Positions 1 to 64,000 of a DNA stretch of 64,000 nucleotides are shown one piece after another; positions within the stretch are counted from its first letter, which is position 1; every line of letters begins with the position of its first letter. Under the pieces are notes generated by a model. It did no database searches and was not told where the DNA came from. It saw nothing but the letters and a program-made list of their open reading frames with translations. The stretch covers positions 2,108,001 through 2,172,000 of the forward strand of contig NZ_PHQX01000001.1 of NCBI RefSeq assembly GCF_002803515.1, read 5' to 3'. This stretch comes from Stenotrophomonas lactitubi (GTDB lineage: Bacteria > Pseudomonadota > Gammaproteobacteria > Xanthomonadales > Xanthomonadaceae). A program made the translations under genes and the position numbers.

Positions 1-686
1 ATCGCCACGAAGGCGGCCATCTGCGGCAGACGCAGACGCGGGTCGAGGCGCGACAGTGGTATGCGCTTGCGGTTCTGTGCGGCAGCCACCGGGGGCGTGG
101 CCGGCAGGCGCCACGCCAGCAGACCCAGCGCGAGCAGCGGCAACAGCGCCGCCACATACAGCGCCAACGGCAGGTTCTTGTAGGCAAGCCATCCGGCAGC
201 AGCCGGGCCCAGCACCATGCCCAGCGCATTGGCGCTGCCCAGCCGGGCCAGGAACTTGGTGCGTTGACCCGGCGGGGCCTGGTCTGCGATCAGCGCAGCG
301 GCGGTTGGCGGCACGGCCGCATAGAACAGGCCCACCAGCCCGCGCGCACCTACCAGTACCAGTACCGAGACCAGCACCGGCGGTATCGTCTGCAGCGCGA
401 CATCGATGAACACCGCCAACGCGATGTAGACCAGCGTGTAGGCGCTCATGGCCAGCACCAGCACGCGCTTGCGGCCGATGCGATCGCTGAGCTGGCCCCA
501 GGGGCGAGCGGCCAGCATCCACAACACCCCGGCAGCCGTGACCGATAGTCCGGCATGCCATTCAGACAGGCCCAGCAGGCGGACCACCGGGCCGATGACG
601 GCGACAAAGGACATCATCGCCATGGTGCCGATCAGGGCAGCCAACACCAGCGCCGGCAAGCCGGGAACCACGGGACGTGCATGCAT
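1..686 (-). CDS. MFS transporter, N-terminal part (truncated by window edge)
   Basis: Open frame from an ATG at 686 running off the left edge, about 228 residues seen. The protein begins MHARPVVPGLPALVLAALIG and continues through several hydrophobic segments. The MFS loop 2-3 signature is visible as WGQLSDRIGRKR about 70 residues in, with a second loop motif near PPGQRTKFLARLG. This is a drug/proton antiporter-like member of the major facilitator superfamily in the inner membrane. The substrate cannot be told because the C-terminal half is missing. Confidence 0.85.
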   Translation of the reverse strand, partial: MHARPVVPGLPALVLAALIGTMAMMSFVAVIGPVVRLLGLSEWHAGLSVTAAGVLWMLAARPWGQLSDRIGRKRVLVLAMSAYTLVYIALAVFIDVALQTIPPVLVSVLVLVGARGLVGLFYAAVPPTAAALIADQAPPGQRTKFLARLGSANALGMVLGPAAAGWLAYKNLPLALYVAALLPLLALGLLAWRLPATPPVAAAQNRKRIPLSRLDPRLRLPQMAAFVA

Positions 687-689
687 GGA

Positions 690-838
690 ACACCAACCGT
701 AACCAAGGAGGGAACGCCGGGCGCTTCCGCACCCTGCGCGACGTCGCCCTGTCAGGCGGCGACGCCATCCTTAAATGATAACGGCTCGCATTTGCATTTG
801 ATACCCATTCGCTTAACGGGCATGCACCCGCAGGTGCA
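690..838. other. Intergenic gap upstream of the MFS gene
   Basis: About 150 bp between the start of the MFS gene and the end of the DUF3817 gene. It contains a locally AT-richer stretch (770-815) with TGATAACGG and TTTGATACCC, likely the promoter region of the leftward MFS gene. No clear operator or terminator was found. Confidence 0.3.
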
Positions 839-1168
839 TCACTGCCCTGCGCGTACCGACAGCAGGCCGCGACGCTTGAACCACCACTCCAGCGGCAGGG
901 TCACCAGCGGCGGAATCGCGGCCAGCAAGGCCAGCCCCGTTGCCCACCATGGCCAGCGCAGGCGCAGGGCCGCAAACAGGGTCACCGCCACGTACACCAT
1001 GAACGCCACGCCATGCAGCGGCCCGAACAGCTTCACCAGCGCGACGTTGGCCTGCGGGCCGTACTTGAGCCACATGCCGGCCAGCAGACCGGCCCAGGTG
1101 ATGGCCTCGATGAAGGCGACGATCGCGAACAGGCGTCCGGTCGGATGCAGCGGGTTGCGGTGGGTCAC
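839..1168 (-). CDS. DUF3817-type small integral membrane protein
   Basis: About 109 residues. A GTG at 1168 is preferred because a GGAG ribosome site lies 7 bases upstream; an in-frame TTG at 1180 would destroy that site. The protein has about three membrane segments: FAIVAFIEAITWAGLLAGMW, then LHGVAFMVYVAVTLFAALRL, then a third near ATGLALLAAIPPLVTLPLEW. The pattern (early E-A-I-T-W, then GPLHG, then P-L-E-W-W near the end) is that of the DUF3817 family, whose function is unknown. It stands alone between unrelated genes. Confidence 0.8.
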   Translation of the reverse strand: MTHRNPLHPTGRLFAIVAFIEAITWAGLLAGMWLKYGPQANVALVKLFGPLHGVAFMVYVAVTLFAALRLRWPWWATGLALLAAIPPLVTLPLEWWFKRRGLLSVRAGQ

Positions 1169-1234
1169 GCAAGGCTCCAACAGTGGATATCAAATGCGAA
1201 AGATACGCAGATGCGAACGATCCGAACACCGAGG

Positions 1235-1294
1235 GTAGTGCCGGGCCATACCCGGCGAACGGTAGAGCTGTGTCCACCAAGGTGGACACCTACC
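1235..1294. repeat. SMAG-type GTAG palindrome pair
   Basis: GTAG followed by the stem GCCGGG/CCCGGC at 1235-1256, then a second GTAG unit whose stem is TGTCCACC/GGTGGACA at 1271-1288. This is the GTAG-headed repetitive palindrome form described for Stenotrophomonas maltophilia. It lies between the DUF3817 gene and the end of the monooxygenase gene. Confidence 0.75.
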
Positions 1295-2225
1295 GACGCG
1301 TTTCCGGCAGGATCTGCTCCCCGATCTCACGCAGCACCTCGTCCAGCGGCCGGCCGTTGTCGACCAGGTTGAACATCACATGGGCCACGCCCTGCGCGTG
1401 CACCCGCAACAGGTAGTCGCGCAGGCCATCGCGGCCCACCTTCAGACCCAGCGGCAACGGCTCTGCCGGCGCAGCCGGGTCGGCCTGCAGGTCCAGCAGC
1501 ATCGACTGCACGAACGGTTTGGGCGTGCCGCCGCGTTGGGCCAGGGCCTGCTGCCAAAGACCGATGCGCCCTTCCTGCGCGGCTTCTTCGCGGTGGTAGG
1601 TCGCCCAGCCTTCGGCTTCGCGCGCGATCCACTGCAGGCTCTGCCGTGCAGTCCCGACCACCAGCATCGGAATGCGCCTGGCCGGCGCGGGAAGTACGTC
1701 GTATCCACCGGTTGCCTGCAACACCGGCGCACGCTCGGACGGTTCGGGCGACAGCGCTGCACGCAGCAGCGACCAGCGTTCGCGGAAGGTCGCTGCCCTG
1801 CTTTCCAGATCCTCGCAGAATGCCGCGAACTCTTCAGGTCGATCACCCGAGCCCAGGCCCAGCACGAAGCGCCCACCACTGATCCGGTCCAACGTCAGCG
1901 CCGACTTCGCCACCTGCAACGGGTGCCGCAATGGCAGCACGATGGCCGCAGTGCCGATCACGATGCGTTCGGTCGCCGCGGCCAGCATGCCCAGCCACAG
2001 GAATGGATCATCCAGCGCGATGGCAGTCGCATCCGGCCCCTGCGGCACCATCAACGGCACATCGCGGGTCCACAGCGCGGCGAAACCCAGATCGTCGGCC
2101 AGCCGCGCGATGCGTCGCGCCTCATGCGGATCGGCCAGGCCGTGTGCGGCCACCGGCGTCATCAGGCCAAGGCTGAGGCCCTGCGTTGGAAACAAGCGGG
2201 CATGGGCAGGATTGAAATCAGTCAT
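1290..2225 (-). CDS. LLM-class (luciferase-like) flavin-dependent oxidoreductase
   Basis: 311 residues, ATG at 2225. The fold follows the bacterial luciferase/F420 oxidoreductase family: LADDLGFAALWTRDVP near residue 45, TAAIVLPLRHPLQVAKSALTLDRISGGRFVLGLGSGDRP at about 95-135, and ARREAEGWATY-like SLQWIAREAEGWATY around 200. These are typical flavin and substrate positions of FMN-dependent LLM monooxygenases, and the overall layout fits the BA3436-like subfamily. The substrate is unknown. It is divergent from the GNAT gene with only about 55 bp between start codons. Confidence 0.85.
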   Translation of the reverse strand: MTDFNPAHARLFPTQGLSLGLMTPVAAHGLADPHEARRIARLADDLGFAALWTRDVPLMVPQGPDATAIALDDPFLWLGMLAAATERIVIGTAAIVLPLRHPLQVAKSALTLDRISGGRFVLGLGSGDRPEEFAAFCEDLESRAATFRERWSLLRAALSPEPSERAPVLQATGGYDVLPAPARRIPMLVVGTARQSLQWIAREAEGWATYHREEAAQEGRIGLWQQALAQRGGTPKPFVQSMLLDLQADPAAPAEPLPLGLKVGRDGLRDYLLRVHAQGVAHVMFNLVDNGRPLDEVLREIGEQILPETRR

Positions 2226-2279
2226 GCCGCCAGCTTAGCGTGGGGCCTTGATGTCGTCCCGCCACAGGAAGTACAGCGC

Positions 2280-2759
2280 ATGACCAGGATCCGCCCCGCC
2301 CACGTCGATGACCTGCCCGCGATCAGCGCGGTGTGCATGGCGGCGTTCACTGCAGCCGTTGCGCCCATGCTCACCGCCGAGGGCATCGCCACGTTCGGCA
2401 CGGTGGCCGCTGCCTCTGCGTTCGCCGAGCGGCTGCAGGGCGACAACCACATCCTCGTGGCCGAACAGGAAGGCCGGGTGGTCGGCGTGGTGGAACTGAA
2501 GGCCGGCCAGCATCTGGCAATGCTGTTCGTCGCGCCGGAGCTGCAGGGGCAAGGCATTGGTCGTGCCCTGCTGCAGGCGGTGCTGCCGCAGGTGCGAGGC
2601 CCGCAGATGACCGTGCGCGCCTCGCTCAACGCGGTGCCCGCCTACGAACACTATGGATTCGTGCTGGATGGTGACGTCGGCCAGTTCAACGGCCTGATCT
2701 ACCAGCCGCTGGTGTTGACGGTGCCCGCTTCGGCGGGTGCGGACCTGGGTCCGCACTGA
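2280..2759 (+). CDS. GNAT family N-acetyltransferase
   Basis: 159 residues, ATG at 2280. It opens MTRIRPAHVDDLPAISAV, the usual beta1-alpha1 start of GNAT proteins. The acetyl-CoA binding motif A is LFVAPELQGQGIGRALLQA (about residues 81-99), including the Q-x-x-G-I-G pyrophosphate loop. A conserved N-x-x-A-x-x-x-Y-x-x-x-G-F segment follows near 120 (NAVPAYEHYGF). It acetylates an unknown small molecule or protein amine in the cytoplasm. Confidence 0.88.
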   Translation: MTRIRPAHVDDLPAISAVCMAAFTAAVAPMLTAEGIATFGTVAAASAFAERLQGDNHILVAEQEGRVVGVVELKAGQHLAMLFVAPELQGQGIGRALLQAVLPQVRGPQMTVRASLNAVPAYEHYGFVLDGDVGQFNGLIYQPLVLTVPASAGADLGPH

Positions 2760-2868
2760 TCTCCAGCCCACATGCCGTGCTGCGCGTGCGACATAAGCAA
2801 ACTGCATCAGCCAGCACCTCGACCGTTCCTACAATGGCCCCATCCCCCTGTCCTTCGAGATGCTGCCG

Positions 2869-4383
2869 ATGCGCGTCGCGCTTTCCATGTTGCTGCTGGC
2901 CTCGGCCCTGAGCGCCTGCTCACCCGCTTCCGCTCCGGTGCCGACGGCGCAGGCCGCCTCCACCGCCCCGGCCTCTGCCATCGCCTGGCGCCAGGGCGAT
3001 GTGGATGATGCCTTCAACGAAGCCGCCGAGAGTGGCAAGCCGGTGCTGCTGTACTGGGGCGCGGTGTGGTGCCCGCCGTGCAACCAGCTCAAGGCCGGGC
3101 TGTTCAAGGATCCGGCCTTCATCGCCCTGACCGGCAAATTCGTGCCGGTGTACCTGGACGGCGACGAGGAAGGCGCGCAGGCGTGGGGCGAACGCTTCGG
3201 CGTGCGCGGCTATCCGACCCTGATCGTGCTCGACCCGCAGCGCAACGAAATCACCCGCGTCGCCGGCGGCAACGACGCGGCCGAACTGACCCGTGCACTG
3301 ACCGTCGCCGCCAGCCGCCGCAGCGCCGTCGCCGAGACTCTGGCCACCGCACTGGCGACGCCGGCCAAGCTTGGTGCCGAAGACTGGCAGGTGCTGGGCG
3401 ACTACGGCTGGGAGGTCGATGCCAACCGCCTGGCCGGCAAGCGCAGCACGCAGGACGTGCTGCAGCAACTTGCCAAGGCCGCACCCGAACCTGCGCTGCA
3501 GCGTCGCTTCGCGCTGCTCGCCTTGGCTACAGCCGGGAAACCGACGACAGCGCCCACCCAGGTACGTGAGCTGTTGCAGGCCGTGCTGGCGCAGCCGGCG
3601 GAAGTACGTCGCAACCGCGAGCTGCTGGGCTATGCCGGCGCCGGGCTGGTCAAGCAGGCCAGCGCCGGTCCGGCCAGCAGCAATGCCCTCGGTCAGCAGC
3701 TGCTGGTCGCGCTGGAACGTGCCGATGCCGCGCGCGGTGATCGTGCTGACGATGCCTTGTCACGCGCGCTGACCGAGCTGGTGCTGGCCCGCCAGCAGCA
3801 GCCCGAAGGCGCGCTGCCGGCAGCCCTGGTTGAGCGGGTGAAGCAGCGCGTGACCGCCGCCGATGCCGCCGCCACGGACGCACACGCGCGCCAGGCCACC
3901 ATCAGCAGTGCGGTCTACGCGCTGCGTCAGGTCGACGACGATGCGGGCGCCGAGGCCTTGCTGCTGGCAGAGCTGAAGCGCAGCGAGCAGCCTTACTACT
4001 ACATGCCGGAGCTGGCCGAACTGGCCGAGCAGCGCGGTGATACCGCCGGCGCTCTGGAGTGGTTGAAGCGTGCCTACGAAGGCGCGCAGGGGCCTGCCAC
4101 GCGCGTGCAGTGGGGCGTGCTGTACGTGGAAGGCCTGCTGCGGCTGGCGCCCGATGATGCAGCGCGCATCGAGCAGGCCACCGAGGCGTTGATCGCCGAG
4201 CTGGACAAGCAGCCGTCCGGCTACCACCAGCGCACGCGTCAGCGCTTCGAACGGCTGGCCGGACAGCTGCAGGCGTGGAGTGCGAAGCACAAGGGTGCGG
4301 AGACGCTGGCACGGTTGCAGCAGCGGATGCAGACCGCCTGTGGCGATCAGGTTGATAGCGCGTGCAAGGATTGGTTGAGCTGA
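2869..4383 (+). CDS. Lipid-anchored thioredoxin-fold protein with long helical C-terminus
   Basis: About 504 residues from the ATG at 2869; an in-frame ATG at 2860 adds three residues. The signal ends in a lipobox (LSAC), so it is probably a lipoprotein facing the periplasm. A thioredoxin domain covers roughly residues 40-150, with the redox motif WCPPC and the cis-proline strand RGYPTLIVLD. The remaining 350 residues are alanine-rich, helical and TPR-like (LAELAEQRGDTAGALEWLKRAYEG). It is probably a disulfide reductase or isomerase-type protein acting with a protein partner. The large C-terminal domain makes it much longer than normal thioredoxins. Substrate unknown. Confidence 0.8.
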   Translation: MRVALSMLLLASALSACSPASAPVPTAQAASTAPASAIAWRQGDVDDAFNEAAESGKPVLLYWGAVWCPPCNQLKAGLFKDPAFIALTGKFVPVYLDGDEEGAQAWGERFGVRGYPTLIVLDPQRNEITRVAGGNDAAELTRALTVAASRRSAVAETLATALATPAKLGAEDWQVLGDYGWEVDANRLAGKRSTQDVLQQLAKAAPEPALQRRFALLALATAGKPTTAPTQVRELLQAVLAQPAEVRRNRELLGYAGAGLVKQASAGPASSNALGQQLLVALERADAARGDRADDALSRALTELVLARQQQPEGALPAALVERVKQRVTAADAAATDAHARQATISSAVYALRQVDDDAGAEALLLAELKRSEQPYYYMPELAELAEQRGDTAGALEWLKRAYEGAQGPATRVQWGVLYVEGLLRLAPDDAARIEQATEALIAELDKQPSGYHQRTRQRFERLAGQLQAWSAKHKGAETLARLQQRMQTACGDQVDSACKDWLS

Positions 4384-4410
4384 CGCCAGACGCAGAACTC
4401 GACGGATACC

Positions 4411-4569
4411 GGTAGTGCCGGCCGCTGGCCGGCACCCCCGACCATCACCAGCTGCCGGCCAGCGGCCGGCACTACCCGCCGGTGAGGGTTCCAAAAGCGG
4501 GTTCAGTAGTGCCAGCCCATGGCTGGCAGCTCGGAGTGTATGAAGTTGCCAGCCATGGGCTGGCACTAC
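4411..4569. repeat. Two tandem SMAG dimers
   Basis: First dimer 4411-4476: a GTAG unit with stem GCCGGCC/GGCCGGC and its inverted copy ending CTACC. Second dimer 4506-4569: GTAG units with stem TGCCAGCC/GGCTGGCA in inverted pair. They fill the gap between the thioredoxin lipoprotein gene and the sodA promoter and could fold as transcript-end hairpins. The two dimers have different stem sequences but the same GTAG heads. Confidence 0.8.
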
Positions 4570-4586
4570 TGAAGCTTCGTTGCCGC

Positions 4587-4617
4587 TTGACCTCAACCAA
4601 TGTTGAGGTGCGATAAC
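4587..4617 (+). promoter_or_regulatory. SoxR/MerR-type promoter of the sodA operon
   Basis: TTGACC at 4587-4592 and GATAAC at 4612-4617 are separated by 19 bp. This overlong spacer is characteristic of MerR-family activated promoters. The spacer holds the palindrome ACCTCAACCAATGTTGAGGT (4590-4609) with perfect 8-bp arms. It resembles the E. coli SoxR box, which has CCTCAA/TTGAGG outer arms. The sodA start lies 49 bp downstream of the -10. Binding by SoxR is inferred; no soxR gene is in the window. Confidence 0.7.
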
Positions 4618-4665
4618 AGTCTCCCCACGGCCACACCCCTGGCCTTCCCCACGGAGACTGTCTCG

Positions 4666-5291
<626 letters not shown>

Positions 5292-5295
<4 letters not shown>

Positions 5296-5867
5296 ACGCG
5301 GACTCTGGCGCATACGCCGGGCCGTGGGCAGGGGTCTTCCCCGCTCCGGCACCGGTGCCGTCGGTCAGCCTGCCGCCGCGTGCGCTGCGGCGGTTGCTCG
5401 GCCATTTCCCTACCGGTGTGGCGATCGTGTGCGCGCGTGATGCACAGGGAAAGCCGCAGGGCCTGACCATCAATTCGTTCGTGCCGATCTCGCTGCAGCC
5501 GCCACTGGTGCTGTGGAACCTGGCCCTGCATGCGCAGAGCCTGTCCACGTTCCAGCGCGCCACCCAGTTCGCGATCAGCGTGCTCGGCGCCGGACAGGAA
5601 GCCCTGGCGCGCCGTTTCGCCGACCCGCAGGTGCGCCATCGATTCACCGACGTGCCCTTGCTGGACGACGGCGAAGACGCGCCACCGCGTATCGCTGGTG
5701 CCGTCGTCCACCTCACCTGCACCCGCCACGCGCAGTGGCCGGTCGGCGATCACCTGCTGCTGGCCGGGCGCATCGTCGACGTGCGGGAAGAAGGCGGCGC
5801 ACCGCTGCTGTTCCATCGCGGGCGCTTCCAGGCGGGTCCGGTGGAAACCCTGGTGGAGGTGCGCTGA
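5292..5867 (+). CDS. Flavin reductase-like (FMN-binding split barrel) protein
   Basis: 191 residues. The start ATG at 5292 overlaps the sodA stop by an ATGA, indicating translational coupling. The N-terminal core reads [19 protein letters not shown], then [21 protein letters not shown] and [19 protein letters not shown]. This is the typical flavin reductase domain of HpaC/NtaB type short-chain reductases. Such enzymes use NAD(P)H to reduce free flavin and supply it to monooxygenases or other acceptors. Coupling to sodA suggests a role in redox stress, but the acceptor is not visible. Confidence 0.88.
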
Positions 5868-6205
5868 TGGACATCAACACGCTGGAAAACATGCTCGCCG
5901 CCGGCAAGGACAGCGCGCTGCTGCGCTTCGGCCTGGGCAAAAGCTGGCTGGACGCCGGCGATCCGGTGCGCGCAGCCACCCATCTGGGGCGCTGCGTGGT
6001 GCTGGACCCGGACTATTCGGCGGCGTGGAAGCTGCTGGGCAAAGCATGGCTGGCCGGTGGCCAGCCGCAGGCGGCGCGCGAGGCATGGCAGCGCGGGCTC
6101 AGCGTGGCCGGCAGCAAGGGCGACCAGCAGGCCCGCAAGGAGATGCAGGTGTTCCTGCGCAGGCTGGACCGCCAGTCGCCTGCGCTGTTGGCGAAGGCCG
6201 GCTGA
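5867..6205 (+). CDS. Small TPR-repeat protein
   Basis: 112 residues. The ATG at 5867 shares its A with the stop codon of the flavin reductase. Two tetratricopeptide-like helix pairs are seen: SALLRFGLGKSWLDAGDPVRAATHLGRC and AAWKLLGKAWLAGGQPQAAREAWQRGL. There is no signal peptide. It is the last gene of the sodA operon and stops 4 bp before the convergent desaturase stop. It is probably an adaptor for protein contacts; no specific partner can be named. Confidence 0.75.
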   Translation: MDINTLENMLAAGKDSALLRFGLGKSWLDAGDPVRAATHLGRCVVLDPDYSAAWKLLGKAWLAGGQPQAAREAWQRGLSVAGSKGDQQARKEMQVFLRRLDRQSPALLAKAG

Positions 6206-6209
6206 AGAC

Positions 6210-7358
6210 TCAGCCGGCGTTGGCCGATGCCGGTGCCGGCATGATGTCCGGCATCGGCAGGCGGCGCGGCTTGCTCGGGAACGCGTGGCGCAGGATGCGC
6301 CAGACCACCTGGGTGAACTGCCGCGGCAGCGAGCCGTTGTTGTAATGCTGGCCGTAACGACGGCAGATATCCTTCACTTCCTTGGCGATCGCCGCATAGC
6401 GGTTGGCCGGCAGATCCGGATAGAAGTGGTGCTCGATCTGGTGGCTGAGGTTGCCCGACAGCACGTTGATCACGAAACCGCCGCTGATGTTGGACGAACC
6501 GCGCAGCTGGCGCAGGTACCAGTGGCCGCGCGATTCATTGCGCAGGCATTCCTTCGGGAACGTTTCCGATTCGGCAGTGAAGTGCCCACAGAAGATGATC
6601 ACGTAGGTCCAGATGTTGCGCAGGCCGTTGGCCACCATGTTGCCCAGCAACACCGGCAGGAAGAACGGACCGGCCAGCAGCGGGAAGAACACATAGTCCT
6701 TCAGCACCTGGCGGATCATCTTGCGTGCCACCGGACGGGTCTGCAGCCACATCGCGCGGCTGCTGATGCGGCCCTTGAACCAGCGGCCCAGGCGCAGATC
6801 CTGCGCAGCCACGCCCCACTGGAACAGCAGTGCGAAGATCGGCGCGATGATCGGCTGCAACAGGTAGAACGGCTTCCAGCGCTGCTCCGGGAAGATGCGC
6901 AGCAGGCCATAGCCGATGTCATCGTCCATGCCACGCACGTTGGTGTAGGTGTGGTGGCGGAAATTGTGGGTCTTGCGCCAGTTGTCGGCGGTGGCAACGA
7001 TGTCCCATTCGTAGGTGTTGCCGTTGAGCTTGGGGTCGCCGGTCCAGTCGTACTGGCCGTGCATGACGTTGTGGCCCAGCTCCATGTTTTCCAGGATCTT
7101 GGCCAGCGCCAGCAGCAGGGTGCCGGCGATGCAGGCCGGCCACAGCAGCGGCGCCCAGAACAACGGCGAGAACGCGCCCAGGAACAGCAGGCTGCGGCCA
7201 AGCACGCCGGACCAGCGCACAGCCGCTGCGACGCGGCGGATGTAGCGGGTGTCGGACGCGCCGAGGCTGCCGATCACACGGTCGCGGATCGCATCGAGTT
7301 CCTCACCAAACGTCTGCATCTCGGCAGGGCTCAGGGCACGGTCGGTAGCGCGGGTCAT
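6210..7358 (-). CDS. Membrane fatty acid desaturase (acyl-lipid/acyl-CoA type)
   Basis: 382 residues. Three histidine boxes that hold the di-iron centre are intact: HNVMHG, HNFRHHTYTN and HQIEHHFYP. Membrane segments lie around residues 55-90 and 150-240. The family introduces a double bond into saturated acyl chains using oxygen and electrons from a ferredoxin-type reductase. That reductase is encoded immediately upstream with a 13-bp gap. The pair resembles the Pseudomonas desCB (DesB desaturase/DesC reductase) arrangement. The regiospecificity cannot be read from the sequence. Confidence 0.92.
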   Translation of the reverse strand: MTRATDRALSPAEMQTFGEELDAIRDRVIGSLGASDTRYIRRVAAAVRWSGVLGRSLLFLGAFSPLFWAPLLWPACIAGTLLLALAKILENMELGHNVMHGQYDWTGDPKLNGNTYEWDIVATADNWRKTHNFRHHTYTNVRGMDDDIGYGLLRIFPEQRWKPFYLLQPIIAPIFALLFQWGVAAQDLRLGRWFKGRISSRAMWLQTRPVARKMIRQVLKDYVFFPLLAGPFFLPVLLGNMVANGLRNIWTYVIIFCGHFTAESETFPKECLRNESRGHWYLRQLRGSSNISGGFVINVLSGNLSHQIEHHFYPDLPANRYAAIAKEVKDICRRYGQHYNNGSLPRQFTQVVWRILRHAFPSKPRRLPMPDIMPAPASANAG

Positions 7359-7371
7359 GGCAGCGGGGTCC

Positions 7372-8442
7372 TCAGAGATCCAGGGTCAGGTCGGTGGTCG
7401 GCGCGCTCACGCAGATCCGCACCGGCACGGCCGTTTCGGACTGGGTGTCGCCGGTGCGCAGATGGCGGGTAGTGCCACTGACGCGTTCACAGGTGCAGCT
7501 GTTGCAGATGCCCATGCGGCAGCCGTGCTTGGGCGCGATGCCCTGCGCCTCCAGGCTTTCCAGCAGCGAGCGGCCGCGCGGCACGATCAGCCGCCGGCCG
7601 CTGCGGGCCAGGGTCAATGCGACCTCGCCCAGGCTGTCGGCATCACTGAGTGCTGCCGGTGGGGTAAAGGCTTCCGCCTGGAAGCCGGCCACGTGCTGGG
7701 CCAGCCGCGTGCGCGCGGCGGCAACGAAACCGTCCGGGCCGCAGGCCAGTACATGGCGCTGCGCCAGCGGGGTGTCGTCACCGGCAACGGCCAGCGTGTG
7801 GCTGTCGATACGCGCAGCCGGCACGTCGCCTTCGCGGGTGGTCAGCAGGTGCACGCGCAGGTTCGGATGCGCCGCAGCCAAGGCCAGCAGTTCATCGCGG
7901 AACTGGAACGCCGCTGCGCTGCGCTCCCAGTAGAACAGGTCGACCGGCGCAGCCAGCGGGCGCTGGCAGGCGTCGCGCAGCAGGCTGCGCATGGGCGTGA
8001 TGCCGCTACCGGCCGCCAGCAGCAATACCGGCGCGGCGGCAGGCATGTGGAAATCACCGAAGGCCGCGTCCAGCCGGAACAGGTCGCCCGGCGTGGCATG
8101 TGCGACCAGATGCTGGCTGACCTTGCCGCCTTCCACCGCCTTGACGGTAATGGCCAGCTCGCGGCGGCCCAGGCGGGTCGGGCTGTAGCTGCGGCGCAAT
8201 ACACGCCCCTCAAGCTCAACGCCGAGGGTGACGTGCTGGCCGGCGCGCATCCCGGCCCAGTGCCGGTTGCAGCGCAGGACCAGGGTCGCGGCGCCCTCTC
8301 CGGCCGGCTCGCGCCGTACCAGGCGGGCCATCGGCTCACGCAGGGTCCACAACGGATTCAGCTGGCCCGCCCAGAAGTCGAACAGCGACGGCGACAGCCA
8401 GCGGTACGGGGAAAGCAGGGAAGGTCGGACGACAGCGCTCAT
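7372..8442 (-). CDS. Ferredoxin reductase: FAD/NAD(P)H module fused to 2Fe-2S ferredoxin
   Basis: 356 residues from the ATG at 8442. An in-frame ATG at 8481 would place the operator inside the gene. Order of domains: FAD-binding barrel (LRRSYSPTR near 80), NAD-binding core (LLLAAGSGITPMRSLL near 140 and HVLACGPDGF near 235), then a C-terminal plant-type ferredoxin with CRMGICNSCTC and a last cysteine in VRICVSAP. It should pass electrons from NAD(P)H to the desaturase just downstream. The shared operon and matching biochemistry make the pairing convincing. Confidence 0.92.
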   Translation of the reverse strand: MSAVVRPSLLSPYRWLSPSLFDFWAGQLNPLWTLREPMARLVRREPAGEGAATLVLRCNRHWAGMRAGQHVTLGVELEGRVLRRSYSPTRLGRRELAITVKAVEGGKVSQHLVAHATPGDLFRLDAAFGDFHMPAAAPVLLLAAGSGITPMRSLLRDACQRPLAAPVDLFYWERSAAAFQFRDELLALAAAHPNLRVHLLTTREGDVPAARIDSHTLAVAGDDTPLAQRHVLACGPDGFVAAARTRLAQHVAGFQAEAFTPPAALSDADSLGEVALTLARSGRRLIVPRGRSLLESLEAQGIAPKHGCRMGICNSCTCERVSGTTRHLRTGDTQSETAVPVRICVSAPTTDLTLDL

Positions 8443-8474
8443 GGGCGCACTATACGGCCGCACACACAGCTGTG

Positions 8475-8488
8475 TATACATGTGTATA
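8475..8488. promoter_or_regulatory. Palindromic operator between fabR-like gene and desaturase operon
   Basis: TATACA-TG-TGTATA is a perfect palindrome with a 2-bp centre. Its TACA-N2-TGTA core matches the form of E. coli FabR sites. It is preceded by ACACAGCTGTGT at 8464-8475. It lies midway between the divergent starts at 8442 and 8535, so one site could control both directions. Assignment to the adjacent TetR-type regulator is inferred from position and family. Confidence 0.6.
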
Positions 8489-8534
8489 TTGCACCGGATT
8501 GGGTATGATTCAGCCTTGCCCCACCGGAAGTGCC

Positions 8535-9191
8535 ATGGCCGCCGCCACCGTTCTGTCTCCGCCTGAAGATGCCAACAGCCCGGCCCGCCGTACGGTGAGC
8601 CGCGAGGATCTGTTGGCCGCCGCGTTGAAACTGATCGGCCCGCATCGCAGCCTGTCCACCCTCAGCCTGCGCGAAGTCGCGCGCGAGGCCGGCATCGCAC
8701 CCAACAGCTTCTATCGCCAGTTCCGCGACATGGACGAACTGGCCGTCGCCCTGATCGATGTGGCCGGGCGCTCACTGCGCACCATCATCGGCGAAGCCCG
8801 TCAGCGCGCTACGTCCAGCGCCACCAGCGTGGTGCGCGTATCGGTGGAAACCTTCATGGAACAGCTGCGCGCCGACGACAAGCTGCTGCACGTGCTGTTG
8901 CGCGAAGGCGCGGTCGGCTCGGACGATTTCAAGCACGCGGTCGAACGCGAACTGCACTACTTCGAAGAAGAGCTGCAGCACGATCTGGTGCGCTTGGCCG
9001 CACTGGATGGCGCGGTGCTGTACAAGCCGGAACTGGTGTCGATGGCGATCACCCGACTGGTGTTTGCAATGGGCGCTTCGGCCATGGACCAGCCCCCGGA
9101 GAACGACCCGGAACTGGTCGAACAGATCTCCACGATGATCCGCATGATCATCGTCGGCGCGCGCACTCCCGCCGCCTTCCGTCGCGGCTGA
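8535..9191 (+). CDS. fabR: TetR-family regulator, FabR/DesT-like
   Basis: 218 residues, ATG at 8535. The N-terminal helix-turn-helix reads SLSTLSLREVAREAGIAPNSFYRQFRDMDELAVALID, nearly matching E. coli FabR in this segment (LREVAREAGIAP-SFYR-FRD-DEL). The C-terminal ligand domain also follows FabR (SVETFMEQL, LLREGAVGSDDFKHAVERELHYFEEEL). FabR and DesT sense acyl-CoA or acyl-ACP and repress unsaturated fatty acid genes. Here it is divergent from a desaturase and its reductase, the expected target. The symbol reflects family resemblance. Confidence 0.85.
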   Translation: MAAATVLSPPEDANSPARRTVSREDLLAAALKLIGPHRSLSTLSLREVAREAGIAPNSFYRQFRDMDELAVALIDVAGRSLRTIIGEARQRATSSATSVVRVSVETFMEQLRADDKLLHVLLREGAVGSDDFKHAVERELHYFEEELQHDLVRLAALDGAVLYKPELVSMAITRLVFAMGASAMDQPPENDPELVEQISTMIRMIIVGARTPAAFRRG

Positions 9192-9239
9192 CCCCTTCCG
9201 GGGCATGACCACCGGCACGCTTCCGTGCGCATTGTGTAA

Positions 9240-9262
9240 TGTTATAACACTCGAATTCGAGT
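9240..9262. promoter_or_regulatory. Two abutting perfect palindromes upstream of the TonB receptor
   Basis: TGTTATAACA (9240-9249) and ACTCGAATTCGAGT (9249-9262) share one base and are both perfect. They lie between the end of fabR and the MntR-like box. The first resembles a shortened Zur-type half arrangement, but the match is too weak to assign. They may be a second operator of the receptor gene or a structured transcript end. Confidence 0.35.
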
Positions 9263-9295
9263 AAAGACCACGGTCCCGCCGCGAGCTGAAACGGT

Positions 9296-9315
9296 AATAT
9301 AGCAATTGCTATATT
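9296..9315. promoter_or_regulatory. MntR-like box upstream of the TonB receptor
   Basis: AATATAGCAATTGCTATATT is a perfect 20-bp palindrome, 72 bp before the receptor start codon. Its ATATAGC-N4-GCTATAT frame is the same as the palindrome in front of mntH. It also resembles the E. coli MntR consensus, which has ATAGC/GCTAT cores. Binding by the MntR encoded at 12148-12624 is inferred. Confidence 0.7.
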
Positions 9316-9387
9316 GATGACCTTCTGCTTTCATGTGCGCCAGCCAGGTCGCCCTCGCCGCCCTCCCTCCCCAAGGACGACGCCCTC

Positions 9388-11547
9388 ATGCGCATTGCTG
9401 CCTCCCTTCTTCGCCGGCTGCCGCTGGCTGCCGGTATCGCCGCCGCCCTGCCACTGGCCGCAGTCGCTGCACCGCCCTCTCCTACCGAGCTGGACCGGGT
9501 GCAGGTGAAAGTCAGCACCGCCACCCGCAGCGAACGCCTGCTGTCGGACGTACCGATCCGCACCGAAGTACTGCGCAAGGAAGACATCGCACTGCGCGCA
9601 GCCACCGATTTTTCTCGCGCGGTGGAGCTGATCAACGGCCTGCGGGTGGAAAGCAACTGCCAGAACTGCAACACCAGCGAGGTGCAGCTGCTGGGCCTTC
9701 CCGGTGCCTACAACCAGTTGCTGTTTGATGGCATTCCACTGCTGTCCACGCTGGGCAGCGTGTACGGGCTGGAACAGATTCCCGCCGGCTTCGTCGACCG
9801 CATCGAAGTGGTCAAGGGCGGTGGTTCGTCGCTGTACGGGCCGGGCGCGGTGGCCGGTGTCATCAATCTGATTCCGCCGCTGCCTGCACGCAGCGGCGGC
9901 CATGTGCAGGCCGGCGTGGATGTGCTGAAGGGCACGCCGCAGAAAAACGCCGACGTCCGTCTGGATCTGGTCGCCAGCGAAGCCGACGCCGGACTGTCGG
10001 TGATCGCCCAGCGCAACTGGAACAGCGGCATCGACTACAACGGCGACGGCTATACCGAGATCACCCGCAAGAACCTCAAGGTGGGTGGCCTACAGGCCTG
10101 GTATGCGCCGAATCCGGGCACGCGCCTGCGGCTGGACCTGCAGGTGACCGATGAGAGCCGTCGCGGTGGCAACCGCCTCGACCAGCCCGAACACCTGGCC
10201 AACATCGCCGAATCGCTGGATACGAACTACCGTCGCGGCAGCCTGTCATGGGACCAGGAAGTGAACAGCGACGTCGACTTCCGTCTGGCCTACGCCTTCG
10301 CTGACATCGACCGCGACAGCTTCTATGGCGGTCTTGGCGATGTGGTCACCGATCCGTCGGCGCCCGGCTACGATCCTTCGCAGCTGGACCCGAACGTGCC
10401 CGGCAGTGCCGCATCACGCTCGTGGCGCCAGTACGGGCGCACCCACAACCCGCTGCAGTACATCGACAGCCAGTTGAACTGGCGGTTGGGTGCACACACG
10501 CTCGCGTTCGGCGTGCAGTACAAGCATGAGGGCCTGCGTGACGACAACCGCGATGGCGCCGGCCAGCGCCTGGCCGTGCTCGAGGATGCGACGTTCCACA
10601 ACCTCGGCGCGTTCGTGCAGGACGAATGGAGCGTACGCGATGACATCGACCTGGTGCTGGGTGCGCGCGTGGACAAGAGTTCGGAACTGGACAGCGCCGT
10701 GTTCTCGCCGCGTATTGCCCTCGCCTGGCAGGCGACTCCCCGGCTGAAATGGCGTGCGGGCATCGCCACCGGCTTCCGTGCGCCGGAAATCTTCGTCGAG
10801 GATGTCCACGTCGATACCCTCGGTGGCGAACAGGTGCGCGTGCGCAACACCCGTGGCCTGAAGGAGGAGCGCGCGCTGACCACCCTGTTCGGATTCGACT
10901 GGCGCTCCGACCCGGCCGACCCGGTATGGAGCTGGGATGCCACTGCGTCCTACGCACGCATCCGTGACACCTTCGCGCTGGGCGAGATCCAGCGCGGCGA
11001 TGATGGCCAGCTGACACAGCTGCGCTACAACGCGTCCGGCTCGAACGTACTGGGCATGGAAACCAACGTCGGCTGGCAGCCCTCACCGCAATGGCGGCTG
11101 ACTGCCGGTGCGTCGTGGTACCGCTCGCAGTTCCGCGAGCCGCAACGCATCTTCGATGACACCGCCGACGGAGGCGATACGGTGATCGACAGCCGCGACT
11201 ACCTGAAGACGCCGCGCTGGACCGGCGTGGCCCAGCTCAGCTGGATGCCGGCCGAACCCTGGGAGACGTTCCTGGCGCTGCGCCACACCGGATCGATGCC
11301 GGTGCTCAACAACCGGCTGGGCGAACTGCACCGCACCCGCGCGTTCCTGGTCACCGATCTCGGCGCGCGCTGGCATCGCCATCTGGGCGCGCAGGCACAG
11401 CAGGAAGTGTCGGTGGCGGCCGGGGTCAAGAACGTGTTCGACCAACGGCAGAAGGATCTGGAAAGCGGCGCGCTGCGCGACAGCGACTACGTGTACGGTC
11501 CGCGTTTCGCCCGCTCGTGGTACGTGAACCTGCGTTATGCGTTCTAG
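9388..11547 (+). CDS. TonB-dependent receptor, candidate manganese importer
   Basis: 719 residues. Signal peptide at the N-terminus (MRIAASLLRRLPLAAGIAAALP...AVAA). The plug domain includes VLRKEDIALRAATDFSRAVELINGLRVESNCQNCNTSEVQLLGLPG, then DGIPLL, then IPAGFVDRIEVVKGGGSSLYGPGAVAGVINLI. The barrel ends in an aromatic-terminated strand (YVNLRYAF). A CQNC pair sits inside the plug. The gene overlaps a thioredoxin-like gene by 11 bp and has an MntR-type operator, so outer-membrane manganese uptake is the leading idea. The ligand itself is not visible in the sequence. Confidence 0.88.
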   Translation: MRIAASLLRRLPLAAGIAAALPLAAVAAPPSPTELDRVQVKVSTATRSERLLSDVPIRTEVLRKEDIALRAATDFSRAVELINGLRVESNCQNCNTSEVQLLGLPGAYNQLLFDGIPLLSTLGSVYGLEQIPAGFVDRIEVVKGGGSSLYGPGAVAGVINLIPPLPARSGGHVQAGVDVLKGTPQKNADVRLDLVASEADAGLSVIAQRNWNSGIDYNGDGYTEITRKNLKVGGLQAWYAPNPGTRLRLDLQVTDESRRGGNRLDQPEHLANIAESLDTNYRRGSLSWDQEVNSDVDFRLAYAFADIDRDSFYGGLGDVVTDPSAPGYDPSQLDPNVPGSAASRSWRQYGRTHNPLQYIDSQLNWRLGAHTLAFGVQYKHEGLRDDNRDGAGQRLAVLEDATFHNLGAFVQDEWSVRDDIDLVLGARVDKSSELDSAVFSPRIALAWQATPRLKWRAGIATGFRAPEIFVEDVHVDTLGGEQVRVRNTRGLKEERALTTLFGFDWRSDPADPVWSWDATASYARIRDTFALGEIQRGDDGQLTQLRYNASGSNVLGMETNVGWQPSPQWRLTAGASWYRSQFREPQRIFDDTADGGDTVIDSRDYLKTPRWTGVAQLSWMPAEPWETFLALRHTGSMPVLNNRLGELHRTRAFLVTDLGARWHRHLGAQAQQEVSVAAGVKNVFDQRQKDLESGALRDSDYVYGPRFARSWYVNLRYAF

Positions 11548-12085
11548 CTGGCTGCCCGCACTGCTGCTGGCACTGGCATGGCCTGCCGCGGCGGCCGACC
11601 TGCACGCGCAGGTCTCCGCGTCGCTGATGCGGCCCGAGCCACGTTCCCTGCGGCCGGTGCAGTGGTCGCCACCGCCGAAGCTGATCGCACTGTACTTCGG
11701 TGCCGACTGGTGCGCGCCCTGCCACGCCTTCGTGCCGACCCTGCGCGGCGTGCGCGACGCGCTGCGCGAGGCCGGCGCCGATACCGAAGTGGTGTATGTC
11801 AGCCTGGATGAAAGCGAGGCGGCGTTGCGGCGCTACATGCAGCTGCAGGACATGCCGTGGCCGGTGCTGGACCCGCGTCGCGCGAAGCGCATGCCGTCAC
11901 TGCAGGCATTGGCGGGCCCGGCCCCGCCCAACCTGGTGCTGATCGATGCGCAGGGCACGGTGCTGGCCAATGGCTGGCAGGGGCGGCGCTACAGCGGGCT
12001 GCAACCGGTATTGCAGGAATGGCGGAAGCAGGCGTGTGCGCAACAGCAGGCGCGCTGCCCCACTGGCGGCGTTCAACTCCGGTAG
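11537..12085 (+). CDS. Secreted thioredoxin-like protein (TlpA/ResA type)
   Basis: 182 residues with a signal peptide (LPALLLALAWPAAAA). The thioredoxin fold has the active-site motif FGADWCAPCHAFVPTLR and the cis-proline region GPAPPNLVLIDAQG. It starts inside the last codons of the TonB receptor, so the two are co-translated. A periplasmic thiol-disulfide protein coupled to this receptor could act on the CQNC cysteine pair of the receptor plug or on a metal-chelating partner. That link is inference from adjacency. Confidence 0.82.
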   Translation: MRSSWLPALLLALAWPAAAADLHAQVSASLMRPEPRSLRPVQWSPPPKLIALYFGADWCAPCHAFVPTLRGVRDALREAGADTEVVYVSLDESEAALRRYMQLQDMPWPVLDPRRAKRMPSLQALAGPAPPNLVLIDAQGTVLANGWQGRRYSGLQPVLQEWRKQACAQQQARCPTGGVQLR

Positions 12086-12151
12086 CGCCGGGCCATGCCC
12101 GGCGAAATACGTAATGCGGCAACGCGCCCGCCGGGCATGGCCCGGCGCTAC
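12082..12151. repeat. SMAG dimer between the thioredoxin-like gene and mntR
   Basis: GTAGCGCCGGGCCATGCCCGGC followed by its inverted copy ending GCTACC. It overlaps the last codon of the upstream gene and the stop region of mntR, so it sits exactly between two convergent genes, where it may serve as a two-way transcript end. Confidence 0.75.
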
Positions 12152-12624
12152 CGTTCGGCGGAACCGCCCTCGGCCTTGCGTACGAATTCGTCGAACAGAG
12201 CCAGTGTCTGTTCACTGACGTGGTGCTCGATGCCTTCGGCATCACGCCGCGCGGTATCCGGGTCCACGCCCAGCGCCAGCAGGAAGCGTTCCACGGTCTG
12301 GTGGCGCTGGCGGCTGGCATGGGCCAACGCCTCGCCCTCCGGGGTCAGGAACACGCCGCGGTATGGGCGCTGCACCACCCAACCGTCACGGGCCAGCCGG
12401 CGCAGCATCTTCGCCACGGTCGGCTGGGCCACGCCGAGACGGGTAGCGATGTCGACCTGGCGGGCCTCGCCGCCGTCGGCCAACAGGTCGGAGATCAGCT
12501 CGACATAGTCCTCCACCAGTTCCATCCGGTGTGCCTCGCGCACTTGCCGGAAGCTCTCGACCTGGCGCTCGGCCTCGATCAAGGGGGTGCTTTTCAGCGA
12601 TGTCGAATCGTCCGTCTTGCCCAC
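12148..12624 (-). CDS. mntR: Manganese-responsive DtxR-family regulator MntR
   Basis: 158 residues with a GTG start at 12624. The winged helix reads [62 protein letters not shown]. The metal-dimerisation region follows ([34 protein letters not shown]), with the E-G-x-E-H-H motif of MntR/DtxR proteins. It lacks the SH3-like tail of DtxR, as MntR does. With bound manganese it should repress mntH and the TonB receptor operon, both of which carry the same palindrome. Confidence 0.9.
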
Positions 12625-12714
12625 GCGTGTGCCTGTCCTGCAGTTGTCATCGGGTGCGAACCTGAATTCTGGACCAGTGACGCAGTAAAGACGATTGTTT
12701 CACATTGCTATGCG

Positions 12715-12732
12715 ATATAGCAGTGGCTATAT
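12715..12732. promoter_or_regulatory. MntR-like box upstream of mntH
   Basis: ATATAGCAGTGGCTATAT: 7-bp perfect arms ATATAGC/GCTATAT around a 4-bp centre. It ends 8 bp before the mntH start and 90 bp before the divergent mntR start. The arms and spacing are identical to the box at 9296-9315. Confidence 0.72.
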
Positions 12733-12740
12733 TGGCAGTC

Positions 12741-14072
12741 ATGAACACCGTCGCACCCACCGATTCTGCCGCCTCCACTCCGGCCAGCCTGGGTGCGCTC
12801 AACGCTTCGATTGCCGTACCTGACAAAGGCCATTGGTGGTTCCGGCTGCTGGCCTTCCTTGGCCCGGGCTACATGGTGTCGGTCGGTTACATGGACCCGG
12901 GCAACTGGGCCACCGATCTGGCAGGCGGCTCGCGCTTCGGCTACCTGCTGCTGTCGGTCATCCTGATCTCCAACCTGATGGCAGTGATCCTGCAGGCGTT
13001 GTCGGCACGGCTGGGCATCGCCACCGGCATGGACCTGGCGCAGGCCTGCCGTGCGCGCTACCCCAAGCCGGTGAACCTGGCGCTGTGGGCGCTGTGCGAA
13101 GCGGCGATCATCGCCTGCGACCTGGCCGAAGTGATCGGCACGGCCATTGCCTTGAAACTGTTGTTCGACCTGCCGTTGCTGTGGGGCGCGGTGATCACCG
13201 CGCTGGACACGCTGCTGGTGCTGCTGCTGATGAACCGTGGTTTCCGCGCGCTGGAAGCCTTCGTGATCGCGCTGCTGCTGGTGATCTTCGGCTGCTTCAT
13301 GGTGCAGATCGCGCTGGCCGCGCCGCCGGTGATGCAGGTGCTGGGCGGTTTCATTCCGCGCGCGCAGGTGGTCACGGATCCGCATGCGCTGTACATCGCC
13401 ATCGGCATCATCGGTGCCACGGTGATGCCGCACAACCTGTACCTGCACTCTTCCATCGTGCAGACCCGTGCCTATCCACGCACCGATGAAGGCCGTCGCA
13501 GCGCGCTGCGCTGGGCAGTCACCGACAGCACCGTTGCCCTGACCCTGGCGCTGTTCATCAACGCCAGCATCCTGATCCTGGCGGCGTCGGTGTTCCATGC
13601 CAATGGCCGCTTCGATGTGGAAGACATCGAGCAGGCGCACCAGTTGCTGGCGCCGATGCTGGGCGTGGGCCTTGCCTCGACATTGTTCGCCGTGGCGCTG
13701 CTTGCTTCCGGCTTGAACTCCACCGTGACGGCGACACTGGCCGGGCAGATCGTGATGGAAGGGTTCCTGCGCCTGCGCCTGCCGCCGTGGCTGCGGCGCT
13801 TGATCACCCGCGCGCTGGCCATCATCCCCGTGGTGGTGGTGATCATGCTGTTCGGCGACCAGGGCGCGGTAAAGCTGCTGGTGCTGAGCCAGGTGGTGCT
13901 GTCGATGCAGCTGCCGTTCGCGATCATCCCGCTGGTGCGGATCGTCACCGACAAGGTGACGATGGGCGCGCTGGTGGCGCCGCGCTGGCTGGGCGGCATC
14001 GCCTGGGTGATCGCGCTGGTGATCGTGGTGCTGAACGTGAAGCTGCTGGTGGATACGTTCGCTGGCGGTTGA
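12741..14072 (+). CDS. mntH: Divalent metal cation transporter MntH (Nramp)
   Basis: 443 residues, ATG at 12741. Nramp signatures are clear: [23 protein letters not shown], containing the DPGN metal-binding motif, and [16 protein letters not shown] with the MPHN motif of helix 6. Eleven membrane helices are apparent. It imports Mn(II) with protons across the inner membrane. It is divergent from mntR with an MntR-like operator between, and completes an uptake path if the TonB receptor at 9388 carries Mn across the outer membrane. Confidence 0.96.
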
Positions 14073-14089
14073 TCCGCGCGCCCGGGCTC

Positions 14090-14183
14090 GGATCCCTTGC
14101 CACAGGCAAGGGCTCTGACCCCGATGATCGAAGCCATGCGTCGAAGTGGGGTCAGAGCCCTAGCCTGCGGCGAGGGATCCGAC
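14090..14183. repeat. Long imperfect inverted repeat, possible two-way terminator
   Basis: Arms at about 14090-14125 and 14147-14183 pair over more than 30 bases, sharing GGATCCC, AGGGCTCTGACCCC and their complements, with an approximately 20-base loop. It lies between the convergent ends of mntH and the thioredoxin gene. It is not a SMAG unit, since it lacks the GTAG head. It may end transcripts from both sides, though there is no T-tract. Confidence 0.55.
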
Positions 14184-14195
14184 CCTGATCCTGGG

Positions 14196-14522
14196 CTACA
14201 GGAACTCCGCGATTGCCGCTTCGATCTGCTGCGGCGACTGGAAACCCGGCATGCGCATGCGCTCGTCACCGTCCAGGAACAGCGACAGCGTGGGGGTCTG
14301 CCGCAGGCCCAGCTCGCGGAAGAACGCCTCGCCCACCACCTCCAGCTGCACCCGCAGCAGGGTCGTGCCCTGCCCTGCAGTGCCGCTGGCCACCCGCTGC
14401 AGCGACATGTCCAGCATCCGGCAACCCGGGCACTGGTCCTTGTGGAAGTCCACCAGCACGCGCGGATGGTCGGCCAGCAACTGCTGGAACTGCTCAGGCG
14501 TGGTGGCGTCGATGATCTGCAT
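14196..14522 (-). CDS. Thioredoxin-family protein of the nrd operon
   Basis: 108 residues, ATG at 14522. Single thioredoxin domain with the redox motif DFHKDQCPGCRMLD and the cis-proline strand LRQTPTLSLFLDG. No signal, so cytoplasmic. Its start overlaps the end of the flavodoxin gene by 29 bp. As the last gene of the nrdA-nrdB-flavodoxin cluster, it is a good candidate for the dithiol donor that re-reduces the large RNR subunit, the role played by NrdH or thioredoxin elsewhere. Confidence 0.85.
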   Translation of the reverse strand: MQIIDATTPEQFQQLLADHPRVLVDFHKDQCPGCRMLDMSLQRVASGTAGQGTTLLRVQLEVVGEAFFRELGLRQTPTLSLFLDGDERMRMPGFQSPQQIEAAIAEFL

Positions 14523-15036
14523 CGGTGGTACTCCAGTAATGATCCAGGACCGCGTCGGTCCAGCTGTTGATGGCCGTGGCATGCCGACGGCCATGTGGCA
14601 TCTGTTCGATCTCCAGCGGCGGATAGCCGCTGTGGAAATAGCGGATCAGCCGGTGCACCGCACCGCAGTAGTACTCCTGCCCCCACTGCGTTTCGCCCGT
14701 ACCGAACACCGCCACCTGGCGCGGTCGCTGGCCGCGTTCGGCGATACCTGCTACCCACGCCTTCATCTCCGACGGCGTGCGCCCGGCGTTGTCGGTCCAG
14801 CAACCCAGCAGCACCAGGTCGGCCTCGTCCACCGGCAGCGGCGGGCACTGGCGCGGGTCGTCGGCGTCCTGCCAGTGCACGGCGTGGCCTGTGGCCCGGC
14901 AACGCTCGGCGATGTGGCGGCCGAGCTCGCGGGTGTTGCCACTGAGCGACGCCACCACGATCAGGATGCGCAGCGCCGGGCCGCGCTCAGAGGTCGTCGA
15001 AGCCGTTGTCGACGTTGGTCTTCTTGTAGCTTGCAT
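14494..15036 (-). CDS. Flavodoxin-like protein of the nrd operon
   Basis: 180 residues from the ATG at 15036; a start inside the 50-bp overlap with nrdB is likely needed, and the flavodoxin core begins ALRILIVVASLSGNTRELGRHIA. The phosphate loop SLSGNTREL, the LVLLGCWTDNAGRTPSEMKAW segment and AVFGTGETQWGQEYYCGAVHRL are flavin-binding loops of short-chain flavodoxins. In class Ib systems NrdI, also a flavodoxin, activates the Mn cofactor of NrdF. Here the flavodoxin may serve cofactor assembly or repair for NrdB; this is inference. Confidence 0.82.
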   Translation of the reverse strand: MQATRRPTSTTASTTSERGPALRILIVVASLSGNTRELGRHIAERCRATGHAVHWQDADDPRQCPPLPVDEADLVLLGCWTDNAGRTPSEMKAWVAGIAERGQRPRQVAVFGTGETQWGQEYYCGAVHRLIRYFHSGYPPLEIEQMPHGRRHATAINSWTDAVLDHYWSTTDADHRRHHA

Positions 15037-16027
15037 TGCGCATCTCGAAGAAGTCGGTCTTGGTCTCGGTGAAGTTGTCGGCGTAGGCCTTGATCCACGG
15101 CATCACGTTGTCGGTGGTGTCGCTGTACAGGCGCTCGATGCCGAGCATGCCGGCCATCTTGTTGGCGCGGTACTTCACGTAGCGCACCATCTCATCCACG
15201 TCGATACCGTCGATGCCGTCCAGCACCTCCGCCGACCATTGGGTTTCCAGTTCGATGGCATGTTCGAACGACTGGTGCACGTAGGCGGTCAGCTCGTTGG
15301 TCTGCAGCTCCGGGTTCTCGCCGATGATGGCGCGGATCAGCTCGCTGATGAACTTGGTGTGGGCCAGTTCGTCACGGTTGATGAAGCTGATGATCTTGCC
15401 GGTGCCGTTCATGCGGTTCTGCCGCACCATGTTGTAGAAGTACGCGAAACCGGAATAGAAGTTGATGCCTTCCAGGATCGAGGACTGGATCAGCGACTTC
15501 AGCAGGGTTTCGGCGGTCTTCTCGCGCATGAAATCGTCATACGCCCCCATGATCGGCGCGTTGCGCTTGATGATGGTCGGGTGGGTGCGGGCGATCTCGA
15601 AGATGCGGTTCTGGTTGGGAAGATCGGTGATCGAGGCCAGCACGTAGCTGTAGCTCTCGTTGTGGATCACTTCCTGCTGACCGATGATCGCCGCGTTGGC
15701 GTGCGCGGCTGGGTCGGTGATGTATTCGGCGACGTTGTAGATGAAGCGCGTCTGCGGCGAATCCAGCGTGGCCAGCAGGCCGATGATGGAATCGTAGGCA
15801 TTCTTCTCGCGCGCATTGAGCTCGCCGTACTGGCGTGCATCCACCTTCATGTCCACCTCGTCGGGGATCCAGAAGTTGGTCGACAGCTCCTTGTAGGCGC
15901 GATAGAACGACGGGTAGGGAATGTCGTTCCAGTTCAGGATGCCGCTGGTGCGGCCGTTGATGATGCCGGTGCTGCGGTTGGGGTGGCGCGGTTCGAGGAT
16001 CTTGATGCGGTCGAGGGGGGTTGCCAT
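14987..16027 (-). CDS. nrdB: Class I ribonucleotide reductase small subunit
   Basis: 346 residues, ATG at 16027. Metal ligands are recognisable: Asp in LLATLDSPQTR, Glu and His in QQEVIHNESY, Glu in SSILEGINFYSG, then Glu and His in INRDELAHTKF. The tyrosine of EVIHNESY is at the spacing of the radical tyrosine Y122 of E. coli R2. The tail (TETKTDFFEMRNASYKK...GFDDL) carries features shared with NrdF-type subunits. It houses the dimetal-radical cofactor needed for deoxyribonucleotide synthesis. It overlaps the flavodoxin gene and follows nrdA. Confidence 0.94.
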   Translation of the reverse strand: MATPLDRIKILEPRHPNRSTGIINGRTSGILNWNDIPYPSFYRAYKELSTNFWIPDEVDMKVDARQYGELNAREKNAYDSIIGLLATLDSPQTRFIYNVAEYITDPAAHANAAIIGQQEVIHNESYSYVLASITDLPNQNRIFEIARTHPTIIKRNAPIMGAYDDFMREKTAETLLKSLIQSSILEGINFYSGFAYFYNMVRQNRMNGTGKIISFINRDELAHTKFISELIRAIIGENPELQTNELTAYVHQSFEHAIELETQWSAEVLDGIDGIDVDEMVRYVKYRANKMAGMLGIERLYSDTTDNVMPWIKAYADNFTETKTDFFEMRNASYKKTNVDNGFDDL

Positions 16028-16043
16028 GGTCGTTCCTGCAGAG

Positions 16044-16116
16044 GTAGCGCCGGGCCATGCCCGGCGGAATTTACGGTGGCCGCGCGGTGCGCTCGCCGGG
16101 CATGGCCCGGCGCTAC
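16044..16116. repeat. SMAG dimer inside the nrdA-nrdB gap
   Basis: GTAGCGCCGGGCCATGCCCGGC and an inverted copy ending GCTACC lie between the nrdA stop (16136) and the nrdB start (16027), the only spacer inside the nrd operon. As a strong hairpin in the transcript it could set the ratio of the two subunits or protect the upstream message. Confidence 0.75.
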
Positions 16117-16135
16117 CGCGGCTGGGGCGCAGCGG

Positions 16136-18514
16136 TCAGCTCGAGCACCACTCGCATTCGCTGATGTCGATGTCGTTGGAGCGCACGTAGTAGGTGGTCT
16201 TCAGCCCTTCCCGCCAGGCACTCAGGTGCAGCTCCAGCAGCGTGCTGGCGCGGATCGTGCTCGGCACGTAGAGGTTGAAGCTGATCGACTGGTCCACATG
16301 GCGCTGGCGGCGCGCGTTCTGCCGCACACTGGCGAACTGGTCGACCTTGTAGGCGCCCTTCTCGTAGTACGGCCAGGTATCCAGCGACAGCCCGGGTGCA
16401 GCCACCGGCCGCCGGAAGTCCTTCTTTTCCTCGTAGTAGAACGCGCTGTAGATCGGATCGATCGACGCGGTGGAACCCGCGATCTGTGCGGTGCTCATGT
16501 TCGGTGCCACTGCCAGCAGCCAGCCGTTGCGCAGGCCGCTGCTCGCCACCTCGCGCGCAAGACTTTCCCAGGCAGCGCCGCTGTAATCGCGGTCACGGAA
16601 ATAGTTGCCGTTGTGCCAGTCGCTGCCGGCGAACATCGGGTAGCTGCCCTTCTCCTTGGCCAGCTGCGCGCTGGCCTGGATGGTCAGGAAGTTGATGCGT
16701 TCGAACAGGCGATCGGACAGTTCCTCGGCCTCGGGCGATTCCCAGTGGATCGCCTGCTGTGCCAGCAGGTGGTGCCAGCCGAACGTGCCCAGGCCGATGG
16801 CGCGGTACTTGCGGTTGGTGATGGTGGCCTGCGGCACCGGCAGCGCATTGAGATCGATCACGTTGTCGAGCATGCGCACCTGGATCGGAATCAACCGCTC
16901 CAGCACATCCGTGGCCAGCAGATCCTCGGGGGCGGTGATGGCACGGCCGAGGTTGATCGATGACAGGTTGCAGACCACGAAGTCACCGGCACGACGGGTG
17001 GTGACGATCTGGTCGCCGCTGACGATCTCCTGGATCATCCGCGTCGGGCTCATGTTCTGCAGGATCTCGGTGCACAGGTTGCTGGAATAGACCATGCCCG
17101 CGTGCTTGTTCGGGTTCTTCCGGTTCACTTCGTCGCGGTAGAACAGGAACGGGTTACCGGTTTCCAGCTGGCTGAGCATGATCCGCTTGAACAGGTCGAT
17201 CGCCTTCACCGTGCGGCGGCTGATGCGTTCGTCTGCCACCAGTTCGGCGTAGCGGTCGCGGAAGCTGCCCTGCCCGCGCTTCTCGTCGTAGAAGTCCTGC
17301 AGGTACCAGCCCTTGGCCTGCTTCACCTCGTGCGGATCGAACAGGTACCAGTCGGCACGGCGCTCGACGGCCTCCATGAACAGATCGGGCACGCAGATCG
17401 CGGTGAACACATCGTGCGCGCGCAGGCGCTGGTCGCCGTTGTTCAGGCGCAGGTCCATGAAGGCTTCGATGTCGCGATGCCAGATGTCCAGGTACACCGC
17501 CACCGCGCCCTTGCGCTGGCCGAGCTGGTCGACCGACACCGCGGTGTTGTTGAGCTGCTTGATCCACGGCACGACGCCGCCGGACGAGTTGGGCACGCCG
17601 CGGATCGGCGCACCACTGCTGCGCACGTACCCCAGGTACGCACCCACACCGCCGCCGTGCTTGGACACGCGGGCAATATCGGTGTTGGAGTCATAGATGC
17701 CCTGCAGGCTGTCATCGACGGTATCGATGAAGCAGCTCGACAGCTGGCCGCCGACCTTGCCGGCGTTGGCCAGGGTCGGCGTGGCCACCGTCATGTACAG
17801 GTTGGACAGTGCCCAGTAAGCCTCGCCCACCAGCTGCATGCGCCGCACGCGGCCGTTCTCACCCGGCCCGCCCTCGTTCTGCATCAGGTACAGGGCGATG
17901 GTCAGCCAGCGTTCCTGCGGCAGTTCATACACCTCGCGGCTGCGATCGGTGGCCAGATAGCGCGTGGCCAGCAGGTACAGGCCGTTGTAGGCGAACAGAC
18001 GATCGCGCTCGGGGTCGATCATCTCGCCGGCCTGCTGCAGTTCTTCCTTCGAATAGCAGCGCAGGATGTCGTTGCTGTAGATGCCGCGGTCGGCCAGGCT
18101 TTCCTGCAGGCCCACGTAGGAGCCGTATTTCAGGCTGACATCGTAGAAGCGATTGCGGCTGGCACGCTTGTACAGCCGGCGCAGGTACAGGCGTGCGGCA
18201 AACTGTTCCCACTCGGGCGCGACAAGATCGACGCGCGATTCCGCTTCGCGGATCAGCAGATCCACCAGATCATCGGCGCTGATGCTGGGCTTGCGCTCGA
18301 CCATCGCCAGCACCACGCGGCGGTAGTCGGCCACATCCAGCTGTGGCAGCTCGGCATGGATCGTGTCGATGCTGCGCAGCAGGCGTGCCGCATCGTATGG
18401 CAGGCGACGATTGCCGGCTTCCTTGGTGATCCAGGTCGGCACGCGCTCGCCGCTGGCGCGCATGGCGTCGCCGGCGCCGGCCAGGTCGGCCACGCGGAAG
18501 GTACTGTCGGTCAT
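16136..18514 (-). CDS. nrdA: Class I ribonucleotide reductase large subunit
   Basis: 792 residues; the ATG at 18514 (MTDSTFRVADL) is preferred, with longer non-conserved extensions possible. The N-terminal part resembles an ATP-cone (VPTWITKEAGNRRLPYDAARLLRSIDTI). Catalytic cysteines are seen in QLSSCFIDTV, SSNLCTEI and VVCNLSSINLGRA, and the tail ends SECEWCSS with a CxxC redox pair. It reduces NDPs to dNDPs with NrdB. It heads the nrdA-nrdB-flavodoxin-thioredoxin operon, with candidate NrdR boxes about 270 bp upstream. Confidence 0.95.
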   Translation of the reverse strand: MTDSTFRVADLAGAGDAMRASGERVPTWITKEAGNRRLPYDAARLLRSIDTIHAELPQLDVADYRRVVLAMVERKPSISADDLVDLLIREAESRVDLVAPEWEQFAARLYLRRLYKRASRNRFYDVSLKYGSYVGLQESLADRGIYSNDILRCYSKEELQQAGEMIDPERDRLFAYNGLYLLATRYLATDRSREVYELPQERWLTIALYLMQNEGGPGENGRVRRMQLVGEAYWALSNLYMTVATPTLANAGKVGGQLSSCFIDTVDDSLQGIYDSNTDIARVSKHGGGVGAYLGYVRSSGAPIRGVPNSSGGVVPWIKQLNNTAVSVDQLGQRKGAVAVYLDIWHRDIEAFMDLRLNNGDQRLRAHDVFTAICVPDLFMEAVERRADWYLFDPHEVKQAKGWYLQDFYDEKRGQGSFRDRYAELVADERISRRTVKAIDLFKRIMLSQLETGNPFLFYRDEVNRKNPNKHAGMVYSSNLCTEILQNMSPTRMIQEIVSGDQIVTTRRAGDFVVCNLSSINLGRAITAPEDLLATDVLERLIPIQVRMLDNVIDLNALPVPQATITNRKYRAIGLGTFGWHHLLAQQAIHWESPEAEELSDRLFERINFLTIQASAQLAKEKGSYPMFAGSDWHNGNYFRDRDYSGAAWESLAREVASSGLRNGWLLAVAPNMSTAQIAGSTASIDPIYSAFYYEEKKDFRRPVAAPGLSLDTWPYYEKGAYKVDQFASVRQNARRQRHVDQSISFNLYVPSTIRASTLLELHLSAWREGLKTTYYVRSNDIDISECEWCSS

Positions 18515-18782
18515 GGTGGTGGAACTCCAGGCTCGTACGCGCGTCGGCGCCCGATGCCATGGCGGCCCTGCACGCGATACCGGCGCGCGGAGCGAACGGG
18601 TGAAGTGCCAGGGTGCAGGAACGTAGGTCGTCGGCATCTGCCTGCGCCTGCGGCCGGTATCCGGGCCGTGGGGGCGACCTGCGTCCGCACGATGGCGGCC
18701 GCGTCGACACGGCAAGCCTTCAGGGGCGGGCCGCGGGACGTTTGCTGCATGTCCGGCGGCGGCGGCTGACCGGGAGTGACAG
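18515..18782. other. Long leader region upstream of nrdA
   Basis: About 270 bp with no convincing gene; the open frames here are high-GC artefacts. It lies between the candidate NrdR boxes and the nrdA start, so it would be an unusually long 5' untranslated region if transcription begins near the boxes. No riboswitch fold was recognised. Confidence 0.35.
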
Positions 18783-18830
18783 CCACAACATAGTGGGGAT
18801 GTTCGGAGTCGTCAACACAAGATGCAGTAA
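18783..18830. promoter_or_regulatory. Two NrdR-like boxes, 32 bp apart
   Basis: CCACAACATAGTGGGG (18783-18798) and ACACAAGATGCAGTAA (18815-18830) each match 11 of 16 positions of the NrdR consensus (ACACWATATATWGTGT). Their starts are 32 bp apart, three helical turns, the usual spacing of paired NrdR boxes. They lie between nrdA (leftward) and the dehydrogenase gene (rightward). NrdR would repress ribonucleotide reductase genes. The nrdR gene is not in the window. Confidence 0.5.
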
Positions 18831-18944
18831 TCACGTCATGTCGCGACCATCGGTCGCAGGATGCCGTGTTGCACCTCCATCACCTTGTTGACGCCGCACA
18901 CGTCCCCAGTTCGGTATCACATCAACTTTTCCGGAACACCGCTC

Positions 18945-19922
18945 ATGCGCGCTGCCCAGTACTCCTCCTTCGGCGACCCGGCCGACGTCCTTGCCGTTGC
19001 CGACGCCGCACTGCCCGAACCCGGCCCCGGCGAGGTGCGCATCCGCACCGTGCTCGCCTCGATCCACAACCACGACCTGCTGACCGTGCGTGGCCTGTAC
19101 GGCTACAAGCCGACGTTGCCGGCCATCGGTGGCAGCGAAGCACTGGGCGTGGTCGATGCGCTCGGCGAGGGCGTCGATGGCCTGCAGATCGGCCAGCGTG
19201 TTGCCGCTGCCTCGGTGCACGGCACCTGGGCCGAAGCGTTCATCGCGCCGGCGCGGATGGTGATCCCGATGCCGGAGTCGATCCCCGACGAAATGGCCGC
19301 ACAGCTGATCGCGATGCCGCTGAGCGCGCTGATGCTGCTGGAGTTCCTGCGCGTCGAGCCGGGCCAGTGGGTCGTGCAGAACACCGCCAACGGTGCCGTC
19401 GGCAAGTCGCTGGCGATGCTGGCAAAGGCGCGCGGCGTGCACGTGGCCAACCTGGTGCGCAACGCGGAAGCGGTGGCGCAGCTGCAGGCGCTCGGCATCG
19501 ATCACGTGTTCGATACCTCGGTGGACGGCTGGAAGGACCGCGTGCGCGAAGCCACCGGCGAAGCACAGGCCGCGGCTGCGGTCGATTCCATCGGTGGCGA
19601 TGCCAGCGGCGACCTGGTCGACCTGCTCGGTCACCACGGCACCCTGGTCTCGTTCGGCGTGATGAGCGGCGAGCCGATGCGCATTCCCGCCGGTGGCCTG
19701 ATCTACAAGGAAGCCACGGTGAAGGGCTTCTGGGGCAGCAAGGTCAGCCAGGCGATGGCGGTGGAAGACAAGCGCAGGCTGGTTGGCGAGCTGCTGAAGC
19801 GCGCGGCCGGCGGTGAACTGACCTTGCCGGTGGAGCGGATCTTCGCCCTGGACGACATCGCCCAGGCCGCAAAGGCCGGTGCTGGCTCGGGTCGCAATGG
19901 CAAGGTGCTGCTGCGCCCTTGA
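18945..19922 (+). CDS. Zinc-independent medium-chain dehydrogenase / quinone oxidoreductase
   Basis: 325 residues, ATG at 18945. MDR-family plan: GroES-like N-domain (LPEPGPGEVRIRTVLASIHNHDLLTVRGLYGYKPTLPAIGGSEALGVV), then a Rossmann domain with NTANGAVGKSLAMLAKARG as the NADP-binding loop. A tail helix follows (FALDDIAQAAKAG). The catalytic zinc ligands of alcohol dehydrogenases are absent, as in quinone reductases and enoyl reductases. It probably reduces an alpha,beta-unsaturated carbonyl or quinone with NADPH. Confidence 0.85.
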   Translation: MRAAQYSSFGDPADVLAVADAALPEPGPGEVRIRTVLASIHNHDLLTVRGLYGYKPTLPAIGGSEALGVVDALGEGVDGLQIGQRVAAASVHGTWAEAFIAPARMVIPMPESIPDEMAAQLIAMPLSALMLLEFLRVEPGQWVVQNTANGAVGKSLAMLAKARGVHVANLVRNAEAVAQLQALGIDHVFDTSVDGWKDRVREATGEAQAAAAVDSIGGDASGDLVDLLGHHGTLVSFGVMSGEPMRIPAGGLIYKEATVKGFWGSKVSQAMAVEDKRRLVGELLKRAAGGELTLPVERIFALDDIAQAAKAGAGSGRNGKVLLRP

Positions 19923-19941
19923 TGGCTTGGCACACCTTTCT

Positions 19942-19999
19942 GTAGAGCCGAGCCATGCTCGGCTGCTTTCCCTCCGGCGTGCGGACCAACGGTCCGCAC
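19942..19999. repeat. SMAG unit and second palindrome downstream of the dehydrogenase
   Basis: GTAGAGCCGAGCCATGCTCGGC (19942-19963) and GTGCGGACCAACGGTCCGCAC (19979-19999). The second stem also appears downstream at 22839-22859, so it is a dispersed unit. Confidence 0.7.
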
Positions 20000-20145
20000 C
20001 CACCGGAGCACAGGCCACTCCGCCAAGGGCGGTGACTTTCGTTAAGAACCTGTGATGTATAACTGAATGCGCTTTCGTCATTGGAAGGCGCACTGACCCG
20101 CGTGCGGTACTGACGGCTCCTCCCCCGTTTGGCGTAGTCGCTTCC

Positions 20146-22767
20146 ATGTATCGCACCACCCTGCTTTCCAGCGCGGTCGCGCTGGCCCTCGTCGCCGGCA
20201 CTGCCGGCGCCGCTGAAACCGCCGATACCGGCAAGGACAGCACCACCCTCGGCACCGTGCTGGTGACCGGCTCGAACATCAAGCGCAGCGACACCGCCGG
20301 CCCCAATCCGGTGCAGATCGTCACCCGCGAGCAGATCCTGCAGACCGGCCGCTCCACCCTTACCGACGTGCTGCGCAACCTGTCGGCCAACGCCGGCAAC
20401 AGCTTCGACGAACAGTACACCGGCAGCTTCGCTGCGGGCTCGGCGTCGATCGGCCTGCGCGGCCTGTCACCGAAGAACACGCTGGTGCTGGTCAACGGCT
20501 ACCGCGTGGCCAACTTCGGCTTCGCGCTCAACACCCAGGACACCTTCGTCGACCTCAACGCGCTGCCGATCAGCGCGGTCGAGCGCATCGAAGTGCTGAA
20601 GGATGGCGCCTCGGCGGTGTACGGCTCGGACGCCATCGCCGGCGTCATCAACATCATCCTGCGCCGTGATTTCCAGGGCGTGGAAGTCGGCGGTGGCTTC
20701 GGCACCGCCACCCACGGCGGTTTGAACGAGCGCAAGGCCAACCTGCTGGCCGGCTTCGGTGACCTCGAGCAGCAGGGCTGGAACGTGCTGTTCGGGCTGG
20801 ACCTGCTCAAGCGCGACCGCCTCGATGCTGACCAGCGCGCGTACACCCGCGACGGCGATTTCCGCGACAAGCCCGGTGGCCGCCTCGCCGGCTGGTCCAC
20901 GGCCGGTGGCAACTGGCTGTCCAATCCACGTGCGCCGCAGCCGTTCTCGCCCTGCCCCGATGGCAGCGAGCTGCGTCCCTACAGTGACTTCGGCAGCACC
21001 CTGCCCGGCCAGGCCTGCGCCTTCAACGCGCAGCCATTCAAGACCCTGCAGCCCGGCGCCGAGCGCCTGCAGGCGTCGTTGAGCGCGACCTACCGCTTCA
21101 ACGACAGCATCGAAGCCTTCGCTGATGTGCTGTACAGCCACAACAAGGCCGACCAGATCTTCAGCGCGCCGCTGACGGTCGGCCCTGGCCTGCGTGCCTA
21201 CAATCCCGCCACCGGCACGTTGACCGATATCGCCGCCGTGCTGCCGGTCGGCCATCCGAACAATCCGGGCAGCGCGCCGCTGCCGTTCGAATACACCTTC
21301 TTCGATCTCGGCCCGCGCCTGAAGGACAACACCCAGGTGTTCTACCGCGCCCTGGCCGGCGTGCGTGGCACCGGTGAACGCTGGGACTGGGAAGTGGCCG
21401 CACTGACCTCGCAGAGCGCGCAGCGCGAGTACGTGGACAACTTCGTGGACCGCTACGCCTTCCAGCAGATCCTGCGCGATGGCAGCTACAACTTCCTCGA
21501 TCCGTCCAGCACGCCGGGCGCACTGGACGACCTGCGCCTGCAGACCAAGCGTCCGGGCTGGTACAAGCTGCATTCGCTCAACATCAAGGCATCGACCTCG
21601 TTGTGGGAACTGCCGGCCGGTGCGATCGGCTTCGCCTGGGGCGCGGAATTCCGCAAGGAATCGCTGGACGCGCGCACCAGTGCGCAGGTGCTGTCCGGTA
21701 CCGAGCTGCGCCCGGCGATCAACATCGTCGACGGCGAACGCCAGGTCAGTGCCGCCTATGCCGAGTTCAGCGTGCCGCTGCACCGCACGCTGGAGCTGCA
21801 GGTGGCCGGTCGCGGTGACCACTACGATGACTTCGGCAAGGCGTTCTCGCCGAAGTTCGCGCTGCGCTGGCAGCCGCTGGACAGCCTGCTGCTGCGCGGC
21901 TCGTTCTCGCGTGGCTTCCGAGCACCTTCACTGCCGGAGATCGCACCGGGGCAGACCATCAGCTACGGCTCGGTGGTCGATCCGTTCGATCCGCTGCAGC
22001 CCGGTGGCAGCCGTGGCGTGACCAACCTGCGCACCGGCAATCCGGACCTGAAAGCCGAACGCTCGCGCAACCTCAATGTCGGCGCGGTGTGGTCACCGGA
22101 TGCCGATTCCAGCATCGGCCTGGACTGGTACCGCATCGAGCAGGACAACCTGGTCAAGCCGGACAGCGCGCAGTTCATCGTCAACAACCCGGACCTGTTC
22201 CCCGGCCGCGTGCAGCGCGATGCACAGGGCCGCATCCAGATCATCACCAACCAGTACGCGAACCAGGGCGAGCTGACCACCTCGGGCATCGACCTGGAAG
22301 CGAACCGTACTTTCCGCACCGATGGCTGGGGCAACTTCACCGTGGCTGGCAGCTGGACCCACCTGCTCAGCTTCAAGCAGCCGCTGGTGGCTGGACAGGC
22401 GCCCTATGACGGCGCCGGCAACAACCGCCATGGCGCGCTGCCACGCACGCGCGGCACCACGTCGTTGAACTGGGCGGTGGGTGACTGGAGCAGCACGCTG
22501 AGCCTGCAGTACGTGAGCGGCTATGACCAGCGCGTGGCCACCGCCACCAGCAATCCGGGCCTGCGCGACAAGGTCAAGCCATACCATCAGCTGGACCTGT
22601 ACGTGGCCTACGAGGGCATTCCGAAGACCACGCTGTCACTGTCGGTGCTGAACCTGACCGACAAGGATCCGCCGTTCGATCCGGCCGGCGGCTCCAGCGG
22701 CTTCGACATCAGCCAGTACAACCTGCGCGGTCAGTTCGTTTCGCTGGGCGCGCGCTACCGGTTCTGA
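20146..22767 (+). CDS. TonB-dependent receptor (large, NPVQ-type plug)
   Basis: 873 residues with a signal peptide (MYRTTLLSSAVALALVAGTAGAAE). The plug shows VLVTGSNIKRSDTAGPNPVQIVTREQI, the TonB-box-proximal layout common in xanthomonad receptors, then GLRGLSPKNTLVLVNGYRV and VERIEVLKDGASAVYGSDAIAGVINIIL. The barrel ends with LRGQFVSLGARYRF. Receptors of this form take up large or polymer-derived nutrients rather than classic siderophores. No partner gene lies next to it, so the substrate is unknown. Confidence 0.9.
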   Translation: MYRTTLLSSAVALALVAGTAGAAETADTGKDSTTLGTVLVTGSNIKRSDTAGPNPVQIVTREQILQTGRSTLTDVLRNLSANAGNSFDEQYTGSFAAGSASIGLRGLSPKNTLVLVNGYRVANFGFALNTQDTFVDLNALPISAVERIEVLKDGASAVYGSDAIAGVINIILRRDFQGVEVGGGFGTATHGGLNERKANLLAGFGDLEQQGWNVLFGLDLLKRDRLDADQRAYTRDGDFRDKPGGRLAGWSTAGGNWLSNPRAPQPFSPCPDGSELRPYSDFGSTLPGQACAFNAQPFKTLQPGAERLQASLSATYRFNDSIEAFADVLYSHNKADQIFSAPLTVGPGLRAYNPATGTLTDIAAVLPVGHPNNPGSAPLPFEYTFFDLGPRLKDNTQVFYRALAGVRGTGERWDWEVAALTSQSAQREYVDNFVDRYAFQQILRDGSYNFLDPSSTPGALDDLRLQTKRPGWYKLHSLNIKASTSLWELPAGAIGFAWGAEFRKESLDARTSAQVLSGTELRPAINIVDGERQVSAAYAEFSVPLHRTLELQVAGRGDHYDDFGKAFSPKFALRWQPLDSLLLRGSFSRGFRAPSLPEIAPGQTISYGSVVDPFDPLQPGGSRGVTNLRTGNPDLKAERSRNLNVGAVWSPDADSSIGLDWYRIEQDNLVKPDSAQFIVNNPDLFPGRVQRDAQGRIQIITNQYANQGELTTSGIDLEANRTFRTDGWGNFTVAGSWTHLLSFKQPLVAGQAPYDGAGNNRHGALPRTRGTTSLNWAVGDWSSTLSLQYVSGYDQRVATATSNPGLRDKVKPYHQLDLYVAYEGIPKTTLSLSVLNLTDKDPPFDPAGGSSGFDISQYNLRGQFVSLGARYRF

Positions 22768-22777
22768 TTGAACAGCA

Positions 22778-22801
22778 GGGGCGGCGGTGATGCGCCGCCC
22801 C
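22778..22801 (+). terminator. Strong GC hairpin after the TonB receptor gene
   Basis: GGGGCGGCG-GTGATG-CGCCGCCCC begins 11 bp after the stop codon: a 9-bp perfect stem with a 6-base loop. No T-run follows, so it may work as a Rho-independent end only weakly or as a 3' stabiliser. Confidence 0.5.
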
Positions 22802-22810
22802 GTTCGCGTT

Positions 22811-22886
22811 GCCGGCCAGCGGCCGGCTCTACAGGAGTGTGCGGACCAACGGTCCGCACCCACCGAAGGCCGGGCCATGCCCGGCG
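22811..22886. repeat. Three SMAG-like palindromes before the betT end
   Basis: A unit ending CTAC with the stem GCCGGCC/GGCCGGC (22811-22833), GTGCGGACC/GGTCCGCAC (22839-22859) and GGCCGGGCCATGCCCGGC (22869-22886). They separate two convergent genes. Confidence 0.65.
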
Positions 22887-22894
22887 TGGCGGCA

Positions 22895-24874
22895 TCAACG
22901 GCTCAGGTGCAGGAACTGCAGGTGCCGTTCGTACTGGCTGATGATGTCGTTGATGATCTGCTTGCGGTTGTAACCGACCAGGTCGTAATCCTGGCTGCCC
23001 TCGTACAGATGTACTTCGGCACGGTAGTAGCGCTGGTTGCGCAGCTGCTGCGCGGCGAAGGACGGGGTCAGGTAGCCACTGAGGATCACCCGGTACAGGA
23101 AGTCCTGCTGCTCGCCGTGGTTGACCGACAGTTCCATGTCGCCCGCTTCGAAGCGAGTCTGCACGTCCCAGCCCTGCTCACCCAGCTGCTCGGCCACCGC
23201 CTCCATCGCCGGCTTCACCGTGTCGTCCATGAAGCGGTACACCTGGTCGCGTACCGGGAAGTTCATGGCCTGGGTCAGGCGCTGGCGCCAGCCCTGGTGG
23301 TGGCGATCATCGCCGATCAGCGGCGATGGCCTGAACTGCTGCGCGCGCTTGCGGTGCGACTCGTCACTGAAGGCACGGGTCAGGCCCCACATCATCAACA
23401 GCAGCACCGCCGAGAACGGCAACGATGCCAGCACCACCGCTGATTTCAAGGCATCGATGCTGCCGGCCAGCAGCAGGCCAGCGGTCAGCACCGCGATCAC
23501 CGTGCCCCAGAACACACGCAGCCAGCGCGGGCCATCGTCCTCTGGCGCGCCGCCATGCGAGGACAGCGTGGACAGCACCACCGCGCCGGAATCGGCGGAC
23601 GTCACGAAGAAGATGAAGCTGACCAGCACGGTCACCCCGATCACCGCCTTGCTCCACGGGTAGCCATCCAGCAGCGCATACAGCACCGTCGGTGGATCAT
23701 CCACCGCCAGCTGCGCCAACTGCTGCTGGCCATGGTGCAGCACCTGGTCCAGCGCGCTGTTGCCGAAGATCGACAGCCACGCCAGGGTGAAACCCAGCGG
23801 AATCAGCAGCACGCCGAACACGAATTCGCGGATGGTGCGGCCGCGCGAGATGCGCGCGATGAACAGGCCGACGAACGGCGCCCAGCCGATCCACCAGGCC
23901 CAGTAGAACACCGTCCAGCCGCCCAGCCATTCCGGACGGCCACCATAGGCGTACACGTCGAAACTCTTGCCTACCACGCTGCCCAGGTAATCGCCCAGGT
24001 TCTGCATCAGCGTACTGAGCAGGTACTGGGTGGGGCCGGCGCACAGCATGAACAGCACCAGCGCGATCGCCAGCAGCATGTTGATGTTGGCCATCCAGCG
24101 CACGCCCTTCTCCACCCCGGACACCGCCACTGCGACGGCCGCGCCCATCATCGCCACCACCAGCAGGATCTGCACCAGGTTGGAGTGCGGCACATTGAAC
24201 AGGTGCGACAGGCCGGCGTTGAGATGCAGCACGCCGAAGCCCATGTCCGCACCGATGCCGAACACCGTGGCGACGATACCCAAGGCGTCGACGGTGTAAC
24301 CGATCGGGCCGTTGATGCGCTTGCCGATCAGGGGATACAGCGCCGAGCGCAAGGCCAATGGCAGGTTGTGCCGGTAGGCGAAATAGGCCATCGCCATCGC
24401 CGCCAGCGCGAACACGCCCCAGCCATGCAGGCCCCAGTGCAGGAACAGCAGCTGCATGGCCTGGCGTGCACCGGCTTCGCCCGCTGCGCCATCACCCTGT
24501 GGCGGCTGCAGGTAGTGGGTCAGCGGTTCGGAAACGCAGAAGAAGAACAGGGTGATGCTGATGCCTGCAGCGAACAGCATGCCGGCCCAGGAGAGGTAGC
24601 TGAACTCCGGTTCGTCATGGTCGGCACCGAGCTTGATACCGCCGTACTTGGACAACGCCACGCCGACCACGAACACCAGGTACAGGGTCATCGCCAGCAG
24701 GTAGTACCAGCCGACGTTGAGGGCGGCCCAGTCCTGCGCCTTGACCAGCAGGCGACCGGCGCCGAGTGGAAACAGGCTGACGAACAGTGCGAAGGCAACG
24801 ACAACGATCGCCGCGAAGGCGAAGACGGGCCGCAGGGTTCGCACCGGCTGATGTTGAGGCTCCAGTGCTTCCAT
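22895..24874 (-). CDS. betT: BCCT-family choline/betaine transporter, BetT-like
   Basis: 659 residues with about twelve membrane helices. The BCCT tryptophan-rich signature is seen at WTVFYWAWWIGWAPFVGLFIARISRGRTIREFV (about residues 325-357). The cytoplasmic C-terminal tail is long (about 150 residues from RAFSDESHRKRAQQF), as in osmosensing BetT proteins. It takes up choline for glycine betaine synthesis using the proton gradient. No bet genes lie nearby, and the promoter shows no obvious BetI site. Confidence 0.88.
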   Translation of the reverse strand: MEALEPQHQPVRTLRPVFAFAAIVVVAFALFVSLFPLGAGRLLVKAQDWAALNVGWYYLLAMTLYLVFVVGVALSKYGGIKLGADHDEPEFSYLSWAGMLFAAGISITLFFFCVSEPLTHYLQPPQGDGAAGEAGARQAMQLLFLHWGLHGWGVFALAAMAMAYFAYRHNLPLALRSALYPLIGKRINGPIGYTVDALGIVATVFGIGADMGFGVLHLNAGLSHLFNVPHSNLVQILLVVAMMGAAVAVAVSGVEKGVRWMANINMLLAIALVLFMLCAGPTQYLLSTLMQNLGDYLGSVVGKSFDVYAYGGRPEWLGGWTVFYWAWWIGWAPFVGLFIARISRGRTIREFVFGVLLIPLGFTLAWLSIFGNSALDQVLHHGQQQLAQLAVDDPPTVLYALLDGYPWSKAVIGVTVLVSFIFFVTSADSGAVVLSTLSSHGGAPEDDGPRWLRVFWGTVIAVLTAGLLLAGSIDALKSAVVLASLPFSAVLLLMMWGLTRAFSDESHRKRAQQFRPSPLIGDDRHHQGWRQRLTQAMNFPVRDQVYRFMDDTVKPAMEAVAEQLGEQGWDVQTRFEAGDMELSVNHGEQQDFLYRVILSGYLTPSFAAQQLRNQRYYRAEVHLYEGSQDYDLVGYNRKQIINDIISQYERHLQFLHLSR

Positions 24875-25026
24875 GGGCAGCCATCTCCGGATCGATCAGA
24901 AAGTAAGCCGGCGGATTCTGGATGAACAGCAGTGGACACAGGATGAAGTCGTGGCACCGCGCAGGCATGATCCTGCCCCCATCCGTGTTACTCGCGCGCC
25001 TGCACGGCGCGCGCGCCGCTCCGGCC

Positions 25027-25407
25027 TTACTGCATCACATGCACGGCGCACAGCTTGTTGCCGTCCGGATCACGCAGGTAGGCCAGGTACAACTGGCGCC
25101 CTGCCTTCTGCCGCACGCCAGCCGGGTCTTCCACCGCAGTACCGCCATGGGCCACGCCCGCTTCCTGCCAGGCATGCACCGCCTGTGGGTCTGCCAGCGC
25201 AAAGCCGATGGTGCCACCGTTGGCGTGGCATGCCGCCTGTCCATCGATGGGCGGAATGACCATGAACATGCGCCCATCCTTGATGTAGACCAGCTTGCCC
25301 TCGTCATCGAACACGCCTGTGCGGGCGCCGACGGCGGTGAACAACGCATCGTAGAAGCGACGGGAGATCTCCATGTCGTTGGTTCCGACGGTGACGTGAC
25401 TGAACAT
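25027..25407 (-). CDS. VOC-family (glyoxalase/bleomycin resistance fold) protein
   Basis: 126 residues, ATG at 25407. It opens MFSHVTVGTNDMEISRRFYDALF, a standard vicinal oxygen chelate start with a metal-ligand histidine. It ends YLAYLRDPDGNKLCAVHV, where D-P-D-G-N-K is the usual second-half motif. It is a single-domain enzyme or binding protein of unknown substrate. Confidence 0.85.
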   Translation of the reverse strand: MFSHVTVGTNDMEISRRFYDALFTAVGARTGVFDDEGKLVYIKDGRMFMVIPPIDGQAACHANGGTIGFALADPQAVHAWQEAGVAHGGTAVEDPAGVRQKAGRQLYLAYLRDPDGNKLCAVHVMQ

Positions 25408-25507
25408 GCGGGCACTCCGTTGCGGGAAAGCCCAAGTGTCGGCCACCGCATCGACGACGGCAACGGCGCCGGCCGCCGTGGGTTTGTCGCGGGCGCCTTC
25501 ACGCGAC

Positions 25508-25526
25508 TATAATGGGAATCATTCTC
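25508..25526. promoter_or_regulatory. Fur box upstream of the FecI-type sigma gene
   Basis: The 19 bases starting TATAATGGGAATC match the Fur consensus at 15 of 19 positions. The box lies 18 bp before the sigma factor start, so Fur-iron would repress the whole signalling trio. Confidence 0.7.
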
Positions 25527-25543
25527 ATTGACGATTGAATCCG

Positions 25544-26062
25544 ATGGCCGTGCCCGCCACCTCCAGCTCCGTGCTGGCGGGGTTCTACCGCGAACACCAC
25601 GGCTGGCTGCTGGGCTGGCTGCGGCGGCGCACCCACAATGCCGAGTGCGCGGCCGACCTGACCCAGGACACCTTCGTACGCCTGCTCAGCCGCCGAGTGG
25701 ACCCTGCCGAGCTGCGCCTGCCACGCGCCTACCTGACCACCATCGCCCACGCGCTGCTGGTCAACCACTGGCAGCGCGCCGATCTGGAGCGGGCCTATCT
25801 GGCGGCACTGGCAGCACAACCGGAGCCGGTGCATCCCTCCGCCGAAGAACGCACCCAGGCGCTGCAACTGCTGCATGCCATCGCCGACATGCTGCAGGGC
25901 CTGCCCGAGCGGCCGCGGCGCGCCTTCCTCATGGCGCGACTCTCCGGCATGGGCTATGCGCAGATCGGCCAGCAGCTGGGCGTCTCCGAACGGATGGTCA
26001 AGAAGTACATGGCGCAGGCCATGCTGCATTGCCTGCAGCTCAGCGGCGACCTCCCGGCATGA
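25544..26062 (+). CDS. fecI: ECF sigma factor, FecI type
   Basis: 172 residues, ATG at 25544; a TTG at 25535 is a less likely start. Region 2 reads FYREHHGWLLGWLRRRTHNAECAADLTQDTFVRLLSR and region 4 reads LQGLPERPRRAFLMARLSGMGYAQIGQQLGVSERMVKKYMAQAM, both typical of iron-responsive ECF sigma factors. It overlaps fecR by an ATGA and lies upstream of a receptor with a signalling domain. It should direct RNA polymerase to that receptor gene when the receptor is occupied. Confidence 0.9.
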   Translation: MAVPATSSSVLAGFYREHHGWLLGWLRRRTHNAECAADLTQDTFVRLLSRRVDPAELRLPRAYLTTIAHALLVNHWQRADLERAYLAALAAQPEPVHPSAEERTQALQLLHAIADMLQGLPERPRRAFLMARLSGMGYAQIGQQLGVSERMVKKYMAQAMLHCLQLSGDLPA

Positions 26063-27006
26063 GCCAAGGTATCGCCTATCCGGCGCTTGAACAGGCCGCC
26101 GAGTGGTTCGCGTTGCGCCAGCAGGGCGCCTGGAGTGGCGACGATCAATGCCGCTGGGAAGCGTGGCTGCGCGAGCATGCCGAACACGCCCGTGCATGGC
26201 AGCGGGTCGAATCCATCTGGACCTCGTTTGCTCCGCTGGCGCCGCATGCAGCCGCGCAGGCCCTGGATGCAGCGGGCCGTCGTCGTCGTCGCGCCCTGCG
26301 CGGCATCGGCAGCGCGTTGGGGCTGGGAGCGCTCTCGCTGCTCGGCCTGCAGGGCCTGCAATCGCAGCGGCAACGACTACCGCTGCGCACCGCGGCAGGA
26401 CATACCGGCGCGTGGACCCTGCGCGACGGCAGCCAGCTGTGGCTCAACGCCGACAGCGAAGTCGTCGTCGATGTCGCCGAAGGCCGTCGTGCCCTGTACC
26501 TGCTGCAGGGCGAACTGCTGCTGCAGACCGGGCATGCGCCGGCCTACGCCCATCTGCCATTGACCGTACACACCGCCGGCGCCCGCCTGCAGCCGATGGG
26601 GACGCGCTTTGCGGTCGGCCGCTGCGGACCGGACAGTCGGCTGGATGTGTTCGAAGGTGCGGTCCGTTGTCTGCCCCTGCTGGGCACGGCGCTGGACGTG
26701 GTTGCCGGTAGCGGGGCGCGCATTGGTGCATTGGGTGCACTGCAGCCCGTGGCTGCCGATCCGTTGCGCGGTGACTGGACCGACGGCCGCCTGCAGGTTA
26801 CCGACACGCCATTGCTGCGGGTGGTCGATGAACTGGCACGCCATCACCGCGGTTACCTGGGCTGCGACCCGCGCGTGGCGGCGCTGAAGGTGACCGCGGT
26901 GCTGCCGCGGCTGGACAGCCTGCAGGCACTGCCGTTGCTGGCGCGCGCCCTGCCGATCCGCATCGAGCAACGCTGGCCCTGGTGGACCGTGCTGCGCCCA
27001 GCCTGA
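26059..27006 (+). CDS. fecR: FecR-type anti-sigma/signal transducer
   Basis: 315 residues. An N-terminal DUF4880-like cytoplasmic domain (AAEWFALRQQGAWSGDDQCRWEAWLREHAEHARAW) is followed by one membrane segment near residues 85-102 (ALRGIGSALGLGALSLLGLQ). Next come the periplasmic FecR domain (AGHTGAWTLRDGSQLWLNADSEVVVD) and a C-terminal STN-like region (DTPLLRVVDELARHHRGYLGCDPRVAALKV). It binds the sigma factor and relays the state of the receptor. Translationally coupled to fecI. Confidence 0.92.
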   Translation: MSQGIAYPALEQAAEWFALRQQGAWSGDDQCRWEAWLREHAEHARAWQRVESIWTSFAPLAPHAAAQALDAAGRRRRRALRGIGSALGLGALSLLGLQGLQSQRQRLPLRTAAGHTGAWTLRDGSQLWLNADSEVVVDVAEGRRALYLLQGELLLQTGHAPAYAHLPLTVHTAGARLQPMGTRFAVGRCGPDSRLDVFEGAVRCLPLLGTALDVVAGSGARIGALGALQPVAADPLRGDWTDGRLQVTDTPLLRVVDELARHHRGYLGCDPRVAALKVTAVLPRLDSLQALPLLARALPIRIEQRWPWWTVLRPA

Positions 27007-27072
27007 TCGCGTGGTTCCCTTTTCTGCCGCTCACCGGGCAGTACAGGAGAACCCATTGCGGAACACCGCCCC

Positions 27073-30033
27073 ATGACGTCCCCCCGCCCCCTTCCCTCCC
27101 CTCGCCCACTGACACTGGCACTGTGCCTGGCCATCACCGTGCCTGCCGTCCTGCCAGCCAGTGCGCATGCACAGAACGCCGCCGCAACAGTCAGCCAGTG
27201 GCGCATCGCTGCCGGTCCGCTCGACCAGGCCCTCACCGCCTTCGGGCAGCAATCTGGCCTCAACGTTGCCGTCGATGCGCGCCTGACCCGTGGCCTGCGC
27301 AGCCCCGGCGTGCAGCGCGCGGAGTCGGTGGATGCGGCACTGTCGCAGCTGCTGGCCGGCACCGGGCTCACCTTCCAGCGCGATGCCGATGGTGTCGTGC
27401 TGCGCCACGCGCCGGCGCGCGACAATGATGGTGCTCGCCAGATAGGCACCCTGCGTGTTGGCGGTGAGGCCAGCGAAGGCGCTTCACCGTGGGGCCTGGC
27501 CGATGCCGATGCGGTCTACCGTGACAGCGGCTCGCGCGTGCATCTGGATCGCCAGCAGCTGGAGCGTTTCCGCGGCCAGTCGATCGGCGATGTACTGGCT
27601 GGTGCGGTCGGCGTGCATACCGGCGATGTGCGCAACGGCGGCGCACTGGACGTCAACATCCGCGGTCTGCAGGGCCAGAACCGGGTGCCGGTGATCATCG
27701 ATGGTGGCCAGCAGGCCATCGATGTCTACCGTGGCTATGCCGGCGTGCAGCAGCGCAGCTACCTGGACCCGGATCTGGTGAGTGCGGTCAGCATCGAGAA
27801 GGGCCCGAGCCTGGCGGCGAACGCGGCCAGTGCCATCGGAGGCGTGGTGTACATGGAAACCCTCACGGCCGACGACATCCTGGACGAGGACCAGCCCTGG
27901 GGCCTGCGCGTGCGCGCCGGCGTGGCCGACAACAGCATCGACCGCACCCACGTGTTCAAGCAGGTGGCACGCGGCAACGACAACCGCAACAGCCTGCGCG
28001 ATCCACGCGACTGGAACGGCAGCGTGGCCTTCGCCCAACGTGGCGAGGACTGGCAGTTCGTGGCTGCCTATGCGCGGCGGCGCCAGGGCAATTACTTCGC
28101 CGGCCGCAACAGTGCAGACCGCTACGACGACCAGCACCTGTCCAGCGGCGGCACCGGCATGACCAGCCAGCCGGTGTCATCGATCTACCACCCCGGCGAT
28201 GAAGTACTGAACACCCACACCGACAACGAGTCGCTACTGCTCAAGTTCGTCTGGACACCCAACCCCGACCAGCGGCTGGAACTGAGCCATCGCTTCTTCG
28301 ATTCCCGCTTCGGTGAAATCATGCCCTCGGCCATCGGCCGCGTCGGCGAGTCCAACGAATGGGTGACCTACGTGGACAAGGCCAACACCATGTTCCAGTT
28401 CGAACCCGGGCGCATGCGCGTCAACGCCACTTCGCTGCGCCACCGCTACCGGCCCGAGGCGCATCCGTGGCTGGACCTGAGCAGCACGCTGTGGTTCACC
28501 ACTGCCACCAGCCGCATGTTCAACAGCAACGTGGCCAATACGCCACTGTTCAAGGACTACCCCGGCGACAGCATGCCCGACACGCTGGGCGAGACCTATG
28601 GCCCTGGCCTGCAGTCGGACGTGAAGAGCCAGCGCTGGGGCGTGGACAGCAGCAACACCACACGCTTCAGCAACAGCCTGGGCGAATGGACGCTGCGCTA
28701 CGGCGCCGCCTTCCAGCATGAGGACACCGCACCGAATTCGCCGGTGCTGCCGGTGGACTTCAACAACAACCGCTACCTGCGCTCGGGCACGCGGCGCGAG
28801 GCCAGCGCCGTCGCTTCGCTGCAGTGGCAGCCGTGGGACTGGCTGTCGTTGACCGCAGGCGGGCGCTTCACCGATTACCGCACGCAGGACCGCAACCGCG
28901 TGGCCTACGTCAGCCAGTCACGCGACCTGCGCTACACGTTCGCGCGGCTGAGCAAGGACGGGCAGCTGCTGCCGGGCTGGTACAAGGAGTGGTATCCGGA
29001 TGCACAGGGCGCCTACACCCTCGAGTCGCTGCGTGCCACGCCGTACGGCGACAGCACCCTGGGGCAGACCTATGACTTCGACGGTTTCCAGCGCGATCCG
29101 CGCGGTGCCAACGGCTTCTACACCAAGAAGATTCCCACCGCCTGGGGTTACCAGCCGGCAATCCGTCGTTCCGGCCATGGCTTTGCGCCCTACGCCGAAG
29201 CCCGCTTCAACCTGGATGCGGACGCCTTCTTCTACGTGAAGTACGCGCAGGGCTGGAAGATGCCCAGCCTGTTCGAATCGACCTTGGGCAACAGCACGTC
29301 GGCACCGATCAACGGCCTGAAGCCGGAGAAGAACCGTTCCTGGGACATTGGTTTCAGCCTGCTCAAGCATGACCTGTGGCGTGACGGTGACCGCCTGGCA
29401 TTCAAGGTCGCCTGGTTCAAGAACGATATCGACAACGCGATCACCCGCCGCTTCGATTCCAGCAACTGGGCGTTCTATGTCGACAACGTCGACAACTACA
29501 CGATCTCCGGCTACGAGCTGCAGTCCGGCTATGACGCCGGCATTGCCTACCTGGACCTGTCGGCCAGCTACTACCAGCGCGCACGCACCTGCGATGCGGC
29601 CACGGCCAAGCGCCTGCGCGAAGATCCCTATGCGAAGTGGAGCAAGCTGGACACCACGCCGGACTGCGTGGACGGCGGTTTCGGTACGTCCTTCGTCAAC
29701 GCGCAGAACCCGCCGAAGTACTCGATCCACAGCACGCTCGGATTCCGCTTGTTCGACCGGCGACTGGATACCGGCATCCGCCGAATCTACAACAGCGGCC
29801 CCACCCACGAGCTGGACAAACCCTGGAACACCACCGGATCGACCGGCCTGCAGAACATCTACCTGCCGACCGCGATCTACGACTTCTATGCACGCTGGCA
29901 GTTCACCCCACGCACGGAAGTGGAACTGGCGGTCAACAACCTGCGCAACACCTACTACATGGACACGCTGGCGATGAGCCTGATGCCCGGGCCGGGACGG
30001 ACCACGCGGCTGAGTTTCACTGCACGCTTCTGA
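27073..30033 (+). CDS. TonB-dependent transducer receptor with STN signalling domain
   Basis: 986 residues. Signal peptide, then an STN domain at about 40-115 (QWRIAAGPLDQALTAFGQQSGLNVAVDARL...VDAALSQLLAGTGLTF). The plug follows (VDLNIRGLQGQ-like DVNIRGLQGQNRVPVIIDGGQQAIDVYRGYAGVQQRSYLDPDLVSAVSIEKGPS). The barrel ends RTTRLSFTARF. The plug layout, with a Tyr-rich DGGQQ loop, resembles heme or hemophore receptors of the HasR group. With FecI and FecR just upstream it completes a surface signalling trio. Heme as ligand is a guess; iron regulation is well supported. Confidence 0.88.
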   Translation: MTSPRPLPSPRPLTLALCLAITVPAVLPASAHAQNAAATVSQWRIAAGPLDQALTAFGQQSGLNVAVDARLTRGLRSPGVQRAESVDAALSQLLAGTGLTFQRDADGVVLRHAPARDNDGARQIGTLRVGGEASEGASPWGLADADAVYRDSGSRVHLDRQQLERFRGQSIGDVLAGAVGVHTGDVRNGGALDVNIRGLQGQNRVPVIIDGGQQAIDVYRGYAGVQQRSYLDPDLVSAVSIEKGPSLAANAASAIGGVVYMETLTADDILDEDQPWGLRVRAGVADNSIDRTHVFKQVARGNDNRNSLRDPRDWNGSVAFAQRGEDWQFVAAYARRRQGNYFAGRNSADRYDDQHLSSGGTGMTSQPVSSIYHPGDEVLNTHTDNESLLLKFVWTPNPDQRLELSHRFFDSRFGEIMPSAIGRVGESNEWVTYVDKANTMFQFEPGRMRVNATSLRHRYRPEAHPWLDLSSTLWFTTATSRMFNSNVANTPLFKDYPGDSMPDTLGETYGPGLQSDVKSQRWGVDSSNTTRFSNSLGEWTLRYGAAFQHEDTAPNSPVLPVDFNNNRYLRSGTRREASAVASLQWQPWDWLSLTAGGRFTDYRTQDRNRVAYVSQSRDLRYTFARLSKDGQLLPGWYKEWYPDAQGAYTLESLRATPYGDSTLGQTYDFDGFQRDPRGANGFYTKKIPTAWGYQPAIRRSGHGFAPYAEARFNLDADAFFYVKYAQGWKMPSLFESTLGNSTSAPINGLKPEKNRSWDIGFSLLKHDLWRDGDRLAFKVAWFKNDIDNAITRRFDSSNWAFYVDNVDNYTISGYELQSGYDAGIAYLDLSASYYQRARTCDAATAKRLREDPYAKWSKLDTTPDCVDGGFGTSFVNAQNPPKYSIHSTLGFRLFDRRLDTGIRRIYNSGPTHELDKPWNTTGSTGLQNIYLPTAIYDFYARWQFTPRTEVELAVNNLRNTYYMDTLAMSLMPGPGRTTRLSFTARF

Positions 30034-30050
30034 GTACAGCAGAAACAGCA

Positions 30051-30078
30051 ACGCCCCAGGGAATCCATCCCCGGGGCG
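30051..30078 (+). terminator. Possible hairpin terminator after the FecA-type receptor
   Basis: CGCCCC and GGGGCG arms with an inner CCGGGG portion just after the stop at 30033. No T-run follows. A SMAG-like palindrome with the stem GTGCCAACC/GGTTGGCAC follows at 30104-30127. Confidence 0.4.
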
Positions 30079-30136
30079 CCTGCATGCGGCGGCTCACGCT
30101 CTGGTAGGTGCCAACCTTGGTTGGCACAGCGACGCG

Positions 30137-30460
30137 CTACTTCGCGGTACTGAGCAGCAGCACCGCCACAGTGACCAGGCCAATGCCGATCCAACCAATC
30201 GGGCGCAGGCGGTTGCCAAACAACAGGCGGCCGCAGGTAGCGGTACCGATCACGCCGATCGCGCCCCACATCGCATAGGCGGTGGCCAGGTCCATGTAGC
30301 GCACGGCCTGGCCCAGCAGGGCGAAGGCGATCCAGACCAGCACGATGGCGCCGACACCCCAGCGCCAGCGACGGAAGCCATCGGACTTGGCCACCATCAT
30401 GTTGGCGGCCACATCGATCAGCGCAGAGCAGATCACGAAAAACAGGGCCATCATGTTCAT
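30137..30460 (-). CDS. mdtI: SMR-family efflux subunit, MdtI-like
   Basis: 107 residues with four membrane helices. The helix-1 region carries the acidic residue seen in this family near the first membrane segment (FVICSALIDVAANMMVAKSDGFRRW). It overlaps the partner gene upstream by an ATGA, indicating equal synthesis. Paired SMR proteins form a heterodimer; the MdtJI type exports spermidine. The substrate here is by analogy only. Confidence 0.8.
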   Translation of the reverse strand: MNMMALFFVICSALIDVAANMMVAKSDGFRRWRWGVGAIVLVWIAFALLGQAVRYMDLATAYAMWGAIGVIGTATCGRLLFGNRLRPIGWIGIGLVTVAVLLLSTAK

Positions 30461-30813
30461 CAGTGCGCCTCCCCGAGAGTGACACAGACGATGCCGACCA
30501 CCGCCAGCACCAGACCGGCCAGCTGCTGCAGCGACAGGCTCTCACCGAACACGCTGATGCCGACCACGGTCAGCAGGGTCAGGCCGAGACCTTCCCACAC
30601 CGCATAGGCCACGCCGACGGCGATGCGGCGTACCGACAACGCCAGGAAGTAATAGGACAGCGCAAGTGCGCCAGCCATGATCAGGTAGCCGGTCCAGCCG
30701 CCATCGCGGGCGGCATGGGCCATGAAGGACGTGCCGACCACTTCGGCGACGATCGCCACGGTCAGGCAGGCCCAGGCGACGAAGGCGCCACGGGCGGGAA
30801 CAGTACGGGACAT
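30460..30813 (-). CDS. mdtJ: SMR-family efflux subunit, MdtJ-like
   Basis: 117 residues, ATG at 30813, four membrane helices. The helix-1 glutamate is in AWACLTVAIVAEVVGTSFM, the proton and substrate site of EmrE-like proteins. A VAYAVWEGLGLTLLTVVG segment is the dimer-forming helix 3 signature. It partners the downstream mdtI-like gene. It is divergent from a LysR regulator, which may control it. Confidence 0.82.
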   Translation of the reverse strand: MSRTVPARGAFVAWACLTVAIVAEVVGTSFMAHAARDGGWTGYLIMAGALALSYYFLALSVRRIAVGVAYAVWEGLGLTLLTVVGISVFGESLSLQQLAGLVLAVVGIVCVTLGEAH

Positions 30814-30855
30814 GTGAAGCTCCTTGCGGGACGGGGACCGCGCCCCCGTCTTCAA

Positions 30856-30877
30856 TAGATCCACGCCGTGCGTGGAT
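30856..30877. repeat. SMAG-type ATCCACGC palindrome upstream of the LysR gene
   Basis: TAGATCCACGCCGTGCGTGGAT between the divergent mdtJ-like and LysR genes. The same stem sequence recurs at 31843-31938 and 36917-36985, so these are copies of one unit. Confidence 0.7.
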
Positions 30878-30974
30878 GATCCGGAACGCCCCGCAGACAG
30901 GGGCGACGGCGGCCAGTATCATCGCCTTTTACGGTGGTATCAAAATGGATTCCATCGACAGGAGCGATGGATCA

Positions 30975-31826
30975 ATGCCCTATTCCCCTGAATCCCTGCA
31001 GGCCTTCGTCGAGGCCGCCGCGCTGGGCTCGTTCTCGGCGGCCGCGCGCCGGCTGCGCAAGACCCAGTCCACGGTCAGTACCGCCATCGCCCACCTGGAA
31101 GCCGACCTGGGCATGGTCCTGTTCGATCGCAGCGGCCGCTATCCACAGCTGACCGACGCCGGCCGGCAGGTGCTGGGCCACGCGCAGGAAATCCTTGCCG
31201 CCGACGCGCGGCTGCAGCAGCTGAGCGTACGTCTGGCCGCACCCGTGGAGCCACGCCTGACCGTGGTGTTCTCCGATGTCTACCAGCTCGATCCGGCGCA
31301 ACGTGTGCTGCAGCGGTTTGCCGAAGCGTTTCCCGAGATCGAACTGGAATGGCTGGATGCCGAAGGGCGGGACGTACTGGAACTGGTGGATGCTGGCCGC
31401 GCCGGGCTGGGACTGCTGCCGCGGCAGGCGCAGTACCCCGATGCGCTGGTGGCCCAGCCCCTGGCCCACCACAGCGAACTGGCGGTGTATGTGGCCAGCG
31501 ATCATCCGCTGGCGCAGGCCGGCGTGCGCGCGGCCGCGCAACTGGCCCGGCACCGGCAGGTGCGGCTGAGCGCGCTGGTCGACCACGCGCCGCCGATCAG
31601 CGGGCCGGCATGGACTGCGTCGGACTATCTGATGGTGATGGAGATGGCCGAGGACGGCATCGGCTGGGCCGAGCTGCCGCGTGCGCTGGTGCAGCGCTAC
31701 GACCGTGGCCGCCTGCTGGAGCTGCGCGTGCCTGGCTGGCCGCGCCGCATCCACAGTGACCTGGTGTGGCGGCGCGATACGCCGCCGGGGCCGGCGGCAT
31801 TGTGGTGGGCCGAGGCGCTGGGGTGA
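30975..31826 (+). CDS. LysR-family transcriptional regulator
   Basis: 283 residues from the ATG at 30975, chosen because AGGAG lies about 10 bases upstream; an ATG at 30945 lacks such a site. The winged helix reads SLQAFVEAAALGSFSAAARRLRKTQSTVSTAIAHLEADLGMVLFDRSGRYPQLTDAGRQVL. The effector domain ends near WWAEALG. It is divergent from the SMR pair, the most likely target. The inducer is unknown. Confidence 0.88.
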   Translation: MPYSPESLQAFVEAAALGSFSAAARRLRKTQSTVSTAIAHLEADLGMVLFDRSGRYPQLTDAGRQVLGHAQEILAADARLQQLSVRLAAPVEPRLTVVFSDVYQLDPAQRVLQRFAEAFPEIELEWLDAEGRDVLELVDAGRAGLGLLPRQAQYPDALVAQPLAHHSELAVYVASDHPLAQAGVRAAAQLARHRQVRLSALVDHAPPISGPAWTASDYLMVMEMAEDGIGWAELPRALVQRYDRGRLLELRVPGWPRRIHSDLVWRRDTPPGPAALWWAEALG

Positions 31827-31842
31827 TGCATCAACGGGACCC

Positions 31843-31938
31843 CATCCACGCATGGCGTGGATCTACTGCACGCTGAATTGCCGCATCCACGCATGGCGTG
31901 GATCTACACGCTGAAGTAGATCCACGCCATGCGTGGAT
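31843..31938. repeat. Triplet of SMAG-type ATCCACGC palindromes
   Basis: Two direct copies of ATCCACGCATGGCGTGGATC ending CTAC (31843-31865, 31884-31906) and one inverted copy starting GTAG (31916-31938). They fill the gap between the convergent LysR and carboxypeptidase genes. Confidence 0.8.
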
Positions 31939-31956
31939 GCACAGGATGTCAGCAGA

Positions 31957-32877
31957 TCACGGGTTGGCGAGCGCGTAATCCAGCGCCGAGCACACCGCCG
32001 CCACCTGCGCGTCGTTGCACTGCTGCGGCGTCGCCCGCGGGCTGTCCGGGTAGACCTCGGTGGTGGTGGTGTACTTTGCACCGGTGATGCCGGCGCACAG
32101 GCCCAGCGGCACCAGCGCGTACTCGATCACGCCATGCGCGACCACCGGCGAACCGATGATCTCGCCCTTGTCGTCGGCCGGTGCGATATGGGTGACCTTC
32201 TCCACTTCGGCGACCACCGCCTGCTGGAACGCCGGCTGCGGATTCTCGCTGTCGTCCACAAGGTAGAAGCCATCGGGAATCAGGCCCGGTTCGAACGGCT
32301 TGCCGTCGCGCGCGGCAAGTGCGGGACGGAACTCGCTCTCGTCGCTGTCGGTGGTCTCGTGCAGGTCGATGTGCAGCACGAACTGGCCCTTCAACGGTGC
32401 GATCAGTTCGATCAGCGCCGTCGATTCGCGGGCCGGGCCGTCAGCGCGGAAGTTGCGGTTCGGGTCGATCGCATCGAAGTTCCAACGGTTGATGCGCTCG
32501 AAGCCCCACGGATTCACGCACGGCGCGACCAGCAGGTTGGCCTTGCCGGCATAGCTGGCGGCATGCTCTTCGAGGAATTCCAGCGCGCCCAGCACGCCAC
32601 TGGTCTCATAGCCGTGCACACCGCCGGTCACCAGCGCGGCCGGCAATGCCGGGTTCCAGTCGCGGCTGCGCAGGGCGAACAGGGTGTAGGTCTCGCCTGC
32701 ATAGTCGAGCTGGCCGTAAGCCACCTTGTCGAAGCGCTCGGCCAGTGCATCGATGCGCGGCAGCACTTCCTCGTCGTAACGGCGCAGGCGCTGCTGGCGC
32801 GCACGCCACTGCTCCCGTTCCGCCACGCCCCACGGCTGGCCAGGGATACCGACGGGGTAGAAAGCAGCAGTGGACAT
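31957..32877 (-). CDS. M14-family zinc metallocarboxypeptidase
   Basis: 306 residues, ATG at 32877. Zinc ligands are seen in GVHGYETSG (H-x-x-E) and HIDLHETTDS, with the substrate-binding NPWGFERINRW and DPNRNF segments between. TTTTEVYPD probably holds the catalytic glutamate. There is no signal peptide, so it is probably cytoplasmic, processing peptides or an amide-linked substrate. The layout matches succinylglutamate desuccinylase-like M14 proteins rather than secreted digestive ones. Confidence 0.85.
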   Translation of the reverse strand: MSTAAFYPVGIPGQPWGVAEREQWRARQQRLRRYDEEVLPRIDALAERFDKVAYGQLDYAGETYTLFALRSRDWNPALPAALVTGGVHGYETSGVLGALEFLEEHAASYAGKANLLVAPCVNPWGFERINRWNFDAIDPNRNFRADGPARESTALIELIAPLKGQFVLHIDLHETTDSDESEFRPALAARDGKPFEPGLIPDGFYLVDDSENPQPAFQQAVVAEVEKVTHIAPADDKGEIIGSPVVAHGVIEYALVPLGLCAGITGAKYTTTTEVYPDSPRATPQQCNDAQVAAVCSALDYALANP

Positions 32878-32965
32878 GGCAGATCTCAGCGGGTCAGGAG
32901 GCAATTGAACACTTTACCACCGGGCCAAAGTGCTGAACCGCGCGCCGATTCCAATGGCGAATGGA

Positions 32966-32985
32966 ATCAGCAATAATTCTCATTT
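32966..32985. promoter_or_regulatory. Fur-like site upstream of the TonB receptor at 33009
   Basis: Read on the minus strand it is AATGAGAATTATT followed by GCTGATT. The first thirteen bases match the common Fur form AATGAGAATTATTCTCATT; the second half is poor. The position, 24 bp before the start codon, fits an iron-repressed promoter. Moderate support. Confidence 0.45.
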
Positions 32986-33008
32986 ACGCCCTTCCACTGC
33001 CCGCAACG

Positions 33009-35090
33009 ATGCCCATCCCTGCCCTGCAACCGGCCCGCCTGCCCCTGGCCGCCGCCCTCGCCCTGTGCCTGATCCCGGCTGCCAGCGCCTTCGCGCAGGA
33101 CAGCGCCACCACGCTCGACAGCATCCAGGTATCGGGCAGCTGGCTGGGCACCGGCCTGCACGACAGCGTCAAAAGCTTCGCCGGCGCACGCACCGTGGTT
33201 GACCGCCAGCGCATCGAGGCCAGCGGCGCCGCCAGCCTGGGCGATGCCATGCGCCGCATTCCCGGCGTGCAGGTCACCGACAACTCCGGCACCGCCGGCA
33301 GCTCGGTGTCACTCAACATCGGCGTGCGTGGCCTGACCGGTCGCTACTCGCCGCGCTCGACCGTCCTGCTGGACGGCGTGCCGCTGGCGGTTGCGCCGTA
33401 CGGCCAGCCGCAGCTGTCGTTCGCCCCGGCCAGCCTGGCCAACATCGAGTCGATCGACGTGGTGCGTGGCGGCGGTGCGGTGCGCTACGGGCCGCAGAAT
33501 GTCGGCGGCATCATCAACTTCAGCACCCGTGCGATTCCGACCGTGGCCGGCCTGCACGGCGAGGCCGGCGTGCGCTACAGCGCCTACGACCACGGCGGCG
33601 GCGACAGCACCCAGTACAACGCGTTCCTCGGCGGCACCGCCGACAACGGCCTGGGCATGGCCCTGCTGTATTCCGGGCAGGACGGCCGCGGCTGGCGCCA
33701 GGGCAGCGATGACCGTTTCGACGACCTGGCACTGAAGTTCGCCTATGCCATCGATGCGCAACAGGAACTGCGCGCCAAACTCTCGTACTACGACGTGCGC
33801 TCGCTGACTCCCGGTGGCCTGACCCGCGCACAGTACGAGACCGATCCGTTCCAGAACACCCGGCCGACCGACTTCTGGAAGGGCCATCGCACCGGCATCG
33901 ACCTGGGCTACACCAACACGCTGTCGGAGAACAGCGAGTTCGAGGTGCTGGCGTATTACAACGAAAGCAACCGCGCCAGCTCGCTGATCAATGCCGCCAA
34001 CACGCAGATCACCGTGCAGCCGCGCGACTACCGCGTGCTCGGCATCGAACCGCGCTACACCCAGCGCCTGCACTGGGGCAGCAGCGTGCACGACATCACC
34101 GCCGGCTACCGCTTCCTGCGCGAGCGCGGCAATGACCGCAGCTACACCGTGACCCGCCGTACCGGTGCGGCCGGCGCGACCACCCGCTTCGACAACGCCA
34201 CCGATGCGCACTCGTTCTACGTCGATAACCGCATCGCCATCGGCCAGTGGCGGATCACGCCCGGCGTGCGCATGGAGTGGATCGACATGGACCGCCAGCA
34301 GGCCGGTGGCGGCGCGACCTTCAGCAGCCGCAACGACAAGGCACTGCCCTCGCTCAACGTGGCCTACCTGCTGACCCCGCAGCTGACCGTGTTCGGCAAC
34401 TACACCACCTCGTTCGGGCCGGTGCAGAACATCCAGCTCAACTCGCAGAGCGCGACCAATCCGCTGAACCCGGAAATCGCCAGGACCACCGAGCTGGGTG
34501 CGCGCTGGCAGGATGGCGCGCTGCGTGCGGAAGTGACCGTATTCAAGATGCGCTTCGACAACCAGATCCTGCAGATTCCGGGCATCACCCCGCCCACGTT
34601 CCAGAACATCGGCGCCACCGACCACAAGGGTGTGGAAAGCGCGATCGAATACCGCTTCGCCGAGAGCAGCGCGCTGGCCGGGCTGGAGCTGTACGCGAAC
34701 TACACCTGGACCAAGGCCATCCAGCAGTCCGGCGACAATCGTGGCCTGGATGTGCCGTTCTATTCGCGCGATACCGACAGCATCGGCGCCCGTTATGCGC
34801 TGGCCGGCTGGACCTTCAACGTGTCCAGCACCCACCAGAGCGGCCAGTTCTCCGATGCCGCCAACACCTGGAACGAAACCGCCGATGCCCGCGTGGGCCG
34901 TGTGCCGGGCGTACGCCTGTGGAACGCGCAGGCGGCCTGGCAGCTGCCTTGGCTGGCCGACAGCGAGATTGCGGTGGGCGTGAACAACCTGGCCGACAAG
35001 CGCTGGTACACCCGCAACGTGGATGGCAACGCCGGCCGTATGGTGGCCGCACCGCGCACGCTCTACGTGCAGGGCCGCTACCGCTTCTGA
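33009..35090 (+). CDS. TonB-dependent receptor, FecA-like without signalling domain
   Basis: 693 residues, ATG at 33009. Signal peptide (LPLAAALALCLIPAASAFAQ). The plug includes LDSIQVSGSWLGTGL, ASLGDAMRRIPGVQV, TVLLDGVPLAVAPYGQPQLSFAPASLANIESIDVVRGGGAVRYGPQNVGGIINF. The barrel ends TLYVQGRYRF. The GQPQLSF plug loop is shared with ferric dicitrate or siderophore receptors. There is no STN domain, so it imports without sigma signalling. A partial Fur site lies just upstream. Confidence 0.88.
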   Translation: MPIPALQPARLPLAAALALCLIPAASAFAQDSATTLDSIQVSGSWLGTGLHDSVKSFAGARTVVDRQRIEASGAASLGDAMRRIPGVQVTDNSGTAGSSVSLNIGVRGLTGRYSPRSTVLLDGVPLAVAPYGQPQLSFAPASLANIESIDVVRGGGAVRYGPQNVGGIINFSTRAIPTVAGLHGEAGVRYSAYDHGGGDSTQYNAFLGGTADNGLGMALLYSGQDGRGWRQGSDDRFDDLALKFAYAIDAQQELRAKLSYYDVRSLTPGGLTRAQYETDPFQNTRPTDFWKGHRTGIDLGYTNTLSENSEFEVLAYYNESNRASSLINAANTQITVQPRDYRVLGIEPRYTQRLHWGSSVHDITAGYRFLRERGNDRSYTVTRRTGAAGATTRFDNATDAHSFYVDNRIAIGQWRITPGVRMEWIDMDRQQAGGGATFSSRNDKALPSLNVAYLLTPQLTVFGNYTTSFGPVQNIQLNSQSATNPLNPEIARTTELGARWQDGALRAEVTVFKMRFDNQILQIPGITPPTFQNIGATDHKGVESAIEYRFAESSALAGLELYANYTWTKAIQQSGDNRGLDVPFYSRDTDSIGARYALAGWTFNVSSTHQSGQFSDAANTWNETADARVGRVPGVRLWNAQAAWQLPWLADSEIAVGVNNLADKRWYTRNVDGNAGRMVAAPRTLYVQGRYRF

Positions 35091-35153
35091 GTGCGGTAAC
35101 CGCCTGATGCGGTGACGGTGGCGCTCACGGTGGCGGCGTATCATGCCGCCACC

Positions 35154-36920
35154 ATGTCGTCCGCCGCTTCGCCATCGCGCCTGCATCTGGCCTTCCAGGG
35201 CCTGCGTCTGCGCCTGCGCGGCAGCGACCTGTGGTTCATCGCCCTGGCCCTGCTGGTCGGTCTGATCGCCGGTGGCCTGACCCTGTTGCAGGCGGGGCTG
35301 GCACGCAGCCTGCAGACGGCGCTGTATGGCCTGGATGAGGGCATGCGCCTGAGCTCGCTGCCGGCATTGACCTGGACCGCGTTGCTGGTGCTGCCACTGG
35401 GTGGCCTGGTGGTGGGCCTGGTCAGCCTTGCTGCAACGCGCCTCAAGCGCCCCCTGCTGGATGCCGTGGAAGCCAACGCGCTGCACGGTGGCCGCATGTC
35501 GATGCGCGACAACCTGATCGTGTTGACCCAGACCCTGGTGTCGAACGGCTGCGGTGCTTCGGTCGGACTGGAAGCGTCGTACACGCAGATGGGTGCCGGC
35601 AGTGGCTCGCAGCTGGGGCGGGTGATGCGCCTGCGCCGCAACGACGTGCGCATCCTGGTGGGTGCCGGCGCGGCCGGTGCGATCGCCGCGGCCTTCGGTG
35701 CACCGTTGGCCGGGGCGTTCTACGCCTTCGAGATCGTCATCGGCGCGTATACGCCGGCGGCACTGGCGCCGGTAGCGGTGGCGGCGCTGGCCGGCGCCTT
35801 CGTTGCCGACCAGGCCGGCGTGGAGGCCTATCTGCTGCCGGCGGCATCCACCATCGACGTGCGCGCTGCCGATTATGCGATCTACGGCCTGCTCGGGTGC
35901 TGCTGTGCGATGGTCGGCATCGCGGTGATGCGCCTGATCGCCTCTATCGAGGGCACGGTCAAGCGCAGCCCGTTGCCGCTGTGGGGGCGGCCGGTGGTGG
36001 GCGGCCTGCTGTTGATTCCGCTGGCGCTGGCCAGCCCGCAGGTGCTGTCGTCCGGCCACGGCGCGCTGCACCTGGACCTGACCACCCATCTGCCGCTGAT
36101 CTGGATCGGCGGACTGCTGACCCTCAAATGCCTGGCGTCGGGCATCTCGCTGGGTTTTGGCTTCCGCGGCGGCCTGTTCTTCGCCTCGCTGTTCATGGGC
36201 ACCCTGGTCGGCACGCTGTTTGCCGGGCTGCTGGCGATTGCCACCGGCGTGCCGGTGGTCGACGCCACGTCGGCGGCGCTGGCGGGCATGGCCGCACTGG
36301 CCGCGGCGGTGGTTGGCGCGCCGATGACCATGGCCATGCTGGTGCTGGAAGGCACCCACGATTTCCTGCTGACCAGCGTGGTGATGAGCGCCGTGCTGGT
36401 GTCCAGCACCCTGGTGCGCCAGTGGTTCGGCTATTCCTTCTCGACCTGGCGCATGCATCTGCGCGGGGAAACCATCAAGAGCGCGCGTGACATCGGCTGG
36501 GTGCACAACCTCAACGCCGGGCGGATGATGCGCAAAGGCGTAGCCACTGCCCCGGCCGACCTCGATGCCGCCGCCTTCCGCCAGCGCTTCCCGCTGGGCT
36601 CGGGCAGCCGGGTGATCCTGATCGACAGTGAAGGCCACTACGCCGGCATCGTGCAGATCCCGCGCCTGTTCGGCGACGGCGTAAAACCCGAGGACGTGGT
36701 GGGTACGTTCGCCGAGAACCGCGACGTAGCGCTTGCCGCCAGCGCGGACGTGGTCAGCGTGATGCAGCGGTTCGACCAGACCCAGGCCGACGAGCTGGCG
36801 GTGGTGGCCGACGATGGCCAGGTACTGGGCGTGGTGTCTGAAGCATTCGTGCGCAAGCGCTATGCGGAGGAGCTGGACAAGCGCCAGCGCGAAATGATGG
36901 GCGAGCGCGTCGACGAGTAG
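35154..36920 (+). CDS. ClC-family chloride channel/antiporter with C-terminal CBS region
   Basis: 588 residues, ATG at 35154. About ten membrane helices in the first 440 residues. The filter region reads SNGCGASVGLEASYTQMG where E. coli ClC-ec1 has GREGP; the gating glutamate is kept while the neighbours differ, and the GSGIP motif is not seen. The GFRGGLFFASLF segment corresponds to the helix N filter region. After about residue 440 comes a CBS-like pair (VILIDSEGHYAGIVQIPRLF, ELAVVADDGQVLGVVSEAF). Transport type cannot be inferred. Confidence 0.86.
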   Translation: MSSAASPSRLHLAFQGLRLRLRGSDLWFIALALLVGLIAGGLTLLQAGLARSLQTALYGLDEGMRLSSLPALTWTALLVLPLGGLVVGLVSLAATRLKRPLLDAVEANALHGGRMSMRDNLIVLTQTLVSNGCGASVGLEASYTQMGAGSGSQLGRVMRLRRNDVRILVGAGAAGAIAAAFGAPLAGAFYAFEIVIGAYTPAALAPVAVAALAGAFVADQAGVEAYLLPAASTIDVRAADYAIYGLLGCCCAMVGIAVMRLIASIEGTVKRSPLPLWGRPVVGGLLLIPLALASPQVLSSGHGALHLDLTTHLPLIWIGGLLTLKCLASGISLGFGFRGGLFFASLFMGTLVGTLFAGLLAIATGVPVVDATSAALAGMAALAAAVVGAPMTMAMLVLEGTHDFLLTSVVMSAVLVSSTLVRQWFGYSFSTWRMHLRGETIKSARDIGWVHNLNAGRMMRKGVATAPADLDAAAFRQRFPLGSGSRVILIDSEGHYAGIVQIPRLFGDGVKPEDVVGTFAENRDVALAASADVVSVMQRFDQTQADELAVVADDGQVLGVVSEAFVRKRYAEELDKRQREMMGERVDE

Positions 36921-36985
36921 ATCCACGCCATGCGTGGATGATGTCCCCGGCACCCCCCACCTATCCACGCATGGCGTGGATCTAC
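36917..36985. repeat. SMAG dimer whose GTAG overlaps the ClC stop codon
   Basis: GTAGATCCACGCCATGCGTGGAT at 36917-36939, where TAG is the stop codon of the ClC gene, and an inverted copy at 36963-36985 ending CTAC. Confidence 0.8.
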
Positions 36986-37013
36986 TGTCACCTGTGGGAG
37001 GTAGACTGCGGCC

Positions 37014-37730
37014 ATGCGCTTCATTGAAACCTTCCAGCCCGGCCCCTTCGCCGACACCGTGGTCAGCCTGCTGGCGGCGTTCGTGCTCGGCACCCTGATC
37101 GGTGCCGAACGCCAGTACCGGCAGCGCACCGCCGGCCTGCGCACCAACGTGCTGGTAGCCGTCGGCGCCGCCGCCTTCGTTGATCTGGGCATGCGTATCG
37201 CCGGCAGCGCCGAGGCCGTGCGGGTGATCTCGTACGTGGTCTCGGGCGTCGGCTTCCTCGGCGCCGGCGTGATCATGAAAGAAGGCATGAACGTGCGCGG
37301 CCTGAACACCGCCGCGACGCTGTGGTGCTCGGCGGCCGTGGGCAGCTGTACCGGTGCGGACATGCTGGCCGAAGGCGTGCTGCTGACCGTACTGATCATC
37401 GCTGGCAACACCCTGCTGCGGCCACTGGTCAACGCGATCAACCGCATCCCGATCAACGAAGCCGCCAGCGAAGCGACCTACGAAGTGCGCCTGAGCGTGG
37501 ATGCCGACGCCGTGCCGCGCGTGCGCGAGCGTCTGGTGGATGCACTGGAAGCGGCACAGTACCCCGTTGGCGACGTACAGCTGGTCGAGCACGCCGATGC
37601 ACCTACCGATGTGATCGCAGTCCTGGTCAGCACGGCGGTCAGCGCCGACGAGCTGGACGTGGTGCTGGCGCGGATGGAGCAGGTGCCGGGCGTGCTGCAC
37701 GCCACCTGGGAAGTCAGCACCCGCGATTGA
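37014..37730 (+). CDS. MgtC/SapB-family membrane protein
   Basis: 238 residues, ATG at 37014. The N-terminal MgtC domain has VVSLLAAFVLGTLIGAERQYRQRTAGLRTNVLVAVGAAAFV and VISYVVSGVGFLGAGVIMKEG...VRGLNTAATLWCSAAVG, the family's GLRT and NTAA motifs. An ACT-like C-terminal domain of about 90 residues follows. In other bacteria MgtC helps growth at low magnesium and inside phagocytes and binds the ATP synthase. It stands alone here. Confidence 0.88.
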   Translation: MRFIETFQPGPFADTVVSLLAAFVLGTLIGAERQYRQRTAGLRTNVLVAVGAAAFVDLGMRIAGSAEAVRVISYVVSGVGFLGAGVIMKEGMNVRGLNTAATLWCSAAVGSCTGADMLAEGVLLTVLIIAGNTLLRPLVNAINRIPINEAASEATYEVRLSVDADAVPRVRERLVDALEAAQYPVGDVQLVEHADAPTDVIAVLVSTAVSADELDVVLARMEQVPGVLHATWEVSTRD

Positions 37731-37773
37731 GCGGGGATCGGCTGTTCATTCACGCATGACATGGATCTACTGC

Positions 37774-38178
37774 TCATCCATGCGCCACGCGCTGCTGCGC
37801 ACGCAGCAGCCTGCGGAACGAGGCGCAGCGCCGAGCATTCTCCGCGTGTGGGCAGGCCGCAGCGCGCCGCAGCCGATCCTGCACCCGCTGCAACCCGCGT
37901 ATCTGCCGCTGCAGCGCATCGGCCTGGGCCAGCAATGCCGTGCGGTCCAATGCGAGCCCTGTCCCCTGCGGCATCGCCGCGCCGATCTGCTGCAGCGACA
38001 GACCTGCTGATTGCCCCAGGCCGATCAGCGCCAACCGTTCCAGCACCTGTTCGTGGTACTGCCGGCGAAGGCCGCGCCGCCCCAGCACCTGCAACAGGCC
38101 CAGCTGTTCGTAGTAGCGCAGGGTCGAGGCCGGTACACCACTGCGGCGCACCACCTCACCGATATCCAGTTCCCGCAT
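37774..38178 (-). CDS. MerR-family transcriptional regulator
   Basis: 134 residues from the ATG at 38178, chosen since the operator-like palindrome lies just beyond it; an in-frame ATG at 38214 would put that palindrome inside the gene. The winged helix reads LDIGEVVRRSGVPASTLRYYEQLGLLQVLGRRGLRRQY, followed by a dimer helix and a short tail with two cysteines (AACPHAENARRC). It is divergent from a SAM methyltransferase, its likely target. The inducer is not known. Confidence 0.85.
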   Translation of the reverse strand: MRELDIGEVVRRSGVPASTLRYYEQLGLLQVLGRRGLRRQYHEQVLERLALIGLGQSAGLSLQQIGAAMPQGTGLALDRTALLAQADALQRQIRGLQRVQDRLRRAAACPHAENARRCASFRRLLRAQQRVAHG

Positions 38179-38182
38179 CGTG

Positions 38183-38206
38183 CTTGACCTCAAGTGGGCT
38201 TCAAGC
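38183..38206. promoter_or_regulatory. MerR-type operator/promoter between merR and methyltransferase
   Basis: Contains TTGACC and the imperfect dyad CCTCAAGT-GG-GCTTCAAG, with the left arm identical to the SoxR half-site. The spacing to the next plausible -10 is about 19-21 bp, as in MerR promoters. It lies between the divergent starts at 38178 and 38243. Confidence 0.5.
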
Positions 38207-38242
38207 GCCACCATGGTCGTACTCCCCGCGCAAGGCAAGCCC

Positions 38243-39070
38243 ATGGCAGATTCACTCCCGCTCGATCAGAACACGCTCTGGAACGGCCCCGCTGGCGAGA
38301 ACTGGGTCGCGCAGCAGACCCTGCTGGACGGCCTGTTCCAACCGATGGCCGATGCGCTGCGCGACGAACTGCCGGCTGCCGTCACGGAACTGCTGGACAT
38401 CGGCTGTGGCACCGGCGCCAGCACGCTGACTGCCGCCACGATGCGTCCCGATGCGCATTGCACCGGCGTCGACATCTCCGCACCGATGCTCGCCCTCGCC
38501 CGCCAGCGTGCCGCCGCGATCGGGCGCGACATCGACTTCATCGTTGCCGACGCGCAGCGCCATGCCTTCGCGACAGCGCGCTACGATTGGATCCAGTCGC
38601 GGTTCGGGGTGATGTTCTTCGAGGACACGCAGGCCGCCTTCGCCAACCTGCACCGTGCCGCCCGAGCCGGCGCAGGCCTGCGCTTCATCGCCTGGCGCAG
38701 CGCGCAGGACAATCCGTTCATGACCACCGCCGAGCGCGCCCTTGCAGACCAGCTGGTGCTGCCGGTGCGGGTACCAGGTGCACCGGGGCAGTTCGCCTTC
38801 GCCGATGGCGAGCGGGTGCGTCGGCTGCTGCAGAGTGCCGGATGGCAGGACGTGGACGTGTCGCCGCTGGACCTGACCTCTTTCCTCACCCGTGACGCGC
38901 TGGCCAGCTACGTCGGCCAGCTCGGTCCGGTGGGCCTGGCCCTGCGTGCGCTGCCCACCGAACGCGCCGATGCGCTGCTGCAACAGGCGCTGGCCGCGTT
39001 CGCATCGTTCATCGACGGTGATCGCGTGCGGGTGGAAGCCGCCTGCTGGATGATCCGCGCCCGCGCCTAG
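38243..39070 (+). CDS. Class I SAM-dependent methyltransferase
   Basis: 275 residues, ATG at 38243. SAM-binding motif I is LLDIGCGTGASTL at about 50, then the acidic end of beta2 in CTGVDISAPMLALARQRAA and motif II near FIVADAQRHAF. The N-terminus (LWNGPAGENWVAQQTLLDGLFQPM) is found in arsenite- or small-molecule-type methyltransferases. The control by a MerR protein suggests response to a toxic compound; the substrate is unknown. Confidence 0.88.
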   Translation: MADSLPLDQNTLWNGPAGENWVAQQTLLDGLFQPMADALRDELPAAVTELLDIGCGTGASTLTAATMRPDAHCTGVDISAPMLALARQRAAAIGRDIDFIVADAQRHAFATARYDWIQSRFGVMFFEDTQAAFANLHRAARAGAGLRFIAWRSAQDNPFMTTAERALADQLVLPVRVPGAPGQFAFADGERVRRLLQSAGWQDVDVSPLDLTSFLTRDALASYVGQLGPVGLALRALPTERADALLQQALAAFASFIDGDRVRVEAACWMIRARA

Positions 39071-39080
39071 CAACAGAAAA

Positions 39081-39148
39081 GGGGACGGACGGGATCAAGT
39101 CGTTCATGCCCCGGCTGTGCGGGAAACGACTTGATCCCCTCCGTCCCC
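39081..39148. repeat. Hairpin repeat, likely two-way terminator
   Basis: Arms of 24 bases at 39081-39104 and 39125-39148 pair with one mismatch around a 20-base loop. Each arm contains GGGATCAAGTCGTT or its complement. It lies just after the methyltransferase stop and faces the small gene on the other strand. There is no GTAG head, so it belongs to a repeat type other than SMAG. Confidence 0.6.
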
Positions 39149-39154
39149 TCTTCT

Positions 39155-39418
39155 CTACAGCGCCTCGCCTGCATCGGCCAGCCGCGATTCGATGAGCGCG
39201 TACCACTGCTCGAGCATGTCGACCAGCATGTCCAGCTCGGCGTCGGCGCGCTGCGCGCGGCCGCTGCGCAGGCAGGCCTGCGCTTCCTGCAGTTGGGTGA
39301 GGAACCCGGCAACGGTGTCGGCCTGCAGGATCAGGCCCGGCAGCCGGCGCCCGGGAATGCGCACCACCGCATGGTTGCCGAGCTGGCCGTACACGCTGAG
39401 AGTGGCTTCCGTCTTCAT
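39155..39418 (-). CDS. Small protein of unknown function (DUF6959-like)
   Basis: 87 residues from the ATG at 39418; an ATG at 39445 is also possible, and neither has a strong ribosome site. It starts MKTEATLSVYGQLGNHAVVRI, then PGRRLPGLILQADTV, then a helical tail (LQEAQACLRSGRAQRADAELDMLVDMLEQWYALI). The N-A-V-V-R-x-P-G-R-x-x-P-G string is like small DUF6959-type proteins. No known enzyme motif. Confidence 0.6.
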   Translation of the reverse strand: MKTEATLSVYGQLGNHAVVRIPGRRLPGLILQADTVAGFLTQLQEAQACLRSGRAQRADAELDMLVDMLEQWYALIESRLADAGEAL

Positions 39419-39566
39419 GGACAAGGGCAGGAATTGGGCATTCATCAGGTGCACCAGGGAAGAAACCTGCCCACCGGCAGGCGTGGAAAACGGGGGAGAC
39501 GTTTCCACGTCCTGCCGGCAGAACAGGGGGGACTCGGGATGCCGGGGCGCGCCCCGGCACGGGGAT

Positions 39567-40403
39567 TCAGTGCGGCCGGGCCACGCCGGCGATCTGCACC
39601 CGGCGGTTGGGCGCCAGGCAGGCGATCAGTTCGCGCCGGTTGCGTTGGTCGCACTGCACCAGCGGTTCCGCCGCGCCCCGACCTTCGGCACTGATGCTCG
39701 CCGCTGATACGCCGCCCTGTACCAGCGCCATGCGCACCGCCTCGGCACGCCGCTGCGACAACGTCTGGTTGTAGGCAGCGCTGCCGATGCGGTCGGTGTA
39801 GCCGACCACCTGGATCGACTGCACCTGGCTGGCCTCACGCACCTGCGCCAACACGCCCTGCACGGCCTGCTGACCAGTGGCGCTGAGCACCGCACTGTCG
39901 AAACCGAACAGCGCATCGGCAGCCAGTCGCAGCGGCTGCTCCGGCAAGGGCGCCGGCGGTGGCGGTGCAGGCGGACGCGGCGGGTCCAGTACGGCAGCGC
40001 ACGATTCAGGCTTCCAGTAGCCGCCCTGGGCGATGCCCTTGTTGTCGAAGCGCACCTGGAACTGGCAGGTGAAGTATTCGGCGCCCTGTGCGGTGCGGAA
40101 GTTGAAGAGGTAGTTCCACTCGCGCACACCCCACATGCCTTCATTGAAATGCGGTGTGCCCAGCAGCGTGTACAGCTGGCGCTTGCTCATGCCCGGCGCG
40201 AACCGGCGCAGGTCGGCGATATCGGGATAGATGCCTTCCTTCAGCGAGGCCTTGCTGGCCTCCGGGAAGGTGACGGCAGTGCTGCCGGCGGGACCGTCGG
40301 CGGCCGGTGCGTGGCTGCGGCAGGCAACCAGCAGCCCTGCGGCCAGGATCAGGCCCAGCGTGGCGGCGACGCGGCCACTGCGAGCGATGCGATGCGATTT
40401 CAT
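39567..40403 (-). CDS. OmpA-family lipoprotein with SmpA/OmlA-like domain, TpgA-like
   Basis: 278 residues, ATG at 40403. Lipobox LLVAC after a short signal. The middle domain (YPDIADLRRFAPGMSKRQLYTLLGTPHFNEGMWGVREWNYLFNF) resembles the SmpA/OmlA (BamE-like) fold. A proline linker precedes the OmpA C-terminal peptidoglycan-binding domain (LFGFDSAVLSATGQQAV...VVGYTDRIGSAAYNQTLSQRRAEAV). It follows the trimeric autotransporter with a 62-bp gap. This two-domain plan matches TpgA, which anchors the AtaA adhesin in Acinetobacter. The same role is inferred here. Confidence 0.86.
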   Translation of the reverse strand: MKSHRIARSGRVAATLGLILAAGLLVACRSHAPAADGPAGSTAVTFPEASKASLKEGIYPDIADLRRFAPGMSKRQLYTLLGTPHFNEGMWGVREWNYLFNFRTAQGAEYFTCQFQVRFDNKGIAQGGYWKPESCAAVLDPPRPPAPPPPAPLPEQPLRLAADALFGFDSAVLSATGQQAVQGVLAQVREASQVQSIQVVGYTDRIGSAAYNQTLSQRRAEAVRMALVQGGVSAASISAEGRGAAEPLVQCDQRNRRELIACLAPNRRVQIAGVARPH

Positions 40404-40465
40404 GTCATTCCCCCTGTAGACGTTGCCCGCTGCGCCGGGCCGCAAGTGCGACCCGGCGCGGGCGA

Positions 40466-43400
40466 TCACCACTGGATACCGGCACCGACGGCCACACCGG
40501 CCTCGCCGCGGCTGTTGGTGGAACCACTGAACTTGTAGATCCAGCGCCCACCCTCGGAAACACCGGAGATGCCCAGGGCCACGCCGGATTCGCCGTTGTA
40601 GCTGCCGGCGGCGATCGAGGCCATGTTGCGGCCGGCTTCGCTGGGCTGCGGCAGCGACGCGGTTGCCATCGCCGAGGCGATACCGGCCGAGGCGCGGTTG
40701 TCGGTCTTGCGCAGGTCGCGTTCAAAGCCGCCCATGCGCTCATCGGTGTAGGCCTTGGACCAGTCCAGCGTCTGCGCCATGCCCGACTTCAACTGGTCGA
40801 CGTTGACTGCGTCGGTACCGGCGGTGCCGGCGGCGACGTTGCGCACCGTGGTCGGGCCACTGCTGGTGCTGCCCAGAGTGACGCTGTTGTAGTTGGTAGT
40901 GCCGTTGGTGGTGGTGTCATAGCGGATCGTGCCCTGCTGCGAAGCCTGCAGCTGACGCACGTTGACCGCATCCGTTGCCTGCGAACCGTCGGCCACGTTG
41001 ACCACCTGGCGTTCGGCACCGGCTGCCCCCACCGACACCGTATTGGCGCGGTTGGCGACCGAGCCTGCACCCAGCGCCACCGAGTTGTCGGCCTGTGCCT
41101 GCGACCCGTTGCCCAGTGCGGTCGAGTTCGCCCCGGCAGCGGTGGAGCCGGCACCGCCTGCGGCGGAGTTGGCACCGCTGGCGGACGGATCGGCCAGGTT
41201 GTTGCTGTTGTTGGCACGGAAGCTGCCGGCGACGTTGGTGATGTTCTGGATCTTCTGGTCGGTGTAGGACTTGGACTGGTCGATGGCGTAGTTGACGCCG
41301 TTCTTCAGCTGGCCGACGTTGGTCGCGTCGTGGTCGTCGGAGCCATCGGCCACGTGGGTGACCTTGCGCTCGCTGCCGCTGCTGCCCACCGCAACTTCGC
41401 CGGACGAGTTGCTGGCACCGGTCTGGCCGTAGGCACCGGTATAGCCGGTCTGCGCGCCGACACTGGCCACCGAGCCAGCACCCAGCGCAACACTGTTGCC
41501 TGCGCTAGCATTGGCGCCGTTGCCGACCGCCACACTGCCCGCGCCCGCTGCACTGGCCTGCGGGCCGACCGCCAGCGCTTCGGCACCGGTGGCCGTCGCC
41601 GCTGCGGCAGTGGAGTTGACCGCCAGGTATGGGCTGCCGCCACCGTTGCTGATGCGCTGGTTGAGCACCCGCAGCGAGCCATCCACGGCGGAGAACGCCG
41701 CGGTGACGTTGCTGTAATCGTTGCCGGTGATGGTGCCATCGGTAGCGATAGTGGAGATGTTGAAGGTCGGCGCGGTCCACAGCCCGGTGCTGCCGTTGTA
41801 CACGGTGCTGCCACCGAAGTAGCTGGCCACGGTCTGGTGGGTGCTGAACAGCTGGTCGCCGGTGATGGCATCGCTGCTGCCCGCCAGGATGCTGCCGGCA
41901 GCCACGTTGGTGACTTTCACCGGTGCACCGCCGGTACCACTGAGGGTCACGGTATCGACCACGTTGCCACTCCCATCCACGTCATATTTCACGGCGCGCT
42001 TGTCCAGGTCATCGGTCTGGTCTGCAACGTTGGCCAGCGAATTGCTGACCGCATCGAAGGCCGTGCCGACGTCGTTGTAACTGCCCTGGCTGACGGTGCC
42101 ATTGGCGGCGACATTGTTGAGCGTGTAGGTCGGTGCGGTCACCACGCCATTGGCATCCACCGCAGCGCCGCCGCCGAGATGGGTGGCCACGGTCTGGTTG
42201 GCCGCGAACAACTGCGCGCCGTTGATCGCTTCGCTGCTGGCCGCGCTGATCTGGCCGGGGCCAAGGTTGCGCAGCGTGGTGGCCGTGCCGGACTGGCCCA
42301 GCGTAGCGCTGCCGTAGTTGACGCTGCCGTCGCCGTTGAGGTCGTAGCGCAGCGCGCCCTCTTCCGAGGCCTGCAACTGGCCCAGGTTGACCGCATCGGT
42401 GCTGGCGGTACCGGCGGCGACATTGGTGACCTGGCGTTCGGCGCCTGCGGCACCGATCGACACGCTGTTGGCACGGTCGGCCAGGCTGCCGGCACCGACG
42501 GCGATGGCGTTGGCTGCAGTTGCGCTGGCGCCGGCACCGACGGCGATCGATTCGGCGCCGCTGGCCACAGCTTCAGCACCGGTCGAATTCACCCGCAGGT
42601 ACTTGGTGCCGGTGTTGCGGATGTCGTTGATCTGCGTGTTGAGGTTGACCAGTGAGCCGTCCACCGCATCGAAGGCGTCGGTGACGTTGTCATACAGCCC
42701 CGAGGCCACGGCGCCACCGGTGGAGATGGTGCTGATCTCGAACAGCGGCGCGGTGAACGTGCTGGTGAGCGGATCGAATGCTGCGCGTCCGCCAAAGAAC
42801 TTCGCCATGGTGTCGTTGCTGGCGAACAGCTGCGCACCGTTGACCGCCTCGCTGCTGGTGGCGTTGACCGCGCCGGCGGCCAGGTTGCCGATGGTGGTGG
42901 TGCCGGTGCCATTGCCGAGGGTGACACGGCGGTAGTTGGGGTCGCCTGCACCATCCAGGTCATAGGTGACCGCCGCTGCGCCAACCGCATCGATCTGGCT
43001 GATGGCGCCCTTCAGCTGGGCCACGTTGACCGCATCTGTGTTGGCGCTGCCGGCCGCGAGGTTGGTGATCTGCCGCTCGCCACCACCGGCGGTGCCTACC
43101 GACACTTCACCGGCCGACACCTGTGCTGCGGTCAGGCCGTAGGCGCTGTAGCTGGCCTGGGCGCCACGAAGTGCGGCCGAGCGGTAACCCAGTGCCACCG
43201 AATTGGCCTGGTTGGAGGTGCTCTCCGCGCCGAGCAGGGTTTGCCCGTTGGCGGTGCCGCTGGCGCTGTCACCGACCACCACCGAGTGCCCCATGCGCGC
43301 CGCGTAGTCGGCGGTGGGAACGCCGGTCGGATCGGTCGGATCATTGGCGCCCGCACCGGGGAAGGCCACGCTGGCATCGACTTTCGGCAGCTCATGGCGG

Positions 43401-45046
43401 GCATTGGCGCCGATCACCACTTCTTTCGAACCGTTGGCATAAGCGCCATCGCCCATCAGCACCTGGTAGTCCTGCGCGGCGTTGACCGCCCAGCAGGAGA
43501 TGTCGGCCAGGCCGATGTCCAGGCACTTGGCCGCCCAGGCCGGCGAATCCTTGGGCAGCAGCAGGCCCAGCAGGCCGCCGGGATTGCCGTTGTTGATGTT
43601 GTAGATGTAGCTGTCGGAGGTGACGCCACCGATCAGGGTCAGGTGCGAGCTGCCACCGGTGACCGCGCCGCCCAGTCCATTGAGCGTAGTGCCGACCGGC
43701 GTGGCATTGACCACCGGCAGGCCGAGCACGCTGACCGTGGAATAGGTCTGCATGACATTGGCGGTGCTGAGCTTGAGGTTGCCGTTGGACAGGTAGCCGG
43801 TGCCGCCGAACAGGCTGGCGGTGGTCGGGCCGAGCAGTTCGGTGACACCACCCACCAGGCCACCGGTGCCGATCACCAGGCCCGCATTCGGGTCGGCGGC
43901 GGCCGGCGCCTTCGGGCTGGTCGGCGGAATGGCCGACGGCGAGGTCAGGCCGAGGCTGCCCAGGGTATTGCCGACCAGGCCGCCGACGGCCCCGCCGAGG
44001 CTGTTGACGGTACCGGACAGATCGCCGTTGAGCAGGCTGCCCACAGCATTGCCAACACCATTCAGCGCAGTACCGACGCCGTTGAGCAGGCCGCCCAGGC
44101 CGAGCGCGCTGTTCTGTGCGGCGACGGTTGCGGTGCCGGCCAGCTTGAGATTGCGATCAGCGACGAGTTCTTCGCCGTCCTTGCCCTGCACGCGCACCTT
44201 GCCCGCCACGCCGGCATCGAACGCGGCGGTGATCGCGCGGTCATCGGTGTCGCCCGGCAGCTCTTCCTTGGCCGGCAGTGTGACCGCGGCGGTGGCACCG
44301 GCCTGGCCTTGTCCTTCGATGTGGTTGCCGGCCACGACCAGATGCGAATCGACCTTGCCATCGACGGCCGCTTTCAATCCGGACGGCGTTGCACTTGCTG
44401 CGGCGGCAACCTGGGTACCGGCATCGACGCTGGCAACCGGCGTACCGGCGATGCCGACGTTGGCCTTTGCTGCCGCATTGGCAGACAGGCCCAAGGGTGC
44501 CTGCGCGGCCGGTGCGACGTTCGCGGCGACCGCGGCGACCGCGGCATCGACACGGGTGGCGGCGACGTTGCCGACGCCGATGTTGGCGCGCACGTCGGCG
44601 CCGAGCGCCGGTGCGGTCACCTGGCGCGGCGTCGCGCCGGCGGCCAGCTTGACCTGCACGGTGGCCGGCAGGACGTCGCGCACCACCGGCAGCGAGGTCG
44701 TGCTCAGCTGCAGGCCGACGCGTGCGTTCGCACTGATCGCCGGGTTTGCCTGGGCCTGTCGTGCGGCCGCTGCCAGCGCCACTTCGGCATCGACCTTCAC
44801 CGGCATCGGCTGGGTGTACTTGGCTGCCAATGCCTGCAGATCGCGCAGCGATTGGCTGGACTCTGTTGCCGCCGCAGGCCCGCTGGCCAGCACGCACAGC
44901 AGTGCCAGGGCCAGGGTGCTGGGCACCAGAAGGCTGGCACGGCGGTCGCGCGGTGCGGTACCACCGCTATCGCCGGTGGCCAGTTCCGAGGCCACAACCA
45001 GAGCATTGAGCTGGCGGTTCCATACACGCCGGTAGATGCGGTTCAT
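40466..45046 (-). CDS. Trimeric autotransporter adhesin with extended signal region
   Basis: About 1526 residues from the ATG at 45046. It opens MNRIYRRVWNRQLNALVVAS, an ESPR extended signal sequence for large type V proteins, then a hydrophobic signal core ending near residue 58. Residues 60-400 are alanine/valine/glycine rich. YadA-like head repeats follow (SVALGAGSVA, NSVSIGAAGAERQVTNVAAG) with neck motifs (TDAVNVxQL, SEAINGAQLF). The last approximately 70 residues form the trimeric membrane anchor, ending GVAVGAGIQW. It is a surface adhesin secreted by its own anchor; the OmpA-like gene downstream is a likely partner. Confidence 0.95.
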   Translation of the reverse strand: MNRIYRRVWNRQLNALVVASELATGDSGGTAPRDRRASLLVPSTLALALLCVLASGPAAATESSQSLRDLQALAAKYTQPMPVKVDAEVALAAAARQAQANPAISANARVGLQLSTTSLPVVRDVLPATVQVKLAAGATPRQVTAPALGADVRANIGVGNVAATRVDAAVAAVAANVAPAAQAPLGLSANAAAKANVGIAGTPVASVDAGTQVAAAASATPSGLKAAVDGKVDSHLVVAGNHIEGQGQAGATAAVTLPAKEELPGDTDDRAITAAFDAGVAGKVRVQGKDGEELVADRNLKLAGTATVAAQNSALGLGGLLNGVGTALNGVGNAVGSLLNGDLSGTVNSLGGAVGGLVGNTLGSLGLTSPSAIPPTSPKAPAAADPNAGLVIGTGGLVGGVTELLGPTTASLFGGTGYLSNGNLKLSTANVMQTYSTVSVLGLPVVNATPVGTTLNGLGGAVTGGSSHLTLIGGVTSDSYIYNINNGNPGGLLGLLLPKDSPAWAAKCLDIGLADISCWAVNAAQDYQVLMGDGAYANGSKEVVIGANARHELPKVDASVAFPGAGANDPTDPTGVPTADYAARMGHSVVVGDSASGTANGQTLLGAESTSNQANSVALGYRSAALRGAQASYSAYGLTAAQVSAGEVSVGTAGGGERQITNLAAGSANTDAVNVAQLKGAISQIDAVGAAAVTYDLDGAGDPNYRRVTLGNGTGTTTIGNLAAGAVNATSSEAVNGAQLFASNDTMAKFFGGRAAFDPLTSTFTAPLFEISTISTGGAVASGLYDNVTDAFDAVDGSLVNLNTQINDIRNTGTKYLRVNSTGAEAVASGAESIAVGAGASATAANAIAVGAGSLADRANSVSIGAAGAERQVTNVAAGTASTDAVNLGQLQASEEGALRYDLNGDGSVNYGSATLGQSGTATTLRNLGPGQISAASSEAINGAQLFAANQTVATHLGGGAAVDANGVVTAPTYTLNNVAANGTVSQGSYNDVGTAFDAVSNSLANVADQTDDLDKRAVKYDVDGSGNVVDTVTLSGTGGAPVKVTNVAAGSILAGSSDAITGDQLFSTHQTVASYFGGSTVYNGSTGLWTAPTFNISTIATDGTITGNDYSNVTAAFSAVDGSLRVLNQRISNGGGSPYLAVNSTAAAATATGAEALAVGPQASAAGAGSVAVGNGANASAGNSVALGAGSVASVGAQTGYTGAYGQTGASNSSGEVAVGSSGSERKVTHVADGSDDHDATNVGQLKNGVNYAIDQSKSYTDQKIQNITNVAGSFRANNSNNLADPSASGANSAAGGAGSTAAGANSTALGNGSQAQADNSVALGAGSVANRANTVSVGAAGAERQVVNVADGSQATDAVNVRQLQASQQGTIRYDTTTNGTTNYNSVTLGSTSSGPTTVRNVAAGTAGTDAVNVDQLKSGMAQTLDWSKAYTDERMGGFERDLRKTDNRASAGIASAMATASLPQPSEAGRNMASIAAGSYNGESGVALGISGVSEGGRWIYKFSGSTNSRGEAGVAVGAGIQW

Positions 45047-45264
45047 GAGCATTTCCCCCGTAGGCGGACAACTTGAATGTCAGTGGACTTGCCGTTAGGC
45101 AGGTGACTGACATTTCGCGCCTTTCAGCGAGGGCTGAGCACTTCATTCCGGCAGGGCAATCGCGCATTCCGGCAAATCCACGGCCGGATTCGGCAGCCGC
45201 ATATGCAAAACCGGCAGGGAGGGCTGGCCGGGCTGCGCCCGGCACCCGCAGAGGCCACGTCAAA
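45047..45264. other. Upstream region of the adhesin gene
   Basis: About 220 bp without a credible gene. It should hold the leftward promoter and ribosome site of the adhesin (GGGGGAAATG just before the start). Between 45170 and 45264 the sequence turns purine- and glycine-codon-like but no gene was recognised. Confidence 0.3.
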
Positions 45265-45430
45265 GGCAACAGCAACGGCAAAAGCAACGGCAGAAGCTGG
45301 GTTCCTGGGGGATGGCGGGGTGGGTCCGGTTGCGGGGGACGCCGTAAATACGTCCCTGTAGGCTTGGCCGCGGCATCCATGCCGCGGACACCCCCGCAAC
45401 CGGACCCACCCCGCCTTCGACAGTTTCCCG
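45265..45430 (+). repeat. Hairpin repeat element, copy 1
   Basis: A roughly 165-bp unit: a CAGCAA-like tract, the CTGGGTT motif, a perfect 25-bp arm (45314-45338), a 52-base loop starting ACGCCGTAAA and carrying CCGCGGCATCCATGCCGCGG, the matching arm (45391-45415), and a trailer GACAGTTTCCCG. It shares this layout, in opposite orientation, with copy 2 at 45572-45740. Confidence 0.8.
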
Positions 45431-45571
45431 CGCGCGTTGTAGTAGAGCCGGGCCATGCCCGGCCGAGGGGAAAGTCGGATCATCATTTTTCATTTAGATC
45501 GAAATAATCAATGAAAATCGAGGTTGCACTCACGCTCGCAGTGAATGCATGACAGTCAATCCAACCGTCAT
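45431..45571. other. Spacer between the two inverted hairpin elements
   Basis: About 140 bp. The first part holds a SMAG unit (GTAGAGCCGGGCCATGCCCGGC, near 45442-45463). The rest is AT-rich for this genome (CATCATTTTTCATTTAGATCG...ATAATCAATGAAAATCG, about 45480-45525). It is a possible promoter, but no gene was recognised. Confidence 0.4.
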
Positions 45572-45740
45572 CGGGAAACTGTCAGGGGTGGGGCGGTGTG
45601 GGCTTGCAGGACCGTTGGCGCCATGGATGGCGCCATCGAGCCCCCATGGATGGGTTTACGGCGTGTCCTGCAAGCCCACACCGCCCCGCCAACCTACAGA
45701 AAACCCAGAGCCGGCTGTTGCTGTTGCTGTTGGGGTTGCC
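45572..45740 (-). repeat. Hairpin repeat element, copy 2 (inverted)
   Basis: The same layout as copy 1 read on the minus strand: CAGCAA tract, CTGGGTT motif, 23-bp arms (45590-45612 and 45665-45687, perfectly complementary), a 52-base loop beginning ACGCCGTAAA, then GACAGTTTCCCG. The arms differ from those of copy 1 at many positions yet remain fully paired within the copy. A SMAG unit (stem GCCGGCC/GGCCGGC) follows at about 45735-45760. Confidence 0.8.
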
Positions 45741-45792
45741 GGCCAGCGGCCGGCACTACCGCGGGTGCCGGGCGGCAGCCCGGCCGATGCCT

Positions 45793-46899
45793 TCAGGCGG
45801 GTTGGCCTAGCTGTGCGGGCGCGCGCATCAGGGTGTCGCGTGGCAGTTCGCCAAATACCTTGCGGTAGTTGTCGGCAAAGCGCGACAGGTCCCACAGCCC
45901 GCAACTGAGCGCGATGGCCTTGACCGAGCGCCGGTTGGAATCGGCCATCGACAGGCTGCGGCAGGCCGCGCACAGCCGCAGCATCGACAGATAGCGATTC
46001 GGCGAGGTGCCGAACAGATCCTCGAACGCATAGCGCAGGCCGCGTTCGCTGACGCCGGCGGCGTCGCAGATTTCATTCATGTAGATATTGCGCCGCAGGT
46101 TGAGGCGCATGAAGTTCTCCGCCCGCTGCGCGATCAGGTAATGCGTGCGGCGGGCGCGACTGCAGCTGGGCCGGTCGGCCGGGCCTGCACCGAGCAGCGC
46201 CTGGATATGCTCGTGCAGCAGGCGCTCGGTTTCTTCCGGCTGCAGCGCACCGCCCTGCCCCAGCTGTGCATGCAGCTGCTGGTAATGGCGTACCAGAGGC
46301 ATTGCATCATCGCCGAGGTTGAACAACGAAAGTGCCTGCCCCGCCGGTGGCGTGCTGCGCAGGCTCAGTTCGGTCAGCTTTCGCTGCACGCGCGCGACCG
46401 GCACCAGCATCAGCGTCATCTGCGTGCCGGGGCTGAGCGTGAACTCACTGATGCCTTCGGGCATCACGGCCAGCGCCATTCCCGGCGTCAGCGGCACGCC
46501 ATGGCACCAGCTCAGTGCATCATCGGTGGTGTGCAGATAACCGAGCATCGCCCAGTCGGGGGGCAGCATGAATCGGCCGCGACAATGGAAGCCGCAGGTG
46601 ATACTGCAGAACAGGGCTTCCTCGTGAACGCGCGAAGCGAATGCCGCGCGCGGACCATTGCCATCAAGCAGCAACAGCTCCACATCGCACACGCGGAGCA
46701 CGCCGCTCAGCGTGGCCAGGTCGATCGACCTGAGATCGCCGTCGTCGTTGTCTTCCACCCCACCATCGACCATGACAGTGTCGTCCCCCGTTTGGTCTGC
46801 TGCACGACCCCGCCCCCACTGCCTGACAGGGCGCACGCCGTTTCCAAGAGCATCGTCCGTTGCCGTGATGGTCGCTGCGTAGAACGCGCGTCCATCCAT
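45793..46899 (-). CDS. AraC-family transcriptional regulator
   Basis: 368 residues from the ATG at 46899; an in-frame ATG near 46773 would drop an ill-conserved N-terminal piece. The C-terminal AraC domain has two helix-turn-helix units: NFMRLNLRRNIYMNEICDAAGVSERGLRYAFEDLFGTSPNRYL and SVKAIALSCGLWDLSRFADNYRKVFGELP. The N-terminal ligand domain is not of the cupin type seen in AraC itself. It is divergent from the tad locus and upstream of the adhesin, so either could be its target. Confidence 0.88.
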   Translation of the reverse strand: MDGRAFYAATITATDDALGNGVRPVRQWGRGRAADQTGDDTVMVDGGVEDNDDGDLRSIDLATLSGVLRVCDVELLLLDGNGPRAAFASRVHEEALFCSITCGFHCRGRFMLPPDWAMLGYLHTTDDALSWCHGVPLTPGMALAVMPEGISEFTLSPGTQMTLMLVPVARVQRKLTELSLRSTPPAGQALSLFNLGDDAMPLVRHYQQLHAQLGQGGALQPEETERLLHEHIQALLGAGPADRPSCSRARRTHYLIAQRAENFMRLNLRRNIYMNEICDAAGVSERGLRYAFEDLFGTSPNRYLSMLRLCAACRSLSMADSNRRSVKAIALSCGLWDLSRFADNYRKVFGELPRDTLMRAPAQLGQPA

Positions 46900-47233
46900 G
46901 AAAATGCAAAACCTTGAATGCGAGTATGCCCGATAATCCGCGGCCGTAAACAGGATGTTTCAAGGCTGACGGATTATCGGCCGCGTGAAGAAATTGTGTG
47001 TGCGAGTGGCATGGTTTTCGCATGCGCGCAGATCGACCTCACATTATCTGCACGAGCATGAATCGTTTTGCGCAGGAACGGATTTACGTCACAGATCGTG
47101 ATCGGAATATTCAGGAATTCAACGAATCTGCCGAATTTGCATATAGGTTCCGGTTGCAGGGAACCGCCATTCAGGCAAAGTCGAATACACGGTGATCGGG
47201 CACGCAGATAGCGGCCACACCCAGGGGGACAGC
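46900..47233. other. Gene-poor, AT-rich divergent region
   Basis: About 330 bp with lower GC than its surroundings and no convincing gene; a 65-codon frame here lacks a ribosome site. An inverted repeat CCGATAATCCG (46930-46940) / CGGATTATCGG (46970-46980) lies 30 bp before the AraC gene and may be its operator. Promoters for the AraC gene and the tad locus probably lie here. Confidence 0.4.
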
Positions 47234-47335
47234 ATGACCATGCACGTACGACATACCGTTTCGACCACCGGCCTGGTGCCGTGCGGTCGCGGTTGCGCGG
47301 CCGCTGCCCTGCCCGGGAATGATCACCCTGCTTGA
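47234..47335 (+). CDS. Possible 33-residue leader peptide upstream of the pilus locus
   Basis: An ATG at 47234 has AGGGGGAC just upstream, a good ribosome site. The encoded peptide is MTMHVRHTVSTTGLVPCGRG followed by 13 more residues, with no known domain. It precedes the pilin gene by 130 bp. It could be a leader or a chance frame; the well-placed ribosome site is the only support. Confidence 0.25.
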   Translation: MTMHVRHTVSTTGLVPCGRGCAAAALPGNDHPA

Positions 47336-47464
47336 GCACAGCGGGATTGCCCGCCGTGCCTCCTCCGCCAGGATGGCAGAGGCCTACGGACGGTCCCGGC
47401 GGAGCCGGGCCACCGCCCATGCAGGTTTCCTGCAGCAACTGACAGGTAGAGGGAGACAACCGTC

Positions 47465-47647
47465 ATGAACGCATCGATCCGCAAGTTCCTGAAAGAAGAA
47501 GATGGCGTGACCGCGCTCGAATACGGGCTGCTGGCCGCCGTGATCGCCGGCATCCTGATCGTGGTGGGCAGAACCCAGATCACCGCATTCTTCACCACGT
47601 TGTTCACCCGCCTGCAGGCCATCGCCACCGACGCCACCACCACCTAG
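47465..47647 (+). CDS. flp: Flp-type type IVb pilin
   Basis: 60 residues. The prepilin cleavage site is EEDG^VTALEYGLLAAVIAG, with glycine before the cut and Glu at +5 followed by Tyr, the Flp signature. One hydrophobic helix follows. It is the major fibre subunit of the Tad pilus, processed by the peptidase encoded next. GAGGGAGAC upstream of the start serves as ribosome site. Only one pilin gene is present. Confidence 0.93.
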   Translation: MNASIRKFLKEEDGVTALEYGLLAAVIAGILIVVGRTQITAFFTTLFTRLQAIATDATTT

Positions 47648-47747
47648 CCGTCGCGCGGGGTGCAGCACCTGCGGTCGCTTCGATGGCGACCGCGGTGGCC
47701 GATGAAGGGGTCTGCAACTGTCCAATGACGGACGAAGAGGGTGTGCG

Positions 47748-48293
47748 ATGACACTGCTGGGATTGCTGGCCATGGGAGTGTGCCTGCGGATCGCGATCAG
47801 CGATCTGTACGCCCGCCGCGTGCCCAACACCTGGCTGCTGGCCGCGTGCGCGATCGCCGTGCCACTGATCATCGCCAACCAGTTCAATGCAACGCGCACG
47901 ACCTGGGCGCCACACCTGCTGGGCGCGGCACTTGGCCTGCTGGCTCTGCTGCCGTTCTACGCGGTGCGCTGGATGGGCGCCGGCGATGTGAAGTTCTTCG
48001 CCGTGCTCGGCCTGCTGCTGGGCTGGAAGGCATTGCTGCCGGTATGGGTGGTTGCCAGCCTGGCCGCAGGCGCCCACGCCATGCTGGTGATCGTCGGACG
48101 GCAGTTGGCCGGTCACCTGCCGCTGCGCCTGCAGATGCAGGTAAATCGCGCCAGCACGCACTGGAATGGGCACCCTGCACTGCGCGAACTGCACGCTGCG
48201 CGCGCGGGGCGCCAGGGCATTCCTTACGCGGCCTACCTGGCCTTCGCTGCGATTGGCTGGGTATTGGCAACCACTTATGGAGGCGTGGCATGA
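47748..48293 (+). CDS. cpaA: Prepilin peptidase CpaA/TadV
   Basis: 181 residues, hydrophobic with several membrane helices. The two catalytic aspartates of the family lie in LRIAISDLYARRVPN and in RWMGAGDVKFFAVLG (the GxGD motif). It removes the leader from Flp and from TadE/TadG-type pseudopilins. It overlaps tadE by an ATGA. Confidence 0.9.
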   Translation: MTLLGLLAMGVCLRIAISDLYARRVPNTWLLAACAIAVPLIIANQFNATRTTWAPHLLGAALGLLALLPFYAVRWMGAGDVKFFAVLGLLLGWKALLPVWVVASLAAGAHAMLVIVGRQLAGHLPLRLQMQVNRASTHWNGHPALRELHAARAGRQGIPYAAYLAFAAIGWVLATTYGGVA

Positions 48294-48763
48294 AAGCGTT
48301 CGCACGTCGCCGCCAACGCGGCGTGGCCAGCATCGAATTCGCACTGATGCTGCTTCTCGGCCTGGTGCCGCTGTTGCTGTTCACCTTTTCCGGCGTGCTG
48401 ATCATGGCCGCGCAGCAGACCCTGGCCACGGCCTCGGCCGAGGGCGCGCGCGCTTCGCTGCGCTATGGCAGCGCCGGCGAGCGGCGCACCGCAGCCTGCC
48501 TGGCGGCCCGCCGCTCCATGCAATGGCTGTTGCAGTTTTCAAGGCAGAACCCGGACTGCAGCGCTGGCGGCGCCGGTGCCATCGTGGTTTCGCCGCAGGC
48601 GCCCTGCGCCGGCCTGGCGACGGTGCAATGCATGACCGTGACCGTGAGCTACGACTACAACGCCCACCCCTTCCTGCCCGGCACCGCCACGCTCTATGGC
48701 TGGGTGATGGGCGCCCCCATTCGCAGCGTCGCGGTCGCCCAGCTGGACCTTGGCAGCAACTGA
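48290..48763 (+). CDS. tadE: TadE-like pseudopilin
   Basis: 157 residues. The N-terminus has RRQRGVASIEFALMLLLGLVPLLLFTF, where G-V-A-S-I-E-F is the TadE type cleavage and helix signature. The cysteines in the C-terminal half (PDCSAGG, APCAGL, VQCMTV) probably form disulfides in the periplasm. It is a minor pilin-like component of the Flp pilus. Translationally coupled to the peptidase gene. Confidence 0.85.
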   Translation: MKAFARRRQRGVASIEFALMLLLGLVPLLLFTFSGVLIMAAQQTLATASAEGARASLRYGSAGERRTAACLAARRSMQWLLQFSRQNPDCSAGGAGAIVVSPQAPCAGLATVQCMTVTVSYDYNAHPFLPGTATLYGWVMGAPIRSVAVAQLDLGSN

Positions 48764-48787
48764 CGATCGGTACAGGAGACGTTCTTC

Positions 48788-49837
48788 ATGCTCAAGTTGA
48801 CCCGCATCGCCGCCATCGCCCTGATTGCACTCGCGGTGCTGCTCGCCGTGGTCGCCTTCGTGATCGGCCGCAAGCCGGCGGCCTCGGCGGACAATCCGAG
48901 CACCATCGTAAAGGCCGATGCGCAGACCTTCAGTGTCGTTGAAGCCACCGCGCGGCTACCCGCCGGTGAGCCGATCAGCGCCAATGGCGTGCGGCTGACA
49001 CAACGCACCGCAGAAGTGCCGGGGGCGGTGGCCGACCTGGCAGCGGTGGTCGGCAAGGTGCCGGTACAGGACATCAGCGAGGGCAGCGCGATTGGCGCCA
49101 GCCTGCTCGCGCAGGGCTTCTCGCTGCAGCTGCGGCCGGGTGAACGGGCACTGGCGGTGCCGGTCGATGAGCTGGTCGCGGCAGGCAACCGCATCCTGCC
49201 CGGCGATTTCGTCGACGTGTTCCTCAACCTGCGCAGCGCCGCTACCAGCTACAACGGCCAGCAGGACATCGCACAGACGCGGTTGCTGCTGTCACGCCTG
49301 CGCGTGCTCAGCTACGGCCAGCAGGACATCGCGGCAGCGCCCACGAGCAGCCAGGGCGAGGCACCGGCCACGGCGCACAACGACTCACGCGCGGCCGATA
49401 TCACCAATGGTTCCAGCAGCACTCACAGCAATGGAAGCGGCAGCGATGCCACGCAGCCGGCACGCACCGCGGTGCTGGCGGTACCGGTGGCAGACGCCAA
49501 CCGCCTGCTGCTCGGCGCGCAGCAGGGCAAGCTGTTCCTCGCCCTGCGCAATCCCGCCGATACCGGTCTGCCGGACCTGGCGCTGTTCCCGCAGGCGCGC
49601 GGCGTGCTGGACCCGGTGCGTGGCCTGGACAACGAACAGCAGCAGGCTTTGCAGCGACCGGAGAACAACGCCTATGCCGGCCTGGATGGCGACGCACTGG
49701 CTGGCCGCGGCAGCAGCGTGCAGCGCAACGCCCACGAAACGCCGACGCGCGCACCGGTGCAGCGTCGCTCGACACCGCGACCGGCGGGCATCGAAATCAT
49801 CCGCGGCGACACCGCCGCCCCCCGTGGCTCCCTTTGA
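48788..49837 (+). CDS. cpaB: Flp pilus assembly protein CpaB/RcpC
   Basis: 349 residues. One N-terminal membrane segment (IAAIALIALAVLLAVVAFVIG), then a SAF-like domain (VEATARLPAGEPISANGVRL and PGERALAVPVDELVAAGNRILPGDFVDVFLNL), the typical CpaB core. A low-complexity stretch (near residues 190-225) and a non-conserved tail follow. It links the secretin to the inner membrane platform. Confidence 0.85.
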   Translation: MLKLTRIAAIALIALAVLLAVVAFVIGRKPAASADNPSTIVKADAQTFSVVEATARLPAGEPISANGVRLTQRTAEVPGAVADLAAVVGKVPVQDISEGSAIGASLLAQGFSLQLRPGERALAVPVDELVAAGNRILPGDFVDVFLNLRSAATSYNGQQDIAQTRLLLSRLRVLSYGQQDIAAAPTSSQGEAPATAHNDSRAADITNGSSSTHSNGSGSDATQPARTAVLAVPVADANRLLLGAQQGKLFLALRNPADTGLPDLALFPQARGVLDPVRGLDNEQQQALQRPENNAYAGLDGDALAGRGSSVQRNAHETPTRAPVQRRSTPRPAGIEIIRGDTAAPRGSL

Positions 49838-49855
49838 CCCATGCCGAGAGCACAC

Positions 49856-51214
49856 ATGACTGAACGTCGCTACTGCCTACGCCCCACTGTCCGCCAGCGC
49901 TGGCTGGCCCTGCTGCTGGTGCTGCTGGCACCGGGTGCGAGCGTGGCTGCCGACGATCTGCTGCTGCAGACCCGCGAACAGCGGCCGTGGACGCTGCCGG
50001 CCGACCTGGAACGGGTTGCCATCGCCGACCCCGGCGTGGCTGACATCGTGATGCTGCGCGGCGCGCGCCAGGCACTGCTGGTCGGCAAAGCACCGGGCAC
50101 CACCACCCTGCTGCTGTGGCACCGCAAGCAGAGCGAACCGCAGCGTGTGCAGGTGCGCGTGCAGAGTGCCGTGCAAGGCGCTGCCGATACCGGTTCCAGC
50201 GGGCTGGTGTTCACCCAACAAGACCATCAAGGGCTCCTGCAGGGAAGCAGCGACAGTGTGCTGGCGCACATGCAGGAACAGAAGACCGCAGTGATGGCGC
50301 TGGGCAAGGACGGCAGCCTGGCCGACGCCTCCACCATCAGCAGCGGCGGCGTGGTGCAGGTCGAGGTCAAGGTGGTCGAATTCAACAAGACGGCGCTGAA
50401 GCAGATCGGCATCAACTTCCAGAACCGCAACGGCGGCTTCGCCTATGGATTCGCCCGACCGGGTGGGCAGCTGCCAGGCAACACCGGCATCCTCCCGGGC
50501 ATGAAGGAAGGCGAGTCCAGCAACGAAAGCGAATCGCCGATCTCCTCGGCGTTCCGGCTGGTGTTTGGTTCGACCAAGGGCCTGTGGAACGCCGACGTCG
50601 ACCTGCTGCAGGCCAACGGCATGGCGCGCGTACTGGCCGAGCCTACCCTTGTTGCGCTGTCCGGGCAGAGCGCCAGCTTCCTGGCCGGTGGCGAACTGCC
50701 GATCCTGGAGCCGCAGGGTCTCGGCACGACCACGGTCACCTACAAGCCGTTCGGCATCGGCCTGACCGTCACCCCCACCGTGCTCTCACCGAACCGCATT
50801 GCGTTGAAGGTCGCGCCGGAAGCCAGCGACCTGGACTACACCAATTCGATCGCGCTGAACGGCGTGCAGATCCCTTCGATCACCACCCGCCGCGCAGATA
50901 CCACTGTCGAGCTTGGCGATGGCGAGAGCTTCGTCATCGGCGGCCTGGTCAGTTCCACCGTGGCGTCGACGGTCAACAAGATTCCCCTGCTCGGTGACCT
51001 GCCGATCATCGGTACGTTCTTCCGCAACTTCGACTACAAGCGCCAGGACAAGGAACTGGTGATCATCGTCACGCCGCGGTTGGTACAGCCGATTGCCCGC
51101 AATACCGAACTGCCGCTGCCCGGCGATCGCGAGGCCAAGCCGAACATGCCCGAATGGGGCGCGTGGCTGCTTGGCCCGATCAGCCGCGACCCGGTGCCCG
51201 GTTTCTCGCGCTGA
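49856..51214 (+). CDS. cpaC: Secretin RcpA/CpaC of the Tad pilus
   Basis: 452 residues, ATG at 49856. Signal peptide, then an N-terminal pilus-secretin domain (QTREQRPWTLPADLERVAIADPGVADIVMLRGARQALLVGKAPGTTTLLLW). The secretin core reads VQVEVKVVEFNKTALKQIGINF, ANGMARVLAEPTLVALSGQSASFLAGGELPI and VPSITTRRADTTVELGDGESFVIGGL-like IPSITTRRADTTVELGDGESFVIGGLV. It forms the outer-membrane pore for the pilus. Confidence 0.92.
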   Translation: MTERRYCLRPTVRQRWLALLLVLLAPGASVAADDLLLQTREQRPWTLPADLERVAIADPGVADIVMLRGARQALLVGKAPGTTTLLLWHRKQSEPQRVQVRVQSAVQGAADTGSSGLVFTQQDHQGLLQGSSDSVLAHMQEQKTAVMALGKDGSLADASTISSGGVVQVEVKVVEFNKTALKQIGINFQNRNGGFAYGFARPGGQLPGNTGILPGMKEGESSNESESPISSAFRLVFGSTKGLWNADVDLLQANGMARVLAEPTLVALSGQSASFLAGGELPILEPQGLGTTTVTYKPFGIGLTVTPTVLSPNRIALKVAPEASDLDYTNSIALNGVQIPSITTRRADTTVELGDGESFVIGGLVSSTVASTVNKIPLLGDLPIIGTFFRNFDYKRQDKELVIIVTPRLVQPIARNTELPLPGDREAKPNMPEWGAWLLGPISRDPVPGFSR

Positions 51215-51287
51215 CCCACATGACGTCTCCGGTACCACGCCCATGCCCTACGCCACTGCCCTGCCGCTGCACCCGCAAGGACCACCG

Positions 51288-52499
51288 ATGAACCTGGTCC
51301 TGTACGGGATCGACCGCGAACTGCTGCCGCGCCTGGCTGCCAAGCTGCCGCCGGCCACGGCATTGCATTGGCAGGACAGCGGCGAACCGACCTCGGCACA
51401 GGACCTGCAGCGTGGCCCGCAGAACCTGGTGCTGCTCGACTTCCGCCCGGAGCATGCGTCCGCATCAACGGTGCTGGCGCAGCAGCTGCAGCAGACCCAA
51501 CCGGAATTGACCCTGGTGGCGGTGGGCGCCACCAGCGCCGGCCAGGTTGAAGGCGTGGTGATGGCGCTGCGCGCCGGCCTGCGCGATGTGCTGGACCTGG
51601 ACAGTGACAACACCGGCATCGAGGCCGCCCTGCGTCGCGCCCTGTCACCGCGGCCCGCCGCAAGCGCACAGCAGGCGCACAAGGCGCGGCTGATCGTGCT
51701 GCTGGGCGTGCGCGCCGGCGTCGGCACCAGCACCCTGGCTGCACATCTGTCGGTGCTCGCACAACAGACCCATACCCTGGCCCAGGGCGATGCAGCGGTG
51801 CAGGACGGGCTGCTGATGGAGCTGGCGCAGCCGGCCGGCGACCTCGCCCTGTACCTCAACCTGGACAGCCGCTTCCACTACGAAGATGCGCTGCGCAATG
51901 CCAGCCGCATCGATGCCACCCTGGCGCGCACCGCGATGGCCCGGCATCCCAGCGGCCTGGTCCTGCTTGATCGCGCCAGTGGCAGCGACGCGCTGCCGCC
52001 GTCCGACCCTGGCGCGCTGCTGCAGCGCCTGCGCAGCGTGTTCGCCAGCGTGCTGTGCGATGCCGGCGGCTGTCCGCTACGGCAGTTGCCACCGCTGCTG
52101 CTGGACCAGGCTGATGAAATCTGGCTGGTGGCCGATGCATCGATCGCCACGCTGGTGTCGCTGGACCACGCCCTGAAGCACCTTTCCGGCCAGCGCGATC
52201 GCGAGAAGCGGCTGCAGCTGCTGATCAACCGCCACGACGACAACAGTGGCATGAGCCCCGAACAGATCGCGCGCCGCTTCGAGCTGCCGCTGCTGGCCAC
52301 CCTGCCCGAGCGGCCACGGGTACGCACGGCTGCCAGCCATGGTCATCTGCTGCTGCAGGATGCGCCGCGCGACCCGTACCTGCGTGCCCTCGCCCCGCTG
52401 GTGCAACGCCTGGATCCGGCTGCCTGCCCGGTCCAGGCGCATGGCCTGCGGGAAAGACTTGCCCTTGCCCTGGGTGGATCGCAATGGAAGACAAAGTGA
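51288..52499 (+). CDS. cpaE: TadZ/CpaE-like localisation ATPase homologue
   Basis: 403 residues from the ATG at 51288, chosen for AAGGA seven bases upstream; an in-frame ATG at 51243 has no such site. An N-terminal receiver-like domain (LVLLDFRPEHASA...VVMALRAGLRDVLDLD) is followed by a MinD/ParA-like domain. Its P-loop reads LGVRAGVGTSTLAAHLS and has no lysine after GVG, as is usual for TadZ-type proteins. It places the pilus machine at the cell pole. It overlaps the tadA gene by 16 bp. Confidence 0.88.
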   Translation: MNLVLYGIDRELLPRLAAKLPPATALHWQDSGEPTSAQDLQRGPQNLVLLDFRPEHASASTVLAQQLQQTQPELTLVAVGATSAGQVEGVVMALRAGLRDVLDLDSDNTGIEAALRRALSPRPAASAQQAHKARLIVLLGVRAGVGTSTLAAHLSVLAQQTHTLAQGDAAVQDGLLMELAQPAGDLALYLNLDSRFHYEDALRNASRIDATLARTAMARHPSGLVLLDRASGSDALPPSDPGALLQRLRSVFASVLCDAGGCPLRQLPPLLLDQADEIWLVADASIATLVSLDHALKHLSGQRDREKRLQLLINRHDDNSGMSPEQIARRFELPLLATLPERPRVRTAASHGHLLLQDAPRDPYLRALAPLVQRLDPAACPVQAHGLRERLALALGGSQWKTK

Positions 52500-53833
52500 C
52501 CCCGTTCCCGCACGTTGTCGCCCGCAACTCGGTGCCGGAACATGCACCGGGCAGCCTGCCGTTCGCACAGACCGAGCAGTACCAGAAGGTGCTGTCGGCC
52601 GCGCACGAGCACCTGCTCAACAGCATCGAAGACGAGCGCATCGACATCGATTCCTGGGCCCCTGACACCATCGCCCGCTGGGTGGAGGTGCAGACGGTCA
52701 GTTTCATCCAGGAATGGCGCATCCCCATCAACGAAGAAGAAATGCAGGTGGTGGCCGAAGGCCTGGTCAAGGAGCTGACCGGGTTCGGCCCGCTCGATGA
52801 CCTGCTGCATGACCCCACCATCGAAGACATCCTGATCAATGGCTTCAAGGATGTGCATGTGTCCCAGGGCGGGCAGCTCAAACGCGCGCCACAGCGCTTC
52901 ACCGACGACACGCACCTGCTGCGCATCCTGCGCCGCATCATCGCCCCGCTCGGCCGCCGCCTGGATGATTCCAATCCGATGGTCGATGCGCGCCTGCCCA
53001 ATGGCGGTCGCCTCAACGCGATCATCTCGCCGTTGGCGGTGGACGGGCCGATGGTGTCCATCCGCAAGTTCCGCAAGGACCCCTTCACCCCCGACGAGCT
53101 GCTGGCCAAGGGCACCTTCGATGCACCGATGCAGGCGCTGCTGAAGGCGATGGTGCTGGGCCGCTGCAACATCCTGGTCTCCGGCGGCACCAGCTCGGGC
53201 AAGACCTCGCTGCTCAATGCGCTGGCCAGCTATGTGCCGGCCAACGAACGCGTCATCACCGTGGAAGACACCGCAGAGCTCTCGCTCAACCACCCGCATG
53301 TGGTGCGCCTGGAGAGCCGCATCGGTGGCGCCGAGGGCCAGGGCGCGGTCAGCATCCGCGACCTGGTACGCAACAGCCTGCGTATGCGTCCCGACCGCAT
53401 CGTGGTCGGCGAGGTGCGTGGCGCCGAGGTGCTGGAGATGCTGCAGGCGATGAACACCGGCCATGACGGATCGATGGCCACCATCCACGCCAACTCGCCG
53501 CGCGACTGCCTGTACCGCATCGAGATGCTGGCCGGTTTCGCCGGCTTCCAGGGCAGCGAGGACAGCCTGCGGCGTCAGATCGCCAGTGCCATCGACTTCA
53601 TCGTGCAGATCTCGCGCCTGGGCAGCGGCCGCCGCGTGCTGGTGTCGATCACCGAAATCACCGGTGTCAGCGACAACCTGATCACCACCCAGGAGATGTT
53701 CCGCCACGAAGTGCAGATCGATGGCAGCGGCAAGGAAACCGACCGTTGGATCGGCCTCGGCTTCCAGCCGCATTCGCACAAGCTGGAGCCGTTCCGGCAG
53801 TTGCTGCGCGAATCCCTGTACGGAGACTTCTGA
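52484..53833 (+). CDS. tadA: Tad pilus assembly ATPase TadA/CpaF
   Basis: 449 residues. The Walker A motif is LVSGGTSSGKTSLLNAL, with the aspartate box (VITVEDTAEL), Walker B (RPDRIVVGEVRGAEVLEML) and histidine box (NTGHDGSMATIHANSPRD) in order. The N-terminal domain (about 1-140) is typical for CpaF. It is the hexameric secretion ATPase that powers pilus assembly. Confidence 0.95.
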   Translation: MEDKVTPFPHVVARNSVPEHAPGSLPFAQTEQYQKVLSAAHEHLLNSIEDERIDIDSWAPDTIARWVEVQTVSFIQEWRIPINEEEMQVVAEGLVKELTGFGPLDDLLHDPTIEDILINGFKDVHVSQGGQLKRAPQRFTDDTHLLRILRRIIAPLGRRLDDSNPMVDARLPNGGRLNAIISPLAVDGPMVSIRKFRKDPFTPDELLAKGTFDAPMQALLKAMVLGRCNILVSGGTSSGKTSLLNALASYVPANERVITVEDTAELSLNHPHVVRLESRIGGAEGQGAVSIRDLVRNSLRMRPDRIVVGEVRGAEVLEMLQAMNTGHDGSMATIHANSPRDCLYRIEMLAGFAGFQGSEDSLRRQIASAIDFIVQISRLGSGRRVLVSITEITGVSDNLITTQEMFRHEVQIDGSGKETDRWIGLGFQPHSHKLEPFRQLLRESLYGDF

Positions 53834-53835
53834 GC

Positions 53836-54780
53836 ATGAGTACCGGCCTGCTGCTGGGTGTGCTGAGCATCGTGTCGGTGCTGCTGGCGCTGGCCGTGTG
53901 GTTGTGGGGGACGGCCAACAGCCGCGAACAGCGCCAGGCCTCCCTGCAGCATGCCGAGCAGCAGCTGGCGCGCGGCACCGGCCCTGGTGCCAGTACCACC
54001 GCCGACGCGGCGCGGCAGGCCCCGTTGCCTGCACCTGGTCGGCGCACCCTGCCCTGGGACGGACAGCTGCAACGTGCCGGCCTGACGCCTGGCTGGAAGC
54101 TGCCACTGCTGATGCTGCTGCCGGGCATCGCCCTGTCCGCATTCGCGGTGCTGCGGCTGGGCACCGCCTGGATGTTCCCCCTGACCCTGCTGCTGTACCT
54201 GCTGGGCTGCTGGCTGTGGCTGATGCGCCGCACCGGCAAGCTGCAGGCGCAGCTGCTGCACCAGCTTCCGGACTTCCTCGACAACCTGGTACGCCTGACC
54301 GCCCTCGGCAACAGCCTGCAGGCCGCCTTCCAGGTCGCCTCGATGCAGACCAACGCACCGCTGCGTGGCCTGCTCGACACCACCGTGCGCTATGCCCGTG
54401 GCGGCATGGACCTGGACCGCGCGCTCAACCTCGCTGCACAGCCCTACCGCATGGACGTGCTGAAGGTACTGGCGGTGGTGATGGGGGTGAGCGTGCGCAT
54501 CGGTGGCCGTGCCGACCAGATCCTGCAGCGCATGGGCGACTTCATGCGTGACCTCGAACAGGCCCAGCAGGAACTGGCCGCGACCACGTCTGAAACCCGC
54601 ATGTCGGCCTGGGTACTGGGCCTGCTGCCACCGGCCAGCGCGGTGTTGATGGCGATCTCCAGCCCCGAATTCTTCCAGCCGGTGCTGCACGATCCGCTGG
54701 GCCACAAGATCCTGTTGATCGCCCTGTGCATGGAACTGACCGGCGCCTTCCTGCTGTACCGCCTGGCCAAATCGCTATGA
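53836..54780 (+). CDS. tadB: Tad pilus inner-membrane platform protein TadB
   Basis: 314 residues, ATG at 53836 directly after tadA. A hydrophobic N-terminal segment, two central helices near residues 90-130, then the T2SS-F (GspF) domain (LPDFLDNLVRLTALGNSLQAAFQVASM...TSETRMSAWVLGLLPPASAVLMAI). With TadC it forms the polytopic platform on which the ATPase acts. Confidence 0.92.
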   Translation: MSTGLLLGVLSIVSVLLALAVWLWGTANSREQRQASLQHAEQQLARGTGPGASTTADAARQAPLPAPGRRTLPWDGQLQRAGLTPGWKLPLLMLLPGIALSAFAVLRLGTAWMFPLTLLLYLLGCWLWLMRRTGKLQAQLLHQLPDFLDNLVRLTALGNSLQAAFQVASMQTNAPLRGLLDTTVRYARGGMDLDRALNLAAQPYRMDVLKVLAVVMGVSVRIGGRADQILQRMGDFMRDLEQAQQELAATTSETRMSAWVLGLLPPASAVLMAISSPEFFQPVLHDPLGHKILLIALCMELTGAFLLYRLAKSL

Positions 54781-54808
54781 ACATCCCCGTCCACACAGGA
54801 GGCATCCA

Positions 54809-55738
54809 ATGAGCGCCAGCATCTGGTTCGTGGCCGCCCTGCTGGTGCTGGCCGCCGGTGTGGCCCTGCTGGGGCTTGGCAGCTGGGTGCGCGGCCATCG
54901 CGAGGACCGCAGCGCGGCAACATTGAAAACGGCGCTGCGTCCACGCGAAAGCGATGAGGCCGGTACCGATGCGCGCAAGGATTCACTCGGCTGGCTGGAG
55001 CAGTTCGGTCGCGGACTGAGCGGCGGCCGCCTGGAAACGGCGCTGCTGGCCGGTGAAGATCGCCTGCTGCTGGACCTGGCTGGCTGGAACACCCGCCGCG
55101 GCACCGCCATCTACCTGGGCCTGCGCCTGCTGCTGGCGGTGCTGGTGCTGGGTATTGCGTTGGCGATCAGCGATGCCACGGGACTGTCCAGGATCATGGT
55201 GGTGATCGGCGCGCTCGCTGCCGGCCTGCTGCTGCCGAAGTTCGCGCTCAGTGCGTGGGTCAAGCGGCGGCGGCGTGCCGTGAACAATGAACTACCGCTG
55301 TTGATCGACCTGCTGCGGCTGCTGCAGGGCGTGGGCTTCAGCATGGACCAGAGCCTGCAGACACTGGGTGACAAGCTGCGCGACGCACTGCCGGTACTGG
55401 GCGGGGAAATCCAGGAAGCAAATGTGTCCTACACCCACGGACGCACGCGCGCGCAGTCCCTGCGGCGGCTGAGCGATGTATACGGCGACGACGACCTGTC
55501 CAGCCTCGTGCAGTTGATCCTGCAGGTGCACGCGCATGGCGGTGCCGTGCAGGAACCGCTGCGCCAGTTCAGCATCCGCCTGCGCGAGCAGCGCCGCAAC
55601 GCGTTGAAGGAAAAGGTCGGCAAGCTCTCGGTGAAGATGACCGTGGTGATGATGCTGACGCTGCTGCCGGCACTGATGCTGGTGCTGGCCGGACCGGCGC
55701 TGGTCGCGCTGGCCACTACCTTGTCGAAAATGGGATGA
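54809..55738 (+). CDS. tadC: Tad pilus inner-membrane platform protein TadC
   Basis: 309 residues. N-terminal membrane helix, two central helices, then a T2SS-F domain (NNELPLLIDLLRLLQGVGFSMDQSLQTLGDKL...LVQLILQVHAHGGAVQEPLRQFSIRLREQRRNALKEKVGKLSVKMTVVMMLTLLPALMLVLAGP). The GGAGGCATCC ribosome site precedes the start. Partner of TadB. Confidence 0.92.
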   Translation: MSASIWFVAALLVLAAGVALLGLGSWVRGHREDRSAATLKTALRPRESDEAGTDARKDSLGWLEQFGRGLSGGRLETALLAGEDRLLLDLAGWNTRRGTAIYLGLRLLLAVLVLGIALAISDATGLSRIMVVIGALAAGLLLPKFALSAWVKRRRRAVNNELPLLIDLLRLLQGVGFSMDQSLQTLGDKLRDALPVLGGEIQEANVSYTHGRTRAQSLRRLSDVYGDDDLSSLVQLILQVHAHGGAVQEPLRQFSIRLREQRRNALKEKVGKLSVKMTVVMMLTLLPALMLVLAGPALVALATTLSKMG

Positions 55739-56625
55739 CCTTCATGCCTGTCCTGCGCCCCGCCTGCCTGTTGCTTGCCCTGGTTGCCGCCGCTGCCGGC
55801 TGCAGCTCCAGCACGCCGAAATACCTGCGCGCGCCGAGCCTGGCCGAGCCGACGCCGGCCCCGCAGGACAGTCGCAACGCCTATCTGGAATTGATCCAGC
55901 GCATGCAGCTGCAGGGCGCCTGGTACGCCTCGCTGGCGCACGTGGATGCCTTCCGTCAGCGCTACGGCGATACCCCGGCACTGCGCCTGCTGCAGGCTGA
56001 TGCGCTGCGCCAGACCGGCCAGATCGATGCAGCGCTGGCGTTGTACCGCGAACTCGGCAACGGCCCACAGGCCGCGGCCGCCGCGCATGGCATCGGCCTG
56101 ATCGCCGCCCTCCGTGATGATGACGACGGCGGCGAGCAGGCACTCGCACGTGCCACCCAGCTGAATCCCCTGAACACCGATTACCTGGGCGACCTCGGCT
56201 ATGCACGGCTGCGCGCCGGTCGCTTCGAACAGGCGCGCGAGCCGCTGGCCAAGGCGCTGGAACTGTCGCCGGGCAACGCCAAAGCCACCGCCAACCTGGC
56301 CTTGTGGGCGCTGCTGCGTGGCGACACGGCCACCGTCGAACGACTGGCCCAGCAGGCCAGCTTCAGCGAGGAAACGCGCCGCAGCGTCGAGCAGCAGGCA
56401 TTGCAGATCCGTACGCGGCTGCAGCAACGGCAGGCAGCCGCCAGTGCTGCGGCGGCAGCGACGCGACCGGTCGCTTCGGTAACCGCCAGCCCACCCGCCG
56501 CAGGCCCGCGCCTGGCCGCCGAACCCCGCCGCGATGGCCGGGACCAACGCGACCCGTCACGACTGCCACCCTCGATGCTGGAACGCTTCGGCACCACCGA
56601 CCATCCCAACGGGAACACGCCATGA
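55735..56625 (+). CDS. tadD: TadD-like TPR lipoprotein
   Basis: 296 residues, start ATG at 55735 overlapping the tadC stop; an ATG at 55744 is equally possible. Lipobox AAAAGC after the signal. TPR units follow (ALRLLQADALRQTGQIDAALALYREL, TDYLGDLGYARLRAGRFEQAREPLAKALELSPGNAKATANLALW). The C-terminal approximately 70 residues are alanine/proline/arginine rich and not conserved. A pilotin-like helper for the secretin in Tad systems. Confidence 0.85.
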   Translation: MTFMPVLRPACLLLALVAAAAGCSSSTPKYLRAPSLAEPTPAPQDSRNAYLELIQRMQLQGAWYASLAHVDAFRQRYGDTPALRLLQADALRQTGQIDAALALYRELGNGPQAAAAAHGIGLIAALRDDDDGGEQALARATQLNPLNTDYLGDLGYARLRAGRFEQAREPLAKALELSPGNAKATANLALWALLRGDTATVERLAQQASFSEETRRSVEQQALQIRTRLQQRQAAASAAAAATRPVASVTASPPAAGPRLAAEPRRDGRDQRDPSRLPPSMLERFGTTDHPNGNTP

Positions 56626-57083
56626 CCTCGACGCCGCTGATCCGCTGCCTGTTGCCGATGCTTGCCGGCTTGTCTTTCGCTGCGGTTGTGCAGGCGCAGA
56701 CGCCGCAGCAACCGTTGACCGGGCAGATGCTGGGCGGCGCTGCGCCCGCGCCGACCGCCGCGCCTCTGCACAGCGAGCCGTTGGCCACCGTGGACGTATC
56801 GCAGGAACAGGCTCCACCGCCTCCGCCAGCCCCTGCAGCTGCAGCTGCACCCGATTTCGGCGGCACGCAGTTGCGGCCCAACACCTCGCAGATCGGCGAC
56901 ACCACCCGCAGCCTGTTCCGCCTGCAGGCCTCCGGCGAGGTAGCCGGCGCCCGCCTGCCGATCCTCGGCGACCAGGCCACATCCAGCTACGCGCGTTACC
57001 TGAAGAGCTTCCAGTACGACATCCCGCAATTCTTCGAAACCGACGTCGCCAAGTCCGCAGGATCCTCCCGATCCGGACGCTGA
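56622..57083 (+). CDS. DUF3613-like periplasmic protein of the Tad locus
   Basis: 153 residues, ATG at 56622 overlapping tadD. Signal peptide (LIRCLLPMLAGLSFAAVVQAQ), a proline-rich linker (QEQAPPPPPAPAAAAAPDFG), then the short core IGDTTRSLFRLQASGEVAGARLPILGDQATSSYARYLKSFQYDIP. The core matches the DUF3613 pattern found in Tad loci of beta- and gammaproteobacteria. Function unknown; its place between tadD and tadG suggests an assembly factor. Confidence 0.78.
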   Translation: MTSTPLIRCLLPMLAGLSFAAVVQAQTPQQPLTGQMLGGAAPAPTAAPLHSEPLATVDVSQEQAPPPPPAPAAAAAPDFGGTQLRPNTSQIGDTTRSLFRLQASGEVAGARLPILGDQATSSYARYLKSFQYDIPQFFETDVAKSAGSSRSGR

Positions 57084-57091
57084 GGTCTGCC

Positions 57092-59242
57092 ATGAACCGA
57101 GCACGCCACATCAGCTTCAGTCGCCCGCGCGGCGGTATGTCGGTCACCATGATGCTGGTGATGATCGCGCTGCTGGCAATGCTCGGCCTGATCGAGATCG
57201 GCTTCCTGTTCTGGGCCAAGCGCGATGCACAGAAGGTGGTCGATCTGGCCGCGTTGGCAGGCGCACAACGGCTCGACCTGTGCAACGCCAGCAATGCCGA
57301 CAACAGTGCGGCCCGGCAGAGCGCACTCTCGCAGAACCGCTTCCGCGGCCAGGTGCAGATCCAGTGTGGCAACTGGAATGCCACCCGCGGAACGGCTGAC
57401 CACTTCAGCCCGAGCGTGGACGCCAGCAATCCACGCAACGCGGTGCGCGTCGTTGCCGAACGCGGCGTGCTGCCGTTCTTCGGCCAGAACCGCACGTTGC
57501 CCACCCTGCGCGTGCAGGCCGTGGCCAAGCGCTCGGAACCCACCGCGGTGTTCGCGGTGGGTTCGCAGCTGCTGCGCACCAATGGCAACTCCCCCTTGAT
57601 GGCGACCCTTCGCCTGGTCGGCCTGGACGTCACCAACGCGACGGTCTTGTCCTACGACGGCCTGGCCCAAGCGACCATTACCCCGTCGGGGCTGCTGGCT
57701 GCACTGGGCATCCCGGTCACCGCTGACCTCAGCGTGGCCGACTTCAACCGGCTGCTGTCGATCAATCGCATCTCGCTGGCGCAGCTGGTCAATGCCACCG
57801 CCACGGTAGTCGGCCGCGAGACCGCCGTCGGCGTACAGCTGCAGGCGCTGTCCAACCTGGTCGGCACCCGCCTGGACATCAACCAGCTCAATATTCTGCT
57901 GGGCAGCCAGAACGGCGGCGGCGGCCTGTTCGCGCAGGTGATCTCACCGGACGGCACCATCGGCAGCGCGCTGGAATCACGGGTCAATGTGCTGGATCTT
58001 GTCACCGCCGCGATCTCCATCGCCAACGATGGCAATGGCGTGCAGGTGCAGGGCTTGAACCTGCTGGGCATCGACATCAAGGCCGGCGTGGTGGAGCCGC
58101 CGTCGATCGCCATCGGAGGTGTCGGCGCACGTGCGTACAACGCGCAGGTGCGGCTGATGGTGGACGTCGACAGCGACCGCCTGTTCGCGATCGGTCCGCT
58201 GTTGAACCTGCTCGGCACCCGCCTGCATCTGCCACTGCACGTGGATGTGGCCAATGCGATGGGAACATTGACCAGCATCCAGTGCGGGGCGACGCCACCG
58301 ACGGCCACCGTCCAGGTCGATTCCTCGGTGCTGCGCGCCTGCGTCGGCAAGGTCAACGCAGCCGATCGTTTCTCCAAAAGCAACGTCTGTGACGCGACCC
58401 TGCAGAACGAGCAGCTGTTGAAGCTGCTGGGGCAGCCCTTGATCAACGACAAGATCACCCTGCCGGCGCTGACCAGCACGCAGAGCCTGACCCTGGCGGC
58501 CGGCCAGACCGGCTCGACCCGGATCAACCCGTTGGCCGTCGGCACCGCCGTGTCCGATCTGGTCAACGAACTGCTGCGCGTGCTGTCAGGCATGCTCAGT
58601 TCGCCCAAGCAGGGCATGAACGCCAATGACACCGCCAAGGCATTGGCCGACCGTTATCTGCAGGCCGCCTTCCCCAGCGGCGGGCGCTACAACGTGGACC
58701 AGGTGATTCCGTTGCTGCGCGATGGCGATCCGTCACGCAACCTCGCACCGTTGGGCAACTGGACAGTCCCCAAAGGTGTACCCAAGCCGTGCCTGCTTGG
58801 CCTGACCACCTGCTGGGAAGATGGCTCGGTGTGGACGGGCTACCGCACCACCGTGACCGGCCAGGGCCTTGGGTTGCTCGACGGCCTGCTTGGCTCGCTG
58901 GTTGGCGGCCTGCTGATCAACCGCTGCGACAGCCTGCTGGGCAACCTGATCGACTACAACGGTTGCGTTCGCACCAACCTGGCGTCCTATATCCAGACCG
59001 CCCCGGCAGGATTCCTCGACGGCCAGAACGGCGGCGGCGTGACCACCCCGGGCAACAACGTGACCTGCAGCGGCCTGCTGTGCGCGCTGCTGAATCCGGT
59101 GCTGGCGGCACTCAAGCCGGTGCTCAACAGCGTCGGCACCCTGCTGACCAATACCCTGGCCAGCCTGCTCGGGCTGGAACTGGGCCGCACCGATGTCAGC
59201 ATGCAGTCGATCCAGTGCAGCTCGGCGCAGCTGGTCTTCTGA
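57092..59242 (+). CDS. tadG: TadG-like protein, large variant
   Basis: 716 residues, ATG at 57092. The N-terminus has RPRGGMSVTMMLVMIALLAMLGLIEIGFLFWAKRDAQKVVDLAALAGAQ, a TadG start with one membrane helix. The long periplasmic part has repeated paired cysteines (IQCGNW, IQCGATPP, LRACVGK, SNVCDATL, INRCDSLLG) and hydrophobic beta-like strands (VGALDVTNATVLSYDGL-like). It has no von Willebrand domain that I can see. It ends the Tad operon. Confidence 0.85.
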   Translation: MNRARHISFSRPRGGMSVTMMLVMIALLAMLGLIEIGFLFWAKRDAQKVVDLAALAGAQRLDLCNASNADNSAARQSALSQNRFRGQVQIQCGNWNATRGTADHFSPSVDASNPRNAVRVVAERGVLPFFGQNRTLPTLRVQAVAKRSEPTAVFAVGSQLLRTNGNSPLMATLRLVGLDVTNATVLSYDGLAQATITPSGLLAALGIPVTADLSVADFNRLLSINRISLAQLVNATATVVGRETAVGVQLQALSNLVGTRLDINQLNILLGSQNGGGGLFAQVISPDGTIGSALESRVNVLDLVTAAISIANDGNGVQVQGLNLLGIDIKAGVVEPPSIAIGGVGARAYNAQVRLMVDVDSDRLFAIGPLLNLLGTRLHLPLHVDVANAMGTLTSIQCGATPPTATVQVDSSVLRACVGKVNAADRFSKSNVCDATLQNEQLLKLLGQPLINDKITLPALTSTQSLTLAAGQTGSTRINPLAVGTAVSDLVNELLRVLSGMLSSPKQGMNANDTAKALADRYLQAAFPSGGRYNVDQVIPLLRDGDPSRNLAPLGNWTVPKGVPKPCLLGLTTCWEDGSVWTGYRTTVTGQGLGLLDGLLGSLVGGLLINRCDSLLGNLIDYNGCVRTNLASYIQTAPAGFLDGQNGGGVTTPGNNVTCSGLLCALLNPVLAALKPVLNSVGTLLTNTLASLLGLELGRTDVSMQSIQCSSAQLVF

Positions 59243-59342
59243 CCCGCGCGGGCGCGGGTTGGCGGCGCCCGTGCCCATGCTAGACTCGCGGCGGGGAACC
59301 ACTTTCAACTCAACCCACACTACATCCGTGGATGGTCTAGAC
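59243..59342. other. Gap after tadG
   Basis: About 100 bp. TTGGCGGCGCCCGTGCCCATGCTAGACTCG could contain a promoter for the DUF2968 gene (TAGACT as a -10-like string near 59281). No terminator with a T-run is seen after tadG. Confidence 0.25.
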
Positions 59343-60047
59343 ATGCGAGAAACTTCAGGGGGCACCGTCTTCGCCCGGTATCCGCGCGGCGCAGCACTGC
59401 TGGCCGTGGCCATGATCGTGGTGGCGCCGTCGGCGCTGGCCGCACGTGGCGATCGCACTGCCACCGTCGAGCCGGCCAAGGCCGCACCGGTGGTACGCAA
59501 CACCGTCGACGAACTCAAGCAGTTGATGGATGCGCAGCAGCTCACCGAGCTGCGTACCACCTACAACGGCAACTACGGCGCCAGCCTGCTGTTCAACGCC
59601 AATACCCTGACCTACTACGTGGCCCTGTTCCAGGAGAAGAACTTCTGGCGGGTGATCAAGACCGATGCCGTCGACAACGCCGAGCGTGTCTACCGCACCT
59701 TCGCGCAGCAGTCCGAACAGCTGGCGCAGGTCTACATCGACACCACCCGGCTGGAAGCCGGCAAGCGCTACACCGAGCGCCTGGTGGCCTACAACGAAGA
59801 ACGCCTGCGCACCCTGCAGCAGGAAATGGAGCAGCAGCAGGCGCAGTCGGCGCAGGTCAGCGCAGCGCTGCAGCAGGCGCAGCAGCAGGCGGTCAGCCTG
59901 AGCACCGACGTGCAGAGCACCAACAGCCAGCTCGATGCGCTGCAGCGCCGGATCCAGATCCTGCAGGCCGAACAGGGCAACCCGGAGCTGAGCCTGCCCA
60001 AGCCGGATGCGGCAGCGGCGCCGGCCGCCTCCAGCGACGGCCACTGA
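59343..60047 (+). CDS. DUF2968-like periplasmic coiled-coil protein
   Basis: 234 residues from the ATG at 59343. Signal peptide (RGAALLAVAMIVVAPSALAA), then VDELKQLMDAQQLTELRTTYNGNYGASLLFNANTLTYYVALFQEKNFWRVIKT, the recognised DUF2968 core. A glutamine-rich coiled coil follows (RLRTLQQEMEQQQAQSAQVSAALQQAQQQAVSLSTDVQSTNSQLDALQRRIQIL). Function unknown; probably periplasmic. A clear Rho-independent terminator follows. Confidence 0.78.
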   Translation: MRETSGGTVFARYPRGAALLAVAMIVVAPSALAARGDRTATVEPAKAAPVVRNTVDELKQLMDAQQLTELRTTYNGNYGASLLFNANTLTYYVALFQEKNFWRVIKTDAVDNAERVYRTFAQQSEQLAQVYIDTTRLEAGKRYTERLVAYNEERLRTLQQEMEQQQAQSAQVSAALQQAQQQAVSLSTDVQSTNSQLDALQRRIQILQAEQGNPELSLPKPDAAAAPAASSDGH

Positions 60048-60069
60048 GGCCTACCCGGCTGCAGACCAG

Positions 60070-60095
60070 AACGGCACCTTCGGGTGCCGTTTTTC
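60070..60095 (+). terminator. Rho-independent terminator after the DUF2968 gene
   Basis: ACGGCACC-TTCG-GGTGCCGT followed by TTTT. An 8-bp perfect stem with a stable TTCG tetraloop and a T-run, 23 bp after the stop codon. Confidence 0.9.
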
Positions 60096-60102
60096 ATTGT
60101 GC

Positions 60103-60492
60103 TCAACGACAGGCCTCGCGTACTGCGTCATCCAGCTGCCTGCGCTGCAGGTAGTCGAGCCTACGCGGCTTGGCCAGCGTCTTCACCTGCTGCTGGCGCG
60201 CCCGATCGCAGGCTTGCGGGTCGGCCGTGATCGATATCAGTGCGGCCTGCGCGCGCCCGCGCCGTGGTATCCGCGTGGCGCCACGGCGGGCAGGCGACAC
60301 GGCCGAAGGTAACGGCCCGCGCGCCTTCGATTCGGCGCTGGGCACTTCCCAGCGCCACTCCGCCCGACCCTGGCAGGGCGTCTGCTGGTAGACCGGCTGG
60401 TCACCATCGGTGCATTTGTAGACGTTGGTCTGCGCCATTGCGACAGCCGCCAACAGCAGTCCAGGCAGTACTCCCCATATCGTCATCTTCAT
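60103..60492 (-). CDS. DUF4124-containing small secreted protein
   Basis: 129 residues, signal peptide (VLPGLLLAAVAMA). The DUF4124 core is NVYKCTDGDQPVYQQTPC, where K-C-x-D-x-x-x-x-x-Y-x-x-x-P-C is the family motif. The rest is arginine-rich. Such proteins are common in gammaproteobacterial envelopes, role unknown. It is convergent with the DUF2968 gene. Confidence 0.75.
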   Translation of the reverse strand: MKMTIWGVLPGLLLAAVAMAQTNVYKCTDGDQPVYQQTPCQGRAEWRWEVPSAESKARGPLPSAVSPARRGATRIPRRGRAQAALISITADPQACDRARQQQVKTLAKPRRLDYLQRRQLDDAVREACR

Positions 60493-60684
60493 GACTGGCC
60501 CTCGCGCGTCCGATGACCATGGTTGCCATCAGTACCGACCTGCCGCCAGAGCGAGTCGCGTCAGCGCAACGAACCCGTCAATCCGCCACAGCCGTGCAAT
60601 GCACACGGCACATCGTGCGCTGTACTGCCGCAGGCGCCGGCGAACCCGCAGGCGTCTTCCCTCCCTTCCGCCAAGGAACCTGCA

Positions 60685-61509
60685 ATGAGCAATTTCGTGA
60701 CCGTCAACGATGGCGCCCGCATCTTCTACAAGGACTGGGGCACCGGCCAGCCTGTCGTATTCGCCCATGGCTGGCCGTTGTCGTCCGACGCCTGGGACCC
60801 GCAGATGCTGTTCATGGGCCAGAACGGCTACAGGGTGATCGCCCACGATCGTCGCAGCCATGGCCGCTCCAGCCAGACCTGGGACGGCAACAACATGGAC
60901 ACCTACGCCGACGACCTCGCTGCCGTTCTGGATGCGCTGGACGTGAAGAACGCGATCCTGGTCGGCCATTCCACCGGCGGTGGCGAAGTGGCCCACTACA
61001 TCGGCCGCCATGGCAGCGCGCGCGTGGCCAAGGTGGTGCTGGTCGGCGCCGTGCCGCCGTTGATGCTGAAGACCGCCGGCAATCCGGCCGGCACGCCGCT
61101 GGAGGTGTTCGACGGCATCCGCAAAGGCACCGGCGGCGACCGTTCGCAGTTCTTCAAGGACCTGGCCACGCCGTTCTTCGGCGCCAATCGTGATGGCAAC
61201 AGCGTCACCGAAGGCATGCGTGATTCCTTCTGGCTGCAGGGCATGCTGGGCGGCGTGAAGGGCCAGTACGACTGCATCCACGAATTCTCGGAAGTGGACT
61301 ACACCGAAGACCTGAAGAAGATCGACGTGCCGGCCCTGGTGGTGCACGGCGATGACGACCAGATCGTGCCGTTCGACGCCTCCGCCAAGCTGTCTTCGCA
61401 GATCATCACGGACGCGGAACTGAAGGTGTACGCCGGCGCACCGCACGGCCTCACCCTCACCCATGCCGACCAGTTCAACGCCGACCTGCTGGCGTTCGCA
61501 CGCAAGTGA
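60685..61509 (+). CDS. Alpha/beta hydrolase, non-heme chloroperoxidase type
   Basis: 274 residues; the ATG at 60685 has AAGGA eight bases upstream. The nucleophile elbow is GHSTGGGE; the acid is the Asp of [10 protein letters not shown], and the base is the His in [10 protein letters not shown]. The start ([35 protein letters not shown]) is typical of the cofactor-free chloroperoxidase/esterase subfamily. It hydrolyses esters or perhydrolyses acids; the natural substrate is unknown. Confidence 0.9.
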
Positions 61510-61547
61510 CGTAGCGCGGCGGCGCTCCGGCGCCGCCGCTCCTGCGG

Positions 61548-61622
61548 TAATGCCGGCCACTGGCCGGCAACCGCATCAACCTCGACCGAAACCGCGTTCA
61601 GCCGGCCAGCGGCCAGCTCTAC
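61548..61622. repeat. Two degenerate SMAG units after the hydrolase gene
   Basis: GTAATGCCGGCCACTGGCCGGCA (61548-61570) and GCCGGCCAGCGGCCAGCTCTAC (61601-61622). The heads are slightly altered (GTAA in the first). They lie between convergent genes. Confidence 0.65.
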
Positions 61623-61632
61623 CACGGGGCCA

Positions 61633-63285
61633 TCAGATGTCGCTGTGGTGATGAGGCGCCGCCGCCGGCAGCGGATCATGGCCGCCGACGAAATGACGCA
61701 CCACCGGGGCACGCTCACCGCGGTGCAGCGCGCGCAGCGCCTCCTGGATCGCCTTGTCGTCGGCGGTGATGCGCTCGTGCTGGCGCAGGTGCTCCAACCA
61801 CGACGCCGCCACGAAATATTCCAGATGGATGCCCGGGGTCGCCACATCCTCGACCACGCCCCAGACCACGGCGCCATCGCGCCGACGGATCGTCCCCAGC
61901 GTGCGCATCTGCGCCTGGAACGCGGCACGGTCGGCGGCATCGATGCGATATTCGATGGTCACCAGCACCGGCCCGCGATCATTGGACACCGGTACCGACA
62001 GCTCCGGCGCTGGCCAGTGGCCGGCCGGGCTCAGGTTCAGATCTTCGGCACCGGCTATGCGCACGCGCCATACCAGCAGGCCGCCGATGACCGCGCCTGC
62101 GGCGGCCACCAGCAATGCCAGTTCCGGCGATGTGCGCTGCGCCAGCGCGCCCCAGCTCAGGCCACCGGCCGCCATGCCGGCCGAGAACACCATGATGTAC
62201 AGGGCAAGCGCCCGTGCTCTCACCCAGGCCGGCACCGCGGTCTGTGCAGCGATCTGCAACGAAGACAGTACGGTGATCCAGGCGAAGCCATTGACCAGCA
62301 TCACCAGCGGCAACACGTACCAGCTGCGGGTCAGGGCCAGGCCGGCCAGGCTTGCAGCCAGCGACAAGGTGGCCAGCAGCACCAGCAGGTCACGGTCGAG
62401 CTTCGCCCGCAGCTTCGGCAGCAGCAGTGCGCCGCCCACCGCACCGATGCCGATGCAGCCCAGCAGCACGCCATACTGTCCTGCCCCACCGTGCATCTGT
62501 CCGCGCACCACCACCGGCAGCATCGCGTTCATCGCTGCGGCAAAGAAGAAGAAACCAGCCGATTTGATCAGTACTGCCTGCAGCCGCCCGGCACGGCTGG
62601 CATAGCGCAGACCTGCCTTCAGGCCAGCACCGAACCCTTCGGGAGGCAGGCTGGACGCCTTCGGATCGCGCTTCCAGCCCCACACCACGAACAGCATTGC
62701 CGCAAAGGTGATGGCATTGAACCCGAAGGCCCATACCGCACCCAGCTGGGCCACGATCACGCCACCGATGGCTGGACCGATCGAACGGGCGATGTTGATG
62801 CCGATGGAATTGAGTGCCACTGCCGAAGCCAGCATCGGTTGCGGCACCAGCTCGGAGACGATCGCGGCCTGCGCCGGCATTGCCATCGCCGCGCCGCAGC
62901 CCATGCAGAAAGTCAGCAGCACCAGCAGTTGTGGCGTCAGCAGATCCATCGCCGCAAGCACCGCCGTCACTGCCGCCACCAGCAGCATCCAGCCCTGGGT
63001 GAACAGCAGGTACTTCCGGCGATCGACGATGTCGGCCAGGGTGCCGGCAGCCAGCGCCAGCAGCACGATCGGCACGGTGGTGGCCGACTGCACCAGTGCC
63101 ACCATCAACGCCGAACCGGTGCGTTCGGCCATCACCCAGGCGGCGGCGACGTCGTTGACCCAGGTACCGATGTTGCTGGCCAGGATCGCCAGCCAGATCG
63201 AACGGAACATGCGGATCTTCAGCGGCGACCAGGCGCCATCGGCCTGTGGGGAGTGTTGTGACGCGGATGCGTTCACCATTGCCAT
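61633..63285 (-). CDS. MFS exporter with C-terminal ABM-like domain (TMSE type)
   Basis: 550 residues, ATG at 63285; an ATG at 63279 is also in frame. Twelve membrane helices, with LADIVDRRKYLLF as the loop 2-3 MFS motif. After the last helix comes a roughly 100-residue cytoplasmic domain (VLVTIEYRIDAADRAAFQAQMRTLGTIRRRDGAVVWGVVEDVATPGIHLEYFVAASWLEHLRQHERIT) of the antibiotic-monooxygenase-like ferredoxin fold. This is the plan of PF05977-type transporters such as EntS relatives. It overlaps the barrel gene at the right by 13 bp. Confidence 0.86.
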   Translation of the reverse strand: MAMVNASASQHSPQADGAWSPLKIRMFRSIWLAILASNIGTWVNDVAAAWVMAERTGSALMVALVQSATTVPIVLLALAAGTLADIVDRRKYLLFTQGWMLLVAAVTAVLAAMDLLTPQLLVLLTFCMGCGAAMAMPAQAAIVSELVPQPMLASAVALNSIGINIARSIGPAIGGVIVAQLGAVWAFGFNAITFAAMLFVVWGWKRDPKASSLPPEGFGAGLKAGLRYASRAGRLQAVLIKSAGFFFFAAAMNAMLPVVVRGQMHGGAGQYGVLLGCIGIGAVGGALLLPKLRAKLDRDLLVLLATLSLAASLAGLALTRSWYVLPLVMLVNGFAWITVLSSLQIAAQTAVPAWVRARALALYIMVFSAGMAAGGLSWGALAQRTSPELALLVAAAGAVIGGLLVWRVRIAGAEDLNLSPAGHWPAPELSVPVSNDRGPVLVTIEYRIDAADRAAFQAQMRTLGTIRRRDGAVVWGVVEDVATPGIHLEYFVAASWLEHLRQHERITADDKAIQEALRALHRGERAPVVRHFVGGHDPLPAAAPHHHSDI

Positions 63286-64000
63286 GCTCCAACGATTGAG
63301 GCGAACAGCGTGTCCTGGCCACCGGCCTGCTTCAGTGCAGGGCCCGCATCGACCCAGGCCAGCTGCAGCTGCCATTGCCAGCGGTCATTGACCTGCCAGC
63401 GGGTTTCGGATTTGTACTGGGTGCCGATGCGGCGTGCGCCACCGGTACTGCCGGGCAGCGCAGCCAACGGTGCCGGCGTGGTGTAGACCGCATCGGCGCG
63501 CCGCTGCTTCCAGGCCAGCTGTACACCCAGTTCGGTGGTCACCGCGTCATGCAGGCGCAGCGCCAGTGTCGGTTGAAGATCCATCAGGTTGGCCGGTGCC
63601 AACAGGCTGGCTTCGCTGAAATAGGCGGATTTGGGAAACAGTGCATTGAACGTGCCGAGCCGGCCATCTCGCGGATCTGCATCGCCGCTGGCGATATCGG
63701 CCTTCAGGCCCAGGCGCGGTTGCAGCCGCAGCCGGGCCCAGCGCCAGCCGGTATCGGTGGCCAGGGTCCACGCGCGGACGTCGAGATCGCCGGTCACGGC
63801 CCGCAGCTCACCGCCCTGCACCACCAGCTCGGTGTTCCAGTCCAGCGCACCGGACTGGCCGAACCAGCGCGCGCCCAGGGTCTGCCGCCGCTCGGTACCG
63901 CTGCCTGCGGCGAAGCGCGCGCCCTCGCGGCGATAGTCCAGCAGATAGAGATCCCACTGACTACTGCCTGCGCCCTTCGCCGTCGTCGCATACACGCCGA
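63273..64000 (-). CDS. Alginate-export-like outer-membrane barrel protein, C-terminal part
   Basis: The frame enters from the right edge and ends at 63273, about 242 residues seen. Alternating beta strands are rich in Trp and Arg (WDLYLLDYRREGARFAAGSGTERRQTLGARWFG, WRWARLRLQPRLGLKADIASGD) and it ends SIVGAWQW, an aromatic-terminated barrel. The pattern is like the alginate export (AlgE-like) family. It may be translated as one unit with the MFS exporter because their ends overlap. Confidence 0.75.
   Translation of the reverse strand, partial: GVYATTAKGAGSSQWDLYLLDYRREGARFAAGSGTERRQTLGARWFGQSGALDWNTELVVQGGELRAVTGDLDVRAWTLATDTGWRWARLRLQPRLGLKADIASGDADPRDGRLGTFNALFPKSAYFSEASLLAPANLMDLQPTLALRLHDAVTTELGVQLAWKQRRADAVYTTPAPLAALPGSTGGARRIGTQYKSETRWQVNDRWQWQLQLAWVDAGPALKQAGGQDTLFASIVGAWQW

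Follow-up and report, generated by a model that had tools for sequence, protein, structure and literature searches.

A likely scarce-metal receptor with a CQNC plug motif and a thioredoxin-fold partner beside mntR and mntH in Stenotrophomonas lactitubi

The TonB-dependent receptor encoded beside mntR and mntH in the 64,000-nucleotide stretch of DNA analysed here (the window) is likely to import scarce manganese, and perhaps zinc, because its relatives in other bacteria adjoin manganese or zinc genes. The explanation that we favour as a whole, with a little more confidence than doubt, is an MntR-controlled receptor with a metal site formed by a plug CQNC motif and loop L7, a thioredoxin-fold partner (pTFP) acting as its reductase, and a possible Zur input. 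Manganese itself as the cargo, uptake of manganese only, and redox gating are unproven proposals.

To our knowledge, it is not well understood how manganese passes the outer membrane, and the proposed receptors are few. One is MnoT of Burkholderia, reportedly an outer-membrane manganese receptor, to which the window receptor is likened by proposed role only and not by sequence. The discovery of the module is not new, and the same pair (orf2357-orf2358) was described in S. maltophilia Sm18 in May 2026 (PMC13217887). The additions made here, found neither in the accessible part of that paper nor in searches of the open-licence literature, are gene neighbours beyond the genus, the statistics and differing families of the thioredoxin partner, and a Zur-like promoter element.

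The receptor cassette and its MntR boxes

The features of the cassette and its surroundings are as follows.

9235..9249, no strand: Zur-like element TGTAATGTTATAACA, a putative Zur site with one mismatch to TGTTAT-N3-ATAACA
9286..9315, + strand: sigma70-like promoter CTGAAA-18-TATATT, overlapping the receptor MntR box (consensus scan only)
9297..9314, no strand: MntR box of the receptor-thioredoxin pair, ATATAGCAATTGCTATAT (pattern scan of window and genome)
9388..11547, + strand: CQNC-type TonB-dependent receptor, 719 aa (PF07715 plug 68 bits, PF00593 barrel 120 bits)
9658..9669, + strand: codons of the plug CQNC motif, residues 91-94 (alignment)
10033..10059, + strand: DxNGDGYTE loop, residues 216-224, predicted extracellular loop L2; D216 and D220 invariant
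10798..10809, + strand: E-D-V-H, residues 471-474, predicted loop L7 (alignment)
11537..12085, + strand: pTFP, thioredoxin-fold, 182 aa, predicted periplasmic (PF13905 49 bits)
11711..11722, + strand: active-site-type CAPC codons of pTFP, residues 59-62 (alignment)
12148..12624, - strand: mntR (NF008273 248 bits, cut-off 153)
12715..12732, no strand: MntR box of mntH, ATATAGCAGTGGCTATAT (pattern scan)
12741..14072, + strand: mntH, NRAMP manganese importer (NF001923 646 bits, cut-off 430), likely start codon at 12741

The preliminary description had named mntR and mntH correctly, as the profile scores show, and had noticed no such palindromes in the window other than these two. ATATAGCAATTGCTATAT, which with one flanking base per side forms a perfect 20-bp palindrome (9296-9315), and ATATAGCAGTGGCTATAT were indeed the sole window matches at up to three mismatches; shuffled windows held 0.15 matches on average, with two or more in 3 of 100 shuffles. 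The whole-genome scan at the same tolerance returned 15 places (two perfect, one with one mismatch, 12 with three), and the reversed control pattern returned 25, so the three-mismatch matches carry no meaning. The one-mismatch site lies outside the window (C1:4169588) before an mntP-like gene, read by eye as MntP, whose leader matches the manganese riboswitch RF00080 (46.8 bits; gathering score 45). A one-mismatch mntH box is retained in two relatives without the receptor cassette. The MntR-type palindrome in its promoter marks the receptor as a probable member of the MntR regulon.

The Sm18 module shares the receptor family, the CQNC and CAPC motifs, the MntR box, the mntR-mntH adjacency and a third MntR box at mntP (PMC13217887). 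Reporters in that study showed that 80 nM manganese silences the receptor promoter and that mntR deletion derepresses it; these results, together with independent loci near MntR and, in L069 and L072, before Mn/Fe-type ABC importers, support the MntR link proposed in the preliminary description. According to the same source, expression needs iron and manganese limitation together and deletion of receptor or pTFP gave no growth phenotype, both of which speak against the explanation favoured here. An MntR-independent response was left unexplained by the authors, and the metals varied in the accessible part of the work do not include zinc (PMC13217887).

The conserved receptor site and the thioredoxin-fold partner

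Relatives were drawn from a homologue search in which 120 of 1290 matches were listed, and the locus set covers 80 of 205 confirmed matches. The 77 loci comprise 48 inner and 29 outer ones; the dividing line, a profile score of 690 plus L091, was set after the scores had been seen.

The receptor has plug and barrel domains above the Pfam cut-offs, an AF2 model (pLDDT 88.9) with a plug and a 22-strand barrel (strands counted by eye), and matching folds, as expected of a TonB-dependent receptor; its Foldseek neighbours include catecholate, B12 and copper receptors alike. Among them is the TonB receptor OprC (17% identity), which binds metal through plug cysteine and barrel residues. An OprC-type copper receptor was excluded, as the window receptor lies far below the TIGR01778 cut-off (26.8 vs 472.45 bits). 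Loops L2 and L7 were placed by strand count from the DSSP of the AF2 model.

The CQNC pair first described is present, at residues 91-94. C91 was conserved in 76/76 loci and 107/107 aligned rows (window included) and C94 in 75/76 loci and 106/107 rows, while E471 and H474 were found in all 76 loci and all 107 rows; these counts omit L091, whose receptor is split over two frames and was left as found. The variants among the relatives are CQNS in L118 and CMNC in L095. With C91, E471 and H474 invariant and C94 nearly so, these four residues look like direct ligands of a metal, and the E-D-V-H of L7 is a candidate for supplying the partner ligands of CQNC. A Cys2 site is better matched to Zn(II) or Cu(I) than to Mn(II), for which a dithiolate site is unusual, and this preference counts against the favoured explanation. 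The C-x2-C spacing is of the redox-active rather than the structural type.

The pTFP gene, starting at 11537, overlaps the receptor gene by the 11 bp originally reported. Of 91 congeneric genomes, 33 carry the receptor, and these are exactly the ones that carry pTFP. The periplasmic prediction comes from an N-terminus read by eye. W58, C59, P61 and C62 are invariant among 59 aligned pTFPs, and 132 of 1761 candidates are relatives at E 1e-5 or better. The protein resembles tryparedoxins and ResA-type proteins, sharing the fold and the W-C-x-P-C site of the tryparedoxin/TlpA/ResA type, but scores 30.3 bits against a ResA cut-off (NF002854) of 170. The plug CQNC with a CXXC thioredoxin-fold gene directly downstream identifies the pair as a CQNC-TBDR/pTFP module.

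A thioredoxin-type gene followed the receptor in 43 of 48 inner-clade loci, compared with 7 of 917 control ORFs, which are stop-to-stop frames and in many cases probably not genes; a thioredoxin was counted at any position in the locus, from a profile score of 80 bits in inner loci and of 30 bits in outer ones. We dropped the view that the partner is restricted to pTFP relatives, since the pTFP profile missed the Opitutales partners, and the three tested belong to PF13899, another thioredoxin family. CQNC was mostly kept where no thioredoxin neighbour was found, at 5/48 inner and 23/29 outer loci (L099, L102 and L118 of the latter have less than 1 kb of downstream sequence), which also weighs against the favoured explanation.

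Gene neighbours of the relatives and a Zur-like promoter element

The tree covers 42 of the 77 loci (left out are L091, 11 of the 16 Stenotrophomonas rows and 23 of the 29 outer ones), with several Luteimonas forks only moderately supported. Boxes were scored by a core with at most one mismatch and at least six of seven arm pairs. By this rule, a box lies upstream of the receptor in 27/48 inner loci and 0/29 outer loci, and 21/48 inner loci are without one. The upstream stretches of the 77 loci held 28 matches, compared with 19 elsewhere in 1.14 Mb, 15 of which are mntH boxes and two of which lie just before mntR (L077, L080). An MntR-family gene was found within 3.5 kb of the receptor in 31 inner loci (16 Stenotrophomonas, 5 Luteimonas, 7 Sphingomonas/Caulobacteraceae-type and 3 Opitutaceae) and in none of the other 17, and all four of the non-Stenotrophomonas inner neighbours tested exceeded the NF008273 cut-off. 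MntR was undetected in 6 of 22 receptor genomes checked (L065, L067, L084, L089, L090 and L101; two are MAGs), and those of L088 and L091 have MntR matches interrupted by a stop codon.

Extending the manganese role to the wider CQNC-NF group, the 29 outer loci, was rejected: two had DtxR-family neighbours (L095, L120), both below the MntR cut-off, none had a box, and the contexts, read by eye, were mixed (ExbB/D, FeoB, small CxxC proteins). The inner loci without a box or a near MntR gene, the sub-cut-off L095 and L120 neighbours and the genomes without MntR are further points against the favoured explanation.

A SitA/YfeA-type binding protein is encoded downstream of the receptor in L069 (404 bits to YfeA) and L072 (431 bits), with His, His, Glu and Asp at what we take to be the ligand columns, and L091 has a homologue. 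In L084 the receptor is paired with a TroA-type binding protein, which has homologues in L085-L087; it has His, His, His and Asp, so it does not indicate manganese alone, again a point against the favoured explanation. The Sm18 paper reports receptor-pTFP synteny across Lysobacterales, Sphingomonadales and Opitutales; its accessible part names no SitABC, TroA, ZigA or non-genus MntR neighbours, of which Fig. 6D may show some, nor a second promoter element, and the word Zur is absent from it (PMC13217887).

The core of the Zur-like element in the window (GTAA-N5-TAAC) differs by one mismatch from the Zur core GTTA-N5-TAAC. The element was kept in 30/30 Stenotrophomonas promoters examined, out of 33 receptor-positive genomes; 28 are identical, two have TGTGAT, and the GTTA core is never present. 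It begins 62-73 bp before the MntR box, and the spacer between them diverges. The divergent relative L059 has TGTAATATTATAATA at this place, with two mismatches. A perfect 14-bp palindrome, ACTCGAATTCGAGT (9250-9263), was rejected as a second operator, being not conserved in other promoters.

In the Luteimonas group, four receptors that lack an MntR box show instead an exact Zur-type core, a nearby ZigA-like gene, or both. Exact GTTA-N5-TAAC occurs in the receptor promoters of L063, L064 and L067, ZigA-like genes lie near the receptors of L064, L065, L066, L068, L083 and L092, and Luteimonas-group loci have ZigA-like or MerC neighbours. The Caulobacter receptors ZnuK, ZnuL and ZnuM, likened by description only, are likewise TonB receptors controlled by a metal repressor, here Zur, and have sites of the GTTA-N5-TAAC type, as do L063, L064 and L067; the paper on them does not contain the word thioredoxin (PMC4176598).

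In the host genome, the Zur-like pattern gave 20 places at up to two mismatches, compared with 7 for the reversed control, and the surrounding loci were seen for 15. Besides the window's own, two could be linked to suitable genes. One adjoins a divergent MerC/ZigA-like pair; the other lies 40 bp from the start codon of a further TonB receptor, identified by eye. The sole perfect match (C1:2341297) has no recognisable zinc gene, and the remaining places look like chance, so these matches were rejected as proof of Zur control. No ZnuA-family protein was found in the genome at E 0.001.

Proposed mechanism and alternative explanations

In the favoured explanation, MntR-Mn represses the receptor cassette along with mntH; both have a box, and reporters have shown the repression (PMC13217887). 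At low manganese the receptor would be made and, pulled by TonB, would let in either the metal or a small complex of it. The conserved Cys91 and Cys94 of the plug with Glu471, Asp472 and His474 of L7 would form the metal site. MntH would carry manganese inward, its place being taken by a SitA/YfeA-type ABC importer in two relatives, and the second conserved element may add zinc control by Zur. pTFP would re-reduce an oxidised C91-C94 pair and so reset metal binding. The redox switch put forward in the preliminary description is plausible but not new, as the Discussion of the Sm18 paper proposes the partner as a possible CQNC disulfide reductase (PMC13217887).

The cargo can be read in other ways. 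An importer of manganese only, as suggested by the preliminary description and by the Sm18 paper, with a second promoter element unrelated to zinc, is a serious but minority possibility. The MntR boxes, the MntR neighbours and the Mn/Fe-type importers of L069 and L072 agree with it. Restriction to manganese is weakened by the Zur-like element in all 30 promoters and by the four Luteimonas-group relatives with Zur cores or ZigA-like neighbours; the three exact cores, the ZigA-like genes of six loci and the dithiolate site also disagree with it. A mainly zinc receptor, its MntR control reflecting zinc-sparing or cambialistic metal use at low manganese, seems improbable. In its favour are the Zur-type cores of the Luteimonas group, the ZigA-like or MerC genes near receptors there, the zinc-like ligand set that Cys2-Glu-His would form and the failure to find a ZnuA-family protein in the genome; the 31 inner loci near an MntR gene and the L069 and L072 importers speak against it. 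The silencing of the reporter by manganese supports the manganese-only reading, and zinc not being varied in the accessible part of that study counts against the zinc reading (PMC13217887).

It is rather unlikely that the receptor takes up a chelated metal or some other organic ligand, with MntR and Zur signalling starvation only: the mixed fold neighbours would suit it, but the invariant C91, E471 and H474 and the near-invariant C94 resemble direct metal ligands, and no genes for a metallophore were noticed next to the receptor. The joint need for iron and manganese limitation would also suit it (PMC13217887). It is also unlikely, if slightly less so, that CQNC is a structural disulfide, with pTFP as a folding helper that shuffles disulfides during assembly and no gating; a plug-loop motif can be structural, and CQNC is retained where no adjacent thioredoxin gene was found. 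Against this are the redox-active type of the C-x2-C spacing, the resemblance of pTFP to reductase-type thioredoxins and the co-conservation of E471 and H474.

A broader reading, less likely than not, is a family of thiol-gated receptors for scarce divalent metals, wired to MntR or to Zur and to both at one Stenotrophomonas promoter, in which the metal would always bind at the plug CQNC and L7 EDxH site and a dedicated, exchangeable thioredoxin-fold reductase would hold that site reduced and metal-binding. The cross-phylum neighbours independently support a part in metal uptake, and the Zur-like element is a directly testable candidate for the MntR-independent response left unexplained in Sm18 (PMC13217887). 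If true, a receptor shared between manganese and zinc control that comes with a reductase of its own would couple metal starvation to the redox state of the periplasm.

The MntR-controlled receptor module

The features at the centre of this analysis are as follows:
9235-9249, Zur-like second element
9297-9314, MntR box before the receptor and thioredoxin genes
9388-11547 (+), CQNC-type TonB-dependent receptor
11537-12085 (+), thioredoxin-fold protein (pTFP) with a CAPC motif
12148-12624 (-), mntR
12715-12732, MntR box before mntH
12741-14072 (+), mntH

Rereading the window bore out the preliminary description in its palindrome pair, its gene order and the 11 bp by which the receptor and thioredoxin genes overlap, and NCBIfam models upheld its naming of MntR and MntH. 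A palindrome scan of the same genome returned two perfect copies and one copy with a single mismatch, the latter preceding an MntP-like gene (judged by eye) with a Mn riboswitch match (46.8 bits). The 12 three-mismatch matches, against 25 for the reversed control, look like chance. The window receptor matches S. maltophilia records at 86-93%, with identical gene order.

The core of the observation, a receptor-pTFP module under MntR, is already known. The part of a May 2026 article on S. maltophilia Sm18 drawn on here (PMC13217887) describes the module with three MntR boxes (mntH, receptor-pTFP, mntP), the CQNC and CAPC motifs and a modelled tetrahedral Mn site. The receptor reporter was on only under joint Mn and Fe limitation and off at 80 nM Mn; mntR deletion derepressed it, leaving a residual Mn effect, and deletion of the receptor or of the pTFP gene was without growth phenotype. 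Receptor-pTFP synteny spans Lysobacterales, Sphingomonadales and Opitutales, and pTFP is put forward as a possible CQNC reductase. Because this article reports the same module, the main claims of the preliminary description were already published, including the redox switch it had offered as a new idea. Among the open-licence literature searched, only this article contained CQNC and TonB together.

Metal-linked neighbours and thioredoxin partners

For comparison, 77 named receptor loci were fetched (80 of 205 matches retained) and divided at a profile score of 690, chosen after the scores were seen. This gave 48 inner loci, in which N/G and then T come after CQNC and to which L091 was added, and 29 outer loci. 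An MntR-family gene lies within 3.5 kb of the receptor in 31/48 inner and 2/29 outer loci, and an MntR-type box was found in 27/48 and 0/29, respectively. The 31 inner loci comprise 16 from Stenotrophomonas, so the independent support comes from the 5 Luteimonas, 7 Sphingomonas/Caulobacteraceae-type and 3 Opitutaceae loci. MntR of L066, L070, L080 and L082 scored above the MntR cut-off, and the DtxR-family neighbours in outer loci L095 and L120 below it. Outside upstream stretches, the same box rule gave 19 matches in 1.14 Mb: 15 mntH boxes, two directly before mntR (L077, L080) and two others. The palindromes TTGTAGC-N4-GCTACAT at L077 3734-3751 and L080 5483-5500 lie beside the mntR start, not the receptor, and possibly reflect mntR autoregulation. 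Draws of 299 genomes from the order contained 9 with the receptor and 35 with MntR; each of the 9 (8 from one genus) also carries MntR, as do 16 of 22 chosen receptor genomes.

A SitA/YfeA-type binding protein follows the receptor in L069 (404 bits) and L072 (431 bits), with His, His, Glu and Asp at what we take to be the ligand columns. L069 also encodes two ABC-3 permeases, L072 further ABC genes (read by eye), and L091 a homologous binding protein. A TroA-type protein (218 bits; His, His, His, Asp), with homologues in L085-L087, takes its place in L084. Downstream of the L084 CQNC receptor, an ABC-3 metal permease (12431-13894) is fused to a DtxR metal-binding domain, a possible metal-sensing transporter.

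Two further features of the window were noted:
14196-18715 (-), nrdA, nrdB, RNR-associated flavodoxin and thioredoxin, convergent to mntH
4669-5295 (+), Fe/Mn superoxide dismutase gene in the same neighbourhood (MnSOD model 290 bits, cut-off 363)

The flavodoxin scored 159 bits with TIGR01754 (cut-off 163.8) and 238 bits with NF006747 (cut-off 104). Flavodoxin and nrdB homologues occur in 16/16 loci having mntH and near the receptor pair of Luteimonas RC10 (L068), a pattern suggestive of a ribonucleotide reductase with a link to Mn.

Among 91 congeneric genomes, the 33 that have the receptor are also the 33 that have pTFP. In L141 and L142, which carry neither, about 100 bp separate a fabR-like gene from mntR and an mntH box is kept, which amounts to a clean absence of the cassette. 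A third such relative (L143) has MntR with different neighbours. Downstream of the receptor, 43/48 inner (80-bit threshold) and 6/29 outer loci (30-bit threshold) have a thioredoxin-type gene; the control was 7/917 stop-to-stop ORFs. In L084, L088 and L090, the partner examined falls in PF13899, outside the pTFP family; pTFP looks replaced there by another thioredoxin subfamily, which supports functional receptor-thioredoxin pairing. However, CQNC persists in loci where no thioredoxin-type gene was found, which argues against strict pairing. Both by model and by profile, pTFP resembles tryparedoxins and ResA-type proteins.

Other CxxC proteins were also observed. A 507-aa protein encoded 5 kb upstream of the receptor (2860-4383, +) has a stretch that by eye resembles thioredoxin and contains WCPPC. 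In Aminicenantes L103, L107-L109, L111, L112 and L118, a small protein (92-107 aa; CPAC, CVAC or CPVC) lies directly upstream of a CQNC-NF receptor; that of L109, the one tested, had no Pfam match.

A Zur-like second element

The second element is present in 30/30 congeneric promoters examined, covering 30 of the 33 positive genomes, as TGTAATGTTATAACA in 28 and TGTGATGTTATAACA in 2. It begins 62-73 bp before the MntR box, the spacer between them diverging, and recurs with two mismatches in the divergent locus L059. The adjacent perfect 14-bp palindrome ACTCGAATTCGAGT (9250-9263) is not kept in related promoters. The element has one mismatch to TGTTAT-N3-ATAACA; according to PMC4176598, the Zur core in many proteobacteria is GTTA-N5-TAAC, a form shared by Caulobacter sites. 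Judged by sequence, the element is a candidate Zur site in Stenotrophomonas, but its left half-site deviates in every case, and it stops 37 bp before a -35-like hexamer, which is awkward for a simple repressor. A word search of the PMC13217887 text did not find Zur. In the window's own genome, an exact core lies in the gap separating MerC from the gene of a ZigA-like GTPase (584 bits against a cut-off of 600), and another, TGTTATCCTGTAACA, lies 40 bp before the start codon of a second TonB receptor (by eye; C1:1978579-1980780), a candidate zinc receptor.

Luteimonas-group loci L063, L064 and L067 are without an MntR box and have an exact Zur core upstream of the receptor, in L064 before a MerC gene that itself precedes the receptor; such cores number 3 in 48,993 upstream positions versus 6 in 1,132,913 elsewhere. 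A ZigA-like gene adjoins the receptor in L064 and L065 and occurs together with MntR in L066, L068 and L083. Against a Zur reading in Stenotrophomonas, the L063 and L064 genomes carry MntR elsewhere. In the tree, where several forks have only moderate support, box-less Luteimonas-group loci branch around MntR-type ones, so the regulator was probably swapped within this group.

Candidate metal site and cargo

Among 120 listed receptor relatives of 1290 matches, 108 have CQNC, 6 have CQSC and 6 are without a CxxC match (5 short or partial; one, P0109, of 692 aa). Residues C91, E471 and H474 are invariant across 76 loci and 107 aligned rows, and C94 deviates once in each set. DSSP of the AF2 receptor model (pLDDT 88.9) places CQNC in a plug loop; counting its strands assigns EDxH to extracellular loop L7 and DxNGDGYxE to L2. 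Among solved folds, the nearest are generic receptors, with Cir on top. We infer that CQNC and EDxH form one common metal site.

In summary, the independent neighbours make a metal-uptake role of the proposed manganese importer better supported than before, while the case for manganese alone is weakened. Manganese is the likeliest cargo, with zinc a serious second, and pTFP is plausible as a putative reductase.
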